Assembly: GCA_903910385.1 (NCBI GenBank)
Contig: CAIVZM010000018.1
Location: forward strand, 62,001-126,000
Source of the DNA: an uncultured Armatimonadota bacterium
GTDB taxonomy: Bacteria; Armatimonadota; Armatimonadia; Armatimonadales; Armatimonadaceae
Direction: 5' to 3'
DNA: 64,000 bases
The notes beneath the pieces were generated by a model. The model had not been told where the DNA came from. It was given only the letters and a program-made list of their open reading frames with translations, and searched no databases. The translations under genes and the position numbers were made by a program. Positions 1 to 64,000 of this stretch are shown piece after piece. How positions within the stretch are numbered: position 1 is the first letter of the stretch; each line of letters opens with the position of its first letter.

Positions 1-207
1 CCCGTGGTTTATTATACAGCCAGGCTACATAAGCGCATTCTCTATCCCCCATTCAGGATAGACTTTACTCGTCGAAAAATTTATGATTCAAGCAATATCC
101 CTTTATGATCGAAATACAATTCCGATGCGGTAAATATATTTTCAGGACAAAAATAAATTGCAACATCCTTTGACTTGTTGAGACGCATGGTCGGGTGCGT
201 TCGACGG

Positions 208-225
208 TGCGTCAGATGCGTCAGA
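208..225. repeat. 9-bp tandem duplication
   Basis: TGCGTCAGA occurs twice back to back. It is one of several short exact tandem duplications scattered through this window. Confidence 0.8.
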
Positions 226-282
226 CAGGAACGCAATACTGCATTGCCCCCAACTTGCGTCCGATATTCTGGAGTTTTTTTA

Positions 283-288
283 TATAAT
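283..288 (+). promoter_or_regulatory. Candidate -10 box for the first gene
   Basis: TATAAT lies about 20 bases before the ATG at 308, with GAGG (294-297) between them. No good -35 hexamer is seen at 16-18 bases upstream; the nearest TTG-like hexamer is 22 bases away. The transcript leader would be very short. Confidence 0.35.
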
Positions 289-307
289 CTTGCGAGGTCT
301 GATTACA

Positions 308-1399
308 ATGAGCGTATTATTGGAACTGAGCCGTTTACAGTCTGTAGATGTCCGGTCTTGCTGGAAGCATGAAGCGCTAGATTTTACGCCATGGCTTGCA
401 GAAGCGGAGAACATGACACTTCTAAGCGAGACGGTAGGGATGGATCTGGAACTGGTTGGGACAGAGCAGTCCGTAGGCGGCTTCAACGCAGATATCTTAT
501 GCCGGGATAATGCCTCAGGGGAGTTTGTCCTCATTGAAAATCAGTTGGAGGGAACCGACCATTCGCACCTCGGGCAGTTATTGACCTATACGGCAGGTTT
601 GCAAGCGCGACGCATTATCTGGGTTGCGCGGCGGTTTCGCGAAGAACATCGGGCGGCTCTCGACTGGTTGAATGAGAACACTATTCCCGAAGTACGTTTT
701 TATGGATTGGAAATTCAGCTCTGGCGGATTGGAGATAACGGACCAGTCGCTCCCAAGTTCAATGTTATCTGCCAACCAAATACTTTTTCCAAGGCTGTGA
801 CAGCGAAAAAGGAAGCGGAAAACGGCGGCAAAACCGATGCGTCCTACCGTCTACTGTATTGGACAGCGATGTTCGACCGTCTTAAAGAAAATCCTTTTCC
901 TCCTTTGAAACTGACCGCACCCCAAGATCGAAACTGGGCTTACTTCTCAGTTGGGCGTAGCAATTTTGGCATAAATCCAGTCATCAGTCATGAGAAGAAA
1001 ATTGTACGCGTCGAGCTTTATATCAGTGGGGTTCATGCCAAATATTATTTCCACGAATTGCAAAAGCAACAAGCGGAGATTGAGCAGGTGACCGGCCCTT
1101 TGCAATGGGAGGAACTTCCCGGAAAGAGGGATTGCCGGATTGCCATTTATTTACAGGATACTAACCCTTTGGACGAAACCCTCTGGACGGAACAGCATGA
1201 GTGGATACTGAAAAATGCGCAGAAATTCGACATGGCATTTCGATCAAGGATAGATTCAAAAGTCTTACCTGCGCCTCCTGCATCTTTGCAAAACGGAACG
1301 AGCGAGATGGCTGACATAGCGGAAATGGAACAGGATGCAGATCAGGATGCAGATCAGGATGCAGATCAGGATGCAGATCAGGATGCAGATCAGGGCTAA
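308..1399 (+). CDS. DUF4268-like protein with PD-(D/E)XK-type fold
   Basis: The protein has about 363 residues. The N-terminal third carries the pattern of a restriction-nuclease-like fold: GFNADIL (Asp near residue 62), then LIENQLEGTDHSHLGQLLTY (Glu 77, Gln 79). This Asp...Glu-x-Gln arrangement with the DH-HLGQ-LTY signature is what I know from DUF4268-type proteins, often found beside restriction or defence genes. The middle segment with NWAYFSVGRSNFGINPVIS fits the DUF4268 half. The C-terminus is a run of Asp-Ala-Asp-Gln repeats encoded by a 12-bp tandem repeat. I chose ATG 308 over the TTG at 290 because GAGG sits 10 bases before it. It may be a nuclease or a DNA-binding remnant of that fold; catalysis is not proven because Lys is replaced by Gln in the third position. 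Confidence 0.7.
   Translation: MSVLLELSRLQSVDVRSCWKHEALDFTPWLAEAENMTLLSETVGMDLELVGTEQSVGGFNADILCRDNASGEFVLIENQLEGTDHSHLGQLLTYTAGLQARRIIWVARRFREEHRAALDWLNENTIPEVRFYGLEIQLWRIGDNGPVAPKFNVICQPNTFSKAVTAKKEAENGGKTDASYRLLYWTAMFDRLKENPFPPLKLTAPQDRNWAYFSVGRSNFGINPVISHEKKIVRVELYISGVHAKYYFHELQKQQAEIEQVTGPLQWEELPGKRDCRIAIYLQDTNPLDETLWTEQHEWILKNAQKFDMAFRSRIDSKVLPAPPASLQNGTSEMADIAEMEQDADQDADQDADQDADQDADQG
1331..1390 (+). repeat. 12-bp tandem repeat, five units, coding QDAD
   Basis: CAGGATGCAGAT is repeated five times exactly, in frame at the 3' end of the preceding gene, giving an acidic tail of Gln-Asp-Ala-Asp units just before the stop. Perfect identity of the units suggests recent slippage and likely length variation between strains. 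Confidence 0.95.
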
Positions 1400-1890
1400 G
1401 CGGTTAGGGAATGCCAGCAAGCCATATTAAAATCGCCACCGGGGATTCCGTCGCCATTGCTTCCGTTATGGTCGTGATTGGCCAGAACGGTATAAAAGAG
1501 GGTGGAGCGTAGCAACGGGGCGTCGGATTGCGCCCCTGCCATATCCGCATTGAAGACAGGGAAGAAGTAACGCGCGTATTCGTTGGCGAGTCCGTCTTCA
1601 TACACATTGTCGCCGGTGTTGACCACGATATCCGGGCGGACGCGATGCGCTTGAAATGCGATCATTCTCTCGTGGACATCGCCGAGGGAGTTATCGCCGA
1701 AGGCGACGACGCGGCAGGGAGTTCCCCGCTTCTTTCGGGTTCGGAAGACGCCCTCAACAATCCGTGCGCCCCGCTAGACGGACACGATACTGATACCGCG
1801 TATCCAGAGACGCATTCCCGATATGGATGCGGCGTAATGGAAAGCGCTTTTGCCGTCCTGCCCTTCGACGTTGGAACGGAAGAATTTGCG
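1396..1890 (-). pseudogene. Decayed metallophosphoesterase (purple-acid-phosphatase-like)
   Basis: The minus-strand frame reads as calcineurin-like phosphoesterase: RVVAFGDNSLGD, then VVNTGDNVYEDG, then YTVLANHDHN and GIPGGDF. These match the metal-binding blocks GD, GDN and GNHD of the family. An open piece runs from 1665 to 1396 (89 residues), but the same frame continues upstream to about 1890 across an in-frame TAG at 1774-1776, still reading like the N-terminal part of the enzyme (KFFRSNVEGQDGKSAFHY). Both ends are missing: there is no signal peptide or start before the K+ channel stop, and the frame ends in ACWHSLTA soon after the third motif. I read it as a truncated, stop-interrupted remnant. 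Confidence 0.7.
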
Positions 1891-1891
1891 T

Positions 1892-2950
1892 CTATGCAGA
1901 TGTAATCAAATAAACAACAACATCGCCGGGCTGCAACAGCAGACTTTTCGCCTCCTGAAAATGGTAACGAGTCTTTCCCCGTTGCACTCCCAGAATCAAC
2001 CTATTCTCGAATAAGGGAAGGTCTGCCGCATGCTTGCCAGCCTCGCTGATGGGAACCACGTACTCGGTTGCGTCGACTCCCTGACCGAAATGGATAATAT
2101 CTTCCAGAAATTCCGGGGCGGCAGTCTGACCTACTGCAGACGCCATCAGACGTCCCCCGGAAACGGAAGAAGCTATCACCATATCGGCTCCCGCCCGGTA
2201 GATGAGTTTGATATTTTCCTCCTCACGAGCGGAGGCGATCAGGCGCAGGGAAGGGGCGGCAAGGGCGCGTACCGTTAGACAAATTAGCACACAGACATCA
2301 TCCCGACTGGGCGCGGCGATCACATGACTGGCTTTTTCAATCGCCGCCGCCCTCAGAATAGATTCCGCCGAGGCATCCCCGGTAATGGCGGTCAGCCCCT
2401 GCGCCGCCGCTTCCTGCGCCGCTCCCTCACTTGGTTCAATGACCACAATCTCTTCCGGGGAATACCCGTGCGCAATCAAATCCGTAATGACCGCACGACC
2501 TTTGACGCCGAAGCCACAGACAATAATATGATTTTTCAGACGTTGGCGTAATTTATCCATTTGCGATTTCTCACGAAGGCGTTGCAGTGTCAGTTCATAA
2601 GCGACACCCAGAAACAGAGCCCACAGGAAAACCCTGACCGGAGTCAGCAACAGGGCGTTCACCAATCGCGCTTCCTGCGTCACGGGCGCGATATCCCCAT
2701 AACCTACGGTGGTGAGAGAAACGACTGTAAAGTACAGAACGTCCGGGAACGTCATGGGACGACCGGGGTGGGCGTTATCACTCAGACCATCCCGATCAAA
2801 CCATAACCCGATAGCGACCAGCAGGATAATGGCGCAGGCGCCGAAGATACGTTTCAGCAGTCCCGGCAACGGCGGAGGTTCCGGCAGTCGCAGGACGCCG
2901 ACATTCAGAACATTATGTCGGGAGAAACGCATATCTCTTATTTTTGGCAT
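1892..2950 (-). CDS. Potassium channel with RCK (TrkA-N/TrkA-C) domain
   Basis: The protein (about 352 residues from this start) has one N-terminal membrane helix (FGACAIILLVAIGLW), a pore loop with the K+ selectivity filter TTVGYGD (near residues 80-86), a second helix, and then a cytoplasmic RCK domain beginning HIIVCGFGVKGRAV, a Rossmann GxGxxG site for nucleotide. A TrkA-C region follows (GVDATEYVVPIS to the end). This is a two-helix tetrameric K+ channel gated through the RCK domains. The open frame extends to 3049, but that overlaps the upstream galactosidase gene; ATG 2950 (MPKIRDMRF) removes the overlap, and ATG 2932 is also possible. It follows the GH36 gene on the same strand. Confidence 0.9.
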   Translation of the reverse strand: MPKIRDMRFSRHNVLNVGVLRLPEPPPLPGLLKRIFGACAIILLVAIGLWFDRDGLSDNAHPGRPMTFPDVLYFTVVSLTTVGYGDIAPVTQEARLVNALLLTPVRVFLWALFLGVAYELTLQRLREKSQMDKLRQRLKNHIIVCGFGVKGRAVITDLIAHGYSPEEIVVIEPSEGAAQEAAAQGLTAITGDASAESILRAAAIEKASHVIAAPSRDDVCVLICLTVRALAAPSLRLIASAREEENIKLIYRAGADMVIASSVSGGRLMASAVGQTAAPEFLEDIIHFGQGVDATEYVVPISEAGKHAADLPLFENRLILGVQRGKTRYHFQEAKSLLLQPGDVVVYLITSA

Positions 2951-2999
2951 AGAGGCGAGAAGCGCCTTTCCTGAGCGTTTGCTACCTTCGCCATGACAT

Positions 3000-5060
3000 T
3001 TAGAATTGCAGGGTAACTTCCGCCCCATAGTCGCCGCTGTTTTCCTCACTCACCGCGACATCCAGACGACCGGAGGCAGGATCATAGGTAAAGGCGACAG
3101 GTTCGCCGTTGACAATAACCTCTATCGGAGACTGTTCACACCATGCCACAAAGTTTCCTGCGCTTCGGAGGATCGCCGTATACGACTGTTCCCCTTCATA
3201 AAAAGAAGACATGACCTCATGGCAGTTGAAATAGTCCATCACGCCGACAAGCGCGACCGCCGGGATGAACTCATCCACCTGGTTGATCGGGATCATAGAG
3301 AAAACCTCGGCGGTCAGTGGTTCGAGGGTGATTTCCCAGGGTTCGTCCCGTTCTAAAATCCGGAGCTCATTGCGGTGATGCGCAAAGACGGCATATCGGT
3401 CGTCCTGAAAGTCAGGGATATCCGAGGGACGGATAACACCGGAGATTGCGCCGATCCCTTCGCCATGCCGGGCATGGAACGCGCCGAGGACGCCGGAGAT
3501 TCCAGCCACATTCCAGATTTTCAGAAGGACATCTTCGTGGGTCGGGTCGGCGAACAGACAATCGCGGGTCGGTCTTCCCGGATTATCGCAACGCAGAATG
3601 GAACCGTCTGGCAGAACCAGTTTTTGGAGAACGTCGAAGTTATGCCCGTCGGGTTTGTCCGAGACATATACCGGGCAACCGCCGACGGCGCGACCCGCTG
3701 CATGGTACATCCCCATCTCGTGCCCGCTCTGGAACATATCCCAATCCGGGTGGACAAATTCTCCGAAGAAGGCGGATACCTGCGCGTTCACGTACAGATG
3801 CAGACCATGCGATTCCGGTTTATTGGGCCAGAAGTCCGTGGAAGTGCGCGTCAGGTTGGAGTTCAGCGCCCCGAAAATCATTTCGTTGGCGCAGGACATG
3901 CAGTTGATCAGATTGCCCTGAAAATGGGTATGGACAGAGCCTTCCAGCGCTTCATGGTACGCCTGCATCATCGCGACACGCCCGCCCATACTCTCCGAAA
4001 TGCCTTCCAACGACGCCTGATTATCCACTTTGACGCCATCCACTCCCTGCTTCCGGAGATGCCGGTGGTAGTCCTGATAGAACCGGTAGATGCCATCCGG
4101 CGGAATAGTCCCGCAGGCGGTCCCAAACCAGTTCACCAGTTCCGGAGCATAGTGGTTGATCGCCGCGCTGTAACGTCGTGGAAGGACACGGGTTCCGTAC
4201 CCCGGCAATGTCTCAGAATCGATACCGCCCCAGTAGCCGACGACCGCATGCCAGACCAGAAACGTATGGATCGGAAACTCCGACTTTGCCATCTGAACCG
4301 TAGGAGCGAGATCACCCGGAAATTTACTCTCATCCGCGCCGAACGTCTTTAAACGTTTATCGCCCGTCGCGAAAGGTTTTACGGACTGCCAGCCATCGTC
4401 CAGAATCAGGTAACGCGGTTCGATGCCGCCCTCACGGAAACTTTCCAGCCCCAGACGCACCTTATCGTGCGTCACTTCCTGATAAAAAGCGTCCCAGGTG
4501 CACCAGCCGAAAAAGTCACAGAAGGCAGGAAGCGATTTATTACGACGCAGTCGTCCCGTCTTCAGGAATGCGGCTATACTCTCCGCACCCGCTTCCAGCA
4601 AAGTGAAAGGGTCCTCTCCCACCGCGACAAACAACCCAATCACCTGCTGCGTGACGACGGTCGGGTCGCCGGATTCCGCTACCAGTTCTATTCCGTGCTC
4701 CCCGGTTCCCTGAAGCGAGCAACGGAAAGCGCCATCGATGATTGAAACTATTAAAAGGCAGGAACCATCGACACGCTCCGCGAGAACGTACTGCGTCTCT
4801 ATAGGAATTTGCCCGCCTTGCGTCCCCGCTTTCGCGGTCATCCAGAAAGGCTCATAGCGATGACAGCAGGTAAACTTCTGGATATCGGCCAGATCCCCAA
4901 CCGGAAAGAGGAGCCGCGCCAAAGCTTTTTCGGCTGAAAATTGCAAATATACGCCGACTCCCGTCGGGTCTTCCCTGCTGAGAACCGTAGCGGGAACATT
5001 TGAGAGTACCGTCGCTCCCTCCAGAGTCAGAGTTCCGTTCGTCAGTGTCAAACCGTTCAA
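3000..5060 (-). CDS. Raffinose-synthase/Sip1-type GH36 alpha-galactosidase
   Basis: A 686-residue cytoplasmic protein with no signal peptide. Hallmarks of the raffinose synthase/seed-imbibition branch of GH36: FFGWCTWDAFY (about 183-193), YLILDDGWQS, and DGVKVDNQASLE with the nucleophile Asp 346. The acid/base motif HPDWDMFQS follows near Asp 441. The N-terminal beta-sandwich and C-terminal beta domain fill the rest. Bacterial members usually hydrolyse alpha-galactosides rather than synthesise raffinose; the exact substrate cannot be read here. The TTG start at 5060 is supported by GGGAGG eight bases upstream. It sits directly after two ABC permease genes on the same strand with an 80-base gap, so it is probably cotranscribed with them. 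Confidence 0.9.
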   Translation of the reverse strand: MNGLTLTNGTLTLEGATVLSNVPATVLSREDPTGVGVYLQFSAEKALARLLFPVGDLADIQKFTCCHRYEPFWMTAKAGTQGGQIPIETQYVLAERVDGSCLLIVSIIDGAFRCSLQGTGEHGIELVAESGDPTVVTQQVIGLFVAVGEDPFTLLEAGAESIAAFLKTGRLRRNKSLPAFCDFFGWCTWDAFYQEVTHDKVRLGLESFREGGIEPRYLILDDGWQSVKPFATGDKRLKTFGADESKFPGDLAPTVQMAKSEFPIHTFLVWHAVVGYWGGIDSETLPGYGTRVLPRRYSAAINHYAPELVNWFGTACGTIPPDGIYRFYQDYHRHLRKQGVDGVKVDNQASLEGISESMGGRVAMMQAYHEALEGSVHTHFQGNLINCMSCANEMIFGALNSNLTRTSTDFWPNKPESHGLHLYVNAQVSAFFGEFVHPDWDMFQSGHEMGMYHAAGRAVGGCPVYVSDKPDGHNFDVLQKLVLPDGSILRCDNPGRPTRDCLFADPTHEDVLLKIWNVAGISGVLGAFHARHGEGIGAISGVIRPSDIPDFQDDRYAVFAHHRNELRILERDEPWEITLEPLTAEVFSMIPINQVDEFIPAVALVGVMDYFNCHEVMSSFYEGEQSYTAILRSAGNFVAWCEQSPIEVIVNGEPVAFTYDPASGRLDVAVSEENSGDYGAEVTLQF

Positions 5061-5139
5061 AGTTTACGCCTCCCGCCATCCCTGAATTAGTTGTTACCAA
5101 TCGCGTTATCAGACCGATTTTACCCGTTTTCTCACGCCA

Positions 5140-6036
5140 TTATCCCTGCTCGAAGGGTTGCCCCAGCGCTGCCGGGGCTTTTGCCCGTCCGCCACGGATC
5201 GCCAGAGCGAGTAGGGTCAGAACATAGGGAACCGCCAGAAAAATCGGGTACGGAATGCGAAAGACGCCCGCCGCCTGCATTCGGGCCTGCGCCACATCGG
5301 CGGCGGCGAATAGCAGAGCCGCTCCCAGCGCTCCGAACGGCGTCCACCGCCCGAAGATAACGACCGCCAGTGCAATAAAGCCGCGCCCGCCGGTCATGCC
5401 CTCAGTGAAGGTATTGGAAATGCCGATCGCCAGCGATGCGCCGCCGATGCCACAAAGCCCTCCGGTCACCATACAAACAAGAACGCGAAGGCGATTTACC
5501 GAGGTTCCTGCCGCCGCCGCTGCTTCCGGAACTTCCCCCGCCGCCCGCAGGGTGACGCCCAATCGGGTGCGAAACAGGAGCCAGTGCGCCACCGGAACCA
5601 GCAGAAGCGCTCCCAGCGTCACCGCATTCACCGCCGTGCCGCCATTGCCGAAAAGGGGGGGGATCGTGGGAGCGGAGACGGCTTTCGTTCCACCGGCAGT
5701 CCAGGCTCTATAGAGGACTCCGGTCAGACCCAGCGCCAGAAAGTTGATTGTCGTGCCGACGATTACCTGATCGCGTCGCATACCGACGCCGAAAAGCGCG
5801 AAGAGAGCGGCAGTAATCATCCCGGTGGTCATTGCAGCGAGGATACCGATTGCGGGAGAGCCTGTCGTTGTCGATACAATGACCGCAGTCAGCGCCCCGA
5901 TCAGTAATAACCCTTCCAGACCGATATTGATGACCCCAACACGCTCGGAGAATAACTCGCCCAGCGAAGCCAGCAAAAGCGGCGTCGCATAAGTCAGGCT
6001 CTGTATGAAAAAGGAAAAGATAAATAGCGCGGTCAC
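5140..6036 (-). CDS. BMP-family (nucleoside-type) ABC importer permease 2
   Basis: A 298-residue hydrophobic protein with the conserved opening SLTYATPLLLASLGELFSER and GVINIGLEG. This pattern belongs to the second inner-membrane subunit of BmpA/NupNOPQ-type importers, relatives of the branched-chain amino acid permeases. About eight or more membrane segments are evident. It starts with GTG, preceded by a GGGGGG run about 11 bases upstream. The first permease lies 70 bases upstream; the ATPase and lipoprotein are 5 to 8 kb away. The family usually imports nucleosides, and the neighbouring GH36 gene does not change that assignment but makes a sugar-related substrate worth considering. Confidence 0.88.
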   Translation of the reverse strand: MTALFIFSFFIQSLTYATPLLLASLGELFSERVGVINIGLEGLLLIGALTAVIVSTTTGSPAIGILAAMTTGMITAALFALFGVGMRRDQVIVGTTINFLALGLTGVLYRAWTAGGTKAVSAPTIPPLFGNGGTAVNAVTLGALLLVPVAHWLLFRTRLGVTLRAAGEVPEAAAAAGTSVNRLRVLVCMVTGGLCGIGGASLAIGISNTFTEGMTGGRGFIALAVVIFGRWTPFGALGAALLFAAADVAQARMQAAGVFRIPYPIFLAVPYVLTLLALAIRGGRAKAPAALGQPFEQG

Positions 6037-6106
6037 GGCAGGAAATACCCCCCGGAAGCGGATCGGGCGGCGTCTTTTGCTATTTCGCGGTTTATCCCTT
6101 CCCTTT

Positions 6107-7162
6107 TCATTCCTCGCTTCCCGTCCTTTGATTTTTTCGTCCCTGCGCCCAGGCGTACCCCAGAAGAGCGAAAAGCGTTACCGCCTGCAGGATTTGCACG
6201 ACAACGGCGGAGACGCCCGGAATGCGTTGCTGAACCGCGACCCCGCCTACCGTCAGCGCCCCGAAGAACAAAGCGGACGGCACTACACCCAGCGGATTCA
6301 AATTCGCCAGAAGCGCGACGGCGATAGCGGTATAGCCATAACCGGGGGAAAAACCTTCCGAAAGCCGATAAAGGACGCCGCACATCTGTACCGCGCCACC
6401 CAGTCCCGATAAGGCTCCGGAAAGCAGAAAAGCGGTTATCAATGTCCGGTTGAGCGGAATTCCCGCCGCTTCCGCCGCTTCGGCTCCGGCGCCGACCGCA
6501 CGCAGGGCGAATCCTCCCGCTGTCCACTTCAGATAGAACCATACCACCGCCGCCATAATAAGAGCAAGAATGACGCCGCCGTGTAACCGGGTTTGCGGTA
6601 TCAGAATCAAGAAGCGGGCGGGTATCGCCAGCGGGTCGGACTGCGGGAACGCTTTCGCCGCTTCCTGAAGCGGTCCACGCACCATCCATGCGAGTAATTG
6701 CAGAGCGACGAAGTTGAGAAGAAGGGTCGAAAGGACTTCCTGAACGCCGCGATAGATTTTCATCGCCGCCGCAATTGCCGCCCATGCCGCCCCGGCAAGC
6801 GCCCCGGCAAGCAGCGCAAGAGGTAAATGGAGCGGCGCCGGGACGCCGTGCATCGTCCCGATCCAAGTAGCGCACATCGCCCCGACCAGAAACTGCCCTT
6901 CCGCCCCGATATTGAACAATTGACACCGGAACGCCAGAGCGACTCCCAGACCTGTCAGCAAAAGCGGAATGGTCTGGACAATAGTGTCCGCCGTGTTGTA
7001 GCGCGTTCCGAACGCGCCATTCCACAGGGCGGACGCTACCGCTATCGGCGATGCGCCAATGAGGAGGATTACCCCGGTCAGCGTCGCCAATCCGATACCC
7101 AGACAGATAGACAGGAGAGGCAGGTTAGAGATAAAAAGGCGGAATCGTTGCGAAAAAGGCAT
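6107..7162 (-). CDS. BMP-family (nucleoside-type) ABC importer permease 1
   Basis: A 351-residue integral membrane protein, the larger permease of a nucleoside-type importer. Diagnostic stretches are IVQTIPLLLTGLGVALAFR, LFNIGAEGQFLVGAM and GVQEVLSTLLLNFVA. It pairs with the permease downstream. A short divergent region (7163-7302) separates it from the plus-strand cytochrome-like gene. The Shine-Dalgarno match before ATG 7162 is weak. Its partner ATPase (11121-12704) and binding lipoprotein lie beyond the plus-strand gene pair. Confidence 0.88.
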   Translation of the reverse strand: MPFSQRFRLFISNLPLLSICLGIGLATLTGVILLIGASPIAVASALWNGAFGTRYNTADTIVQTIPLLLTGLGVALAFRCQLFNIGAEGQFLVGAMCATWIGTMHGVPAPLHLPLALLAGALAGAAWAAIAAAMKIYRGVQEVLSTLLLNFVALQLLAWMVRGPLQEAAKAFPQSDPLAIPARFLILIPQTRLHGGVILALIMAAVVWFYLKWTAGGFALRAVGAGAEAAEAAGIPLNRTLITAFLLSGALSGLGGAVQMCGVLYRLSEGFSPGYGYTAIAVALLANLNPLGVVPSALFFGALTVGGVAVQQRIPGVSAVVVQILQAVTLFALLGYAWAQGRKNQRTGSEE

Positions 7163-7302
7163 CGTATCTGCGGAACGTCCAGGAAGGCGATATCGCCGTT
7201 ATACCCTACAAAACAGAGAAGCGGCGAGTACGCTCCCAAAAAGAGTTCTAAAATGAGGAAAGAATGAAACTTTAAGGCGCCGACTGCGTCGGTAAACACG
7301 GT

Positions 7303-9684
7303 ATGCTTTTCCAAAAAACAATGTTGTGGGCTTCCGGTGTCGCCTTTCTGATGCTGGTGGCGACGTTACCGAATCAGGTGTCCGGGCAAGGCGGAATGAA
7401 GCCAGTCCGTAACAGTTCCGCACCAGTGTCGGCGGGAGAAAAGATTTTTGCGCGAGAGTGCGGCCCCTGCCACGGTTCGAAGGGCGAAGGGACGGCAGCG
7501 TATCCCCGTGCGCTTGCGGGTAACCAATCCCTGAGCCAATTGACGAACTATATCGCCAGGACGATGCCGCCCGGCGCAAAGCATCTACCACTTGTCGACG
7601 CGAAAAAGGTCGCACCCTATATCTTTGATGCGTTTTATTCGCCGCTGGCGCAGGAGCGTAATCGCCCCGCGCGTGTCTCCCTCTCCCGACTCACCGTGCC
7701 GCAGTACCGTAATGCCGTTGCGGATATTGTCGGGAGTTTCCGTTCAACGGGAGTTCCTGATAAAGGGGAAGGTTTACAGGCGCAATACTTCAAAGCGCGG
7801 CGCTTCGATGACAGGGAACGTGTGCTGGAACGTATCGATCCGGAAGTGCAGTTTGATTTCAAGACGGGCGGTCCGCAGGGCGGAGAGTTCGATCCCCATC
7901 AGTTCTCTATCCGGTGGAATGGTAGCATCGTCGCGCCGGATACCGGAGTCTATGAGTTCATCGTGCGCTCGGAACATTCTGTCGCGCTCTGGATCAACGA
8001 CGAAAACAAGCCATTGATTGACGCCTGGGTAAAGTCAGGCAAGGACACGGAGTTCCGCGCCTCGCTCTTTCTGGTCGGCGGGCGCGTTTATCCGATCCGG
8101 TTCGAGTTTTCCAAATCGACGCAGGGCGTCGACGATACAGATAAGAAAAAGGGAAAGCCTGCCCCGCCCGCCTCTGTTTCCCTTGCGTGGAAACGTCCGA
8201 AGCAACCGGAGGAAATTGTCCCGGCGCGTTGCCTCTTTCCTGCCCCTGTACCGGAAGTCTTCGTCCTGACCGCGCCTTTCCCGCCCGATGATCGTAGCAT
8301 GGGCTATGAACGCGGCAATGTCGTTTCCAAAGAATGGGATGAAGCGACAACAGCTGCGGCGCTGGAGACAGCGGACTATATTGTCAAACATCGGCAGGAA
8401 CTAGCGGGTACAGTTGACGATAAAACGCAACTACAGGCATTCTGTCGTAAGTTTGTCGAACGCGCCCTGCGCCGCCCACTCGATACGGAAACGGCGCAAC
8501 GCTACATCACCCGGCAGTTCGATATTTCGCCCAATACAGAAACCGCCGTGAAGCGTGTGATTCTTCTAACCCTGAAATCGCCCCGCTTCCTGTACCGGGA
8601 GTTGGGCGTCCCAGCGACCGCTCTGGCTTCGGCAGACCCATATGACACGGCATCCCGCTTGTCCTTCGCTCTGTGGGATACGATTCCGGACGAGACATTA
8701 TTGAAGGCGGCGGCTTCGGGCGCACTGGCGACCCGCGAACAAATCGCGCAACAGGCGGAGCGGATGGCGGCGGACAGACGCGCCTGGCCCAAGCAACGCG
8801 ACTTTTTCTTCCAATGGCTCAAGCTGGATCAGTATCCCGACCTCGCTAAAGACCTCAATCGCTTTCCCGATTTTACGCCCGCCGTCGCCGCCGATTTACG
8901 GACTTCGCTCGATCTCACACTGAAAAATGTAGTTCGTAGCGAGAAATCCGACTTCCGCGAACTGTTGCTTTCCGACAAAGTCTATCTGAATGGGCGGCTG
9001 GCGAAAACTTACGGCGTCTCCCTGCCGGAAAACGCCCCGTTCCAGCCGGTCGATCTTGACCCGACGGCTCGAGCGGGTATCCTGACACATCCCTATTTTC
9101 TGGCAGGTTTCGCCTACCGCGCCACCAGTTCGCCGATTCACCGGGGGGTTGTCCTGACCCGCTCCGTCATGGGGCGCGTCCTGCCGCCGCCACCCGCCGC
9201 CTTTACGCCCCTCGCCGCGAGTCTGCACCCGAATCTGACTACCCGCCAGCGGGTCAGTTTGCAGACTACACCACTCGGTTGTCAGTCCTGCCATAGTACG
9301 ATCAATTCCCTTGGTTTTACGCTAGAGCGCTTCGATGCCATCGGAAGATTGCGGAGCGCAGAGAATAATCAACCAATCGATGCGACCGGCAGTTACGAGT
9401 CCAAAGCGGGTCAGAAGGTCAAATTCACCGGGGCGCAGGATCTTGCCCGCTATGTCGCCGACAGTGACGAAGCGCAGGCGGCGTTTGTGGAGAAACTATT
9501 CCAGTTCGTCGTCAAGCAGCCGATTCGCGGCTATGGGGCACAGGCGCTACCCGATCTGAAACGGGAATTCAAGAGAAGCGGGTATAATATTAACCGTCTC
9601 ACGACCCAAATTGCCGTCGCTTCTGCGCTCCCTGTTGCGCCACCGACGGACAGTAAAGGATTGAAGCGCGTCACTCAGAAGTGA
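7303..9684 (+). CDS. Cytochrome c / PA14 / DUF1592-DUF1588-DUF1585 protein
   Basis: A 793-residue exported protein. After a hydrophobic signal segment (8-28) comes a class-I haem site CGPCH (Cys 53, Cys 56, His 57). A PA14-like beta domain follows around residues 155-290 (FSIRWNGSIVAPDTGVYEF). The rest matches the planctomycete-type series: LSRLTVPQYRNAVADI (DUF1587-like), the DUF1592 and DUF1588 blocks (YRATSSPIHRGV), a second CQSCH (Cys 660, Cys 663, His 664), and DUF1585 to the end. Such proteins are almost always paired with a DUF1552 protein, as here. Their biochemical role is unproven; periplasmic redox linked to polymer use has been proposed. The ribosome site before ATG 7303 is weak. 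Confidence 0.9.
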   Translation: MLFQKTMLWASGVAFLMLVATLPNQVSGQGGMKPVRNSSAPVSAGEKIFARECGPCHGSKGEGTAAYPRALAGNQSLSQLTNYIARTMPPGAKHLPLVDAKKVAPYIFDAFYSPLAQERNRPARVSLSRLTVPQYRNAVADIVGSFRSTGVPDKGEGLQAQYFKARRFDDRERVLERIDPEVQFDFKTGGPQGGEFDPHQFSIRWNGSIVAPDTGVYEFIVRSEHSVALWINDENKPLIDAWVKSGKDTEFRASLFLVGGRVYPIRFEFSKSTQGVDDTDKKKGKPAPPASVSLAWKRPKQPEEIVPARCLFPAPVPEVFVLTAPFPPDDRSMGYERGNVVSKEWDEATTAAALETADYIVKHRQELAGTVDDKTQLQAFCRKFVERALRRPLDTETAQRYITRQFDISPNTETAVKRVILLTLKSPRFLYRELGVPATALASADPYDTASRLSFALWDTIPDETLLKAAASGALATREQIAQQAERMAADRRAWPKQRDFFFQWLKLDQYPDLAKDLNRFPDFTPAVAADLRTSLDLTLKNVVRSEKSDFRELLLSDKVYLNGRLAKTYGVSLPENAPFQPVDLDPTARAGILTHPYFLAGFAYRATSSPIHRGVVLTRSVMGRVLPPPPAAFTPLAASLHPNLTTRQRVSLQTTPLGCQSCHSTINSLGFTLERFDAIGRLRSAENNQPIDATGSYESKAGQKVKFTGAQDLARYVADSDEAQAAFVEKLFQFVVKQPIRGYGAQALPDLKREFKRSGYNINRLTTQIAVASALPVAPPTDSKGLKRVTQK

Positions 9685-9721
9685 TACAAAAAGAAAGTGA
9701 CGGGGTAAGAACTCCGTCCGG

Positions 9722-9747
9722 TGACAGAGGCTTTTGACAGAGGCTTT
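9722..9747. repeat. 13-bp tandem duplication between paired genes
   Basis: TGACAGAGGCTTT occurs twice without spacing in the gap between the DUF1592 and DUF1552 genes, just before the second gene's ribosome site. The upstream TTG at 9734 lies in this duplication and is unlikely to be a real start. Confidence 0.9.
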
Positions 9748-9778
9748 ACGCAACGTCGCAGGAAAAAGAAAACCAGTT

Positions 9779-11101
9779 ATGGCTAACCGCAACACACGAC
9801 GACAATTTATCCGAGATTTAGGTCTGAGCGCCGCCGCGCTACCCTTCCTCACGAACTTACCCTGCCTTGCCGCGCCGGACGCGAAACCACGGCGCAAGCA
9901 ACGACTTATCGTGATTTTCAGCCCGGATGGCATTGTCCCGACGACCTTCTGGCCGGATGCGGAAGGACCGATCAACGCTTTCAAGGAGAGCCTGTCGCCG
10001 CTGACGCCGTTCAAAGATAAGACATTGATCCTCAAAGGCGTCTGCGATAAAATTCGCGGCGACGGCGACGGGCATATGCGCGGCATCGGGTGCCTGCTAA
10101 CAGGCATCGAATTATTCCCCGGCAACGTCCAGGGAGGCTCCGACACCCCGGCGGGATGGTCAAGCGGCATTTCTATAGATCAGGAAATCAAGAACTATTT
10201 GCAGGCGAGTCCTGCGACGCGAACCCGATTCGGTTCTCTGGAATTCGGCGTCATGGTTCCCGAACGCGCCGATACGTGGACTCGAATGTCCTATGCCGGA
10301 GCCAATAAGCCCGTCTCCCCGATCGATGATCCTTACCAGATGTTCGGCAAACTCTACGGCAATCTGAAAGACCGGGAAAGTCTGAAAAGTGTCCTCGATG
10401 ACCTGAAGCAGGACTTCGCACGGGTGCGAACCAGAGTCGGGGCGCAGGATCGCCAAATTCTGGACGAACACGCTACCTTCGTGCGGGAAATGGAACAGGA
10501 ACTCAAATCCTCCAACCAGAAGGATGTCGGTCATCCGGTCCCGGTTCTGGAACCCGGCGTCCATCGCGATAACGATAAGATGCCGCAACTCAGCAAGATG
10601 CAAATCGACCTGATGGTGAATAGTTTCGCCGCCGATTTTGCCCGGGTGGCGACATTTCAGTACACCAATTCCGTCGGGCAGGCGCGTTTCCGCTGGCTGG
10701 ATATTCAGGAAGGTCAGCATGACCTCTCCCATGAACCGGACAACAATACTGTCGCTCAGGAGAAGCTGACCCGTATCAACAAATGGTACTGCGAGCAGAT
10801 CGCCTATCTGGCGAAACGGCTAGCGGAAACGCCCGAGCCGGGCGGCTACGGCAATCTGCTGGACAATACGCTGATCGTCTGGACAAACGAACTCGGTCAG
10901 GGCAATTCTCACACCCTCGACAATATTCCGTTCGCCCTGATTGGCGGCGGAGCGGGATTCAAGATGGGGCGCTCGCTCCAGTATAACAACGTCCCACACA
11001 ACCGGTTATTGCTTTCCATAGCGCACGGTTTCGGACACCGCGTGACCCGCTTCGGTAACCCCGATTACTGCGGTGATGGCCCCCTGCCCAAACTGACGTA
11101 A
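9779..11101 (+). CDS. DUF1552 Tat-exported protein
   Basis: A protein of about 440 residues. The N-terminus [20 protein letters not shown] is a twin-arginine signal (RRQFIR) followed by a short hydrophobic stretch, so it is probably exported folded. [18 protein letters not shown] and the later [21 protein letters not shown] match the DUF1552 family, distant relatives of the sulfatase/alkaline-phosphatase-fold DUF1501 group. It follows the DUF1592 gene by about 95 bases on the same strand, the usual pairing. I chose ATG 9779 because it places the twin arginines at the right distance; the longer TTG frame adds 15 residues from a tandem-duplicated spacer. Function is unproven. Confidence 0.88.
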
Positions 11102-11110
11102 TCGGAAGGG

Positions 11111-11140
11111 AAAGCGGAGGCTAAACAGCCTCCGCTTTTT
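11111..11140. terminator. Bidirectional terminator
   Basis: A 12-bp perfect stem (11111-11122 with 11127-11138, loop AAAC) flanked by A and T runs lies between the converging DUF1552 and ABC ATPase genes. The ATPase stop codon (11121-11123) is inside the stem. Confidence 0.85.
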
Positions 11141-12704
11141 GACCGCCCATGAGAAGACCTATCTTTTCTCGTGGCGTGGTCGGGGAAACGATGCCGGAGA
11201 ATTGCCCCTGATACAGCACGGCGACCCGATCCGATAGAGACAATACTTCCTCCAGTTCGGTGGAAATCAACACAATCGCTGCGCCGCTTGCCTGCGCTCG
11301 GCGCAATGCATCGTACACAAAGGCGATAGCGCCAACATCTAATCCGCGTGTCGGGTTGACGGCAATCACTATACGCGGATTATCCGCCAGAGCGCGGGCG
11401 ATAACCACCTTCTGCTGATTGCCGCCGGAAAGAGATTTCGTCGCGCTGTCCGGCCCTCCGGCGCGGATATCGAAGCGAGAAATCAAGTCCGCCGCCCGTT
11501 CCCGCAGGGCGGGCCAGCGTAAAAGCGGCCCACGTCGGTACTCCGCCTTATCGAACGCGCCAAACGCGATATTCTCGGTGATCGTCATTGGCAGAGCAAG
11601 CCCGCGCCGCTGTCGATCCGCCGGAATCACCGCAACGCCCACATGGCGAAATCCCGCCGCGTTTTGCGGAGGTATCTGACCGTCGATGCGTATTTCGCCC
11701 TCCTGAGGGCGTGTCAACCCGGCGAGGCATTCCGCCAGTTCCGCCTGACCATTGCCATCGACCCCGGCAATTCCCAGAATTTCCCCCGGCGCGACCGTGA
11801 AGGAAATACCCGAGAGGGCGGGACGCGGCGCTCCGGGTGCGCTATGGAGAGTCAACGATTGAACGGAAAGCGGCGCTCGAGGATCGGTTGTCACCGACGA
11901 CTCTTCCTTCACAGAAATTACGGAAGACGCTGATTGTTGGCGCGATGACCCTCGCGCCAGCATTTCAGCGGCGTCCGAATCACGACCGACCATCGCTTCC
12001 GCGAGTCCGGCGGCGTCCGTTTCGGCGCTGTTCAGTTTTGCGACCACACGCCCGCGCCTCAGCACCGTGACCCGACCCGCTAACTCGAGAACTTCCTTGA
12101 GTTTGTGGGAGATAAAAACAATTCCGGCGCCTTCCGCTGCCAATCGACGAATTGTCTCGAAAAGTTCGGGAGTTTCCGTCGGTGTAAGGACAGCGGTCGG
12201 TTCATCAAAAATGAGAACGCGGGTAACGCCACGCAGGGCTTTGAGAATTTCGACTCGCTGCTGCGTCCCTACCGGAAGGGAGCCTGCGGGAGCGTCCCAC
12301 GGGATTTTCCAGCCCAGTGTATCCGCCAGCGCACGCGCCTCCGCTTCCGCACGCGCTACCGGATAGGAAAGCGGCCCACCCAGTTCCGACGATGCGCCCA
12401 GCAGGAGATTTTCCCGCACAGATAGCGGAGGCACTAGGAGAAAATGTTGATGCACCATCCCGATACCCTGTCGCTCGGCATCGGACGGGGATGCGAAACG
12501 CACCGGCGTGTCGCTCACCCGAATCTCCCCCTCTGTCGGACGCAATAGCCCGGAAAGGATATTCATCAATGTCGATTTACCGGCTCCGTTTTCCCCGAGA
12601 AGCGCATGAATCTCACCGGGAACGACATCGAAGTCGACCTTATCCAGCGCAGTAAACGCACCGAACCGTTTGACGATTTGTTGAGCCTGTAGAATGGGGG
12701 TCAT
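11121..12704 (-). CDS. BMP-family ABC importer double ATPase
   Basis: A 527-residue protein with two ABC domains in tandem, as in RbsA/NupO. The first has Walker A GENGAGKST near residues 38-46, a variant signature LPVGTQQRVEIL, and IFDEPTAVLTP. The second has the degenerate Walker A GVDGNGQAEL typical of this subfamily, and signature LSGGNQQKVVIARAL. A Ser/Glu-rich linker joins them. It powers import by the two permeases at 5140-7162, from which it is separated by two plus-strand genes. The lipoprotein lies 122 bases upstream on the same strand, with a stem-loop between them. Confidence 0.92.
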   Translation of the reverse strand: MTPILQAQQIVKRFGAFTALDKVDFDVVPGEIHALLGENGAGKSTLMNILSGLLRPTEGEIRVSDTPVRFASPSDAERQGIGMVHQHFLLVPPLSVRENLLLGASSELGGPLSYPVARAEAEARALADTLGWKIPWDAPAGSLPVGTQQRVEILKALRGVTRVLIFDEPTAVLTPTETPELFETIRRLAAEGAGIVFISHKLKEVLELAGRVTVLRRGRVVAKLNSAETDAAGLAEAMVGRDSDAAEMLARGSSRQQSASSVISVKEESSVTTDPRAPLSVQSLTLHSAPGAPRPALSGISFTVAPGEILGIAGVDGNGQAELAECLAGLTRPQEGEIRIDGQIPPQNAAGFRHVGVAVIPADRQRRGLALPMTITENIAFGAFDKAEYRRGPLLRWPALRERAADLISRFDIRAGGPDSATKSLSGGNQQKVVIARALADNPRIVIAVNPTRGLDVGAIAFVYDALRRAQASGAAIVLISTELEEVLSLSDRVAVLYQGQFSGIVSPTTPREKIGLLMGGQKAEAV

Positions 12705-12746
12705 AGAGGAATGGAGAATCTCAAAAAGGGGGATGTATCCGATTAC

Positions 12747-12797
12747 CCCCTGCCGATACGATCATTTCACGAATCGGGAAATGCATATCGGCAGGGG
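12747..12797 (-). promoter_or_regulatory. Intra-operon stem-loop between lipoprotein and ATPase genes
   Basis: CCCCTGCCGATA (12747-12758) pairs perfectly with 12786-12797. An inner helix CATTTC/GAAATG (12763-12768 with 12778-12783) continues the hairpin. It has no T run. Its place after a binding-protein gene and before the ATPase gene matches known stem-loops that stabilise the upstream message, giving more binding protein than ATPase; that role is inference. Confidence 0.65.
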
Positions 12798-12826
12798 ATG
12801 AAGGAGCGATGAAAAGGAATGTTAGC

Positions 12827-13882
12827 TTATGGAGTCAGCGTTCCCGCCGCCATATCGCTTTCCGCTTTGGTAACCTTCGCCTTGAGATCGTCAGGGACTT
12901 TTCCGGCGAATTTGTCGTTGAATTTGAAGCCAACGGCCTTGTCCTTCACACCAGCGGCGTACGCCTTACCATCCGTCTTGCCTTCCTTGACGGCTTTGGC
13001 GACGCCTAACATCGCAGAGGGAACATCCAGAATAAAGGAGCCGAGGTTTTTGGGGGTCGCCTGATCGCTCTGGTCGGCGTTCGCCCCGATGACCATCGCA
13101 CCATCTTTCTCCATGACCGCCTGGAAGACGCCCGCGCCCGCCGCGTTCGCGTTGTGCATCAGTACATCGGCGCCGTTGTCCAGCAGAGCCTGCGCTTGCT
13201 GTTTCGCCTTAGCGATGTCGTCACCATTGCCAGTGAAGGTCGTTGCAACAGTCACAGTCGGTTTGATCGCTTTAGCTCCCCTTTCAAAGGTAGCGAACGC
13301 GTCCTTGATAATCGGAATCTCGTTTCCGCCGACCAGTCCCAGCTTACCGGACTTGCTCATGCCCGCCGCTACCATACCCGCAAGGTAAGTCGCCTGACCG
13401 GAAGCGGGTTGGATCGGGATCAGGTTGGCTCCCGTGGATTTACCGCCCATGACGACGAACGTGGTTTTCGGGAAATCGGCGGATACCATCTTTGCCGCGT
13501 CATCATACTCAGAACCATGTGCGAAAATCACCGTGCAATTCTGCCCGGCGAGGTCACGCATGACGGATTCCACCTGCGCCAGCGCCGGTCCTTCGACCGG
13601 CGGCGCCAGTTCAGCGCCTAATTCCGCCTTGATCTTCTGTGTCCCTTCGAAGGCGGACTGGCTCCATGCCTTATCGGAAACCTTCCCCGGCGTGATCAGA
13701 CCAACCTTCAATGCACTGGTCGGCGCGGCCGGGGCGGCGGGGGACGCTTCTGCGGCAGGCGCAGAAGGAGACGGTGAAGGCGTTTCCTGCTGGGCGCATC
13801 CTGCTCCCAGTAACGCCGCAGCGCCCAGTACAACCGATGAAAATGCGGAAATGCGGGCGCGCATACCTCTTAAGATGAACAT
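12827..13882 (-). CDS. BMP-family substrate-binding lipoprotein
   Basis: A protein of about 351 residues. The N-terminus has a signal peptide ending in a lipobox-like LLGAGC, then a Pro/Ala/Ser-rich linker, then the BMP (PF02608-type) domain starting LKVGLITPGKVSDKAWSQSA. VIFAHGSEYDDAA, DVLMHNANAAGAGVFQAV and VIGANADQSDQ fit the two-lobed binding fold. It captures substrate outside the membrane for the split importer. ATG 13882 is preferred: GAGGAG lies 12 bases upstream and the signal peptide then has a normal length; the longer TTG frame to 13930 adds a non-signal-like leader. Confidence 0.9.
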   Translation of the reverse strand: MFILRGMRARISAFSSVVLGAAALLGAGCAQQETPSPSPSAPAAEASPAAPAAPTSALKVGLITPGKVSDKAWSQSAFEGTQKIKAELGAELAPPVEGPALAQVESVMRDLAGQNCTVIFAHGSEYDDAAKMVSADFPKTTFVVMGGKSTGANLIPIQPASGQATYLAGMVAAGMSKSGKLGLVGGNEIPIIKDAFATFERGAKAIKPTVTVATTFTGNGDDIAKAKQQAQALLDNGADVLMHNANAAGAGVFQAVMEKDGAMVIGANADQSDQATPKNLGSFILDVPSAMLGVAKAVKEGKTDGKAYAAGVKDKAVGFKFNDKFAGKVPDDLKAKVTKAESDMAAGTLTP

Positions 13883-14020
13883 GGTGGCACCATTCTCCTC
13901 ACTCGAATTTTTCCAGAGTGACTGATTCAAAGTCGCGATAAACGCTTGCTATGATTCCTCTAACGCTCATTTGCATCAGATAGAGCCTAAAAATAACAGA
14001 GTCGGCAGGAAGAGTCAATA

Positions 14021-14539
14021 TTAAAAGGCGAATCGAAGCGCCTGTAAAACAATCCACAACGCCATTGACACAACCAGAGCATAGATGGCGCGGGCGATGT
14101 ACGCATACTTAGCGGAAAGAATGAGCGCTAGCGTATGAGATTGTCGGCTAATCTGTATCGCCGCCTCTTCATAAGAAAGACCAGCGAACTCCGCAATATA
14201 CGTTTCCGGATCGCGCTTACCGATATCGCCAAAGAAAAATAGAGAGGGAGGCGGTCGGTCAATACGGACATTTAATGAGACTCTGGGGCGAATCGCTCCC
14301 AGAGCGGAGGTCAGGGCGATAGCGATGCAGATGAGGAAAGCGCCAATGAGCGCCACTAGAGCTATATTCCGAAAGGTCAATGGAAACCCCAGCAGGTAAG
14401 TCATGGCAGTATTTGCTGCCGGAGCCCCAAATGGATTACGTTGCAGAGATAACGCCGCAAACAGAAAGCCAATAACGCTAAAGACCACCTGAACCTTTCG
14501 GTCTGCGACCTGCACGGAGTACTCTAATGCAACGAACAA
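14021..14539 (-). CDS. DUF5706/PycTM-like membrane effector
   Basis: The 172-residue frame matches my memory of the PycTM (DUF5706) domain, the membrane effector of Pycsar anti-phage systems: ADRKVQVVFSVIGFLFAALS (first helix), a second helix ending in IRPRV, then LFFFGDIGKRDPETYIAEF, AIQISRQSHTLA, and KYAYIARAIYALVVSMALW (third helix). The pattern is two helices, a cytosolic helical segment and a last helix. No cyclase gene is adjacent. The family-like sequence continues upstream of TTG 14539 (AEARFRLAWQLFVALEY) with no ATG, GTG or TTG. A strong AAGGAG (14606-14611) lies six bases before an in-frame ACG at 14597-14599, so the true start may be ACG, or the gene may have lost its ATG. It lies downstream of the helicase fusion on the same strand. 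Confidence 0.65.
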   Translation of the reverse strand: MFVALEYSVQVADRKVQVVFSVIGFLFAALSLQRNPFGAPAANTAMTYLLGFPLTFRNIALVALIGAFLICIAIALTSALGAIRPRVSLNVRIDRPPPSLFFFGDIGKRDPETYIAEFAGLSYEEAAIQISRQSHTLALILSAKYAYIARAIYALVVSMALWIVLQALRFAF

Positions 14540-14716
14540 TTGCCAGGCAAGACGGAATCGCGCTTCCGCAGAAAGAGGTTCGGATAAGGAATCGCCCGTA
14601 TTCGTCTCCTTTTTCAGAACAGAAGCAGCATTTTTTTCAACAATTATAAGAGTAATGCACCGGCAATCTCTTGAGTCCGCTTCGCAATAATTCCCGCCGG
14701 AAAATAAATCTCCTCT

Positions 14717-17700
14717 TTATTCATCCGGGCAAAGGAAAAAAAAGGGGCAGGAGGGACAATCGGCGGCATCGGCGGGACGGGCATCGAAGACATGAAGACG
14801 AATGCCGGAAATAGCGCGTTCGTATTCCTGCAAATGTCGCTGACGAATTTTCGGCTTGTCCGGAGCAGTATAAGCTTTGCCGTCGCGAAGGTAACGCAGA
14901 CGGACATTCGGTTTCGCCTGGCTTTCCGGGTCACGCTGACGCGCCGCTTCCCAGAGCAGGGAGATACGTCGCTCATCGTTGGGCACCCAGATTTCATCGC
15001 CGACCGGAGGACGTCGAAAGGTCATCATTTCCAGCGTTTTTTCGGTGGGGGTTGCGTCATCTGGACGAACGCTCAGACTGCCGCCATCTAGTTCCACTGT
15101 CAGCAGGGGGGCTTCCGGATTTCGACGACGGGGAGCATAGGAACCGGCGTCACCCGGTTCGGCGACGCTTTCCTTATTCGGGGCGGGAGTGAGAGGAATC
15201 TTCGCCCGCTCGACGATTTGAGAAGCGGCGCGGCGGTAAATCGGAGCGTGAGGATGAGTATCATCCATACCATGCTCATGCCATGCGGCTTCTAACCCGG
15301 CGACAGGATCGGGCAGAGCGAGGGCTTTCTCGACGCTCGCCTTAAACGCCAGATACGGCATGCGCTCGCCCGAGGGCGCATCCAGAATGCGCTCATAGTA
15401 ATACCGTCGCGGACAACGCAGATAAAGCTCGGCGTCTCCGGCGTCGATTGGTTCCGCCGCCCTGTCCGGAGTCATTTGCAGAGAAAAGCCGTGGAGTTCA
15501 GTATTTTCCTGGGGGGCGTTGCCCCCCGTCATTGCGTCTGCCGTTGCGGTCTCCGCGAAGGTGATGACCTCCTCATCGTCGTTTCGCGTCCAACTGAGAT
15601 ACTCGATATCCGGAATGCGGTTCAGCGGCGTGAGCAGGGGCGACGGCATTTCGGCGCGTTGACCGTATTTCATCGCACGGGAAAGAATCAGATGATCGCG
15701 AGCGCGAGTGAGAGCGACGAAAAACAATCGCTTCTCCTCTTCCAGACTACTGTCATCCTCGATTCCAGGCAGAGGCGGAATCAATGCAGGAGCGGGGCGG
15801 GCGGGAAACTTGTTCATCGACAAATTCGCCACAAACACAATCGGAAACTCTAAACCCTTCGCGCTATGGATAGTGAGAATACGGATGGAGTTTTCATTCT
15901 CCGCTTCCCCCTCAGGATCGGCGAAGGAAGCGCCAATTCGCGCCATGCGCCGCAGGTGACGCAAAAAAGCGCGACGTGGCTCGTCGTCATCCTCCAGAAC
16001 AGCGATTGCGCGTTCACGGAAGGCGCGAGCCAGAGCCAGCAGTCGCCCTACCGCCGCATTGTCGCTCAACCGCCGCCCCCAGGCGGGTTCGCCCCAGAGT
16101 AATTCCTGAAAAAAGTCAAGCGCGTCTCCCCGGAACGGCAGTCCACGGGGTAGTTCGGCGAACCGCTGTCGGGCAGGTGAGTTTGGTTCGGCGGCGCGAG
16201 CGAGCGCGGCGACCATATCCCGGACATCGCGAATGCCCAGCAATCCGCCGCCTTCCTCTACGCCCAGCGACACCGGGATGCCCCGTAGCAATAAGGCTCC
16301 GCGCAGATCACGTCCCTGTCGTCGCGTTCGACAGAGTACCGCCATATCTCCGTAAGAGTAACCGGCGTCCGCGAACGTCTTCATGCGCTCCGCGATTCCA
16401 TCCGCCTGCGCTTTATCATCGTCAGCGATCGCCATAGCGACAACCGAACCGCTGTTCTCGCGCACCGGCGTCCACGTTTCCGGATTTCCCGCATCCGCAA
16501 TACCGAAAAGGCGCACCAATCGCGGTTGGGAGCGGTAATTCATTTTCAGGTCCGAGCGACGTCCATTGGGAAAATCCGCCTGAAAGCTATGGACATTCGA
16601 CGGTGAAGCTCCCCGGAAACGATAAATCGCCTGTCGAATATCTCCTACCGCCCAGAGCCCCGTTCCCTCTCCTGCCAGAAGCTGAATGAGTTTAGCGCCA
16701 CTCCGGTTGATATCCTGATACTCATCCACCAGAATATGTCGCCATTGCGCCTGTTCCGCCGCACGGACTTCTTCACTGGCTTCCAGCAGGCGCAGGGGCA
16801 GGCGCACCAGATCACTGTAATCGATAGCGCCTTTTTCCTTCAGGAGATCAGCATAGACAGCATAAACGCGACCGGTCTCGATCAGGCGTTCGTTCCCGGA
16901 GGCTTCCGCACGGGCGGTGAATTCTTCCGGTTCAATGCCTTCCTCTTTTGCCTTACGGATCAGCGTCAGCATGTCAGGCAACGGATAAGCGGGATCGTGC
17001 AGATAACTGAGCGCGGATAAATCCAGAGAGGCTGCCCGACGCTCCAGCAAAGCGATGGCGTCCGCCGCTTCCAGCAAGATGGGATTGGGCGGCAGTCCCA
17101 GCGCTTTGCCCTGACGTCGCAAAAGGTCGAGTCCGTATGCGTGGAAGGTAGCGATCAAGGCGCGACGCGCCGTTTCCGGGTCTATCTCGGCGATACGCTC
17201 CTGCATTTCCGCCGCCGCCTTGCGCGAGAAGGTCAGCGCCAGAATATTTTCCGGCGCGACGCCCAGTTCACGCGTCAGGTACAGTACCCGCGCCGTCAGC
17301 GTTCGCGTCTTCCCAGTCCCTGGTCCCGCGCCCACCAGTAATGGACCGGATGCGGTATAGGCGGCCTCTTCCTGACTGGGGTCTAGGAGAATAGCATCCG
17401 AAGCGGGTTCCGACGGAGTTTCTTTTTCCGGTTCCGCTTCGCAGGAGGAATCTTCTTCGATCAGTCCGGCGCTCAACTGCGCGAAGACGATCCCGATCGG
17501 TATTCCCAATCGGGACGCGAGCGCAGAGGCATCATCCCCCCCGGAAAACAGGCGCTGCGCTTCCGAAGCGGGCAAAAGAAATTCTCGGGCGAAGACGTTC
17601 GCTTCAGTCTCCCGGCGTTGACGGGGACCATAACCGACAGAGCGCATGGCTTCCGGTTCCGCAAAGTCTGGTTCCGAGCAATGGCAGAGTTTACCGCCTT

Positions 17701-18010
17701 CGTGCAGATGGAAATGGGCGAGTTCGTGCGCGATGAACACCCGTCGCTCCGGCGCGGAGGCATCCGAGCGCACCCAGATAGTCCGCATCTCCGGGTCTAA
17801 AACGGCGTGCGCTCCGCTGAGTAGCGGATCCGAAGGCAGGCGTAGTCGGCAACGTAACCCGGCGGATTCCAGTCCGTCGCTGACAAGGACTTCCGCCTGA
17901 ATTTCTTCCTTTGCCGTCCCCTTTATGCTGATGCCATTGCTGTCCGGTTTGCTGAGTTCGCTCCGTAATTTCCGCGCCGCCGCCCGCGATTTGTCCCAGA
18001 TTGTCGCCAT
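14717..18010 (-). CDS. ImmA/IrrE protease - UvrD helicase - Fe-S nuclease-like fusion
   Basis: A 1097-residue three-part protein. Residues 1-180 form an ImmA/IrrE-type zinc peptidase: HELAHFHLH (His 95, Glu 96, His 99) and ETEANVFAREFLLP with the third ligand Glu. Residues 205-800 form an SF1 UvrD/PcrA helicase: Q motif LDPSQEEA, Walker A GAGPGTGKT (227-235), DEYQD (429-433), GDIRQAIYRFRGA, ILTIHSAKGLEFPIVFV, and FVALTRARDHL. Residues 855-1097 look like the RecB/AddB-type nuclease with an iron-sulfur staple: LYLRCPRRYYYE (Cys 866) and ADCPSCPFFFLCPDE (Cys 1085, 1088, 1094). The expected D-x-K active site reads LEMMTFRRPP, so cleavage is probably lost. It has its own promoter just upstream and little or no leader. 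The protease part suggests control of a repressor-like partner; the next gene upstream is a candidate. Confidence 0.9.
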   Translation of the reverse strand: MATIWDKSRAAARKLRSELSKPDSNGISIKGTAKEEIQAEVLVSDGLESAGLRCRLRLPSDPLLSGAHAVLDPEMRTIWVRSDASAPERRVFIAHELAHFHLHEGGKLCHCSEPDFAEPEAMRSVGYGPRQRRETEANVFAREFLLPASEAQRLFSGGDDASALASRLGIPIGIVFAQLSAGLIEEDSSCEAEPEKETPSEPASDAILLDPSQEEAAYTASGPLLVGAGPGTGKTRTLTARVLYLTRELGVAPENILALTFSRKAAAEMQERIAEIDPETARRALIATFHAYGLDLLRRQGKALGLPPNPILLEAADAIALLERRAASLDLSALSYLHDPAYPLPDMLTLIRKAKEEGIEPEEFTARAEASGNERLIETGRVYAVYADLLKEKGAIDYSDLVRLPLRLLEASEEVRAAEQAQWRHILVDEYQDINRSGAKLIQLLAGEGTGLWAVGDIRQAIYRFRGASPSNVHSFQADFPNGRRSDLKMNYRSQPRLVRLFGIADAGNPETWTPVRENSGSVVAMAIADDDKAQADGIAERMKTFADAGYSYGDMAVLCRTRRQGRDLRGALLLRGIPVSLGVEEGGGLLGIRDVRDMVAALARAAEPNSPARQRFAELPRGLPFRGDALDFFQELLWGEPAWGRRLSDNAAVGRLLALARAFRERAIAVLEDDDEPRRAFLRHLRRMARIGASFADPEGEAENENSIRILTIHSAKGLEFPIVFVANLSMNKFPARPAPALIPPLPGIEDDSSLEEEKRLFFVALTRARDHLILSRAMKYGQRAEMPSPLLTPLNRIPDIEYLSWTRNDDEEVITFAETATADAMTGGNAPQENTELHGFSLQMTPDRAAEPIDAGDAELYLRCPRRYYYERILDAPSGERMPYLAFKASVEKALALPDPVAGLEAAWHEHGMDDTHPHAPIYRRAASQIVERAKIPLTPAPNKESVAEPGDAGSYAPRRRNPEAPLLTVELDGGSLSVRPDDATPTEKTLEMMTFRRPPVGDEIWVPNDERRISLLWEAARQRDPESQAKPNVRLRYLRDGKAYTAPDKPKIRQRHLQEYERAISGIRLHVFDARPADAADCPSCPFFFLCPDE

Positions 18011-18023
18011 AAAATGCCCGGTT

Positions 18024-18053
18024 ATTGTATCGCTTTTCCGGTTTTCGCGTCAG
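18024..18053 (-). promoter_or_regulatory. Promoter of the protease-helicase fusion gene
   Basis: On the minus strand CTGACG (18048-18053) and TACAAT (18024-18029) are 18 bases apart. The ATG follows 13 bases after the -10 box, with no Shine-Dalgarno sequence, so the message would be leaderless or nearly so. Confidence 0.55.
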
Positions 18054-18071
18054 TTCCAGTCAGTTATAAAT

Positions 18072-18103
18072 AAACGGCGGACGCTCAGCGTCCGCCGTTT
18101 TTC
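18072..18103 (-). terminator. Terminator after the HTH-like gene
   Basis: A 13-bp GC-rich perfect stem (18072-18084 with 18088-18100, loop TCA) lies just after the stop of the 219-residue gene. It separates the sigma/HTH pair from the helicase gene, which has its own promoter 20 bases on. Confidence 0.8.
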
Positions 18104-18104
18104 G

Positions 18105-18761
18105 TTAGTTCAGCCATTTCTCTCGCTGGCTTGCCATGGCTTCCGGATCGGAGCGCAGGGCGTCTGCGAAAGATTCCTGCGTTCCGACGGTCGGAGTGTC
18201 ATCGGCGCGGAAACTGGCTCCCGCCGCCAGAGTCGGCGGCTGGCGCAGATAAGCGGCGATTTCGTCGGCGGTGCGCCCGACGGCGGATGCCAGAGCGTTT
18301 ATAAAGTCACGCGGAATAGATTCCAGAGCGATAAGTCGTCGATGCAGTTTCACGAACAGCGGTTGAGGAATATCGAGCAGGGCGGCCGCATCATCGGCAT
18401 CCAACCCCTGCGCCTTCGCCGCCGCCAGCAAACTGTTCAAGGGGCGTACAACCACATTCGCCGCAGTTGGAGCGACCGCAGGAGCCATTTGCGGACGCAT
18501 TCGACGCAGAACATCCATGCCAACGGTCGCGATAGCGGCAGTCTGGGCGTTCGATGTTGCGAGCGCATCCGCATCCTTACCGCAGACCCACTGGTCGGCG
18601 GCGAACAACGCGATATCGCTTGCATGGGCAGGGTGACGGCTTATCCAATCGGCGGTATCGGTTGCGCTTCCGCCGGACAGAGCGAACTCTATCAGGACTT
18701 CGTCGCGATCCGCCTCATTGATTATCGTTGTGAACAGGTTATCCATTGCTTTTATTTTCAT
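18105..18761 (-). CDS. Protein with XRE-like helical segment, unknown function
   Basis: A protein of about 218 residues, not recognised by name. Its N-terminal part (INEADRDEVLIEFALSGG) is plain alpha-helical. Around residues 115-170, LAAAKAQGLDADDAAALLDI followed by FVKLHRRLIALESIPRDFIN and ALASAVGRTADEIAAYLRQP reads like the four short helices of an XRE/Cro-type fold. The C-terminus is acidic and unstructured-looking. It starts shortly after the sigma-like gene (ATG 18761; a TTG at 18779 is also in frame) and ends at a strong terminator. By analogy with ImmR/ImmA and DdrO/IrrE pairs, it could be the target of the ImmA/IrrE domain encoded next door, or an anti-sigma factor; both are inference. 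Confidence 0.65.
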   Translation of the reverse strand: MKIKAMDNLFTTIINEADRDEVLIEFALSGGSATDTADWISRHPAHASDIALFAADQWVCGKDADALATSNAQTAAIATVGMDVLRRMRPQMAPAVAPTAANVVVRPLNSLLAAAKAQGLDADDAAALLDIPQPLFVKLHRRLIALESIPRDFINALASAVGRTADEIAAYLRQPPTLAAGASFRADDTPTVGTQESFADALRSDPEAMASQREKWLN

Positions 18762-18788
18762 CGCCCGCTTTCGCGGCAAATCTCATTC

Positions 18789-19637
18789 TCAGTTATCGCC
18801 GCGTTCCCACGCCGTTAATTTTTCTTTCGCCCGCTTCAAATAGTTCCGTATCGAGCGTCCCGTCACCCCCAGCGCTTTTGCTGCCGAAGGTCGCAACGGA
18901 TCTTCGCTTTCCTCCGGCAATCCGGCGATATACACCAGATAGATCGCACGGACTTCGTTTTCATTCAACGATTTCAGAGCGTCCCGACGCAGAGCCAGCG
19001 CTTCTGGCCCCGCATCCGTCCCCGACATCTTTGACAGAATTCGTTCTAATCCGCTTTCCATCTCATTGTCGCTCATTGCCGGCGATTCATCGCCGGGTCG
19101 TACCTCAGCGTCTGCGGTCGCCTGTCGCTTCTCGATCAAATTCCACAAACGCCGATCCAGGCATACCCAGAAACGCACTTCCCAGAATTCGCTCGTCTCA
19201 TCCCGGCGGAACAATGCTTCCCAGAGAGCGGCATACAGATCCTGAACGCAATCTTTTTCGTCTTCCGGCGTCAGTCGCCAGCGCCGCATCGCCCGTTGGA
19301 TATGGAGCGCGATCCGTTTCGATAACGCTTCAGCGATTTCCCACGCCGTTCCGTCCTCACCCCGCACCGTATATTCCCGCAGGAAATAGACCAGCGTCTC
19401 TTCTCGCGCCCGCTGGGAATCACCCCAGGCAGCGGAAGCGAGCAATCGCTCCTTCCGAATTCGGTCGGGCAACGCGCTTAGTTCTCTTACCTGCCGTTCC
19501 ACTTCCGTTTCCCGGACATAAATCGCACCGCCATCGCGCCGTGCGCGGGTCAGCGGTCTTACAGGCCAGTTTCCTCGCATTTGTTGGGCGTTTTCGGAGT
19601 CGTTTTCAGCGTCTCTCATTGGCGGAACTGTCGTCAT
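18789..19637 (-). CDS. Sigma-70-family RNA polymerase sigma factor, divergent
   Basis: A protein of about 282 residues. The centre resembles sigma region 2: ALSKRIALHIQRAMRRWRLT, EDEKDCVQDLYAALWEALF, then EVRFWVCLDRRLWNLIEKR. The C-terminal part resembles region 4: SLNENEVRAIYLVYIAGLPE, SAAKALGVTGRSIRNYLKRA. The extra N-terminal 80 residues are charged and of unknown use. I prefer ATG 19637, because a TATAAT lies across the alternative ATG at 19685, so transcription would begin inside the longer reading. The HTH-like gene follows directly; this looks like a sigma plus partner cassette. Confidence 0.75.
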   Translation of the reverse strand: MTTVPPMRDAENDSENAQQMRGNWPVRPLTRARRDGGAIYVRETEVERQVRELSALPDRIRKERLLASAAWGDSQRAREETLVYFLREYTVRGEDGTAWEIAEALSKRIALHIQRAMRRWRLTPEDEKDCVQDLYAALWEALFRRDETSEFWEVRFWVCLDRRLWNLIEKRQATADAEVRPGDESPAMSDNEMESGLERILSKMSGTDAGPEALALRRDALKSLNENEVRAIYLVYIAGLPEESEDPLRPSAAKALGVTGRSIRNYLKRAKEKLTAWERGDN

Positions 19638-19683
19638 AAATAGAAACCCGGAAAATTGGGGATGAAATAATTTTGAACGAGTC

Positions 19684-19689
19684 ATTATA
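19684..19689 (-). promoter_or_regulatory. Candidate -10 box of the sigma-like gene
   Basis: TATAAT on the minus strand with TG immediately before it. The -35 region is poor. It overlaps the upstream ATG at 19685, favouring the start at 19637. Confidence 0.4.
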
Positions 19690-19897
19690 CAGGCAGTAGA
19701 GGCAACCGAGGAACAGGACTTTTATCACTTTCAGGAGAGATTTTCTCCCGGTCTGGTCTTGCCCTAATCGCCTTGATGGGCAAATTGAAGCGGCGAGGTA
19801 TTCCAGCGGTCTGTATACTATACTGTCAAATGGACTGCGCCCATGATGGTAAGCGATGAAAAGTCGCTAATCCGGCGGGCGTTGAAGGAGCGTTTGT

Positions 19898-21337
19898 TTG
19901 GACGACTTGATTTTGAATGCCTTGGAAAAGATCGATAGGCGCCCCGCCGCATGGCGAACCGCGTTTATAACGCTATTGACCTGTTTGCTCTACATGGGAA
20001 CCGGTCTGATGACGGGATGCGGCGGTTCCAGTAGCAGTTCCCCAAAGCCCACACCGACCGCGATGCCGACCACAGATATTCCCAACAGCGGCACGGGACG
20101 CGTCACAGCGCAACCGGGGTGGACGCAAAATAACACCGCTTATCAACAGAACCGCAAAAAGTGGACATTCCTCGTCTACATGAATGGCGCGAACAATCTG
20201 GAAGAATACGGATCGCTCAATGTCAATCAAATGGAGCAAGTCGGTTCGACGAATAATGTCAATGTTGTCGTACAGTTCAAGCGTATTAAAGGTTTTGATA
20301 GCTCCAATGGGAACTGGCTGGATAGTCGCCGCTACTATGTCCAGAAAGATGCTGATACGAAAACGATCAATTCCCTGTTGCTTTCCAGCCGTAGCGACTC
20401 GGACATGGGGAAGTGGCAGACGCTCCGCGAATTCGTGGATTGGGGAGTCACCAACTACCCGGCAGACCGCTATTGTCTGGTGATCTGGAACCACGGGGCG
20501 GGCTGGCGCACGGCGAAACTGGGAACCAGCCGGGGAATTTCTTACGATGACGCAACCGGCAATCATATCGACACGATTGAAATGCCCAAAGCAATTGATT
20601 TAGCCGGGCTTCTGGGCAGCGGCAAAAAATGGGACGTTCTCGCCTTCGACGCTTCGCTGATGCAGATGGCGGAAGTCTCCTACGAAATTCGGGACAAAGT
20701 CCAGTTCATCACCGGTTCCGAGGAAAGCCCTCCCGGCGAAGGTTACCCGTACCAGTTGTTCCTGGCGGATCTGGCGAGTAATCCGGATTGGTCGGGTCGC
20801 GATTTCGCCCTCGACATCGTCCAGAAGACAATTGACGGCTACAACCAGAACTATCCCGGACGCGCCCCGGACATCACCCAATCGGCTCTGGACGCTTCCA
20901 AAATCGGCGATATCGCCCCGGCGGTCAATGATCTTGGCAAGGCGTTGTATAACGTCCGTCTTTCGTATTCGGATGCTATTATTGCTGCCCGCAGCGACTC
21001 CGAATCGTATGCGTACCCCTACTACCACGATCTGCTCGATTTCACGCGCCGTCTGACCGAACCTTTCCCCGGCACGACGGGCGCTCCTGTCCCCGATGCG
21101 GCGGTGCAGAACGCGATCATCCGTGTCCGCCAGACTGTCAATGCCGCAGTTATCAAGAACGTTCATGGCAGTGACCATCCCCGCGCCACCGGGTTGTCTA
21201 TTTACCTGCCTTCTCCGGCAGAATTTGACAATATAGACGAAGAACAGGCAAATGGTTGGGGGCAACGCTACAATAAACTGGCATTCTCAAGCGCCGCACC
21301 GGAGTGGATGAACTTCCTGATGAACGGGCCACGCTGA
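19898..21337 (+). CDS. Clostripain-family (C11) lipoprotein with Cys replaced by Ser
   Basis: A 479-residue protein. The N-terminus has a long basic leader, a hydrophobic helix and lipobox TGC (Cys 41), then a Ser/Thr/Pro linker. The C11/clostripain domain begins WTFLVYMNGANNLEEYG. The catalytic His motif VIWNHGAGW is intact (His 199). At the nucleophile block, where the family has D-A-C-L-M, the sequence is FDASLMQMAEVSYEI with Ser 253. The downstream GSEESPPGEGYPY block is intact. It may be a serine-nucleophile variant, a pseudo-enzyme, or a binding protein. The TTG start at 19898 is strongly supported by GAAGGAG seven bases upstream. Confidence 0.88.
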   Translation: MDDLILNALEKIDRRPAAWRTAFITLLTCLLYMGTGLMTGCGGSSSSSPKPTPTAMPTTDIPNSGTGRVTAQPGWTQNNTAYQQNRKKWTFLVYMNGANNLEEYGSLNVNQMEQVGSTNNVNVVVQFKRIKGFDSSNGNWLDSRRYYVQKDADTKTINSLLLSSRSDSDMGKWQTLREFVDWGVTNYPADRYCLVIWNHGAGWRTAKLGTSRGISYDDATGNHIDTIEMPKAIDLAGLLGSGKKWDVLAFDASLMQMAEVSYEIRDKVQFITGSEESPPGEGYPYQLFLADLASNPDWSGRDFALDIVQKTIDGYNQNYPGRAPDITQSALDASKIGDIAPAVNDLGKALYNVRLSYSDAIIAARSDSESYAYPYYHDLLDFTRRLTEPFPGTTGAPVPDAAVQNAIIRVRQTVNAAVIKNVHGSDHPRATGLSIYLPSPAEFDNIDEEQANGWGQRYNKLAFSSAAPEWMNFLMNGPR

Positions 21338-21343
21338 TTCTGA

Positions 21344-21372
21344 GGTGGCGCGTCACTGAATGACGCGCCACC
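21344..21372 (+). terminator. Hairpin after the clostripain gene
   Basis: A 12-bp perfect stem (21344-21355 with 21361-21372, loop CTGAA) starts seven bases after the stop. No long T run follows, only a pyrimidine-rich stretch. Confidence 0.65.
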
Positions 21373-21500
21373 ACTCTTCCCTTATTCACCCTGTTTATTT
21401 CAACGGAATGATTGCGAAAAGTGAATCCTTATGCAATAATTTGATAAGTGTCCAATTGGCAAAAATTAAAATCATCAAATTACACACATGGGAGGAAGCT

Positions 21501-21788
21501 ATGCAAAGAGGTTCAAAAGCGGGGTTGATGGTCGCCGGGATGTTTCTGGTAATGGCGGGAGCAGCGAAAATGGGGGCATTCGCCCTATTACTGGATCAGT
21601 TCGCCCTGTCCGGGTCTCAGGCGGAAACAAGAGCCATTTTACGCAGTCGTCAACAGGAACTTGCTATCGGACGCATCAGCGATTTCAAAAACTCTCATCT
21701 GGATGAAGATAACAAAAAGGTTTTTCGTATAAATTTGACACATACTTACAACTGGCGTCCACAAATCGTTTCCCGAATGGCGAAGTGA
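21501..21788 (+). CDS. Small membrane or exported protein, unknown
   Basis: Ninety-five residues, unrecognised. The N-terminus QRGSKAGLMVAGMFLVMAGA and following residues form one hydrophobic helix. The rest is hydrophilic with many charged residues (ETRAILRSRQQELAIGRISD). GGAGG lies five bases before ATG 21501, which decides the start; the open frame extends further upstream without support. It lies between the clostripain terminator and the structured leader of RNase D. Confidence 0.55.
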   Translation: MQRGSKAGLMVAGMFLVMAGAAKMGAFALLLDQFALSGSQAETRAILRSRQQELAIGRISDFKNSHLDEDNKKVFRINLTHTYNWRPQIVSRMAK

Positions 21789-21866
21789 TCTTCCAGAGTA
21801 AAATCACTCCGCTCTACCGATGACGCTTGCGGTACGGCGGCGAACGGAAAGCGCGTTTTTTCAAAA

Positions 21867-21998
21867 TTCGGGTATACTGTCATACGCATCGTTCAAAAAC
21901 GACTGTCGAAGAGCGATGGTACGCAGTATGCCCGAAGACCCGGAGTCGTAGCCTGTAGCAGGGAAAGCGCACGGAGGGTACGTGGTTGGCATAACCAC
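21867..21998 (+). promoter_or_regulatory. Structured leader upstream of RNase D
   Basis: A long imperfect hairpin spans 21867-21936: TTCGGG pairs with CCCGAA at the ends, then ATACTG with CAGTAT, then CATCG with CGATG, with G-U pairs keeping the helix going. The loop carries its own CGAC/GTCG pairing. A second hairpin, GTGGTT/AACCAC, lies at 21982-21998 and would bury the upstream GTG at 21982. I do not recognise a known riboswitch or small RNA family. It may be a leader that responds to RNase D or another RNase, or an independent small RNA. Confidence 0.45.
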
Positions 21999-22059
21999 AG
22001 AGAATTGTCAGAGAATCAACAATACATTGCGCCTCGAAGGGCGCTGTACTAAGGAGTTT

Positions 22060-23340
22060 GTGATTACCCCCCCCGCGCTTTATGTCGCTACGCCCGAAGC
22101 TCTACGCGACCTTGCCCATCGATTACAACCGTTATTATCTCAGGATCCTCGTCTTGCGCTCGACACGGAATTTATCCGTGAACGAACCTACCTGCCCGTT
22201 CTGGAGATAATTCAGGTTGCGGCGGATGGCGGGCGATTTATCGCCCTGATCGATTTCCCGGCGGTCGGATCGAATCTGGACCCGCTGTGCGATCTGTTGC
22301 TCAACCCGGAAATCCTGAAAATATTTCACGCCGGGACGCAGGATATGGAGATACTCACCAGTATTCTGGGCGAAATACCACCCTCCATTTATGATACTCA
22401 GGTAGCTGCCGCTTTTGCCGGATATAGCCTGCAAACGGGATACGGCGCTCTGGTTCAGAGCGTTCTTGGCGTCAAATTGGATAAAGAGGAAGGGTTCGCC
22501 GATTGGTCGCGCCGTCCCTTGACGCCTTCCATGCAGACATACGCAGAAAATGATGTCCGTTATCTTCACGCGTTACACGACCGTTTGAGTGGGGTTCTGG
22601 CGAACCGGGGGCGCGATAAATGGGCGCACGAGCAGACCGCCAAAATCATGGCGCAGGCGACCGAAATCACGCCTGTGGAAGACCTCTGGCGTAAGGTTGG
22701 AGGTCGGCATGTTCTGGATGCGCGAGGTCTGACCATTCTGCGCGAACTTGCCCGGTGGCGGGACGCCGAAGCGGAACGACGGAACAAACCACGGCGTAGC
22801 GTCGTGAAAGACGATTTTCTGGTAGAGGTAGCCCGCCGAGCGCCGGCGACTGCCCGGATGATTCTCGAATTGCGCTCCGCCCCGCCCAATCTGGGCGAAA
22901 GAGCGGCGGAAGCGCTGGTGGCGGCGATTCAACGAGGCAAAGCGGTCCCTGAAGAAGATCGCATCCAGCCGGACGCCCCTCTCGGGTTGGACGAGCAAGG
23001 CGCAGCGCTGGTCGAGTTGCTTTCCGCTGTCGTCCGCGTCCGCGCATTGGAGGAGAATTTACCCCCTTCACTGATGGCTAACGGTGACGATTTGCGCGTT
23101 CTTGCCGCGAACCGTCGCAAGCCGGAAAATTGGCCGACTGACCTTTTCTCCGACTGGCGGGGCAACCTTCTGGGGGACAATCTACAGGCTACCCTGACCG
23201 GCGAGCTTGCGGTCGCCTGGGATGCCAGACGAGGTCGTCTCACGCTTCGCCGTAATCTTCTGCAGCAGGATGCCGTCGAATCAGCGAAATCAGCGGGTGA
23301 GACGAGCGAAGATGCGGAAACGCTCCCACAAGACGTTTAA
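22060..23340 (+). CDS. rnd: Ribonuclease D
   Basis: A 3'-5' exoribonuclease of the DEDDy class with an HRDC domain, acting in tRNA 3' maturation. Catalytic blocks are RLALDTEFIRE (Asp, Glu), FHAGTQDMEIL (Asp), YDTQVAAAFAGYSLQTGY, and YAENDVRYLHAL (Tyr and Asp). The HRDC domain follows in the middle (LRELARWRDAEAERRNKPR). The C-terminal tail is longer than in E. coli. GTG 22060 puts the first catalytic block about 32 residues from the start, as in E. coli RNase D, and has AAGGAG just upstream, though only three bases away. A longer frame from GTG 21982 begins inside a hairpin and is less likely. Confidence 0.88.
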   Translation: MITPPALYVATPEALRDLAHRLQPLLSQDPRLALDTEFIRERTYLPVLEIIQVAADGGRFIALIDFPAVGSNLDPLCDLLLNPEILKIFHAGTQDMEILTSILGEIPPSIYDTQVAAAFAGYSLQTGYGALVQSVLGVKLDKEEGFADWSRRPLTPSMQTYAENDVRYLHALHDRLSGVLANRGRDKWAHEQTAKIMAQATEITPVEDLWRKVGGRHVLDARGLTILRELARWRDAEAERRNKPRRSVVKDDFLVEVARRAPATARMILELRSAPPNLGERAAEALVAAIQRGKAVPEEDRIQPDAPLGLDEQGAALVELLSAVVRVRALEENLPPSLMANGDDLRVLAANRRKPENWPTDLFSDWRGNLLGDNLQATLTGELAVAWDARRGRLTLRRNLLQQDAVESAKSAGETSEDAETLPQDV

Positions 23341-23484
23341 TCAGGTAAGCCTTTTACATCACTACCCGTTCCCGGATTGCCAGGTATCAGGGGACGAAAC
23401 ATTATCGGAAGACAGCAAAAACCTTCCTTCAAAAAGCGTTATCTTCGGATAAAATCGATGTGGAAACCGGAGTAAATAACACGC

Positions 23485-24159
23485 ATGAATAATGATACTC
23501 TTCCCGCCGGGCGCATCCTTTCCGTTCAGGTAGGCAAACCGCAGTCCCTGGAAACAGTAGCGGGAAAAGCATGGAAAAGCGCGATTGTCAAAACGGCGGT
23601 CACCGGACCCGTCGCTCTCGAAGGCGTCAATCTCGTCGGGGACGATCAGTCGAACAGACGCTATCATGGCGGAGCGGACAAGGTTGTCTGCGCGTATGCC
23701 AGCGAATGGTTTCCGCTCTGGAATCAGGAGTTTTCCCTGAATATGCCTGCCGGAGCCTTCGGCGAAAATATCACCCTGCAAGACCTGACAGAAGATAAAC
23801 TCTGTATCGGCGATACGCTCCTGATCGGGAGCGAAGTCCTGCTACAGATCAGCCAACCTCGTCAACCCTGTATCAATGTCTCCAAACGATGGGCGATCCC
23901 CTCCCTGCCGCGCCGGATGGAAGAGACGGGTCATACCGGCTTCTACTGCCGGGTGCTACGCGCAGGATCGCTGGAAGCGGGGCAAACCATCCAGGTATCG
24001 GAGCGACCGTATCCCCGATGGACATTGCAACACGCCAATGCTGTCATGTATGCGGAAGACAGAGATCCCGTTGCAATAACCGCCCTGCGCGAGTTGCCCC
24101 TGCTTTCCGCCGAATGGAAGCGGATTCTGGGCAGAAAGCTGGCTTATACACAGGGCTAA
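23485..24159 (+). CDS. MOSC-domain protein (YiiM-like)
   Basis: 224 residues, soluble. The MOSC signature is RRYHGGADKVVCAY with a later PAGAFGENITL and the conserved Cys in QISQPRQPCINVSKRW. The C-terminal 3-alpha segment (RWTLQHANAVMYAED...) places it with YiiM-type proteins, which use a molybdenum cofactor to reduce N-hydroxylated compounds. The exact substrate is unknown. ATG 23485 has no strong ribosome site. It stands alone, convergent with dapF. Confidence 0.85.
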   Translation: MNNDTLPAGRILSVQVGKPQSLETVAGKAWKSAIVKTAVTGPVALEGVNLVGDDQSNRRYHGGADKVVCAYASEWFPLWNQEFSLNMPAGAFGENITLQDLTEDKLCIGDTLLIGSEVLLQISQPRQPCINVSKRWAIPSLPRRMEETGHTGFYCRVLRAGSLEAGQTIQVSERPYPRWTLQHANAVMYAEDRDPVAITALRELPLLSAEWKRILGRKLAYTQG

Positions 24160-24180
24160 ACGATCCAAAAATCGGCGAAT

Positions 24181-25032
24181 TTAATCCGCTAATTCGATAA
24201 CGCCGGTAAATACTTCGGTAGCGGGTCCGGTCATGTAGACATGATCATCATCCGCCCATTCGATTTGCAGATCGCCGCCGGCGAGATGCACCAGAACGCG
24301 CCGTCCGGTCTTACCGTTCAGAGCGGAAGCCACAACGGAAGCGCAGGCTCCGGTGCCGCAGGCAAGCGTCCTTCCCGCCCCCCGTTCCCAGGTCAGCATC
24401 TTGATTTCCGTCGGGGATAACACCTCGACCTCATGGACATTGATACGCCTCGGGAATCGCGAATGATGTTCGATTTTCGGTCCCACACGGTCGATGATGT
24501 CATCGGTGGCGGTATCTGCGAAGAAGACCGCGTGCGGATTTCCCATAGAAACCCCGGTGATCAGGACATTCTCATTTCCCACCTCCAGAGATTCATTTTG
24601 CACCACGCCCGCCACGCCCGTCATGGGCAGGTCTGCACGGTCGAGTCCCGGCTTGCCCATGTCCACCTTGACCAGAGTCACCTTGCCATCGACGACGGTC
24701 AATTCCAGGGTCTTGAGTCCGCCCAGAGTATCCACCGTGATTTCACGTTTGTCGGTGTACCTCCTCTCGTAGACAAATTTGGCGAACGCACGGATTCCGT
24801 TACCGCACATTTCCGCTACCGATCCATCGGTATTATAGATGCCCATGTAAAAATCCGCCTTCTCTGAGGGAAGAACGAACAAAAACTGGTCGAATCCGAT
24901 ACCGAACCGACCGTCGCCCATAAAAGCGATATGCGGTTCCACTTCGGTGACAGAAGGAGTTCCCGGCACAAGACCATCGACCACCACAAAATGGTTGCCG
25001 AGGCCATGCATCTTTGTAAATTCCAGTCGCAT
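24181..25032 (-). CDS. dapF: Diaminopimelate epimerase
   Basis: 283 residues, standard length. It converts LL- to meso-diaminopimelate for lysine and peptidoglycan. Both catalytic cysteines are present: AEMCGNGIRAFAKFVYE in the first half and RTLACGTGACASVV in the second. N-terminal FTKMHGLGNHFVVVDG is the usual opening. A soluble homodimer in the cytoplasm. It stands convergent to the MOSC gene; no lysine genes adjoin. Confidence 0.96.
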   Translation of the reverse strand: MRLEFTKMHGLGNHFVVVDGLVPGTPSVTEVEPHIAFMGDGRFGIGFDQFLFVLPSEKADFYMGIYNTDGSVAEMCGNGIRAFAKFVYERRYTDKREITVDTLGGLKTLELTVVDGKVTLVKVDMGKPGLDRADLPMTGVAGVVQNESLEVGNENVLITGVSMGNPHAVFFADTATDDIIDRVGPKIEHHSRFPRRINVHEVEVLSPTEIKMLTWERGAGRTLACGTGACASVVASALNGKTGRRVLVHLAGGDLQIEWADDDHVYMTGPATEVFTGVIELAD

Positions 25033-25199
25033 GGCAATATTCTAACCTGCCTGCCGATAATACGCACGAACAAATGCGTACGAACATCACAGGTCACGAC
25101 GGAGCGAAGATAACTGGCGGAGACGTTCACTAACGAAGGGAGATCCGCAGGATAATGCCTCCTGCCGGAAAGCGGGCGACCAAAGAAGGTGACAAAACA

Positions 25200-25230
25200 G
25201 AACGCCCGCACCAGAGAGGTACGGGCGTTC
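25200..25230 (-). terminator. Terminator downstream of hfq
   Basis: Arms GAACGCCCG and CGGGCGTTC, one mismatch, then ACC/GGT, loop AGAGA. Read leftward, the stem is followed by TGTTTTGT. It ends the miaA-hfq transcript. Confidence 0.75.
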
Positions 25231-25250
25231 AACCTGTCATAAAAAAGGCG

Positions 25251-25535
25251 TTACTCGGTGGCGCCGGGAGTTTCTTCCGTTTCTATTTTGGCGTCTCCGC
25301 TGCCGGAAGCGTCTCGTAGATGTACCGGTCGCATCGGAACGATGCTGGTCACTGCGCTTTTGTACACTAACTGCATCGGCCGACCCGGCGATTCCAACAG
25401 AATAGTGAACGTATCAAAGCCGCGCACATGCCCTCGTAACTGGACGCTGTTAATGAGATATATAGTGACAGGGATATTTTCCTTACGCACCTGGTTCAGG
25501 AAATTGTCCTGAAGATTTACCGTCTGTTTGTTCAT
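25251..25535 (-). CDS. hfq: RNA chaperone Hfq
   Basis: 94 residues. The Sm1 and Sm2 motifs are clear: NLQDNFLNQVRKENIPVTIY, NSVQLRGHVRGFDTFTILLE, and LVYKSAVTSIVP. Instead of the usual YKHAISTI, it reads YKSAVTSI, so the proximal-face His is Ser. The C-terminal tail is short and acidic. The ATG overlaps the miaA stop in TAATG, so translation is likely coupled; the miaA-hfq order is conserved in many bacteria. It binds small RNAs and messages as a hexamer. Confidence 0.95.
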   Translation of the reverse strand: MNKQTVNLQDNFLNQVRKENIPVTIYLINSVQLRGHVRGFDTFTILLESPGRPMQLVYKSAVTSIVPMRPVHLRDASGSGDAKIETEETPGATE

Positions 25536-26569
25536 TACGTATTTCCCTCATCCGGGGGGTTTTCTTGTTTAATTTGCTGCAACGCCTCTATTACCTGCTC
25601 GGCGATAGCGGTTGTGCCCTTCACTAACCCCTCCGTCTCAATTTTTTCGGCGTTTAACCAGCGAACTCTGGCGTCCGCGTTAAACCAGGAGAGCTGCCTT
25701 TTGGCATAACGCCTTGTATCGCGTTTCAGTTCCGTGACGGCCTGTTCCCGCGAAAGTTCCCCGTTTATGACCGAAATCATATGGCGATAGCCCAGGCTTT
25801 GCAGAGATTTCAGTGAAGGGTCGTATCCTGCCGCCAGCAAACCGCGCACTTCTACTTCCAATCCTGCCGCCATCATGGCATCCACCCGTGTCTCTATACG
25901 TTGATAAAGCGCCTCACGGTTCATTGCCAACCCGAACAGATAAACGTTCGGGCGTGGAATTCCCTGCACCCCCTCGGGCGTATGGAAATCGGACAGGGGT
26001 ATCCCTGTCACTTCCCACACTTCCAGAGCGCGAATAATACGCCGGGCATCGCCGGACTGTACCTTCGCCGCTGAGAGCGAATCTACCTCCTTTAATCGGG
26101 CATACAGGGTTTCTAATCCAAAATTTTCCGCATCATCTTCTAAACGGCGGCGAATTTCCGGGTGCGGCGGAACCGTCGGCATATTCAGCGTCGCCGTGAC
26201 AGATCGGACATAAAGCCCGGTTCCGCCCACAAGAATCGGGGTTTTTCCCCGTCGCCGAATATCGGAGATCGCTTCTTCCGCCAGACGCTGGAAGTCCGCC
26301 AGAGTAAAATCCTCGTCCGGATGACAAACGTCCACTAAATAAAAGGCGATTTCTGCGCGTTCGGTTGCATCCGGTTTCGCAGAACCTATATTTAACCCAC
26401 GATAAACCGCTACCGCGTCTGCGCTGATAATCTCTCCATTGAGACGATGCGCCAGCGAAATAGCGACCGCGGTTTTACCGACCGCTGTCGGTCCGACAAT
26501 TCCGATAAGCGGAGGTTCCTCCGAAGGCGATTCCATATTTTGCTTGCAATGGTTTTCGATATCCGTCAT
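25535..26569 (-). CDS. miaA: tRNA dimethylallyltransferase
   Basis: 344 residues. The P-loop GIVGPTAVGKTAVA is at residues 23-36; ISADAVAVYRGLNIGSAKP and the later FNADAR match the family (tRNA A37 modification with dimethylallyl-PP). Its stop overlaps the hfq start. The start may instead be the internal ATG (MESPSEEPP) at 26536. A divergent region of 74 bases separates it from the lipoprotein gene. Confidence 0.95.
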   Translation of the reverse strand: MTDIENHCKQNMESPSEEPPLIGIVGPTAVGKTAVAISLAHRLNGEIISADAVAVYRGLNIGSAKPDATERAEIAFYLVDVCHPDEDFTLADFQRLAEEAISDIRRRGKTPILVGGTGLYVRSVTATLNMPTVPPHPEIRRRLEDDAENFGLETLYARLKEVDSLSAAKVQSGDARRIIRALEVWEVTGIPLSDFHTPEGVQGIPRPNVYLFGLAMNREALYQRIETRVDAMMAAGLEVEVRGLLAAGYDPSLKSLQSLGYRHMISVINGELSREQAVTELKRDTRRYAKRQLSWFNADARVRWLNAEKIETEGLVKGTTAIAEQVIEALQQIKQENPPDEGNT

Positions 26570-26643
26570 ACAAGGCTTCAGCGGAACGAGGATTGAAGGT
26601 ATTTTATCGTTTTATGTTGTAATAATGCAGTGGAGAATCTATC

Positions 26644-27297
26644 ATGAAACCTCATTTTCCCATTATATTCTATGTTGCAGGCATCGTTGCCGGAGCGGTT
26701 TGTCTTTCCGGATGCGGAGCGGCGAATAGCATCATCAACAACAATATTCCCCCGGTCGAGAATGCGCTGGGACTGGACGGGGCGAGCGTCATCGTACCGG
26801 TCAATGGAACACGCGCTGTCATTTCCGGTTCCGCTTCCGTTTCCGTCTCTTTTAATGACCGCTCCTTCTCTCAGCAGGATAAACTTCGCAAAGCAAAGTT
26901 TGAACAATATTTTGCCGATGCGGTCAACGTTACCGTTCCGAGCGGCAAAGTTCTACCAGCGACGTTTTCGCTTTCTAATCTGACATTTCAGGTCACTGTC
27001 AGCGATGGGTCAGGAATCAATCTACGCACTGCCTCCTATTCGGCAACCTATGCCGGTCCGGTAAGTTATGTACGGATCGGAACGACGAGTCAGTATACGG
27101 CCCAAAAGCTGGTAGGGTATTCCAATATTGAAATTTCCGGCGATAATTTCACGAAGTTTCGCGATATCTCCAGTTCTTCTCCCTCTCCCAACACCGTCAC
27201 CTCCAAACTCAGTCTGGATACGGATGATGCGCAACTGCCCAGAGGTTCGACCATCAGCTTCACTTTCCGGGGCGGTCAGGTGCGCGTAGGGATATAG
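26644..27297 (+). CDS. Lipoprotein of unknown function
   Basis: 217 residues. Signal peptide with lipobox LSGC (Cys near residue 24). The mature part is rich in Ser, Thr, Val and beta-sheet-like alternation (SASVSVSFNDRS, TFSLSNLTFQVTVSDG), suggesting a beta-sandwich surface protein. No family recognised. TGGAGAAT lies upstream of ATG 26644. A 16-bp tandem duplication begins inside the last codons and contains the stop. Confidence 0.65.
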   Translation: MKPHFPIIFYVAGIVAGAVCLSGCGAANSIINNNIPPVENALGLDGASVIVPVNGTRAVISGSASVSVSFNDRSFSQQDKLRKAKFEQYFADAVNVTVPSGKVLPATFSLSNLTFQVTVSDGSGINLRTASYSATYAGPVSYVRIGTTSQYTAQKLVGYSNIEISGDNFTKFRDISSSSPSPNTVTSKLSLDTDDAQLPRGSTISFTFRGGQVRVGI

Positions 27298-27317
27298 CAA
27301 AGTAGGGATATAGCAAA
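27286..27317. repeat. 16-bp tandem duplication over a stop codon
   Basis: GTAGGGATATAGCAAA occurs twice without a gap. The first copy holds the final residues and the TAG stop of the lipoprotein gene. Confidence 0.95.
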
Positions 27318-27454
27318 CAGGACGATGACCGGGACGTCGGAACGGGCGCCGTATTCGCCTTTTTCATCGCAACATTCTATTGCGATTTTTTCGATACCCG
27401 GCGCTAATTCAGGCGAATGCAACTTATCGTCGCTGGCATACGATGTAGATACCG

Positions 27455-28723
27455 ATGACAGCGACGATGAAAATGGCGTCCTCTACCGAAACACGCAACG
27501 AAATTCCGCTACGACAACTGCATATTTCCACCTCGAAAGATAATGGCGGCACCGACCGTTACAGCGTTCAAATGGCGGCGCAGATGCAGGCGCACGGCGA
27601 TGATGTCGTGTACGCCTGCCGCCCGGGGGGATTCACGGAATCGCAGTGCCGCAATCGGAATATTCCGGTGCGTCCTCTGCGGATTTACAACAGCGGCGAT
27701 ATTATGGCGGCGTTTCGGATCGCTTCTCTGGCGCGGGCGGAGCGGGCGCAAATCATCCATGTACACCGCCGGGCGGATTTCATGATGGTCGCTCTGGGTA
27801 TCGCCATCGCCCGCCCGTGGTTCCGACGGCGTCATCTCCCGCGCCCCGTCCTGATTCTTCACTCGCATGTGATGCGTCCCCTCGGCGGGTTACAACGCTC
27901 AGCGGGATGGTTTTTCCGGAAGACCGCCGATGCCGTTCTCACCGTTTCGCAGGCGGGGCGTGAGTATATTCAGGAACGCCACGCCCTGCCCCCGGATTTT
28001 GTACGTCTATTGCTCAACGGGATTCCTCTATCCGAATATGCCACACCCGGTAGCCCTCAGGCGCAACAATGGCGAGTTTCGTTGCGGAAAGAATGGCAAA
28101 TCCCTGAAAACGCCTTTTTGATAGGCATGGTCGGGCGGTTGGGGCAAAAAGGACAGGAAATCGCTCTGGAAATTCTGCCGCGCCTCCTTGCGATAGAACC
28201 AAACCTGTATCTGGCGCTGGTAGGACCGGAAACGGATGCAAAAGGAATCCGCGTTCACAAAGAGCGCACAGGGGAAGATATTCTGGGCGACATAGAGCAG
28301 TACCGCGCCCGTGCGACGGAATTATCGGTTTCGGAACGGGTTATTCTGACCGGACCAAGAGACGATATTCCGGTGGTAATGGCATCACTCGACCTGTTTG
28401 TTCACCTGCCGCGTGATGAAGCGTTCGGTCTGGTTCTGGCGGAAGCGATGGCATCCGGCCTGCCGCTGGTCGTCTCCAGAGCAGGGGGATGCGAGGAAGT
28501 GGCGGAGGAAAATGTCACGGCGCTCTTTACGCCCCCCGGCGATGCCGATGCGACATTCCGCGCCATCGCTTCCCTGCTTGGTTCCGCTGGAGCGCCGACA
28601 CGAACCCGGTTCCGCGAAGCGGGACCGAAAATCGCCGCTCGTTTCGCGCTTGAGACACAAACGGAGGCATTACGCGATATCTACCGGGAGTTGATTCAGA
28701 ACCGGGAGTTGATTCAAAAATAG
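27455..28723 (+). CDS. GT4-family glycosyltransferase
   Basis: 422 residues. GT-B fold: N-terminal HISTSKDNGGTDRYSVQMA, HVHRRADF at the acceptor side, VGRLGQKGQEIALE at the donor domain, and DEAFGLVLAEAMASGLPLVV with the E-x7-E motif of GT4 enzymes. It sits apart from the main polysaccharide locus, between the lipoprotein and a bidirectional terminator. Sugar and acceptor unknown. The C-terminus ends in a duplicated RELIQ unit made by an 18-bp tandem duplication. Confidence 0.85.
   Translation: MTATMKMASSTETRNEIPLRQLHISTSKDNGGTDRYSVQMAAQMQAHGDDVVYACRPGGFTESQCRNRNIPVRPLRIYNSGDIMAAFRIASLARAERAQIIHVHRRADFMMVALGIAIARPWFRRRHLPRPVLILHSHVMRPLGGLQRSAGWFFRKTADAVLTVSQAGREYIQERHALPPDFVRLLLNGIPLSEYATPGSPQAQQWRVSLRKEWQIPENAFLIGMVGRLGQKGQEIALEILPRLLAIEPNLYLALVGPETDAKGIRVHKERTGEDILGDIEQYRARATELSVSERVILTGPRDDIPVVMASLDLFVHLPRDEAFGLVLAEAMASGLPLVVSRAGGCEEVAEENVTALFTPPGDADATFRAIASLLGSAGAPTRTRFREAGPKIAARFALETQTEALRDIYRELIQNRELIQK
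28683..28718. repeat. 18-bp tandem duplication at the end of the GT4 gene
   Basis: ACCGGGAGTTGATTCAGA is followed by a copy with one mismatch. It extends the protein tail by six residues in frame, just before the stop. Confidence 0.9.
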
Positions 28724-28754
28724 ACGCTTCGCGAACGATCCTTTCGCGAAGCGT
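28724..28754. terminator. Bidirectional terminator hairpin
   Basis: A 12-bp perfect stem ACGCTTCGCGAA / TTCGCGAAGCGT (28724-28735 with 28743-28754) between converging genes. Confidence 0.8.
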
Positions 28755-28772
28755 TTCCGATTCAACACACAC

Positions 28773-31004
28773 CTACCGAACCGGCAGGTCGTCTGGCATC
28801 CAAACGGGTAGAGAGACAACCTCTTTTTTTGCGGCTTCCGAAACCGGAACGCCCCAGGCATCGAAGAATGGTCCCAGATTTTTACCGACAGCCCGGGAGA
28901 AGCGGAGCATCCACTGGCTTCGCTTTTCCATCTCGTTTTTAGGGCGTTCCGCAGCGGGAAGGGCATTGTATTCAGCGAAGACCTTTTGAAACGGTTCCCA
29001 TCCAAAAGTGCGACGTAGCTGAATGTACATGGTCAGCGCAAGGAAGGGATCACCCTGCCAATCGGAGAACTTCGCGCCGGAAGCAAGGTATTTACTCAGG
29101 CGCTTACGACGTTCGTCCGGCGTGACGGCAGGATGTGAATGTAAGTAATCGCCTCCCTGATCGGCATTATTCAGTCGTTCGCCGCCGTACAGGGAAAATA
29201 GGTTGTTGGTCACTTCGCCCGTTCCGTCGAATGTCCAATCGGATTGCTGATGGTTGTGACCCAATTCGTGATAGAAGCCCCAGGTTTCGTGGCCATCCGG
29301 CCCGCGCAGTACCGCGAGGTTCGTAAAGGTTCGGGCGACATCATCATAAGTCATAATCGGATAACCAGAGTGCATATATCCCGCCGAAATCTGAATATCC
29401 ACACAATAGCGTTCCGGTCGTGCGCGTTCACGAGGAATGGCGTAAAGATCGGCGCAAAGGTCTGCTACTTCATCCCAGTACGCCATCAACGCTTCCGGAT
29501 TGTCCAGTTCGCGCACCGCATATGAGGGAACGGAAAGAATAATCCGCTTGCCCTCTAATTCCGCCCAGGGAGCCAGAGCGTTACGAATCGACTTTTTCCA
29601 ATCGTCTTGCCCGGTGACCCCGCGTACAAATCGCGGAGCGGCGACAGCGCCAGCGATCTTGACAAGGATACCTTTTCCCGGCATCGCCGCTTTCGCCACA
29701 TCGGAGAGCGTCGCAGGAATATCGATAAAAATCGCGCCGCCAAAGGGGGAAGCGAGACGAAGCGTTTTTCCGGAAATTTCACGCCGCAAAGAGATTTCCG
29801 GGGCGCGGAGCCATTTGTCCAGATGCCACAGCGTATCGGTATGAGAACCGATTCGTACGGCGATTCCCTTTCCGGATGCCTCGTCGGGCAGAGTGATCGT
29901 CACTACCTCGCCGGGCGGAGCGTATAATCCCGTACCGTGCCATTCGGGAATACGGGGGTTTATCGTAATGGTTTGCGTCAAACGGGGCGCTTCCGCAGGA
30001 ACGCTACCGGGAAATGCCGCCGCCGCAGGGCTTGCCTTCACTTTTTCCGGGGCGACGCTTTGCGCGTCGCGGATTTCCCGAATCAGTTTCAAGCGGGCGA
30101 AGGGCATAGCCGCCGTTACCGGAGCGGCTTTGGTAGGAATCGCGTCACTGGCATAACGATCACACAGGGCGTTGATACGTTTAACCGTATCTCGCTCCAG
30201 AGGACTTCCTGAGGGCGATAACGATTCGAGGGAATGCTGGAGAATGACGGTAGCCTGCGTTAATTCCGACCTAGTGAGTGTCTTCACCCCTGCGGCATGA
30301 TCGGACAGGGCATTCAGGGCGTCTGGCGTATAGATATAGGTCGTTCCCGCCGAATCCAGTAACCATCCCGCCTTTCCGGTCATGTCCGTCATCCCGTCGG
30401 CGAAAACGATTCCCGCTTCACGTGCGATCTGGTTCCCGCTATGTTGGGTCAGCGGATTTTTCCCCGTGACGGCGCGCCATCCCCAGAGTGGACCCGCCAG
30501 AATCACGATTCCGCCCGACTTCACCCACTTCCGCACATCGCCGACAGCCGACATACTGCTATCGAGAGCCGCCTGATCCAGATAGAGGAAATCCACGCCC
30601 GACAATTCCATACGCGGTAGCGATACCGGGATAACCGTCGCGCCTGTCGCTGTTAATGCCGGACGCATCGCCGAATCCAGAACAGCGATTCGGAACCGGG
30701 GAACGCCGGGTTTGAGCGAGCGCATCGTTTCCTGTAGGAACTCGGCGTTCTCACTATGCATCGCGGCGGCGGCGACCAGACCTTCATGCGCCAGAGCGAG
30801 AACGGCTCCCTTGCCCAGAGGCGCGGAAGCGACGAGAGGAACACGGATACCGCTCTCCTGCGTGGTCACATAAATGGTCGCCTTTTTGCTAAAGACTGTC
30901 AGCGATCCCGGAATCGCTCCCGGCGCAACGATTTCACGGACTTGCGCATCCGCAGGAGAAAGAAAAACCAGCAGGGCGAAAATTGCAGTCAGGAGACGGG
31001 TCAT
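28773..31004 (-). CDS. Exported M60-family (enhancin/TCAF-like) peptidase
   Basis: 743 residues. Signal peptide TRLLTAIFALLVFLSPADAQ. The first 250 residues hold a GATase-like Rossmann segment (GGIVILAGPLWGW). Metal site of the M60 gluzincins: HELGHNHQQSDW (His 579, Glu 580, His 583), with Glu 597 in GTGEVTNN. This family degrades glycoproteins such as mucins in animals' bacteria; environmental members probably act on other glycoproteins. Its converging neighbour is a GT4 gene. Start ATG 31004. Confidence 0.88.
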   Translation of the reverse strand: MTRLLTAIFALLVFLSPADAQVREIVAPGAIPGSLTVFSKKATIYVTTQESGIRVPLVASAPLGKGAVLALAHEGLVAAAAMHSENAEFLQETMRSLKPGVPRFRIAVLDSAMRPALTATGATVIPVSLPRMELSGVDFLYLDQAALDSSMSAVGDVRKWVKSGGIVILAGPLWGWRAVTGKNPLTQHSGNQIAREAGIVFADGMTDMTGKAGWLLDSAGTTYIYTPDALNALSDHAAGVKTLTRSELTQATVILQHSLESLSPSGSPLERDTVKRINALCDRYASDAIPTKAAPVTAAMPFARLKLIREIRDAQSVAPEKVKASPAAAAFPGSVPAEAPRLTQTITINPRIPEWHGTGLYAPPGEVVTITLPDEASGKGIAVRIGSHTDTLWHLDKWLRAPEISLRREISGKTLRLASPFGGAIFIDIPATLSDVAKAAMPGKGILVKIAGAVAAPRFVRGVTGQDDWKKSIRNALAPWAELEGKRIILSVPSYAVRELDNPEALMAYWDEVADLCADLYAIPRERARPERYCVDIQISAGYMHSGYPIMTYDDVARTFTNLAVLRGPDGHETWGFYHELGHNHQQSDWTFDGTGEVTNNLFSLYGGERLNNADQGGDYLHSHPAVTPDERRKRLSKYLASGAKFSDWQGDPFLALTMYIQLRRTFGWEPFQKVFAEYNALPAAERPKNEMEKRSQWMLRFSRAVGKNLGPFFDAWGVPVSEAAKKEVVSLPVWMPDDLPVR

Positions 31005-31044
31005 AGAGATATATTGTCCTCAAGCCAATTCAGAAGGAGCGACA

Positions 31045-32121
31045 TTAGAGACTAACCGAAACTTCCGGGAGGCTATCGTCGGGCAACGACGACAGCGACT
31101 CGGTCAGGTGGGGCTGTATATTTCGGCGCAGGGCATCGTTAGCGTATCCGACCCAGGAAACCGCGGCACGGATGTCCAACGGGGCGTCCAGAGGGCTACC
31201 ATCCGGGGCGGTGACAATGACGCCTGCCTCACGAGCGATGATTTCGGTACAAATGTCATACGGATGGCAGACCAACTTTTTCGGCAGATGTAATGCGGAA
31301 AAAAATTCTGGACGCAAGTCCGCTAAAAATCGGTCATGCCCGACCATAAGCTCGTAAAGCTGTCCTCCGGTGGAAATATATTGATCATCGAAGACCAGCG
31401 GGTTCTCCCCCTCCTCCGGCGCGATTTTCGCCAGCAGTCTTTCTTCAAAGGCGGCAGTGGCGCCCTTGGCGGGCGGGAAAAACTTCACTATCGAAGCGAA
31501 CCCGTGCGCCAGCGTTTCGGAGCGGGACGGACGCAGAGGAATTTCTTGCCGTTCCCCGGTAATCAAATCAACAGTTTCCCGATGCGCTCCGCTCCCCTGC
31601 GCCGCCCACAGTTGATCGCCTACCCGGTGGCGCGTAGTGGGAACTTCGGTCATCACTGCCGCTTCAATATCGGCAAGGGTCGTCGTCTCTCCCCGGTTGG
31701 GCGCTACGGCGGAAAGTATCCAAGCGGAGCGCTTGTCATACATCAGATTGCGGGTGCCATCGATAGGGTCGACAATCAGCAGAAAAGCGGCGTCCTCCGC
31801 AGTACAAGATTCCGGAAAGATACGCCAGCCATTATCGGGAATGCCTTCGGCGATTAAAATGAACGGCGCTTCTTGCGCCCATTCCTCGCAAAATTCGAAC
31901 AACAATTCTTCGGCGTGCGTATCGATGGTATAAATCGTATCGCCGCCGCGTACATCAGCGACTCCTGCCATATCAGGAAATGTTGCACGGGCCGTTATAG
32001 CAGCCGATTGAATCTGTAATTGCTCTGTCAAACGCAATCGCAGAGCGTCGTGCAGGGTTCGCATTCGAGTTACATAATACTCGGCGGGTAACGGTAAAGA
32101 TATTAATGCAGATGACATCAT
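31045..32121 (-). CDS. Inositol-monophosphatase-family protein
   Basis: About 358 residues. The metal site DPIDGTRNLMYDK and a late CHPYDICTEIIAREAGVI mark the IMPase/FBPase/CysQ superfamily. Other details, such as ISTGGQLYELMVGHDRF, differ from SuhB, so the substrate is open. A TATAAT at 32126-32131 (minus strand) lies only four and seven bases before the two adjacent ATGs at 32121 and 32118, so the message may be leaderless, and the longer frame to 32202 is then not used. The M60 gene is downstream, 40 bases away. Confidence 0.8.
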   Translation of the reverse strand: MMSSALISLPLPAEYYVTRMRTLHDALRLRLTEQLQIQSAAITARATFPDMAGVADVRGGDTIYTIDTHAEELLFEFCEEWAQEAPFILIAEGIPDNGWRIFPESCTAEDAAFLLIVDPIDGTRNLMYDKRSAWILSAVAPNRGETTTLADIEAAVMTEVPTTRHRVGDQLWAAQGSGAHRETVDLITGERQEIPLRPSRSETLAHGFASIVKFFPPAKGATAAFEERLLAKIAPEEGENPLVFDDQYISTGGQLYELMVGHDRFLADLRPEFFSALHLPKKLVCHPYDICTEIIAREAGVIVTAPDGSPLDAPLDIRAAVSWVGYANDALRRNIQPHLTESLSSLPDDSLPEVSVSL

Positions 32122-32125
32122 ATCA

Positions 32126-32131
32126 ATTATA
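32126..32131 (-). promoter_or_regulatory. Candidate -10 box, leaderless-type start
   Basis: TATAAT on the minus strand followed by TGAT and two ATG codons. A -35 hexamer is not evident. It is consistent with transcription starting at the second ATG. Confidence 0.35.
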
Positions 32132-32355
32132 AACGAAAACAAGCCGCCGCGCCCTCTGAAACCATCGAAACATGAGATGAGAGCGAGTTTCAATTGATAC
32201 ATCTTTATTTACCATTGGAGGCGCAAAGACTTCATCAACAGGAGATCACGCCGTTAAAGGATGCTACAGGTAAACGAAGGAGAGATTAAAAGGAGATCAC
32301 CACAGCCCCTCGAAAGAAAGTCGCTCACACAAACATCGAAAGAAAAGCGGATCAC

Positions 32356-32399
32356 AAAACAAAGAACGGTAGGGAAGACTCCCTACCGTTCTTTGTTTT
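32356..32399. terminator. Strong bidirectional terminator
   Basis: A 20-bp perfect stem (32356-32375 with 32380-32399, loop AGAC), flanked by A- and T-rich ends, follows the stop of the 1172-residue gene. Confidence 0.9.
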
Positions 32400-32429
32400 A
32401 ACGCTCTTTATTGACGAGGACATCACGCA

Positions 32430-35400
32430 TTATTCCGGGTTCGTCTGCTGGTATTTATACCGGGCGGATTGCTGACGACCAATGGTCAGAGACGCACCGA
32501 GTAGTAGACCACCTACCGGAGCCAGCAAAGGAGTCCACACTGGGAACAGGGCGAAATCTTGCACGATAAGGACTCCGAAGGTAAAGATGGTCGCCACAAT
32601 AATAATAGCGACGCCTCTACCGCCCCAGACGATTCCCAGCATCCAGAGAATAAGGGAAGCCAGACCAAAGACCGCCGCAGACGCCGCCGCTGCGAACCAG
32701 GGGGTCGCCCAGGGGGAAAATCCGGGATGATTTTGATAGTCCGTAAACCCGGGAGTTGCATAGATGCGCCACAACGCCCCCAGCGCTCCGGCAAGCGCAA
32801 TCCCCATGATGAGTGGCATGATACGGCGCCAGAGGAGCTTACTCTTTTCATCCGGGGTCAGGGGCGCATCATCCACTCCCAACCTTAAAGGTTGTGCGGC
32901 GATACGACGTCCCGTAAGACCTAACAGATAACCCAGAACCAATGCAGGAGCGAACCAGATAATCGATGAGGCGACATCGGGAAACGCTTCCTGATATGGG
33001 AACGGTGGCGCGACGCCGGTTTCCCCGGCGTTTTCCGTCTTTTGCTCTGCATGCGCCAGAAGCATAGCGGTGGCGCGCCCCTCCGCTTCCGCCAGAGCCA
33101 TTGTCGGCTTGACGGATTGCAGGAAGACAAAGCGCGGCGGCGATAACGGCGTCTGAATACGATCGATTTTTCGATCCAGGCCAATGACTACCGGACGATT
33201 CTGCAAAAGAATTCGTCGTTGACCGTCATCGAGCTTGCGAACATAGGATTCCGAGATGACCTGAACCCCTTCCGGATCGGATTGCAATAATCCAAAATCG
33301 ATGGCGACCGGATGATTTCCTATCACTTCCGTTTCAATGACAGGAGGAGGGTAACCGAAAGCGGATTCCAGCTTTTTCGGAATCGCCGAATCCGCGAATT
33401 CCATCCCGTTTGCCTGAGGCCATTGGGCGACTCCCGGCATGGCAAGCAGGGCGAGAGCGCCGGGCATGGATATCGCCTGTGCGATTCCTCCCCCCTGGTT
33501 ACCGGGCACAGGGACGGATGCGGTCAGCGCTAACGTGCGACGTAAAGCGCCCCGGTCTCCTCCAGCATCCGGCGCGACAGGAGAAGGCCCTATAAAGCCA
33601 GTGACCGCACTATCGCGCGGCAACTGCGGATCGGTCAGCGCCCAACCGGAAGCGGTATAGGATTTTTCGCCTCCAGCAGACGCCGCTTTTGGATCGAATA
33701 TCGCCGGTAAAACGACAAATGTCGGATTCGACTGCAGGCTTGCGTTACTGACTTCCTGAATCGCAACTGCCAGAGGATCCGATGACGTTCCAGAAAGGGG
33801 TCCGGCGGCGGGAATGCCCGAAGTCAACGGCATCTTTCCAGTATCCGCCGCAAGACCGATGACCGGAACCTCGGCGGCATGACATAACCGTATCAGAGAC
33901 GCCAGTTCAAGACGACCAATAGGATACTCATCCGGCGCCGCGCCGCGTCGAGGCTCGGCAAGGACAACCACCACACGCGCTTTCTTGCGAAGTCCCGGCG
34001 ATAACGCTGCGCCCGCTGCGCGGCGTTGCAGATTTCTCGTTTGTATTCGGGAATCGCTTTCCACCGCGTTCACGAATCCGGCAAGCGAGTCCAACGCAGG
34101 AGACTTCATCTCCGATAGGGGACGCACCAGCGCTCCCAGAGTCGCTATAATAATTCCGGCAACCGCCAGAAAGCGTGCGATGCCCGGCAGGGCGGGTGAA
34201 AGCGGTGTTGGGAGGCGGCGAGGAGGCGGAGTTAGTTCCGCGCCTTTCGTCTCTGCGGACTCTTTCTGAACCGACGGCGTTTCTTTTTGTAAAGAGAGGT
34301 GGACAGGAATCGATTGTGGCTCTTCCGCCTTTTCCGTTTGTCGTGCCTGAATCGGTACGGAAACGGGGGGCAACTCGTCTTCACGAATGACGGCGACCGT
34401 ACCCACCGGCAGAACGCTGATCGGCGTCTCGTCCTCCTGTACGATTTCCGGAACCTGTACATCCGTGTCGGCGGAGAGAGGCTCTTCCAGAACCGGCGAC
34501 GTTGGAAGGGTTATAGCCTCTACCGCTTCAGGAATGATCGCCTGCGCATCCACTGACGCCTGCTCTACAGATTGAGCCCCTATAGGCGCAATGGAACTCT
34601 CTACCAGCGCCGAATCGGATGAGACGGACGCCCAGAAAGCCTCCATATCCACCGGCGGAATCTCCGCCTGAGGGACTATCGGTAACGGTAATGGCTCAGC
34701 GAACATCGACATTACCGGCGCAGGCGCGATCAGCGGCAATTCCACCGGCGGGGTTGGACGCGACAGGAATTCGGCGGCATCCAGCGGAGCGACTGTTTCC
34801 CGAACGCTTGCCGATACTGGTAATATTCCGATGACGCCTTCCGTTTGCGGGATAAGCGCTATCAGGGGAAGTTCGACCGGAGCCGGGGTTGGTTCCGGTC
34901 GGACCAGAGCGGTCGCGGCATCGAGAAGAGGAACGGATTCCCGTATCGCATCCGTTAATGTCAGAATTTCAGACACGATCGGCGTCGGTGAGACCGGCGC
35001 GATCAGCAACAACTCCACCGACGGGGTCGGACGCGCCAGAAATTCGGTGGCGTCCAGTAAAGCGACCGTGTCTCCAATACTCGTCGATAAAGGCAGTGTT
35101 TCCGTAACGCTCGGTACTATCGGAACCGGAGAAATCAACGAAAGTTCGACCGGAACCGGAGCAGGGGTCGGACGCGCCAGAAATTCAGCGGCATCCAGTG
35201 CAGTAACATTGTCTCTAATATTCGTTGATAGGGTTTCCGTAACGCTCGCTACCAGCGGAACTGGAGAAATCAACGAAAGTTCGACCGGAACCGGAGCAGG
35301 GGTCGGACGCGTTAGGAAAGCGGCAGGGTCTAATAACGGAATAGCTTCCATAATTCCCTGTGCAGGAAGCGTTTCCGTAATACTTTGAAGCGGAGTAATC

Positions 35401-35948
35401 GATGGCGCAATCTCAACGGCGACAGGCGTAATCGGTGCCAGCGCAGTTACCGGGATATCAACGATATCAACAGTAGTCGAGGGCGTTTCCGGCATCACGG
35501 ATGCTTCCGGCGCTACAGACGCTTCCACCGCTTCCATTGCGGTCTCTGGGGAGTCCGATGCCAATGGCTCTGTCGCCTCGTCACCCATGACAGCGGCGAA
35601 CTCGACCGTCATTTCGATGGTCGGTTCACTGCCGAATTCATCCGCCACCCAGTGTTGCGAACCGGGCGCGGGGCGAATAATGACTGTCGGGGCTACCGCA
35701 GGGGTCGCAAAATTCAGGGGAGGAGCGGCAGGGGTTGGCGCGGGCGCGTTCGCAGGTTCAACCCTCTGGGGGGCGCCGGACTGCGGAGCAGGGGGGCGTT
35801 CATCCGCACGGCGCCAGGGAGCATAGACTGTGGCTCCACGCTGGATACGTATACGTGGCGCGGCGGAAGCTGGACGCGTCGGTTCCCCGGGCGTCGCGTC
35901 TTTATTCTCAGAGGACGAAGGTATTTCAGCGTCAGGCATAGCGAACAT
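32430..35948 (-). CDS. Large repeat-rich protein with CHASE2-like sensor region
   Basis: 1172 residues. Residues 1-200 are Pro/Ala/Glu-rich and look disordered. Residues 207-433 hold five 44-47-residue repeats (consensus DAAEFLARPTPAPVPVELSL). Residues 434-580 are acidic and Pro-rich. A membrane helix lies at about 590-610 (FLAVAGIIIATLGALV). The region after it resembles an extracytoplasmic CHASE2 sensor: SRIQTRNLQRR, KARVVVVLAEPR, EYPIGRLELASLIRLCHAAE, VPVIGLAADTG. Four or five C-terminal helices follow (ALVLGYLLGLTG, LIMGIALAGALGALW, and others), as in CHASE2 proteins. No kinase, cyclase or GGDEF domain follows, so the cytosolic repeat part would be the output. A strong promoter (35995-36024) lies upstream. 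The CHASE2 assignment is by pattern only. Confidence 0.7.
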   Translation of the reverse strand: MFAMPDAEIPSSSENKDATPGEPTRPASAAPRIRIQRGATVYAPWRRADERPPAPQSGAPQRVEPANAPAPTPAAPPLNFATPAVAPTVIIRPAPGSQHWVADEFGSEPTIEMTVEFAAVMGDEATEPLASDSPETAMEAVEASVAPEASVMPETPSTTVDIVDIPVTALAPITPVAVEIAPSITPLQSITETLPAQGIMEAIPLLDPAAFLTRPTPAPVPVELSLISPVPLVASVTETLSTNIRDNVTALDAAEFLARPTPAPVPVELSLISPVPIVPSVTETLPLSTSIGDTVALLDATEFLARPTPSVELLLIAPVSPTPIVSEILTLTDAIRESVPLLDAATALVRPEPTPAPVELPLIALIPQTEGVIGILPVSASVRETVAPLDAAEFLSRPTPPVELPLIAPAPVMSMFAEPLPLPIVPQAEIPPVDMEAFWASVSSDSALVESSIAPIGAQSVEQASVDAQAIIPEAVEAITLPTSPVLEEPLSADTDVQVPEIVQEDETPISVLPVGTVAVIREDELPPVSVPIQARQTEKAEEPQSIPVHLSLQKETPSVQKESAETKGAELTPPPRRLPTPLSPALPGIARFLAVAGIIIATLGALVRPLSEMKSPALDSLAGFVNAVESDSRIQTRNLQRRAAGAALSPGLRKKARVVVVLAEPRRGAAPDEYPIGRLELASLIRLCHAAEVPVIGLAADTGKMPLTSGIPAAGPLSGTSSDPLAVAIQEVSNASLQSNPTFVVLPAIFDPKAASAGGEKSYTASGWALTDPQLPRDSAVTGFIGPSPVAPDAGGDRGALRRTLALTASVPVPGNQGGGIAQAISMPGALALLAMPGVAQWPQANGMEFADSAIPKKLESAFGYPPPVIETEVIGNHPVAIDFGLLQSDPEGVQVISESYVRKLDDGQRRILLQNRPVVIGLDRKIDRIQTPLSPPRFVFLQSVKPTMALAEAEGRATAMLLAHAEQKTENAGETGVAPPFPYQEAFPDVASSIIWFAPALVLGYLLGLTGRRIAAQPLRLGVDDAPLTPDEKSKLLWRRIMPLIMGIALAGALGALWRIYATPGFTDYQNHPGFSPWATPWFAAAASAAVFGLASLILWMLGIVWGGRGVAIIIVATIFTFGVLIVQDFALFPVWTPLLAPVGGLLLGASLTIGRQQSARYKYQQTNPE
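34650..35330 (-). repeat. Five in-frame repeats of about 135 bp
   Basis: Units start at residues 207, 252, 299, 343 and 390 of the large protein. The first two are nearly identical at DNA level over about 55 bases (35128-35178 and 35263-35313), 135 bases apart. The rest have drifted. Confidence 0.85.
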
Positions 35949-35994
35949 TGCGCCCTTCAGCGTATGAACTGTTGTCAGGGTGCATTACGCTTCT

Positions 35995-36024
35995 ATTATC
36001 CGTGCATAAATGGCGGACTGTCAA
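35995..36024 (-). promoter_or_regulatory. Sigma-70 promoter of the large repeat protein
   Basis: TTGACA (36019-36024) and GATAAT (35995-36000) on the minus strand are 18 bases apart, nearly consensus. Transcription would begin about 40 bases before ATG 35948; AAGGG lies before that start. Confidence 0.75.
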
Positions 36025-37219
36025 GGAAATACTGAAAAGGGGACTTGTCATATAAATGGATTCCATCGGCGGATGATTTTCAAATTTCAAGCGCAACACA
36101 CCACGTTTCACATTAAAATAAGGTTAATACCACCCTTGATAGATAATACCGCCTGGTTTGACGTTTCCAGAATTATCCACTCACTACTACGATGCGTCAC
36201 GCACAGAGCTCCTTTCTGCGGAGGAAAAGATAAAAGGCGTAAACCAGATCGTTTCTGGACTAATAATACAATAGTGCAGATATTTAAGTTATCTTTCGAG
36301 GAGGTTAATAGCAACGCACTTACTCAACAAGCCGATATTATCTGCATTTCTCAGTATTTGTTTTTAATACGCGAAAGACTCCAAGTAAAATAGTGGTGCA
36401 ATACCATTCAGATTGGGTATTATAGAGCATGTGTCTCTGTGGACGAGGTGTGAGATAGGAACTTCTTCCTGAATGCTCCTTTTTCGCCTGATGCCGGGTT
36501 GGTAGACACTTTATGCTTGAGCGGTCGCCGGTAGGTCGCCGAAGAGACGGCGGGTGGAAAGGGCGAGGCAGGAACGCCGCTTTCCCCGGGCGACGCCATC
36601 TTTATTGATGCGCCCCGGGACGCCGCTGCGGCAAAAAGTCAGTCGCCTACTACCCTCCCTTTGGGTGCAGGAACGGCTTACGGAAACACAAAAAAGGGGG
36701 ACGCGGGATGCGGAGCGCTCACTGGGATTTCTTACCAAAGGCTCACAGTAAAACTCCGGACTGCGTCCCCGCCAACCTCCCCCATGTGCAACAAGCAGAT
36801 GGGGAAACGTCTCGAAAATGCGTACGTAACGCACTATGTAATTCCTTTTACTCCTAGCAATGGCGTTAGCCGTCCCCGGGTGCACTTGTGCGAGCTACTC
36901 AGACGGGGAGACGATTACGTCCGGTCTATATTTGCATACCGACCATCCGTAACTGACAATTAAAAGCCTGAGCTCCTTTCGAATGGTGGCAATATTTTGA
37001 CCATTGCACTTTCTATCGTTAGAAGTGCAAATTTTATTGAATTTCACCGGTTCGTTCCCGGCGAAACAACACTGTCATTAAATCTGTAAACTTTTTCGGA
37101 TCGATGCCCTTGAGGAAAAAGAGCGGTAGCGAAAGCGAACTCTGGGGACACGGAACGCGCCTGACAATATAAACCGTATCCTCAAAGTACAAGAACCCGA
37201 TTTTGAGGTGTCCGCAACC
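36025..37219. other. 1.2-kb gene-free stretch rich in hairpins
   Basis: No open frame here looks like a protein. The left part (to about 36450) is AT-rich. The part 36450-36915 is GC-richer and full of inverted repeats: GGGGACGC/GCGTCCCC (36697-36704 with 36763-36770) enclosing CGGAG/CTCCG and ACTG/CAGT, a hairpin CCCCAT-TGC/GCA-ATGGGG (36780-36804), and CGTCTC/GAGACG (36808-36813 with 36908-36913). A direct repeat GGTCGCCG lies at 36523-36541. I checked by eye for tRNA, tmRNA, RNase P, 6S and SRP motifs and found none. A structured RNA ending at the 37004 hairpin is possible. Confidence 0.4.
37004..37036 (+). terminator. Hairpin with T-rich tail
   Basis: TTGCACT (37004-37010) pairs with AGTGCAA (37024-37030), with TCTA/TAGA inside and loop TCGT. 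ATTTTATT follows. It could terminate an RNA transcribed rightward from the gene-free stretch. Confidence 0.55.
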
Positions 37220-39250
37220 GTGAAACCCATGTCTAACCGCTTTCGCATTTTCGCCGCTTTACCTGGCGTCCTTATATTCTGTCAACCCTTTTATAATTCC
37301 GCTATAGCCGCAGCTGATGGGGCGAAGGAGTCGGGCAAAGCCTTACGCGCTCCCGCCGCCCCGCCACAAAAGACGACAAGCCTGGGGTTGCCCAGTATCA
37401 CACCCGGAAGCGCCGAAGAAATCAAAGCCCTGCTGGCAAAAGCTCCCAAGGCGTCTGATTATCCCAACGCAGCCTCTGCTATGCTGCTGGACCTGATGGA
37501 TGTGGTTGTGAAGCCTGACGGCTCTTCTGTTTCCGTTACCCGCCAGGCGAAGAAGATTTTTACCAAGCGGGGCCGCGACGATGAGTCCGAAATCAAAATT
37601 CCTTATAATGCCGCCTTTGAGTCCGTACGAATCATACGGGCGCGAACGATCAAGCCCGACGGTTCAGTCGTCAATATCAAAAAAGAAGATATTCGCGAGA
37701 GCCGCCCCAGTGACTATGACGATGTCGTTGTCAAGGCGTTCTCCCTTCCCGCAGTCGATGACGATTGCATCATCGATTACGAATATGTGACCGAATCCAA
37801 AGAATCTCAGATGCCCGGACAGTTCTGGCAAAGCTGGTATTTTCAGGGCGGTTTCGATCCGGTAATGAAGACTAAACTGACGGTCACGGTTCCTAAAAAC
37901 GTCAAACTTCACGAGAACATCAGCAACTCCCCGGTTAAAGCGACGGTCAAGGCTCTTCCAGATGGCAAAAACGTCCTGTATACGTGGGAAGACAACAATG
38001 TCGCGCCTTTCGAGACCGAGCCTCTGATGCCGGACACAGACAAGCTGGTTCCCAAACTGTATCTGTCCACAGTGCCCTCATGGCAAGCGGTAGCGGACTG
38101 GTATAGCGATCTGGCAAAAGACCGAATGAACGCCGACGCCGCCCTGAAGGCGCAGACCCAGACCCTGATTCAGGGCAAAACGACTCCAGAAGAAAAAGCC
38201 AGAGCGATCTTTTACTATGTTCAGGAGAAGACGCGTTATGTCGCGATCTCTCTGGGGAAGTCGGCGTATCAGCCCCGACCCGCATCCCTTACATATGCAA
38301 ACAAGTACGGCGATTGCAAGGATATGGCGACTCTTCTGGTCGCGATGCTCCGCGAAGCGGGCATCTCCGCTTACCCCGTGCTGATCAAGATGGACTCCAA
38401 GGATAAGCGCAGCGCCGAACTGCCCTCGCCCGGAGCCTTCAACCATGCGATCTGCAAGGCGGAGATCAACGGCAAGGACTACTGGCTGGATGCAACAGCG
38501 GCAGTATGCCCCTGGGGCGTGATCCCCGGCGTAGACCGTGGCTGCGAAGTCATGGTCATCAAGGATGGTAAAGGCGTCTGGGAGACCATTCCGTTCGGGG
38601 AACCGGAAGATAACCGGTTCGAACGCACCGTAAAACTCACACTGGCGCCTGATGGCTCCGCGACCGGCACTATCGCGATCACTGGCAATGGCGATACGGA
38701 TATGGCTCTTCGGAGTTCCCTGCGTGACTGGCCGGAGAGCAAGCGACGACTCTATGCAGAGAACCTCGCTCTGAGCGTCGGCGCCAATCCGCGCGTCACG
38801 GATGTCAGCGTAAGCGACTACAAGGATATGACGGCTCCGGTGACGCTCAAGATGGATGTTTCTTTCCCCTCATGGGCAAACCAGAGCGGCGATCTGCTGA
38901 TATTCAAAGCGAAGCCGGAGCAAACCGGGGGGGTCAGTTCCAACCCTTTCCGGGAGGATTTCCGCAAGAACAATATCGTTCAGAACAGCTTTTCCATGGC
39001 ATCGACCACTCTTGATTTAACATTGCCCAAAGATCACGCCGTGCTGTCGTTGCCCAAAGACGCGAATATTAAGAGCGATCTGGGACAGTTCACGCGCGTG
39101 ATCAAGCAGGACGGAGACAAACTCAATATCGTCGTCAGCCAGAAGGTCTTACGGGCGGACATTCCCTTCACCCGTTATGACGAAGTACGGAAATATTTCG
39201 GCGACTTCCTGAAGGCGGTAGATGAAAGTGTCATTTTGAAAAAACGGTAA
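37220..39250 (+). CDS. DUF3857 / transglutaminase-like exported protein
   Basis: About 676 residues. A hydrophobic signal-like segment (RFRIFAALPGVLIFCQPFYN) precedes a beta-rich DUF3857 region (SVSVTRQAKKIFTKRGRDDE and VRIIRARTIKPDGSVVNI). The papain-like transglutaminase core has KYGDCKDMATLLVAMLREAG (Cys), FNHAICKAEI (His) and YWLDATAA (Asp), so the triad is complete. A C-terminal beta domain follows. Function of the family is unclear; a periplasmic peptidase or crosslinking role is usually guessed. GAGG at 37205-37208 supports GTG 37220; ATG 37229 is the alternative. Confidence 0.85.
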   Translation: MKPMSNRFRIFAALPGVLIFCQPFYNSAIAAADGAKESGKALRAPAAPPQKTTSLGLPSITPGSAEEIKALLAKAPKASDYPNAASAMLLDLMDVVVKPDGSSVSVTRQAKKIFTKRGRDDESEIKIPYNAAFESVRIIRARTIKPDGSVVNIKKEDIRESRPSDYDDVVVKAFSLPAVDDDCIIDYEYVTESKESQMPGQFWQSWYFQGGFDPVMKTKLTVTVPKNVKLHENISNSPVKATVKALPDGKNVLYTWEDNNVAPFETEPLMPDTDKLVPKLYLSTVPSWQAVADWYSDLAKDRMNADAALKAQTQTLIQGKTTPEEKARAIFYYVQEKTRYVAISLGKSAYQPRPASLTYANKYGDCKDMATLLVAMLREAGISAYPVLIKMDSKDKRSAELPSPGAFNHAICKAEINGKDYWLDATAAVCPWGVIPGVDRGCEVMVIKDGKGVWETIPFGEPEDNRFERTVKLTLAPDGSATGTIAITGNGDTDMALRSSLRDWPESKRRLYAENLALSVGANPRVTDVSVSDYKDMTAPVTLKMDVSFPSWANQSGDLLIFKAKPEQTGGVSSNPFREDFRKNNIVQNSFSMASTTLDLTLPKDHAVLSLPKDANIKSDLGQFTRVIKQDGDKLNIVVSQKVLRADIPFTRYDEVRKYFGDFLKAVDESVILKKR

Positions 39251-39260
39251 GCCCGTGCAG

Positions 39261-39299
39261 ACAGAGGGTAAGATGCGTTGCATCTTACCCTCTGTTTTT
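39261..39299. terminator. Bidirectional terminator
   Basis: A 16-bp perfect stem (39261-39276 with 39280-39295, loop GTT) and TTTTT follow. It separates the transglutaminase gene from the converging ABC exporter gene. Confidence 0.92.
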
Positions 39300-41106
39300 A
39301 ACGATAGTTTTGCGCCTGCATCTCGAAAAGACGGGCGTAAGCGCCGCCTAATTCCATCAAAGACTGATGACTGCCGCTTTCCGCGATTTTGCCGTCTTCG
39401 AGGACAAAGATCGTATCCGCCATTCGTACCGTCGAAAAACGGTGGCTGATTAATACCGCGGCGCGTCCGGCGGCTAATTCGCGGAACCGGGCAAAGAGTT
39501 CGTATTCCGCGCGAGCGTCCATCGCTGAGGTGGGTTCATCCAGAACGATAATCTGCGATTCGCGCAGAAAAGCCCGCGCCAGCGCAATTTTTTGCCATTG
39601 CCCGATACTCAGTTCTTCGCCGCCTTCGAACCACTTGCCCAGAACGGTATCATAACGATCCGGCAGGGTATCGATGACACGGTCTGCGCCGGATCGTTCG
39701 GCGGCGTCGATCAGGCGATCTTCATCCGGTTCCAAATCGGGGTTACCGAACTGGATATTTTCGCGGGCGGTCAACTGGTACTTGACATAGTCCTGAAAGA
39801 TAACGCTAAATTGGCGGCGTAGATCCGCTGTGGAAAACTCACGCAAATCGTGACCATCGAGGGTAATGCGTCCTTCGGTAGGGTCATAGAGACGGCACAG
39901 TAGTTTGGTCAGAGTCGTTTTACCCGCCCCATTCTCACCGACAAAGGCGACAATTTTCCCCGGTCTGATTGTCAGCGACACGTTTTCCAGAATCATATCC
40001 TTGCCCGTAGGATATTTGAACGAGACATCTTCGAAGCAAATCCCTTGCGCCATCGGATTCGGAACCGGAACGGGACGCGCCGGGTCTTTGACCTGTTGTT
40101 CCAGATTGAGGAATTCTTCCAGATCGGAAAGATACAGGCTATGGTCGTACAGTCCTACAATGCCGCTAAAGACGCCCTGCAGTAATCCCTGCCCCCGCTG
40201 GAACGCCTGATAGTACATGGTCAGACCACCGATTGAGATTATCCCCTGCACAGCGCGTAATGCCAGAAACGCATAGGCTCCGTAAATTGCCAGCGTAGCG
40301 GCGGCTCGTACTCCAAGGTCTGCAGCGGAACCCCGTATCGCTATCGCCAAACGTTCCTTTCGCATCTTTTCACGCAGTTCGATAAAGCGATTGACGAAAA
40401 GCGGTCCCAGATTGAAAAGGCGGATTTCCTTTGCGGTCTGATCTCCTGCCAGCATCCAGTTGAAGTAAGACACCTGTCGTTCCGTCGGCGTTCGTTGCCG
40501 TTGCCAGCGGTACATCTTACTGCTGAATTTCCATTGTACCCACGCGCCGGGCAAGGTCACCAGAAACAGTAAAAGAGCGACGCCCCAGTGCAACGATGCC
40601 AGAAGCCCGGCGACTGCCAGCAGGTTCACGGCGCTCTGTATGATTGCGGTAAGTCCCCGGACTACCTGATTGGGGCGATAGGCGGCGTCTCGTTGCACCC
40701 GGCTGAGCGTATCGTAATACTTCGGGTTTTCATATGCTTCCAGATCGACCGCAATCGCCTTGCTGTGAACGGTGGCGGAAATAAAGTTGGTTACCTTCTC
40801 TCCCTGCGCGTCGCGCACCAGATCACTTGCCTCTGAAAGGAGATCGCTGAGCAGCATAACGCCGCCAGTAGATAGCACCAGAAGAAGAATATGCTGTCCT
40901 GCTGCGATTTTGTCCGTCGCCATTGCCGCCTGAATCACGCCATCGACAATGAGTTTGTTCAGGTACAGAGTCAATGTCGATGGCAGACTCTGGGCGATGC
41001 TCAGGAAGATGCTCAGAGCGGTCATTCCCGGCGCGCCACGCCAGACCAGTCGCAGGGCAGTCCGTAATCCGGACAGTTGAAATTTTTTCCGCTCGATTTC
41101 CGCCAT
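39298..41106 (-). CDS. ABC transporter with fused membrane and ATPase domains
   Basis: 602 residues, an MsbA-type half transporter. Six membrane helices in residues 25-330, then the ATPase: FVGENGAGKTTLTKLLCRLY (Walker A), LSIGQWQKIALARAFL (signature) and IIVLDEPTSAMDARAE (Walker B). It is the last gene of the leftward polysaccharide locus, 108 bases after a GT2 gene. It could export a lipid-linked or modified product, or a peptide; nothing fixes the substrate. AAGGTGAG precedes ATG 41106. Confidence 0.9.
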   Translation of the reverse strand: MAEIERKKFQLSGLRTALRLVWRGAPGMTALSIFLSIAQSLPSTLTLYLNKLIVDGVIQAAMATDKIAAGQHILLLVLSTGGVMLLSDLLSEASDLVRDAQGEKVTNFISATVHSKAIAVDLEAYENPKYYDTLSRVQRDAAYRPNQVVRGLTAIIQSAVNLLAVAGLLASLHWGVALLLFLVTLPGAWVQWKFSSKMYRWQRQRTPTERQVSYFNWMLAGDQTAKEIRLFNLGPLFVNRFIELREKMRKERLAIAIRGSAADLGVRAAATLAIYGAYAFLALRAVQGIISIGGLTMYYQAFQRGQGLLQGVFSGIVGLYDHSLYLSDLEEFLNLEQQVKDPARPVPVPNPMAQGICFEDVSFKYPTGKDMILENVSLTIRPGKIVAFVGENGAGKTTLTKLLCRLYDPTEGRITLDGHDLREFSTADLRRQFSVIFQDYVKYQLTARENIQFGNPDLEPDEDRLIDAAERSGADRVIDTLPDRYDTVLGKWFEGGEELSIGQWQKIALARAFLRESQIIVLDEPTSAMDARAEYELFARFRELAAGRAAVLISHRFSTVRMADTIFVLEDGKIAESGSHQSLMELGGAYARLFEMQAQNYR

Positions 41107-41213
41107 ATCTCACCTTATGCCGCATCGCGCCATTGCGCAACCGCCCATAAGAGGAGCCATCCGGGATATCGATGGATACCCATTTCACCGGAAAAGAAGC
41201 GGAAAAGACGGCG

Positions 41214-42266
41214 TTATCGGACTGCATCCGAGGTTGAATCCGCAGGTACATTTGCGGCATCACGAATACGCTCCTGTAATGCAGCCCACGAACCAATCTG
41301 ATCTCGCGCACCTTCCAGAAGGCGAACATTATACAGAACCGACAGCATCGCCAGCGCCGCCGCACGGTTCGCTTTCCCGGGCTGGGCGTAAAGGCGCTCC
41401 GCCATCGATTTCAGCCATCGCTCCGTCGGGGCGGATAAAGAGGGGCGCGGGCAAACAACGGAAGCGACGGTGAGCGTCAGTTTATTGCGCTCTGTCCAGT
41501 TATCCGCTACCACACGCCAGCTTTCCTCGCCGGTCTTCGCTCTTTCCACAAGACGCCCGCCATACGAATACGCGACATTCAACCAGGAAGAGAAACTGCG
41601 CATCGGGCGGTGCCATACATTCGTGGCGGGATCGAAGGTGAAATGCACTCCCCGCTCCTTTTCCATACGTACCGCAAGTTCGACATCTTCCATCCGCGTG
41701 AACTTCTCGTTGAAGCCGCCGACGGCGAGGAGATGCTCACGCCGCTGGGAAACATTCCCGGTGTAGTAGTTGTGCGAGGTTGTCTGCCAGACACCAGCTA
41801 TGAAGTTACGGTACTGCTTCTGGAGCATCTCATGCTCCCAGGCGATCCAGACAGGCTCTTTACCGGAGAGAGCCGGGTCCGGAGACATCGGACCGATCAC
41901 GATAATCTTATGATCTTTTTCATGATGAATCGCATGAGCCGCCAGACATTGCGGTTCCGGTTCGACATCGTCATCCAGAAAAACGATAATCTCTCCGGTC
42001 GCTTCCTGAAAGCCCCGGTTTCTGGCGCGAGCGGGGCCGCCATTCTGTTGTTGCACCCATCGCAGGGAATAGGGAGCTTTTGTCTGATACTCCGCCAGAA
42101 ATTTCTCTGTGCCATCCGTCGACCCATCCGAGATCACCACGACCTCGAAGGAAGGCATTTCTTTGTCCTTCAGGGGAGTTTGCTTTCCCAGCGCATCCAG
42201 AGTCACACGCAAACTGTCTTTGCGGTTGTAGGTAGGAACGACTACCGAGAGGAAGGGGTTTGCCAT
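41214..42266 (-). CDS. GT2-family glycosyltransferase
   Basis: 350 residues. LSVVVPTYNRKDSLRVTLDA opens the GT-A fold; VISDGSTDGTEKFL, GGPARARNRGFQEATGEIIV and FLDDDVEPEPQ give nucleotide and metal sites. The C-terminal 100 residues are helical without membrane segments. Cytoplasmic sugar transferase of the exopolysaccharide locus; the sugar cannot be read. Confidence 0.88.
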   Translation of the reverse strand: MANPFLSVVVPTYNRKDSLRVTLDALGKQTPLKDKEMPSFEVVVISDGSTDGTEKFLAEYQTKAPYSLRWVQQQNGGPARARNRGFQEATGEIIVFLDDDVEPEPQCLAAHAIHHEKDHKIIVIGPMSPDPALSGKEPVWIAWEHEMLQKQYRNFIAGVWQTTSHNYYTGNVSQRREHLLAVGGFNEKFTRMEDVELAVRMEKERGVHFTFDPATNVWHRPMRSFSSWLNVAYSYGGRLVERAKTGEESWRVVADNWTERNKLTLTVASVVCPRPSLSAPTERWLKSMAERLYAQPGKANRAAALAMLSVLYNVRLLEGARDQIGSWAALQERIRDAANVPADSTSDAVR

Positions 42267-42306
42267 AGTATTTTTCGCCTGCGCTTACAATCTGGCGTTC
42301 CGCCGG

Positions 42307-42894
42307 TCATTCGGGCGCGAGATACTTGATGACTTGAGCCGGACTTCCGCCGACAAGCGCATTCGGAGGCACGTCTTTGGTAACGACCGCGCCCGCCGCA
42401 ACAACCGCGCCCCTCCCAATAGTTACTCCGGGCAGAATGACTGCTCTCATGGCGACCCATGCTCCGTCTTCCACCACAATCGGTTTCACGATTATATTCA
42501 AATCCATCCGCCGTGCGGAGCCGCCTACTTTATGCGTGGCGGTATGCATCAGGACTTCCGGGCCGATAGCGACATTTTTCCCAATCGTAATCGCGCCATC
42601 GAGGGCAAGAGTGACTTTGACGCCGATAAAACAGCCTTCCCCAATACTTAAACGTTTCGCCACATCACCGCTTCCCAGTAACTCGATATGATCGGAAATG
42701 CTCACCTTAGACTCAATATAACAACCCGCGCACGAATAGCAAAGGGCGCGTAGACGGACAAAAGCGTTCGATGGCAACAATCGGCTCACCCCCATCCAGA
42801 ATATCAACCGGGGGCGGAACCGCTTCAGACCACTGCCTAATTCTTCGGTTATCTGTGAGAGCAACTTCATGGAGCTATTCGACGAATCATGCAT
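42307..42894 (-). CDS. Hexapeptide-repeat acyltransferase (WcaF/NodL-like)
   Basis: 195 residues. Left-handed beta-helix repeats (IGEGCFIGVKVTLALDG, ITIGKNVAIGPEVLMHTATH, VVEDGAWVAMRAVILPGVTI, GRGAVVAAGAVVTKDVP) end in NALVGGSPAQVIKYL, as in maltose/colanic acid O-acetyltransferases. The catalytic His is in HTATHK. It probably O-acetylates a sugar of the repeat unit. A second enzyme of the same class is encoded next to it. Confidence 0.88.
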   Translation of the reverse strand: MHDSSNSSMKLLSQITEELGSGLKRFRPRLIFWMGVSRLLPSNAFVRLRALCYSCAGCYIESKVSISDHIELLGSGDVAKRLSIGEGCFIGVKVTLALDGAITIGKNVAIGPEVLMHTATHKVGGSARRMDLNIIVKPIVVEDGAWVAMRAVILPGVTIGRGAVVAAGAVVTKDVPPNALVGGSPAQVIKYLAPE

Positions 42895-42963
42895 TAACCA
42901 CTGTCTCTAATGCCGCGCCCGAGGGAAGAACGCGTGAATAGGGTAATCACATGGCAATATTAT

Positions 42964-43752
42964 TCAATTTTCGGATGGCTTGCCAGCTATTTCGGCATCC
43001 AGATGTTTGATGACGCGGGCAGGCACTCCTGCAACGACGGTTCGTGATGGCACGTCCCGCGTGACTAAAGCGCCGGCAGCCACCACCGCGCCATCTCCAA
43101 TGGTAACGCCCTTGAGGACGGTCGCGCGCGCTCCTAACCAGACATTATCGCCTATTTTGACCGGAGCGGATTTACCCGGAAGACTGTGATCATTCAGATC
43201 ATGGTAATCACTGTCCATAATCAGGCAGAGCGGACCAATTGCCACATTCTGACCGATCGTTACGGAGCAGGACGCTCCTATACTGACGCCATTATTGATA
43301 TATGTCCGGTCCCCGATAATCAATTCCCCTTCGGGTCCGGTCGCCAGTTCAACGGGTATCTGTGATGCGCGAAACCGAGTCCGCTCCCCGATGGACAAAG
43401 TCCCATAATTTTCGATAATCACTCTGCCAATGACACGAACGCGCAGCCCTACGCTGTTACAGGACCGAAGTTGCCAACGCGCTCGAATCAGCTGCCCAAT
43501 TTTGTCCGCCAATGATCGGAGTTTACCCAAGGACGATACCACTAACTGAGGTGAATTTGAAGCATTGCGGTCTTGATGGTTCACCGCCCCATAAAGATCC
43601 CCGGACGAATCCCACTCAAAAGCATATCTCCGTTGCTCACCATCTTGCCAGAGTAAGCGTCCCTCTCTTGGAGAAAGTCTCTGCCGGGGGCAGGCGGACT
43701 GACGAGGGAAAGAGGTATTCTCCTTTCTCCAATTAAGGAAAAGGGAGAACAA
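42964..43752 (-). CDS. Hexapeptide-repeat acyltransferase, second copy
   Basis: Up to 262 residues. The last 165 form the beta-helix: IENYGTLSIGERTRFR, LIIGDRTYINNGVSIGASC, TIGQNVAIGPLCLIMDSDYH (catalytic His), KIGDNVWLGARATVLKGVTI and SRTVVAGVPARVIKHL. The first 90 residues are unlike the family and partly basic (RQSACPRQRLSPREGRLL). The frame opens at a TTG without ribosome site; GGAGAAAGGAG lies inside the first codons, so a start a little further in is possible, but no ATG is found there. It likely acetylates a different position from its neighbour. Confidence 0.8.
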   Translation of the reverse strand: MFSLFLNWRKENTSFPRQSACPRQRLSPREGRLLWQDGEQRRYAFEWDSSGDLYGAVNHQDRNASNSPQLVVSSLGKLRSLADKIGQLIRARWQLRSCNSVGLRVRVIGRVIIENYGTLSIGERTRFRASQIPVELATGPEGELIIGDRTYINNGVSIGASCSVTIGQNVAIGPLCLIMDSDYHDLNDHSLPGKSAPVKIGDNVWLGARATVLKGVTIGDGAVVAAGALVTRDVPSRTVVAGVPARVIKHLDAEIAGKPSEN

Positions 43753-43767
43753 AGCGACCTGTAACGC

Positions 43768-44748
43768 TTATTGCTTCTGATGGGCGGCGGTAACGGCGTT
43801 CGATTCCGTAACGACCATTTTACCCTTATCCGATTCCTGATACAGGCGGAATTTCGGGTCGATGTTGAACGCTTTGCCTTCCCGATATCCTACCATCAAA
43901 TGGCGACCATAATCATCTGCCTGCCAGACACCGCTTTTTAGCGCCCGCTTGATCTCACGGGCGCGAGAGACAATCATCCGTTTCGCCAGCATCCACTGCG
44001 CCCCGGTATCGCCACAACGGATATGCTTGCCATAAAACGCCCCATCGCCGATTCCATAGTTTTTCATGGTCACCGGCCACTGATCCGGCGTTCGCGTCCC
44101 GTAGTGGTCTACCTTGACATCCGGAGCCAGCACGATAACGCCGCCAAATCGGTAGGTGCGATAGGCGAAGTCAAAATCCTGGGAAGAGCGCAAAGGCCCG
44201 CCGCCGCCCAGAGCTTCATCAAAGCCCCCCACCCGATCCATCAGGGAGCGGCGCATTGCCATGTTCGCTCCCATTCCGATGACCTGAAAACCTTCTTTCA
44301 AGCTGAGTCGCTTGTACTTCGTAAATTCGAGGGCAGGAACGATGATTCCCTTTTTCACTTCGTCCGTAAGATCCGTCGGAATACAGACCTGCCCGTAGAG
44401 CATCTCCGCATCCGGTTCCTTCTCGAAGACCTTCTCGATTTGTGTGAGCCAATCCGCAGGAACGATGACATCATCATCCGTGAACGCCATGATCTCGTTC
44501 GTGGTCACACGCATTCCCGTGTTGTAAGCGGCGGAAAGTCCCGCCTTGCTCAGATGATGATAAACGATAGGACAGACTTGCTGATATTTTCCCGCCAGTT
44601 CTGTAACGATATTTTCGGTCAGCTTGTCAGTGCTCTGATCCATAATATGGATATCAAAGCCCTTATAGTCACAATTAGCGACGCTTTCCACCGCCTGACC
44701 GATCGTTTCATGACGATTACGCGTACAGATGATGACAGAAATATTCAT
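43768..44748 (-). CDS. GT2-family glycosyltransferase
   Basis: 326 residues. NISVIICTRNRHETIGQAVE opens the fold, MAFTDDDVIVPADWL is the metal-binding DxD-type motif, and SSQDFDFAYRTYRFGG is the acceptor-side block with the ED-like pair. It is cytoplasmic. AAGGA lies ten bases before ATG 44748. It lies 19 bases after the FAD enzyme gene, in the same operon. Confidence 0.9.
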   Translation of the reverse strand: MNISVIICTRNRHETIGQAVESVANCDYKGFDIHIMDQSTDKLTENIVTELAGKYQQVCPIVYHHLSKAGLSAAYNTGMRVTTNEIMAFTDDDVIVPADWLTQIEKVFEKEPDAEMLYGQVCIPTDLTDEVKKGIIVPALEFTKYKRLSLKEGFQVIGMGANMAMRRSLMDRVGGFDEALGGGGPLRSSQDFDFAYRTYRFGGVIVLAPDVKVDHYGTRTPDQWPVTMKNYGIGDGAFYGKHIRCGDTGAQWMLAKRMIVSRAREIKRALKSGVWQADDYGRHLMVGYREGKAFNIDPKFRLYQESDKGKMVVTESNAVTAAHQKQ

Positions 44749-44766
44749 GACAATCGATTCCTTTCT

Positions 44767-46170
44767 CTACTTTCTGCCCCACATGGCATTTGCCGTATCT
44801 GGGAAACGGACTGTCAATTCGGGAACATCGAAAAGCGTGGAATTGACCCATTCGACCCCTTGCATGAAGGAATGATCCTGATTGGAAACTTCGTATTTCC
44901 ATGCGCCAAAGCGACCGCGAGAACCGACCCCCGCTTTTTTCAGTTCTGGTTCGATTTTCGAGAGCAACGCATTCCGCTGTAACGAAGGGGTCGGATACCC
45001 ATGCTCGGCGACATAACTCCACTGGCTGACAATCTGGGAACGGTCATGGATCAGTCCCGTGTTCAATAATCCCTGAATTGTCTCTTCCATCAACTGCTCC
45101 CGGTTGACTGGCTTATGCGTGGACTCGCTGGTTTCCGTCATCAGTGACCAGTACTTGCCCGTCTCCGGTTCCGGAACGTTGTTGGGAGAGTAATGCGAGA
45201 AAACAGTTACACGGTAGAACGGGCAGTTATCCTCCGGGAAATACATCCAGCATTTTTTCGCCAGCTTCGAAGGCATTTCCCCCGTTAATCCAATGCCCAG
45301 AATATGGGAATGAGAGCGCAACAGTTGATGCGACGCTTCCGTAACGACGGGCAGTTCCGGCGTAAGCGTTTTGCTCAGCGTATCGAGAGGCATGGTGGTT
45401 AGCACATGATCGTATTCCAGTTTTTCGCCTTCCGCCGTGATTGCCACCTTATTTTGCCAGTCCAGAGAAACGATATGTGTGTTGCACCGCAGATGCTTGT
45501 CGCCTATTTGTTCCGCAAGAGCAGCCCAGATCGCGCCGGTACCGCCGTGCCGTGGGAACTGGAAGGTATTATTCGGTCCCCAGCTTAGGTCATCGCGCTC
45601 CATCAGGATATTTTCGGTGACGCGCGATAAGTCGACGGTCGCCACCCGCTCGCCGAGCCAGCCGGAACCCATCATGTCGACCGGATAGGCCCAGACCTTG
45701 TAGTTGTAAGGAGCCATGAAAATCTCTTTCAGCCCCTCGCCCATCATCTGGTCGATCCAGGTTCCAAAATCCTTATTCGGATCCGCTTTGAAAGGAGGAC
45801 GGTTGATCAGACCGCGAATCGCTTTTGCCGCCATCTCACGCGGCAGATAACGGATATTGTTCTGAAACGGATACGGGACGAAGCGATCCGCAATCCAGAC
45901 CCAGGATTCGCGCTCATGGTAGAGCCAGCCTTCCTCCCCCAGAGCTTCCTTCATAGCGGCGTCAAAGTAATCATAATGGGAGAACTGGACATGACCGCCG
46001 ATATCCCAGGTGAATCCCTTGTCATCAACAAAGCTCCTTGCCAGGCCACCTGCTTTAGGAGCGGCTTCTACGAGCAGGAAATCTTCATAACCGAGTTTTT
46101 TCAAACGATACGCGGCTCCTATGCCCGTGGGTCCCGCTCCAATGATTAGCAAACGACCTTTATTATTCAC
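44767..46170 (-). CDS. FAD-dependent oxidoreductase (protoporphyrinogen-oxidase/UGM-like)
   Basis: 467 residues. N-terminal dinucleotide site LLIIGAGPTGIGAAYRLKKL followed by LVEAAPKAGGLARSFVDD. Motifs and context resemble the amine-oxidase-fold proteins (COG1232 type) that sit in polysaccharide loci, near UDP-galactopyranose mutase. HVQFSHYDYFD and YPFQNNIRYLP match that subgroup, where the enzyme is thought to act on nucleotide sugars. GTG start with AAAGG eight bases upstream. Confidence 0.82.
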   Translation of the reverse strand: MNNKGRLLIIGAGPTGIGAAYRLKKLGYEDFLLVEAAPKAGGLARSFVDDKGFTWDIGGHVQFSHYDYFDAAMKEALGEEGWLYHERESWVWIADRFVPYPFQNNIRYLPREMAAKAIRGLINRPPFKADPNKDFGTWIDQMMGEGLKEIFMAPYNYKVWAYPVDMMGSGWLGERVATVDLSRVTENILMERDDLSWGPNNTFQFPRHGGTGAIWAALAEQIGDKHLRCNTHIVSLDWQNKVAITAEGEKLEYDHVLTTMPLDTLSKTLTPELPVVTEASHQLLRSHSHILGIGLTGEMPSKLAKKCWMYFPEDNCPFYRVTVFSHYSPNNVPEPETGKYWSLMTETSESTHKPVNREQLMEETIQGLLNTGLIHDRSQIVSQWSYVAEHGYPTPSLQRNALLSKIEPELKKAGVGSRGRFGAWKYEVSNQDHSFMQGVEWVNSTLFDVPELTVRFPDTANAMWGRK

Positions 46171-46314
46171 ATAAACGACCTTTCTTAATGATGTTCAAGA
46201 CCAATCGGTCTAGAAACGCCGCGACGACACTAAACTATTAACAGATATTCCCGAACTATCATACCCAATTATTTCGGGCATATAACTCATTCATGCCCTT
46301 ATCAGACAAAGCGT

Positions 46315-46551
46315 TTATGCGCGGGAGAAAACGCTGAGCCGCTTCCGCAACCGTCCTGACGAAATTTCCACCCCGTAGTAAATAGCGGTCACAACCGAAA
46401 TCGCCAGACCCGAAGGAAACCATCGATATTTCCATACTTTTTCAGGCGTGTCAGTTGGAGCCAGAGCAGGATTGCCCCATAGCGCCAGAGTGCACCCATA
46501 CAGCAACGAATCAAAACGCGCATCCGTTGCGGCAAGATATGCCCGCGCCAC
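46315..46551 (-). pseudogene. Acyltransferase-3 (OafA-type) remnant
   Basis: The 78-residue frame opens with RAYLAATDARFDSLLYGCTL, which fits the conserved YFxTDTRxDSLLxGC block of integral membrane acyltransferase 3. Then ALWGNPALAP and one hydrophobic helix follow. The other eight or so helices of the family are absent, and an in-frame TAG lies just upstream of the GTG. It is a fragment left inside the polysaccharide locus, between the flippase and FAD genes. Confidence 0.6.
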
Positions 46552-46628
46552 GTTCTAATGTGCTGCAACAGATTCGCCTACTAGCGCAACGTCAGAATTA
46601 TCCCTAGTTATACTATTGACAGCACGAT

Positions 46629-48164
46629 TCATTGTTTCGCGTTGGCTGATCCGCTGAATTTTGCGCCAACAATCTGCTTTACCATGACGATGTCTTCACG
46701 CGAGACCACTCGGAGCGCCACGCAAAGCCCTCCATAAATGAGGACACCAGCAGTCAATGCCAGCAAAATCACGCCTATTCCCGCCTGTTGCTGAGAGGCA
46801 AGTATCAGAAGCGCCGGCAATGGCAAAGCGGCAACGATACAACGTATCATCCGCCAGAGGTTATCCATGCCGAACAGCCCCTTTGGCAGAATCGCGAACA
46901 TTCCAATCAGGACAACAATTTCTCGTATGGCATCGCTCGCCATTGCGCCTGCGGCGCCGTTGCCAAACCAGCGAAAGGAAAAATACGTAAAAACGATACA
47001 GAATGCGACGCCAATCATCCAGGCGACAATCGTGACATTGAGCATCCGCTGTTGCTGATTGATCGCCATGACGATGCCGCCCAGCAAGCACATAATCGCA
47101 TAAAGCAAAGAATTGAATCCCGCCACGCGTATAACCATCTCCGCTCCCGCATACTTGGGACCATAGACAAGCAAGTTAATAGTTTCGCTGCCCGCCATTA
47201 ACGTAACGCCGCCCAAAACGCTGAACAGGACAATAATGTCAAGCATTCGTCTGGAAAGGTTATAAAAGCCCTTTGTATCTCCTGATTCATGCAGACGCAC
47301 CAGAGTCGGGTAGAGCGCTGTCTGGATGGCGACCGGGAAAAACATGAGCGTTCCCCCCAATCGCGTCGCGGCGTTATACCAACCGATATTGGTATTGTTC
47401 GTCAACTTGGCCAAGATCATAGTATCCGTGGGCTCATAAAGTTGCGTTAAAGCCACCCAACCCAGAAAAGGTATTCCCGCTACTACCAGATTTTTGATAT
47501 CCAGCCAGGCAGGTATGTATAAGGAATGACGTAAATCACGGAAAATCCAGGTTTGCACAAGGACACAAGTCAGTAAAGATACAATGGTAGTGAGGGCAAA
47601 AGCCCACAATGGCGCTTTGAAAGCGACCAACGCTAATGTCAATGCTGCATTTGCAAAGCGTTCCACCAGCATCGCAAAATTTAGCAGAGGAAGTTTTTCC
47701 TGACCTTGCAAAGCGGAATTGAAGATCTGGTAAATCGTGTTGATGACCATGCCGCTGGACGCTACCAGAATCAACACCTGGATCGTTTCCGAAAATCCAA
47801 CCATCTTTGCTATTGGCAGACTGATGGCGACACAGAAGATCGCTAACGGAACGCGCAGGAAGAGGGCGGTCATGACAACCTCTGGCATTCGCGAATGGTC
47901 GCGAGCGATCGCCTGCACGATTACCGTGGAGGTTCCCAGCGGGACGAGGATGCTGAAAATGCTAATAAAGTTCGTCGCAGCAGCTATCTTCCCCACATCG
48001 TCGGGACCGAGATAACGTGGCAGAAAAACCGTCACAAGCAACGCCATTGCCCATCCGATAATTTGCGCTCCTATCGTGGCAAGAACATTCGTCGCCATTT
48101 TTGTCGGCATAGCGGGCGCATTCATCTTGACGGCAGGAGAGGGACTTGCGATCTCATTACTCAT
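46629..48164 (-). CDS. wzx: Wzx-type polysaccharide flippase
   Basis: About 511 residues, 12-14 membrane helices. MATNVLATIGAQIIGWAMAL and VTVFLPRYLGPDDVGKIAAA are typical of the MATE/MOP-like RfbX/Wzx group. It moves the lipid-linked repeat unit across the inner membrane. ATG 48164 is chosen over TTG 48182, which adds six residues without support. No ribosome site is strong. The ligase/polymerase gene lies upstream. Confidence 0.88.
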   Translation of the reverse strand: MSNEIASPSPAVKMNAPAMPTKMATNVLATIGAQIIGWAMALLVTVFLPRYLGPDDVGKIAAATNFISIFSILVPLGTSTVIVQAIARDHSRMPEVVMTALFLRVPLAIFCVAISLPIAKMVGFSETIQVLILVASSGMVINTIYQIFNSALQGQEKLPLLNFAMLVERFANAALTLALVAFKAPLWAFALTTIVSLLTCVLVQTWIFRDLRHSLYIPAWLDIKNLVVAGIPFLGWVALTQLYEPTDTMILAKLTNNTNIGWYNAATRLGGTLMFFPVAIQTALYPTLVRLHESGDTKGFYNLSRRMLDIIVLFSVLGGVTLMAGSETINLLVYGPKYAGAEMVIRVAGFNSLLYAIMCLLGGIVMAINQQQRMLNVTIVAWMIGVAFCIVFTYFSFRWFGNGAAGAMASDAIREIVVLIGMFAILPKGLFGMDNLWRMIRCIVAALPLPALLILASQQQAGIGVILLALTAGVLIYGGLCVALRVVSREDIVMVKQIVGAKFSGSANAKQ

Positions 48165-48373
48165 TTTTCGATCATCTTTCAAAACTCACTTGAGTTGTAG
48201 CATTGTTTGCGACTGGAAAACAATGCCATTCTTGCAATTAAGTTTATACCCTCTAAGTTTATAGCCTCAGGAAAATTGGGCGTCGATAAGAATGAGAACC
48301 GTCTTTTCGGCGCCTGATTTTAAACGTTTTCGCACAAACATATTCGCACCCGATAGTCACATGGTCGTTCTAT

Positions 48374-50080
48374 TTACCTGATGCCTGGCGTGAGCCCAAG
48401 AGACACGGAAGGCTCCTGAGAGTTCGCTTTTCCAAACAGGAGGGAGGAAAATTCCCCTCTAAATCCAGAGCAACTCGTACCGATGAATATACCGGTCAGC
48501 AACATATTGCGAAAGTTACTCAATTGCACGTCATAAACCGCAAAGACCAGCAACATCGGCATAATGGTCAACGTTAAAAGCCCCAGCGCCCGATCTTCAT
48601 TTGTCAGATCGGGACGTTTGAGAAAAAACATTGACCGTATCACAATCAGGGATGCCATAATCCAGAAGGCGAAGAAGCCCTGTGTACCGGTACGCATCCA
48701 TACCCAGAGAATCTGGTTGTGTGGCAAGATATCCCAGAGCGGATAAATGACATTGACATCAGCTCCATTGAGTAGCGCCCGCATATCAACGGCGTGGTAA
48801 AACCGCTTGCCATACCCGTAACCCAACAGGTTATCCTTGATCGTCGCAAACTGGGAGATATTTTCCGCATCACGATACAGGTTTGAGGAAGCGTCTCGCG
48901 CATCCGGTTCAAAGTAACTGTGAATGGCGCGAGCAGGTTGAGCGATGGATAGGCTACTATTTTTAAAAGCCTGATAATACAGGTATCCCAGCGAGGCCGT
49001 CATTGCCGCGAAAATGACAATATTGATGCGACGGCGCGGAAAGGCGGCATAGCACCCGATCAGGAAAATCGGTAATGCGATAACAAGAGCCGCTGTTCCT
49101 GTACGCCGGTTCGTCGCTATATTACCCAGAATAATCAGCGGAAGCAAAGCCCACATCGCCCACTGTAATTTGGTATAGGATTTCGAGAAGACACAGCAGA
49201 GCAGCATCATCAAAAACACGTCGAACATAAACGCTTCTTCATGACTGCCAACTCCCTGGTCATCCAGCGGCTGCCCGGCGAGGGTCACATAACGACGGAA
49301 GGTGTAAAGAATACCCTTGAGTCCGATACAGAGCGCGGTAATCCAGAAGACCGTCCGTACCTGGCTACGATTTTCAACCATATTTACCGCGAGGCAGTAA
49401 GCATACAAAAAGTAAAACTGCGCTCGCACTTCCTGAAGACTCAGGTTAAAGTCGCCGCCGGAAGTTATACCAAGAATCCATCCTATAGTGACAAAAGCGA
49501 TATAAACAGCAATCGGCGCCAGCAGGTCGCCCGCACGGAACTTCATCGTCTTGTAATAAGACATACGAACCAGGGACATGAGCCCCATCAATACAACAAT
49601 GATCTCAAAGAGGTTGACCGGGATAACGTGCGGGTCCACATAAGTATAAAGCGCGATAATCGTATTTATATTGAACCAGAGAGGAAACTTGGCATTATCA
49701 AAAACGGCGTCTGTGAAAGATCGTGGAAAGACATCGAACAGACAAACACAGGCTAACACCAGATAAAGACCGAATATTGGGTAGCGCCAGAGTAGCATTG
49801 GAACTGCGACAGCCACGATCATGGCTACAGGCAGCGCGATATTATCCCATCCTGTCAATACATAGGCGCTACCCAGAATCAAACTGCAAAGAAGAGCCGC
49901 AATAATGGCGCTTAATTGTTGCCGGTCCGCCTGCCTTTTAAAATCCATCGCGGTTGGCATGGCGTAAATATTTTGATGGATTTTAGCCTCGGTCGGTCGC
50001 GCTTCTTCACTGACAGTGGTAGTTTCGCCCTCCCACAGAAAGCGTAGAAAGCTTCGGAATTTCCCCCACCGTTGTTCCAT
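48374..50080 (-). CDS. wzy: O-antigen ligase/Wzy-like polymerase
   Basis: 568 residues, 11-13 membrane helices. The large periplasmic loop near the C-terminus carries GYGYGKRFYHAVD and LPHNQILWVWMRTGTQGFFA, the H-N-L-W pattern of WaaL/Wzy ligase-fold proteins. The first 60 residues are cytosolic. Its ATG overlaps the GH44 stop in TAATG, so translation is coupled. In this locus a polymerase role is more likely than a lipid-A ligase. Confidence 0.85.
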   Translation of the reverse strand: MEQRWGKFRSFLRFLWEGETTTVSEEARPTEAKIHQNIYAMPTAMDFKRQADRQQLSAIIAALLCSLILGSAYVLTGWDNIALPVAMIVAVAVPMLLWRYPIFGLYLVLACVCLFDVFPRSFTDAVFDNAKFPLWFNINTIIALYTYVDPHVIPVNLFEIIVVLMGLMSLVRMSYYKTMKFRAGDLLAPIAVYIAFVTIGWILGITSGGDFNLSLQEVRAQFYFLYAYCLAVNMVENRSQVRTVFWITALCIGLKGILYTFRRYVTLAGQPLDDQGVGSHEEAFMFDVFLMMLLCCVFSKSYTKLQWAMWALLPLIILGNIATNRRTGTAALVIALPIFLIGCYAAFPRRRINIVIFAAMTASLGYLYYQAFKNSSLSIAQPARAIHSYFEPDARDASSNLYRDAENISQFATIKDNLLGYGYGKRFYHAVDMRALLNGADVNVIYPLWDILPHNQILWVWMRTGTQGFFAFWIMASLIVIRSMFFLKRPDLTNEDRALGLLTLTIMPMLLVFAVYDVQLSNFRNMLLTGIFIGTSCSGFRGEFSSLLFGKANSQEPSVSLGLTPGIR

Positions 50081-52329
50081 TATTTCGTCCCTGTTCCTTT
50101 GCTAAACACGGCTAACGTCGCTGAATACGGCGGCAGTATGATTGTCGCCCTGCCTTCTTTTAAAGGAGCGTTGGTCGTTTTTGAAATACGCCCGGCAGAA
50201 GCGGCGGAAAAAGAGTACAGTTCGTGACCTGCCATCCTGGTCGCCCCGGATACGGAAAGCGGAACGGTAATAGTCGTGTGAGCAGTCTTATTTACCAGAA
50301 CCAGAGTCACTGCCCCGCTCATACTATCCTTAGCGGCAAAGCACGATAAACGATCCGGAGACGGACTGATCGCCTGACAGGATATATCGCCAAATTGCGC
50401 TTTCGCGTTACCATCCGGGTTGCGGTAAAGGGCGAAGCCCAGTGCGGCGGGTGATCCCGGCTTGGGTCGTGTCCAGTAATTCGCCAGATCGACGCCTTCG
50501 CGTCCATAAATGCCTAATACTTCCACCACGGCTAATCCGCCACTGATGTCCTGCTCCGCGCCGAAGTTCCATTCCGTGATTCCCAATTTTGTGCCCGGAT
50601 AATTTTCCGCGACCCAACGCTTCATTCGTGGAACCAGTTCGACCGTATCATTTATCCACGACTCATCACGATAGTTAGGATCCCACAAAGAGCGAGTCGA
50701 ACGCAAACGAAGGCGCCGCATTGACGCGCCGATTTTATCGGAGAAAACATCGCCTTGTGGATAATAATGGATATCGAGGACATCCAGAGTTCGCCGCCCT
50801 GCCACTTTATCGCGACTACGGACCGATTTCAGGAACCAGGGAATAAAAAACTCATCTCCATGAGCGCGACGGTCGGGACGACCGGCAAAATTATCCAGGT
50901 CTTTGGGCGAGGTCAAGTAACCCGCCCATCCCCAGGATACCGGCCCCGTTACCAGCGCTCCCGGATCGACATCTTTAACTGCGGTCGCATATTCGTAGAA
51001 CCGTTGCAGTAGATCATCATAACCCGGTAATACCGGTTGCACATCCGTATGCGTCTGCGCCCAGAGATCCGGTTCATTGTCCATCGCATAGAATCGGACG
51101 CCATCATGCTGAGCGTCGCCGAACCGTTTGGTAAGATGGTGAACGAATTCATCCTGATACACGGTATAATTCCCATCCGGCGATGGAGTGGGACTCAGGA
51201 TAAAGGGACTTCCCTTACGCGCCTGACTTCGAACGCTGGTTCGATTTCGGTTAGCGGAAGGATCGTAGCCAGCAATTGAACCGGTGAAATCGCGCAGGGG
51301 TAAGCCGCCTGTCTTCGGCACGTCGAGAGATTTTGTCGCACGATTACCGTCTTTCGCCACCCACCCAATCGTCGGGATGGTGAACAGCGTCGCTGTTCCA
51401 GCCGCCTTGTTCGCCGCGACGAAGGCATCCGCTTTCGCCCCGGCAGACTTTGACGCTCCGTTTTCCCAGCCGTAATTGGTGAAATGCCAGTCACGTGCGG
51501 CATTCCAGCTTTCAGCGACCCAGTTATAGCGCGTATTCGGGTTCCCACCCCAGCGATTCAACCCTAATCGGTAACGATGCGCTTCTTCCCCGGTAGCTAC
51601 TGACATTCCATAAATCAGCGGGGAGATCGGTCGATTCGACTGGTTGACATCCACCGTTACCATAATCGTCTCCGCTACTGGCGCCTTCGGCAGGTTCTTA
51701 TCGACGGTCAACTGAATATCGTCGATATAAACAGTAGTATTCGTTCCATTCAGAGCCTGAAATCCAACGCCGGAAATACTGTCATCTTCCCGTTGCAGAC
51801 CAAATTTGGTCAGAGGGACGCTCGCCTTACGCCAGCCGTCCGACGTAACGAGGGATAGATAATTTTCCAACGGTAATCCCGGCGCCAGTTTCCGATCCTC
51901 ACCAGCGATACACACCGCCAGTTGTTTTTCGACACCCGATGGCATCCATATCCAGAATTCTAAATTGCCGTATCCCGCAATAGGGAAAGGAAGATGGGAC
52001 AGATAGATTCCTTCATATCCTTTGAGGATCATAGACAGAGCGTATTTACCGCTCCGGGTCCGTCCAGGATCTTGAATTTTGCGGGATGCCCAGGACCAGT
52101 CCGCCCAACCGGACGCCAACCCGTCTTGATAAATCAGTAACGGCGATTCCGCACGTTCTAACGGATATTCCGTTCGGGGATTATCGTTCCCGTGCAGGCG
52201 GGTCGCGAGATAAAGTCGCTTAAGACGAGGACGCAAGGCGGGATCGCTCAGGGCATAGCGAACGCCTGTGTAACCCAGAACGAGAACAGTGATGCCCCCG
52301 ATCAGGGCGCGTCCAAGCCATCGGTTCAT
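50080..52329 (-). CDS. Membrane-anchored GH44-like glycoside hydrolase
   Basis: 749 residues. A single N-terminal helix (ALIGGITVLVLGYTGVRYAL) anchors it. Residues 65-215 look like a carbohydrate-binding beta sandwich (FWIWMPSGVEKQLAVCIAGE). The GH44 domain begins NRPISPLIYGMSVATGEEAH and LGLNRWGGNPNTRYNW. Catalytic Glu 419 is in YAMDNEPDLW, Glu 586 in LGITEWNFGAE. A beta domain with DISCQAISPSPD closes it. GH44 enzymes act on beta-1,4 glucans or xyloglucan. In the locus it may trim or release the polysaccharide, a job usually done by GH8 or GH5 enzymes. It overlaps wzy at the 3' end. Confidence 0.85.
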   Translation of the reverse strand: MNRWLGRALIGGITVLVLGYTGVRYALSDPALRPRLKRLYLATRLHGNDNPRTEYPLERAESPLLIYQDGLASGWADWSWASRKIQDPGRTRSGKYALSMILKGYEGIYLSHLPFPIAGYGNLEFWIWMPSGVEKQLAVCIAGEDRKLAPGLPLENYLSLVTSDGWRKASVPLTKFGLQREDDSISGVGFQALNGTNTTVYIDDIQLTVDKNLPKAPVAETIMVTVDVNQSNRPISPLIYGMSVATGEEAHRYRLGLNRWGGNPNTRYNWVAESWNAARDWHFTNYGWENGASKSAGAKADAFVAANKAAGTATLFTIPTIGWVAKDGNRATKSLDVPKTGGLPLRDFTGSIAGYDPSANRNRTSVRSQARKGSPFILSPTPSPDGNYTVYQDEFVHHLTKRFGDAQHDGVRFYAMDNEPDLWAQTHTDVQPVLPGYDDLLQRFYEYATAVKDVDPGALVTGPVSWGWAGYLTSPKDLDNFAGRPDRRAHGDEFFIPWFLKSVRSRDKVAGRRTLDVLDIHYYPQGDVFSDKIGASMRRLRLRSTRSLWDPNYRDESWINDTVELVPRMKRWVAENYPGTKLGITEWNFGAEQDISGGLAVVEVLGIYGREGVDLANYWTRPKPGSPAALGFALYRNPDGNAKAQFGDISCQAISPSPDRLSCFAAKDSMSGAVTLVLVNKTAHTTITVPLSVSGATRMAGHELYSFSAASAGRISKTTNAPLKEGRATIILPPYSATLAVFSKGTGTK

Positions 52330-52332
52330 ATA

Positions 52333-52473
52333 TCAAACAGGTCCCTTGATATAGTAGCGAATAACTACCGCCACAATCCACAAACTGAGAGCGATCCATT
52401 CCCCCTTGCCCATTCGGGGACGAAACAGGCCGAGCGCGACTGCAAACATTATGATAGGTGCAATAAGATTCAT
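52333..52473 (-). CDS. 46-residue two-helix membrane protein
   Basis: Too short for usual gene finders. It reads NLIAPIIMFAVALGLFRPRM, then GKGEWIALSLWIVAVVIRYY, then IKGPV: two short helices joined by a basic turn. Its ATG overlaps the stop of the upstream GT2 gene (TAATG) and its stop is three bases before the GH44 ATG, so it is translationally coupled on both sides. This tight fit argues for a real gene. Function unknown; perhaps a helper of the membrane GT2. Confidence 0.65.
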   Translation of the reverse strand: MNLIAPIIMFAVALGLFRPRMGKGEWIALSLWIVAVVIRYYIKGPV

Positions 52474-53822
52474 TAAGGCGTTCCTTCCGACGAAGAAGGC
52501 GGAGTCGACGGTGAAGAGGTGGACGTCGGTTGAGTCGGCATAGCCGTCCGTTCCGTACGCACCCATTCTTCCGCATCAGCGCCCGCCGTTTGCGCTTTTC
52601 GACGACCCGGAGCGAAAAGGAGAGCAAATTTCCAGAGGGCGTAACCCGGAGCCCGTAACAGCGCCGAGTACGCTTCCGGTCGCGCCCCCGCCACTTTCAA
52701 TCCGCCCAGAACATAGCAAATATAGGCGATGAAGGCGATGATGGGCGGTACAACGGTCATGACAGGATTCAAGCCTAAAAACCAGCCGATAAGTCCGAGG
52801 ACAAGCCAGGCTGCACACAGAGCGAACAGTTCCGCCAGCGGTGGAATCAGCAAGTCTAATGCAGCGTCGATCAGGCGAAAATTGCCGCGACGGATTCCTT
52901 CTCCAAGAAGCGGAATCGCACGTTGACGCATCAATTTGTAACGCCCCCGTTCCCATCGTTCCCGCTGGGATTCCGACTGTTTGGCAGTTACCGGCATCTG
53001 TGCAGTCACAATCGCTTTCGGAGCGTAACCTACCGCGATACCGCGATTTTGTAGCAAATCGAGACCGTAATCGATATCTTCGGTTATACTGCTTCCCTGC
53101 CAGGGTGAGTTGAGCAGGAGCGCACGTGTAAACGCCATGCCATTACCCTTCAAACCTACAGAGAACCCCAGATAGTCACGTCCCAGAGGCTTCACATGAT
53201 TGACCAGATCAAAAGCGGCCGTCATCAAAGCGGAACGCCATGAATCGGAGGTATTTAGGACGCCATAACGCCCCTGTAAGGCAGCTTGATACTCCCGACG
53301 TTGAGCGGGAGCCACGTTTTTCCATAGACGGCGCGAAATCTCTCGCAGGAAATCGGGAGCGACTATCGTATCTGCATCAACGATAACGAAGGCGTCCGCA
53401 TCGCTGGAAAACTCTCCTGTATCCACCAACAAAGAACGGAACGCCCATTCGAGAGCGTAGCCTTTGCCACGCTGTTCCAGGTTGTTTCGCTCCATAACCT
53501 GTACACTCATTGCTCGGACGATAGATATTGTCGCGTCCGTACAGTTGTCCGCAATAACGACTATATGAAAACGATCAGCACGATAATCGAGCGCCTTCAA
53601 GCTGTTGAGCGTTGCGCCAATTACCATTTCCTCGTTATGTGCAGGAATGACGATGGTGAATTTTTCTTCGTTGCCTACGGACGCATTGCCCACAGGCTTT
53701 CGGCGACGGGTTGCGCTAATCATAAGCGTCAACAAATAGCCGACGCAACTAACGACAACCACTCCCAAGATAAGGTAAACAGCCCAGAACAGAGTCGTGA
53801 CCGCCGCTTGTACGGGGAACAT
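52473..53822 (-). CDS. Membrane-bound GT2 polysaccharide synthase-like protein
   Basis: 449 residues. One helix at the N-terminus, then the GT-A domain: IVIPAHNEEMVIGATLNSL, VIADNCTD, ADAFVIVDADTIVAPDFL, then SITEDIDYGLDLL and QSESQRERWERGRYKL, a complete processive-type set (D, DxD, ED, Q-x3-E-RW). Two or three helices follow at 310-400. Similar to hyaluronan/cellulose synthase-like enzymes but likely transfers one sugar. The C-terminal Ser/Thr/Pro tail is disordered. Confidence 0.88.
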   Translation of the reverse strand: MFPVQAAVTTLFWAVYLILGVVVVSCVGYLLTLMISATRRRKPVGNASVGNEEKFTIVIPAHNEEMVIGATLNSLKALDYRADRFHIVVIADNCTDATISIVRAMSVQVMERNNLEQRGKGYALEWAFRSLLVDTGEFSSDADAFVIVDADTIVAPDFLREISRRLWKNVAPAQRREYQAALQGRYGVLNTSDSWRSALMTAAFDLVNHVKPLGRDYLGFSVGLKGNGMAFTRALLLNSPWQGSSITEDIDYGLDLLQNRGIAVGYAPKAIVTAQMPVTAKQSESQRERWERGRYKLMRQRAIPLLGEGIRRGNFRLIDAALDLLIPPLAELFALCAAWLVLGLIGWFLGLNPVMTVVPPIIAFIAYICYVLGGLKVAGARPEAYSALLRAPGYALWKFALLFAPGRRKAQTAGADAEEWVRTERTAMPTQPTSTSSPSTPPSSSEGTP

Positions 53823-53858
53823 AGTTTACCGTTTCCGCATTTCGTTGAAAAAGTTCCG

Positions 53859-54758
53859 CTAAATGCGGGCAAGCCGTTTCTGCACCCATATCGGTGAAGA
53901 AGGCTTGATACGATTCAGGACGACTCCCAGGGTTCGTTTACGTCCGATCCGATCAAGGGCGTCATTGACAACGTCACGAGGCGTAACGCCCGCACAGACG
54001 ACCATCAAAACACGATCCAGATACGTAGCGATAGGAAGCGCATTGCCCGTCAGGACGGCGGGCAGGTCTACAATAATAATGTCGAACATCTGTCGCGCCG
54101 CCGTAATTACTTCCGGTACGGCAGGGGAGCGTGCAGCGCGTGTCGTATTCTGCGGTAACGGTCCTCCCGGCATAATGGAGAGATCACCACAGTCCGCCAC
54201 TTCCAGCGTTTGAATGACTGAGTCTTCGCCATCCAGAATATTGGCGACGCCGAAACTTTGCTTGACGCCGAGGCGGCGGCAAATTTCGTCGTCGCCCAAT
54301 CCCATGTCGATCAGACAGACTTTCTTGTAGGAGTTTCGAGCGATCGAGAATGCTAGGTGCATTGCCACGGTAGTTTTCCCCTCACCGACCAGAGCGGAGG
54401 TCACGCCAAAAACCGAAGGCGCGCCGACGCCGGGCGCGTCCTCACCTTCATGACCATCCCCGGCGAACGCATCCGAGAGAATAGACCCGCTCAACGGAAT
54501 ATCGAATTTTTCCAGGATCTGCCATTCCAGTGAAGCGAGAAGGTTCGCAAACTGATAATCGCTCTGCTCAATCGAGATCTGCACCCGCTTGAGATTTTCC
54601 TGCGGCAGAGCCGTCAGGCTGGTTTCCGATTCCGCTCCCCCGTCCGTGGCGTTATCGTAGTCTTCGTTCCCTGCAAACGATTCCGGCGGATGGGAAGAAT
54701 CCGTACCATACAGGGACGGATCCGCCCCGCCACGTTGACCATTGGCATTTTCTGACAT
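53859..54758 (-). CDS. CpsD/CapB-like ATPase of exopolysaccharide locus
   Basis: 299 residues. MinD/BY-kinase fold: SALVGEGKTTVAMHLAFSIA (Walker A), KVCLIDMGLGDDEI (Walker A'), FDIIIVDLPAV (Walker B). The Tyr cluster that BY-kinases carry at their C-terminus is missing; the chain ends WVQKRLARI. The first 80 residues are acidic and disordered-looking. It lies 31 bases after the Wzz gene, so the split Wzz/CpsD pair is likely. It may regulate chain length through nucleotide binding without self-phosphorylation. Confidence 0.85.
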   Translation of the reverse strand: MSENANGQRGGADPSLYGTDSSHPPESFAGNEDYDNATDGGAESETSLTALPQENLKRVQISIEQSDYQFANLLASLEWQILEKFDIPLSGSILSDAFAGDGHEGEDAPGVGAPSVFGVTSALVGEGKTTVAMHLAFSIARNSYKKVCLIDMGLGDDEICRRLGVKQSFGVANILDGEDSVIQTLEVADCGDLSIMPGGPLPQNTTRAARSPAVPEVITAARQMFDIIIVDLPAVLTGNALPIATYLDRVLMVVCAGVTPRDVVNDALDRIGRKRTLGVVLNRIKPSSPIWVQKRLARI

Positions 54759-54788
54759 AACGTAAGATTCCTGTAACTCCTTGATATT

Positions 54789-56315
54789 CTAAGCGGCGGG
54801 TGGCATCGGAAGCACCGGACGAGAGAGACGTTTGCCATCATTTTCCGGTAGCGCCAGGACTTCACGGCTATCAAGCAAACCCGCAAGAACCGGGACACCC
54901 AGAGACCGTTCCACATCGGGTTCGTAGCGAATCGCCGGATCCATCCATTCGCGTGCCATAACAATGAGACCGCCTGTAGCAAGACCGAGCAAAATACTGC
55001 CACCAATCATGGCAAGTAATTTCAATGTGGACAAGGTAGGCTCAGCGGTAATTCGCCCCACTAGCTCGATGGAGCTATCAGACGTTATTTGATCGAGTTT
55101 GGATTTTAATGACAGCTTCTCCTTTTGCATCTGCATTTCTTGCATCATTTTCTGGTAGACATCGGCATCGCGCGTCTTTTCCGTCAGTTCACGTTCAGCT
55201 TTGGGCAATTCACCTGCCGCTTTTTCGTACTTGGCGATTTCGGCCGCTAACAGTTTGCGCCGTTCTCGTTGCGTCTCCGCCAAAATTTTCGCTTCGGAAA
55301 TGGAATCTTCCACACTAAAGAGAGCAGGGTTCGCTCGAACGGTCTGGGTATCCAGGCGTTTGCCCGGCGCGATACCTTCCGGGTTAGCGGCGGCCTCGCG
55401 GCTGATCACTTTCTGCATTTCCAGAATCTGTCGGTTGACATCCTGCACCTCCTCGCTGGTAATGATATATCCACTGGCGATCAACCGGTCGCGTTCCTGG
55501 CGTAAAACATCCAGTTTGTCAATATTGGGAGAACGACTGATGACGCTTTCCGCAACGATATTGGGATTACTCGCCAGTTGTTGTCGTCGATTTTCCAGAA
55601 AGGCGATGCGTTTTTCATAATCGCCGATGGTAATGTTAAGATAGTCCTGTTCCGATTTCAAAGCCGATAGGCGTTCGAGGATGGTTTGTCCGGAAGACGG
55701 CAATCTTCCAAAGTTTTTGCGGCGGAAGTTTTCAAGAGCGACATCCGCGTTGGACATTTGATCTCGATAACCCTTGAGTTGAAGATCCAGAAAGCTCACG
55801 GATCTGGTAGAACCGGCAGTCTTTTTGTCGCTTGTGTATTTTTTGTATTGCACAAAGAATGAATTCAGGATTCGTTCGCATTCCGCTTTGTCCGGCCAGT
55901 TTAGACGTATAGCCATGACGTCTTTACTCACCCCGTTAGCCGAAACATTTTTCAGGAGATAAGTCAGGCGTTTATCCTCGGTCGCCCCGCTGACATCTAT
56001 TGGCGTTCTCAGCGATGCTCTGGTAACGACCATGGAAAGGAAACCTTCGGGGCCATTATCCTGTAACCGGTTCATAAAGCTTTGCGCGTGGTCGTTGGCA
56101 GGGTTGACCCAGGGGTCTACCCGTTCTCCTAACGGGCCGACAAAGTCTTTATCGGTATCGACTCCTACATATGCCACCGCCGAGTAGCCCTGTGAACGGA
56201 ACAACAGGACGCCTAATACGAGCAGGGTGGTCGCAAGAGTCGAAATCAGAAAAATCCATTTATGACGGAAGAACGAGTCAACGACCCGGTAGGCTAAATT
56301 ATTGCGCCTGTACAT
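54789..56315 (-). CDS. wzz: Wzz-type chain-length determinant
   Basis: 508 residues. N-terminal helix (FLISTLATTLLVLGVLLF), a long periplasmic coiled-coil region (about 150-420: RDQMSNADVALENFRRKNFG, RLSALKSEQDYLNITIGDYE), and a C-terminal helix (LKLLAMIGGSILLGLATGG). The typical PCP fold. It sets polymer length with Wzy and Wza. AGGAG lies before ATG 56315. Confidence 0.9.
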   Translation of the reverse strand: MYRRNNLAYRVVDSFFRHKWIFLISTLATTLLVLGVLLFRSQGYSAVAYVGVDTDKDFVGPLGERVDPWVNPANDHAQSFMNRLQDNGPEGFLSMVVTRASLRTPIDVSGATEDKRLTYLLKNVSANGVSKDVMAIRLNWPDKAECERILNSFFVQYKKYTSDKKTAGSTRSVSFLDLQLKGYRDQMSNADVALENFRRKNFGRLPSSGQTILERLSALKSEQDYLNITIGDYEKRIAFLENRRQQLASNPNIVAESVISRSPNIDKLDVLRQERDRLIASGYIITSEEVQDVNRQILEMQKVISREAAANPEGIAPGKRLDTQTVRANPALFSVEDSISEAKILAETQRERRKLLAAEIAKYEKAAGELPKAERELTEKTRDADVYQKMMQEMQMQKEKLSLKSKLDQITSDSSIELVGRITAEPTLSTLKLLAMIGGSILLGLATGGLIVMAREWMDPAIRYEPDVERSLGVPVLAGLLDSREVLALPENDGKRLSRPVLPMPPAA

Positions 56316-56435
56316 TGCAGCAATCGCTCCTATCGCCCCGCCACGGGGGCGCTACACTAAAAACGAACCGGGGCGTCCTTCGCCAGAAACGGCAATATCG
56401 TTCCAGAGATAGAGACGGTTCGGTCTTGATAATTT

Positions 56436-57944
56436 CTAACGGGTAACGCCACGCAAAACACCGAACGCGGAAATGTAATACAGAATTTCCTGAGCGCTGA
56501 ATCCGCTACGTTGACCCTTGCGAGGAATAACTATTTGATCTTCAGGCAGCAACTCGGTATCGATGGTCGCTACCTGCTTGACGGTCGATACTCCCGTGGT
56601 CTTACCGTTATTTGCGCCGGACTTATCCTCACCCGTCTTGGCGGTTGACTTGGAACTGGTTTTGCTGCTGGACTTGCTTTTGGTAGTCTTTGTCGTCTTT
56701 ATGGTTGGATTACCAAGTTTCTCTAGGTCCAGGGGAATGATTACGGATTTGCCATCAGCGCCCTTTCGAAAGATGCCCGCCTTCTTCAAATCCGCTTCCG
56801 GCGCAAGGTTTCCGGCAGCGCTAATCGCGGTCAGCACGGTCACTTTTTCATCTTCCGGGTACATGAATTCGCCGGAACGAGCGACCGCGCCCAGAACGGT
56901 GTAACGCAGCTTGTTTTCCGGAATGATTACCGTATCGCCAGGTTGAAGTTTGACATCCGGCTTGATCTCGCCTGTCGTTACCAGACCGCGCAAATCAACA
57001 GGAATCGTTTCGCCGTTGCTACGTACAATCTTGGAATGGCTCAACCATGCGGATTTCTTAGTTTGTTTCGCAATATTGATGGCGGTTTGTAAGGAACCAT
57101 CCTCAGGATAAACCTTGTCGCCTGGATCGTTGACTTCGCCCAGCACGCTGATGGTCATCTTCTGCTGTTCGACCAGCCGAATATATAGCACATCCAGATC
57201 TTCCAGCAGGCGATTTTGCGAGGAATCGCCCTCCAGCAATCTCGCCACATTGATCGGAATGGCGGATCCCCGGCGGAACAGAACCGCATTAATGAACTCC
57301 GGTCGATCGCCCGCCAGACCACCGGACTCACTGATCAACTGAAGGATACGGTAATCATCGCCGAGTAAACGTTTGCCAGGAATGCGAACGCCATTTCCCA
57401 TCGTGGCCGCCTCACGCGGCGCACGGCGCACAACACGAGTTAGAACACGTGGATTAGATAGTTCCGATCGTAGCCCACGAGACACGCGATCGCTGACCTG
57501 CTGGATCGTCATTCCCTGAACATTCATCTGGCGAATGACCGGCAAAACGATATTGCCATCGGGCAAAATGGTCGCTTCGCTCGAAAGTTCGGGATGACCA
57601 ACCACGAAAATTTGAATGGTATCGCCAACAGATAATTTGTAATCGACGGGAACCGCTTCAAAGGCTGGAGTGGGTTTAACGGTCGTTTGCTTATTCGCCG
57701 GCGCGGAGGCGTCAGGAGAGTCGGCTCTGGTTCCGGCGGGCGGAGCGGACGCCCCTCCTACCAGTGGCGGCAGTCCACCTGTAGAGTTCGTATTCACCGG
57801 GACTTGTACAGCCCCTTGAGCTTGTACGCCGGACGCTACCAGAAGAGGCGCAACCAGAAGGCACAAGGCAGATATACCCTGCCCCATTCTCGGACACCGG
57901 GACGCATTTTGCAGACGCATCCAGGCGTGCAATCTCGTCATCAT
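56436..57944 (-). CDS. wza: Wza-type polysaccharide export protein
   Basis: About 502 residues. Signal peptide with long basic leader (cleavage near SGVQAQG). The PES/Poly-export domain: VDYKLSVGDTIQIFVVGHPE and ATILPDGNIVLPVIRQMNVQ. Two or three SLBB-like units follow (MTISVLGEVNDPGDKVYPED; YTVLGAVARSGEFMYPEDEK). A Lys/Ser/Thr-rich linker (TKTTKSKSSSKTSSKSTAKT) near the C-terminus is unusual. Start ATG 57944 has AAAGG close by, and a -10 box at 58044 rules out the longer frame to 58055. Confidence 0.88.
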   Translation of the reverse strand: MMTRLHAWMRLQNASRCPRMGQGISALCLLVAPLLVASGVQAQGAVQVPVNTNSTGGLPPLVGGASAPPAGTRADSPDASAPANKQTTVKPTPAFEAVPVDYKLSVGDTIQIFVVGHPELSSEATILPDGNIVLPVIRQMNVQGMTIQQVSDRVSRGLRSELSNPRVLTRVVRRAPREAATMGNGVRIPGKRLLGDDYRILQLISESGGLAGDRPEFINAVLFRRGSAIPINVARLLEGDSSQNRLLEDLDVLYIRLVEQQKMTISVLGEVNDPGDKVYPEDGSLQTAINIAKQTKKSAWLSHSKIVRSNGETIPVDLRGLVTTGEIKPDVKLQPGDTVIIPENKLRYTVLGAVARSGEFMYPEDEKVTVLTAISAAGNLAPEADLKKAGIFRKGADGKSVIIPLDLEKLGNPTIKTTKTTKSKSSSKTSSKSTAKTGEDKSGANNGKTTGVSTVKQVATIDTELLPEDQIVIPRKGQRSGFSAQEILYYISAFGVLRGVTR

Positions 57945-58043
57945 TATTTTCCTTTCCCTACAGGATACCCGACCAACGAAAAATTGAAACCGTCTCCGTA
58001 CGCCGTGACAGTAACCGGGCGAGCTCTGCACGGACGCAAAATT

Positions 58044-58049
58044 ATTATA
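58044..58049 (-). promoter_or_regulatory. Candidate -10 box of the leftward polysaccharide operon
   Basis: TATAAT on the minus strand, about 95 bases before the wza start at 57944. The -35 region is weak (TTTAAT-like). It supports the shorter wza start. Confidence 0.45.
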
Positions 58050-58079
58050 GCGCACAAAATCAGATGGAATTAAAGTGAA

Positions 58080-58696
58080 CTGAAGCGCTGGCGAGAAAAG
58101 CCTTAACTCATAGCCAATAGACGATTGGACATATCTAATACGGATGTTCGTTCCGCTTTCTCAATGCCCTCTACGTAGTTTTCTCTGACGCTGTCACCAA
58201 CATTATAAAGTTTATCATTTTTTTCCCTGTGAAATAGTTCACAAGACAATTTACATTACCAAACAAGCATCAAAACAAACATCCCAATAATATAAAGGAA
58301 GAAATATGAAATAAGGTGACGTGTATTTACCGAAAAACGCATTGGCATAGCAGGCGCTCTCAATATATATTTCCATCATATAACCGGATTCGACATGTAT
58401 ATTTTGTAAAAGAACGAGCCTTTTAAAAAAGTTACATTGATTCAGGTGTGAAACAAGGCTTATATGGGTATAACCAAACGTATAGAACTATAGTCAGGTC
58501 AGTATATGCTCGGAGACCGTTAAGTATTTAAACGGCATTACGACAGAAAATCTCACGCCGAAAATCTCTCAAGTATCGCTCGTTATTCATGTGCAACAAT
58601 ATCCATATAAAAAAAGTAAATCACTGGGGATCAAAATTTAAGAAGGGCGACGTGGCCGGTTCTGCATGATAACAAACGGGAAGATAGACAGTAATT
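58080..58696. other. AT-rich divergent control region of the polysaccharide locus
   Basis: No gene seen. This stretch is clearly richer in A and T than its surroundings and lies between two divergent halves of the locus, so it probably carries promoters and binding sites for regulators. I see T- and A-runs (for example 58208-58225) but no clear palindromic operator. Confidence 0.5.
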
Positions 58697-59722
58697 ATGA
58701 AGTCCAGTCTCTCAAAAACTAAAAAAATGGACAGAATAGTCTCGCCCTCAGACAAAAATGTCCGCTACACACAAAATGAATTTGCTGGAGCGGTTCGGAT
58801 CGCTGGCGTTCGTTTCGACAATCTGACGATGGAAGAAACCGTCAGCCGAATTGTTGAGATCGTCCAGAAGGCCGATACCCCCCAACATGTCTGCACCGGA
58901 AACCTCGATCATCTAGCGATGCTACAAAAGGATGATGAATTCCGTGCGATTTATGACAATGCCGCGCTCGTGCTTGCTGATGGCATGCCGATTGTCTGGT
59001 TATCGAGATTGGCGGCGCGGCGTGGCGCCGCGCTCGCGCCATTGAAAGAACGAGTTGCGGGAAGCGACCTCTTCTGGGAACTGGGACGCGCTTCCGCCCA
59101 CACAGGTCTGCGTATTTTTCTTCTGGGCGGTATGGAAGGCGCGGCGGAATGCGCTTCCGCCGTTTTGAAAGAACGCCATCCCGGCGCCGTCATCTGCGGA
59201 ATTTACTGCCCTCCGCACTCCACTTTTCACACGGATGAAGAGCAGGAACGAATTCAGCAAATTATCCGCGCCGCCAGCCCAGATGTACTGATGGTCGGAC
59301 TTGGCGCTCCCAAGCAGGAAAAATGGATCGCGCGATACAAAGATGCGCTCGGAGCTCCGGTGTGTATCGGAGTCGGTGGCTCCTTTGAGATGGCGGCGGG
59401 CATGGTCAAACGGGCGCCGTCTTGGGTTCAAAAGGTCGGTATGGAATGGATTTGCCGTATGTTGCAGGATCCGCGCCGGCTGACAGGTCGTTATCTGGGT
59501 CGGGATCTCCCCTTCCTTTTCCGCGCTCTTTCGCAGACCTTGCGTCAACAACGACCGAACGATGATTCGGATGATGATCCGACGCCCATGCAGGATTCTG
59601 ATCCGCCCACGCCTTCTGCAGCGATGGTGGCTCCGCCAGCGCCTTTCCCGCCGCGTCTGCCAGTCGCTCGCCAGCGCACTCGGGCGGAAAATACTGCTTC
59701 CGCGATGCTAAGGTTTGTCTGA
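58697..59722 (+). CDS. WecG/TagA/CpsF-family glycosyltransferase
   Basis: 341 residues, GT26. VRFDNLTMEETVSRIVEIVQ and VCTGNLDHLAMLQKDDEFR begin the fold; LADGMPIVWLSRL and PDVLMVGLGAPKQEKWIARY are signature blocks; VGGSFEMAAGMVKRAPSW closes it. It adds the second sugar (ManNAc-type) to a lipid-linked first sugar. The last 50 residues are Pro/Asp-rich and disordered. First gene of the rightward half of the polysaccharide locus. Confidence 0.9.
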   Translation: MKSSLSKTKKMDRIVSPSDKNVRYTQNEFAGAVRIAGVRFDNLTMEETVSRIVEIVQKADTPQHVCTGNLDHLAMLQKDDEFRAIYDNAALVLADGMPIVWLSRLAARRGAALAPLKERVAGSDLFWELGRASAHTGLRIFLLGGMEGAAECASAVLKERHPGAVICGIYCPPHSTFHTDEEQERIQQIIRAASPDVLMVGLGAPKQEKWIARYKDALGAPVCIGVGGSFEMAAGMVKRAPSWVQKVGMEWICRMLQDPRRLTGRYLGRDLPFLFRALSQTLRQQRPNDDSDDDPTPMQDSDPPTPSAAMVAPPAPFPPRLPVARQRTRAENTASAMLRFV

Positions 59723-59740
59723 AGGGGTTGTAAGATTTAT

Positions 59741-59803
59741 GCTACCGGGTTAGAGGGTAGCGTCGTACGAGCGAGGCGTATAATTTTGCCCATTATGCGC
59801 CTC
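59741..59803 (+). promoter_or_regulatory. Two tandem hairpins between glycosyltransferase genes
   Basis: GCTACC/GGTAGC (59741-59746 with 59756-59761), then a 12-bp stem with one G-U pair (59773-59784 with 59792-59803). The second stem includes TATAAT. They could terminate the first transcript, shield the message, or act as an operator over a second promoter. Confidence 0.5.
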
Positions 59804-59840
59804 CGCCTTGCATGAACCCTTCCAATAGAAAGGTCATGCT

Positions 59841-60848
59841 ATGATTCCTGAAAAAATGCGATCTTCCATTGGGAGCGACATCCCCTGCATTAGCATTATC
59901 ACAAGCGCTTACAATGGCGAGAACTCTCTACGCCAATGTATAGATAGCGTCAGGTCACAGACCTTTACCTCGTGGGAGCATATCATTATCGACGACGGAA
60001 GCAAGGATGGTTCTCGACGCCTTGCTGAAAATTCCGCTCTCGAAGATTCCCGTTTACGCGTATTCATCCAACCCCATCGCGGCGCACCGCACGCCAGAAA
60101 TCGCGGAGCGCGGACGACGAACGTAGGATCGCAGTATTTTCTGTTTCTGGATCAGGAAGATTGTCTTAAACCAGATGCTCTGCAACGTCTCTACAACTAT
60201 CTTGAGGCGAGTCCGAAAGCTTCCGCAGCTTTTGGCGGGGCGATATGGCAGGATGATGATGTCCCGATCGCCATTCCCCCGGTTCGTCTGCAAGCCATTC
60301 CGGGCGGTGTCACGCTCAGCCAGACGGAAAAGTTGCAATTCGCTCATGTGATAGCAGCTTGCCCTATCTCTGCACCGGGACAATGTTTGATACGGCGCGA
60401 CGCCTTTTTTCGGGTCGGCGGATTTGACAGTTCCCTTGCTCCTTGCGATGACTGGGAACTCTATCTTCGCCTGACAGCGCTAGGGACGATTGATCGCATC
60501 GGCGCCTCCACGCTGGACTGGCGCAAATTAGGAGAAAACGATATCGGTTCAAAACAGAAGATTCGTGACGCCCGTGCGCTTTTATTCCGACGCTGGATGC
60601 ACTCCAACAACGCCTCCCCGGAGCAACGTCTGCTGGCGCGTGCGTCATTCGCCTACGCGATGTATGGCGGCGAAGCGGACGCTTGCCGGGGATGGGCACT
60701 ATCCGCAGCGGCGGACGGCAACTGGCGGTATGCGACTTTCAATCTTTTGCGTGCGATTCGGCTTGAGTTAGCCGCCCTCCCGGTTCGGGTTGAAGCCTGG
60801 ATCGCGTCCATCCGACCTGAGAGCGAGGACGCTCTTGCCGCGACCTGA
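59841..60848 (+). CDS. GT2-family glycosyltransferase
   Basis: 335 residues. CISIITSAYNGENSLRQCID, IIDDGSKDGSRRLAE and YFLFLDQEDCLKPDAL; here the metal motif is DQED rather than DxD. ASTLDWRKLGEND marks the acceptor side. AAAGG lies seven bases before ATG 59841. The stop overlaps the next gene's start. Confidence 0.88.
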   Translation: MIPEKMRSSIGSDIPCISIITSAYNGENSLRQCIDSVRSQTFTSWEHIIIDDGSKDGSRRLAENSALEDSRLRVFIQPHRGAPHARNRGARTTNVGSQYFLFLDQEDCLKPDALQRLYNYLEASPKASAAFGGAIWQDDDVPIAIPPVRLQAIPGGVTLSQTEKLQFAHVIAACPISAPGQCLIRRDAFFRVGGFDSSLAPCDDWELYLRLTALGTIDRIGASTLDWRKLGENDIGSKQKIRDARALLFRRWMHSNNASPEQRLLARASFAYAMYGGEADACRGWALSAAADGNWRYATFNLLRAIRLELAALPVRVEAWIASIRPESEDALAAT

Positions 60849-61998
60849 AAGGGCATCGTCCACTCACCCGACGCGCATCGGCTTCGCTCTTGAATACGCT
60901 CTGGGACACATTACACACAGCGACAACCTGAAGCGAACGCTCAAAAACGACGCCTCAGTAATTCCCAGCTACGTTGATCTGCCTTACTTCGATACCGAAA
61001 GCATTCTCCCTGCCGCAACGCGTCTGCCCGGAATCCGCTCTAACTGGACGCTACGCGCCTCGCTGGGCGCTTATCTGGGGTTACGACAGGGAGTGAGAAA
61101 TAAAGCGTTCGATACATTGTTTTTCCACACCATGGTTACTTCGCTCTTCTCCGCCAGTCTGATGCGAAAGACGCCTTCCGTCATTTCACTGGATGCGACG
61201 CCCCTGCAGTTCGACGCACTCGGGAAGCATTACGGACACACAACCAATGGTAATGTCACTATTGAACAGTTGAAAAGACGTTTGAACCAGCGGGCTCTGT
61301 CTGCAGCCCAGGCGATTGTTACGTGGTCGGAATGGGCTAAAGAGGGGTTGATCGACGAATTTGGAATCGCGGCGGATAAAATCACTGTCATTCCCCCCGG
61401 AATCGATGCGGAAAGGTGGGATTTTTCCAGGGAACGATCCGTTCGTGAAGGCATTCCCGGCGTGACTCGCCCGGTCAAGGCGCTGTTTGTGGGGGGGGAT
61501 TTTCTCCGAAAAGGTGGCGATACCCTGTTAGAAGCTCTCAAGGCGATGCCTGCAGGCGCTAACATTCATACCGATATTGTCACCAAGACGGAAGATATCG
61601 ACTCTAACGCTCTGCCGGAAAATATCGACGTGCATCGCGGCTTGACGCCGAATTCCGACGGCTTACGAAAACTGTACGCCGAAGCGGATCTATTTCTCTT
61701 TCCCACCAGAGCGGACTGTCTTCCTCTGGCGGTCATGGAGGCTCTTGCGGCAGGACTACCCGTTATCACCACCAATATCGGCGCCCTGCCCGAAGCGGTG
61801 ACGCATGGCGAAAATGGGTGGATCATTCCCATGGATGATGTGGGAGCCCTGAACGACGCCTTGCGCCGTCTGACAGAGGATCATACCCTTCGCCATCAGT
61901 TAGCGGAGAATGCGCGTGAAACCGGTCTTATCCGATTCAATGCGGCGACAAATTATCGTCGACTGACGGAAACAGTCAAGGCGACCAAGACCGTATAG
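60835..61998 (+). CDS. GT4-family glycosyltransferase
   Basis: About 387 residues. N-terminal TRIGFALEYALGHITHSDNL, donor-site VKALFVGGDFLRKGGDTLLE, and FPTRADCLPLAVMEALAAGL with the E-x7-E pair (Glu in AVMEALAAGLPV) are all GT4. TTG 60835 has GCGAGG six bases upstream and overlaps the preceding stop; the open frame extends further up to 60790 but inside the previous gene. Confidence 0.88.
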   Translation: MPRPERASSTHPTRIGFALEYALGHITHSDNLKRTLKNDASVIPSYVDLPYFDTESILPAATRLPGIRSNWTLRASLGAYLGLRQGVRNKAFDTLFFHTMVTSLFSASLMRKTPSVISLDATPLQFDALGKHYGHTTNGNVTIEQLKRRLNQRALSAAQAIVTWSEWAKEGLIDEFGIAADKITVIPPGIDAERWDFSRERSVREGIPGVTRPVKALFVGGDFLRKGGDTLLEALKAMPAGANIHTDIVTKTEDIDSNALPENIDVHRGLTPNSDGLRKLYAEADLFLFPTRADCLPLAVMEALAAGLPVITTNIGALPEAVTHGENGWIIPMDDVGALNDALRRLTEDHTLRHQLAENARETGLIRFNAATNYRRLTETVKATKTV

Positions 61999-62091
61999 GC
62001 AATCGGTAACAGGTAAAAGCGTGTTTGGATGGAATCCATTTAAACACATCCGAAAATTTACTCTCATGTTTTGTTGTAGTGTCAGCCTTTT

Positions 62092-63273
62092 ATGAATACG
62101 CTTCTACTCATTCCCAGCATCTTGAAAAAGGATGTGGACTCCCTTGTCGCAGCCGACCGGCATCCGACAATGGACTATTACGCCCTTGCTCAAAGACTCC
62201 GACAAGAAACGCAACCTTGTCGAGTCGAGATACTGGATTATGCTGCAGTTGAAGCCAGCAGTGACCCACGAGTTCAACGCATGGCAAAATATGCAGGCAG
62301 AGATTTTGCGCTGGCGATGATGGGATTCTTGCGTAGGAATGAATTCGACGCCATTTTCACCAATGGTGAGAATGTCAGCATTCCACTGGCGCTACTTTTG
62401 AGAGGAGCGGGCGTTTCAGCGCCGGGTCGTCGTCCCGGCCATGTGACAATCGCGCACAAGCTTTCTACCGGGAAGAAACGACTGTTTTTTAAAGGGCTGG
62501 GGTTGCATCGGGAAATAGACACGCTGTTTGTCTATGCCGCATCACAAAAAGCGTTTGGAGTGGAGCGCTTGGGAATCCCGGCGAAAAAATTACGACTGAT
62601 TCCTTTTCATGCCGATTCCGACTTTTACCGTCCCCTGCCTGATGTCAAGGTCAATGAGAATCAAATCAGCGCTGCGGGACTGGAATGGCGCGACTACCCT
62701 ACCTTGATTGCGGCAGTTAAAGATATGTCTGACCTGTTGACATTACTGGCGGCGGCTTCGCCCTGGTCGAAACATGCCAATGAGACGGCGAAGCGGGAAC
62801 TTCCGCCAAATGTCAAAGCGCGTCGCTATGAGTACGGAGAGTTGCGCGATCTGTATGCATCGTCCGCCTTTGTGGTCGTTCCGCTCTATGAAAACGATTT
62901 TCAGGCGGGAGTCACCACCCTATTAGAAGCGATGGCTATGGGTAAAGCGGTGATTGTCACCGAAACCACGGGTCAGCGCGATGTCGTCGTTCACGGCGAA
63001 AACGGACTTACCACGCCACCGGGTGATGTCCCTGCCTGGAAGGAAGCGATAGTGCGTCTCCGTAATGACGCCGTTCTACGAGAAAGATTGGGCCGTAACG
63101 CCCGTCGCTGGATCGAAGAAAGTGCGACGTTGACCCTCTGGGTCGACAATATTGTCAATGGCATACGGGATAGCGTTCCCCAAAGACCTGATAAAACACG
63201 TTATCCTGATCCACATATCGCCCTAGAAGCGGCGCAACGTACCGGAAAATCAACCCCGGAGGTTATTAAATGA
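62092..63273 (+). CDS. GT4-family glycosyltransferase
   Basis: 393 residues. NTLLLIPSILKKDVDSLVAA opens a GT-B fold without the usual GG loop; DIR-like donor region KLRLIPFHADSDFYRPLPD and YENDFQAGVTTLLEAMAMGK with the E-x7-E-type block close it. It lacks a clear ribosome site. The stop overlaps the start of the isomerase gene in ATGA. Confidence 0.82.
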   Translation: MNTLLLIPSILKKDVDSLVAADRHPTMDYYALAQRLRQETQPCRVEILDYAAVEASSDPRVQRMAKYAGRDFALAMMGFLRRNEFDAIFTNGENVSIPLALLLRGAGVSAPGRRPGHVTIAHKLSTGKKRLFFKGLGLHREIDTLFVYAASQKAFGVERLGIPAKKLRLIPFHADSDFYRPLPDVKVNENQISAAGLEWRDYPTLIAAVKDMSDLLTLLAAASPWSKHANETAKRELPPNVKARRYEYGELRDLYASSAFVVVPLYENDFQAGVTTLLEAMAMGKAVIVTETTGQRDVVVHGENGLTTPPGDVPAWKEAIVRLRNDAVLRERLGRNARRWIEESATLTLWVDNIVNGIRDSVPQRPDKTRYPDPHIALEAAQRTGKSTPEVIK

Positions 63274-64000
63274 AACGAATTCTGCCAATATTACTGGCCC
63301 TTATTGCTGTCTCCTCACTCATCGCGAATGTCCTGCTCTACATGCGATACTCCACGACCCGTCCGCTCATGACGATGAACGACACGGTGATTACCAAAAA
63401 AGACTATCAGGACATGATGGACGCTCTCTACGGTCGGCAGACGCTCACAAAAATGGCTTATGCGAAAATTATTCATAACGCCGCTGTGAAAAATAATGTA
63501 ACGGTCAGTGATAGTGATGTCGATGCAAGGATCGCAGAAGTCCATCGTCGCAGTCCTGCCGTCGTTGAGGCGGCGCAACGTGATCCTCTCCGCGCTCAGC
63601 TTCTCAAGGATGAAGTTCGGACGACTCTGGAGTTGGAAAATATCCGGATAAAAGATATCAAGGTGACCGACGACGAGGCGTTAGCGTTCTTCCAGCAAAA
63701 CAAACAGGCATGGGTCTTGCCGTTACAGACGAAAACCACCATGGCTGTTGCAGAAAATGAGACGGATGCAAGCGCCGCGAAAGAAATGATGGCGAATAAA
63801 GTTGATCTGAATGTCATTAGTCAGTCGGCGCGCATACGTGTCGTCGGTATCAATGGATTCGCTCCAAACTGGAATGTCATGCCGCCGGCGGATCGTGGAC
63901 GACTGACTGCAGAAGTCAATCAAACACCAGTAGGGCAATCAAAGATCATTACGGTTCAATTGCCCAAAAAACGGGACGATGGATCGGTCATTATGGCGAA
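63270..64000 (+). CDS. Peptidyl-prolyl isomerase-like (SurA/EpsD-type), cut by window end
   Basis: At least 243 residues, open to the window edge. ATG 63270 has GGAGG seven bases upstream and overlaps the previous stop. It begins with a membrane/signal helix (KRILPILLALIAVSSLIANV), then NDTVITKKDYQDMMDAL, and a helical SurA-N-like chaperone part (DSDVDARIAEVHRRS, AQLLKDEVRTTLELENIRIK). Then DDEALAFFQQNKQAW leads toward a PpiC-type domain beyond the edge. EpsD-type isomerases are known in exopolysaccharide loci; the catalytic domain itself is not visible. Confidence 0.75.
   Translation, partial: MKRILPILLALIAVSSLIANVLLYMRYSTTRPLMTMNDTVITKKDYQDMMDALYGRQTLTKMAYAKIIHNAAVKNNVTVSDSDVDARIAEVHRRSPAVVEAAQRDPLRAQLLKDEVRTTLELENIRIKDIKVTDDEALAFFQQNKQAWVLPLQTKTTMAVAENETDASAAKEMMANKVDLNVISQSARIRVVGINGFAPNWNVMPPADRGRLTAEVNQTPVGQSKIITVQLPKKRDDGSVIMA

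Follow-up and report, generated by a model that had tools for sequence, protein, structure and literature searches.

The protein encoded at 14717-18010 on the minus strand of the window (the whole stretch of 64,000 nucleotides analysed, from an uncultured Armatimonadota bacterium) joins a protease, a helicase and a nuclease-like domain in one chain, and we judge it rather probable that it is the sensor-protease of a cassette of sigma factor, XRE-like protein and M78-helicase-dead nuclease fusion that switches on a neighbouring effector operon. It is probably a sensor of DNA damage or invading DNA that turns defence genes on, because relatives keep the fusion in a three-gene switch often placed upstream of ubiquitin-like antiviral operons. 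The features of the locus are given below.

14021..14539, minus strand: PycTM, 172-aa two-TM Pycsar-type effector-like protein (PF18967 1.4e-12; PADLOC PycTM 1.3e-19).
14697..14704, minus strand: lone TTTTCCGG, -35-like only, just past the fusion stop codon and ahead of the PycTM gene.
14717..18010, minus strand: M78 protease-UvrD-type helicase-degenerate Fe-S RecB/AdnA-like nuclease fusion, 1097 aa.
18105..18779, minus strand: gene 2, 224-aa XRE/lambda-repressor-like protein, proposed substrate or inhibitor.
18789..19685, minus strand: gene 1, ECF-type sigma-70 factor (TIGR02937 5e-8).
19627..19655, minus strand: promoter-like element TTTTCCGG-N16-ACAGT at the start of the sigma gene, a conserved footprint.

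The fusion ORF is intact (1097 residues, no internal stops), and the same fused frame occurs in about 45 other genomes; only in the relative L101 (G006; JAUJOK01) are protease and helicase encoded in two frames that overlap. A frame error or split-gene artefact, which the earlier note had named as fatal to its reading, is thereby ruled out. Domains and motifs of the fusion were located as follows.

17486..17803, minus strand: M78 (ImmA/IrrE) protease domain, residues 70-175 (Pfam PF06114, Peptidase_M78, 1.3e-12).
17714-17728, minus strand: HELAH of the M78 domain, residues 95-99.
17588-17611, minus strand: M78 third-ligand motif ETEANVFA.
15611..17386, minus strand: SF1A UvrD/PcrA-type helicase core, residues 209-800.
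17306-17329, minus strand: Walker A AGPGTGKT, residues 228-235.
16712-16726, minus strand: helicase DEYQD, residues 429-433.
15848-15874, minus strand: helicase TIHSAKGLE, motif V region, residues 713-721.
14720..15475, minus strand: catalytically degenerate RecB/AdnA-like nuclease tail, residues 846-1097.
15413-15415, minus strand: tail Cys866.
15017-15025, minus strand: M-T-F in the D-x-K position, residues 996-998.
14729-14758, minus strand: tail Cys1085/1088/1094.

Pfam places UvrD-helicase at residues 209-481 (1e-66), together with UvrD_C (7.6e-29), and the set of SF1A helicase motifs is complete. The AlphaFold2 model of the fusion (33-sequence alignment) has a mean pLDDT of 82.7 and a pTM of 0.84; its fold matches include PcrA (1pjr, E=8e-35) and, spanning nearly the whole chain, AddA, RecB and AdnA, which give the domain order and not the exact pose, because the rmsd is large. 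Among solved structures, the best match of the M78 subfamily profile is CapP (7t5t, 2.7e-9), followed by IrrE (3dte, 4.7e-8). The zinc ligands His95 and His99 and the helicase core residues are invariant in the 33 aligned sequences.

For the tail, PDDEXK_1 falls slightly short of the Pfam cut-off near residues 860-880 when the whole chain is searched (2.1e-4), reaches 9.2e-6 on the isolated tail and matches 27 of 28 homologous tails (best 5e-17). The tail profile aligns end to end with the mycobacterial AdnA nuclease domain (9e-9), Fe-S cysteines included, and both the family's profile alignment and the AdnA alignment set M-T-F against AdnA D934-L-K936. The tail lacks the catalytic residues expected of an AdnAB/RecB-type PD-(D/E)xK nuclease: the Asp is missing from all members aligned while the four cysteines are invariant in the 33 sequences, so that a dead nuclease with a kept Fe-S site is, as read from the alignment, a trait of the whole family and not decay in a single genome. 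These results bear out the earlier note, which had described one 1097-residue chain in the order ImmA/IrrE-UvrD-nuclease-like, with an intact HELAH, complete helicase motifs and a tail keeping four cysteines and reading M-T-F at D-x-K; the whole-chain structure prediction, the tail domain search and the survey of homologues that it proposed were run, the tail has the RecB-like fold that it expected, and the domain order proved widespread.

This order is found in at least six phyla: Armatimonadota (the window's family, its order and other families of the phylum; same-family relatives, Armatimonadaceae YX3bin16 and AVDCRST_MAG63); Chloroflexota; Acidobacteriota (a MAG); Actinomycetota (an Acidimicrobiaceae MAG); Pseudomonadota; and Cyanobacteriota. 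Fusions of the last two phyla are plasmid-borne; the Armatimonadota copies are chromosomal, with housekeeping neighbours and apparently vertical inheritance. A scan of genome contigs with a single N-terminal protein gave no relatives, and a search of a phage collection gave one weak match.

The three genes stand in the order sigma-HTH-fusion, mostly contiguous, in Armatimonadota, Chloroflexota, Acidobacteriota, the Acidimicrobiaceae MAG and plasmids of Pseudomonadota and Cyanobacteriota. The window copy of gene 1 scores under the curated cut-off of TIGR02937; among its homologues TIGR02937 is present in 22/24 and sigma region 4 in 23/24. In gene 2 the N-terminus is helical, an XRE-type HTH occupies the middle and the C-terminal part carries a conserved motif (A-x-A-S-F/Y-R/K ... 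F-x-x-A-L ... W). Among solved structures, CapH is the top match of the gene-2 profile (7t5u, CapH NTD; E=7.5e-4), and the gene-2 model matches XRE folds including DdrO and CapH (E>0.1, probability up to 1.0); with moderate confidence, gene 2 is thus taken from profile and model as a putative HTH/XRE protein related to CapH. The neighbour that the earlier note had called HTH-like is so placed more closely, and we infer that it is the candidate substrate of the protease, by analogy with CapH, its best solved relative. Three findings go beyond that note: a sigma factor is conserved as the first gene, the cassette is linked to Bil/Bub operons, and a promoter is shared.

The Glu of HExxH is missing in four members (L040, L042, L043, L044), none of which has a gene-2 neighbour; the counts (0/27 losses with gene 2 versus 4/16 without; Fisher 0.015, uncorrected for kinship) are no more than suggestive, given the kinship of the genomes, and in these sequences Glu loss may be tied to the absence of gene 2. 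About 12 members have an intact protease and no adjacent gene 2. The helicase is degenerate in L081-L085, yet the protease and the sigma/HTH genes are kept; in L081-L084 DNYEQ replaces DEYQD and the tail is absent. Since these four still stand behind a sigma gene and a gene-2 relative, their sequences hint that DNA binding may be enough and unwinding dispensable.

In several phyla and on plasmids, Bil (BilABCD) or multiubiquitin-ThiF-DUF6527 operons often follow the cassette directly. In L114 (Acidobacteriota) it is followed by BilA, BilB, BilC and BilD (PADLOC 1e-53 to 1e-168), and L106/L107 (Chloroflexota) and L039 (Armatimonadota) are arranged alike. Plasmid cassettes precede Bil in Sphingorhabdus, Xanthomonas (pXCV183; PADLOC 5e-57 to 7e-175), Variovorax, Aminobacter and Rhizobium; they precede multiubiquitin-ThiF-DUF6527 in Acinetobacter, Leptolyngbya, Agrobacterium, Mesorhizobium, Shinella and Cereibacter. 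A ThiF E1 gene lies 3.5-5.7 kb from the fusion (or across the record's origin) in 36 of the 45 listed plasmid records, by positions transcribed by hand from match listings and annotation, and is on the fusion's strand in 34 of those 36; two of the other nine records also carry multiubiquitin-ThiF-DUF6527. The gap between fusion and ubiquitin-like operon is roughly 70-160 bp, order and orientation being constant in several phyla. In Aquincola (L194) and P. koreensis (L202) the cassette has no annotated ubiquitin genes adjoining, and none of 369 genomes from a single proteobacterial class yielded BilD.

One ECF-type promoter motif, TTCCGR-N16-CGAY, stands before the sigma gene in some loci and before the ubiquitin-like operon in most. 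Scored as T[TA]CCGN-N15-17-CGAY, it is present in 12/16 fusion-to-operon gaps (shuffle mean 0.10, max 2 in 500), 6/16 sigma upstreams (shuffle mean 0.12, max 2) and 0/14 coding controls. Because the pattern had been read from some of the scored loci (it was first seen in 12 of them), ten further plasmid loci were added as a held-out set: seven of the ten gaps carry the motif (mean 0.08, max 2 in 1000; five of the seven are close relatives), and only one of the ten sigma upstreams does. L105, outside the motif derivation, has it in both places, and it is found ahead of both sigma gene and operon within the same locus in L195, L106, L107, L114, L105 and L207. An ungapped 20-bp operator common to both promoter regions did no better than shuffled controls; the gapped motif was found later.

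The window's family keeps TTTTCCGG-N16-(A/T/G)CAGT in four genera, with constant spacing and unconserved flanks; compared with the general motif, the -35 and the 16-bp spacing are the same and the -10 is changed (CAGT for CGAT). In the window this element (19627-19655) falls within the start of the longest gene-1 ORF, so that the true start should lie further downstream, probably at about 19635 or 19617, and the conservation of CAGT could be partly coding in origin. The Pseudomonadota motif was mostly no better than the null on Armatimonadota sigma upstreams and gave nothing above the null in the window; a genome-wide search for the window-type motif gave one further site, antisense within a coding gene and taken as chance.

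In the mechanism that we propose, we infer protease activity, substrate, DNA dependence, the pairing of sigma factor and promoter and the direction of regulation. At rest, the XRE-like protein would keep the cassette off via the sigma factor or by promoter binding. The trigger would come when the helicase engages abnormal or invading DNA, DNA ends and ssDNA included, the Fe-S dead-nuclease tail serving as a putative DNA-binding or structural module and not as a cutter; the DNA-engaged helicase would activate the attached M78 protease, which would cleave the XRE-like protein. Once freed, the ECF-type sigma factor would drive transcription from TTCCGR-N16-CGAY promoters, both of its own cassette and of the effector operon beside it, which in many bacteria is presumably a ubiquitin-like conjugation system of the Bil or multiubiquitin type. 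For the window's lineage, the output would be the cassette itself, perhaps with the adjacent PycTM gene. The findings are in line with the earlier note's idea that the protease, joined to a helicase, could report on DNA.

Were the fusion a direct anti-phage or anti-plasmid effector, its helicase would load on foreign DNA, its protease would cleave a phage or host protein, and sigma and HTH proteins would only regulate the fusion. UvrD-type helicases are indeed Gabija effectors, GajB profiles score well on the fusion and plasmid cassettes lie near defence genes (AbiEii/DUF6088; a CBASS cyclase in L106), but the PADLOC GajB scores reflect generic UvrD similarity, no member has an active nuclease, and the recurrent sigma/XRE pairing, the place before a complete effector operon and the shared gap promoter fit a controller; we regard a direct effector as unlikely. 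An AdnA-like repair machine, whose protease auto-regulates or clears blocked proteins and whose sigma/HTH genes confer damage inducibility, would make the fusion a repair gene and not a sensor. This is a shade less likely again: the dead nuclease throughout the family, the Bil/Bub linkage across phyla, an M78 domain nearest to the regulatory proteases CapP/IrrE and the retention of protease and sigma/HTH in the helicase-degenerate L081-L085 weigh against it, whereas intact helicase motifs, similarity to AdnA/PcrA and the chromosomal, apparently vertical Armatimonadota copies among housekeeping genes would suit it.

We think it quite improbable that the linkage to Bil/Bub is mere defence-island co-localisation on plasmids, with a gap promoter serving an unrelated sigma factor. 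Many matches are plasmid-borne and related, and the Aquincola and P. koreensis cassettes stand apart from annotated ubiquitin genes; however, order, orientation and gap length are constant in several phyla, Chloroflexota and Acidobacteriota MAGs included, and six loci carry the motif before both sigma gene and operon. The sensor-protease of a three-gene controller is the reading that we prefer.

The window's lineage is a chromosomal branch in which the ubiquitin operon is absent; BilD and multiubiquitin genes were not found in the window's genome (available genome, 95% complete), which thus lacks the full Bil/Bub set of ubiquitin-like protein, E2, JAB and E1 genes. Where relatives have an immune operon downstream, the window has one PycTM gene, the next gene downstream of the fusion, in a pairing not conserved in relatives; PycTM is a possible output gene of the cassette. 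The site at 14697-14704 is only suggestive as a promoter of this gene because a -10 is not recognisable, and weak because the TTTTCCGG 8-mer is over-represented in the window (17 seen versus 4.6 expected). With the -10 changed and the ubiquitin-like operon absent, this branch gives no evidence that an effector operon is controlled, and the window's cassette may regulate mainly itself and unlinked genes.

Tentatively, and with somewhat less than even confidence, we propose a kind of immune-operon controller not described before: a helicase motor, by translocating on DNA or binding its ends, would gate the CapP-like protease joined to it. This would do away with an XRE-type inhibitor, set free a dedicated ECF sigma factor and so activate ubiquitin-like conjugation defence operons across several phyla, the nuclease having been turned into a DNA-reading domain. 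Known controller types accompany 278 of 544 Bub operons (219 CapW or CapH+CapP; 59 CapK+CapS; PMC13373217). The cassette, for which both promoter and substrate are predicted, is a candidate controller for other Bub operons and for Bil; if this is true, a class known so far as simple repressor removal would gain a DNA sensor driven by a motor and an output through a sigma factor. The reading also accounts for a gene usually annotated just 'UvrD-helicase domain-containing protein'.

No earlier description of this system was found in searchable open-licence papers, a scope outside which the specialist Bil/Bub papers lie. Most plasmid-borne cassettes precede Bil or multiubiquitin (Bub-type) operons; Bil as modelled in PADLOC has four genes, and the cassette is not among them. 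Gabija GajB likewise has a UvrD-type helicase and acts together with GajA; it is not known to have an M78 domain or a nuclease tail. Gabija or DRT membership, given by PADLOC matches, was rejected as generic UvrD similarity. AdnA/AdnB, AddA and RecB likewise carry a UvrD-type helicase followed by an Fe-S RecB-family nuclease; unlike AdnA, the fusion has lost the catalytic Asp (AdnA D934), has an N-terminal M78 domain and has no second subunit at its locus. IrrE/PprI of Deinococcus, which is reported to sense ssDNA and cleave DdrO (PMC10904395), is likewise an M78 protease, activated by DNA damage or ssDNA, with an XRE repressor as substrate, but is there stand-alone, without the helicase and sigma factor that the fusion cassette has. 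Upstream of immune operons, CapP cuts CapH once ssDNA has activated the protease (PMC13373217). CapH+CapP, which controls immune operons such as CBASS and Bub, likewise pairs an M78 protease with an XRE repressor-like protein, and there, as in relatives of the window's cassette, the pair stands directly upstream of an immune operon; the independent profiles of protease and gene 2 each find a member of this one known pair first. CapP, however, is a stand-alone protease of about 290 aa in a two-gene system, whereas the fusion's protease carries a helicase and a dead Fe-S nuclease, and the cassette adds an ECF-type sigma factor as first gene; by analogy the cassette would work like CapH/CapP, but these two differences, the fused protease and the extra sigma factor, place it outside that system.

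Fusions of M78 with a UvrD-like domain occur in reduced form at five loci of relatives, of which L081-L084 belong to genus g5, in the family of the window's source genome:

L081, 1796-3727, reduced M78-UvrD-like fusion
L082, 2610-4547, the same
L083, the same
L084, the same
L085, 4178-6577, the same

The UvrD-like domain has a degenerate Walker B (DNYEQ in L081 and L082), the nuclease tail is absent from the L081 and L082 fusions, and the fusion is still preceded by a sigma gene together with a relative of gene 2; the reduced form seems to be a switch whose motor has been lost. Additional HTH-like copies are found at two further cassette loci:

L092, 2767-6855, sigma and HTH genes duplicated in tandem
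L095, 7923-10156

In each, an additional HTH-like copy of about 165 aa adjoins the fusion.

Around the window's own cassette, the following were noted:

18011-18104, gap between gene 2 and fusion, terminator-like element: a perfect inverted repeat of 12 bp that has a T-rich tail
18034-18060, + strand (opposite to the cassette), same gap, motif TTTTCCGGTTTT-N11-CAGT
19898-21337, + strand, lipoprotein-like gene of the clostripain (C11) family, transcribed divergently from sigma

Clostripain-family homologues lie near the cassette at 10 of the compared loci, window included. TTTTCCGG is over-represented in the whole window (17 observed, 4.6 expected; 17 reached in 0 of 100 shuffles).

Genes for DUF6088 and for an AbiEii/AbiGii nucleotidyltransferase are repeatedly found close to the cassette on plasmid loci L203, L208, L210, L212, and L214, and at most of these loci they stand immediately upstream of the sigma gene. 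SbcCD-like nuclease/AAA gene pairs border the cassette and ubiquitin-like operon (downstream in L193, L200, and L205; upstream in L206). A CBASS gene is present at a further locus:

L106, 554-1384, CBASS-type CD-NTase gene (PADLOC, 1.3e-74)

Its distance to the sigma gene, which lies downstream, is about 3 kb, and the cassette thus stands between CBASS and Bil genes.
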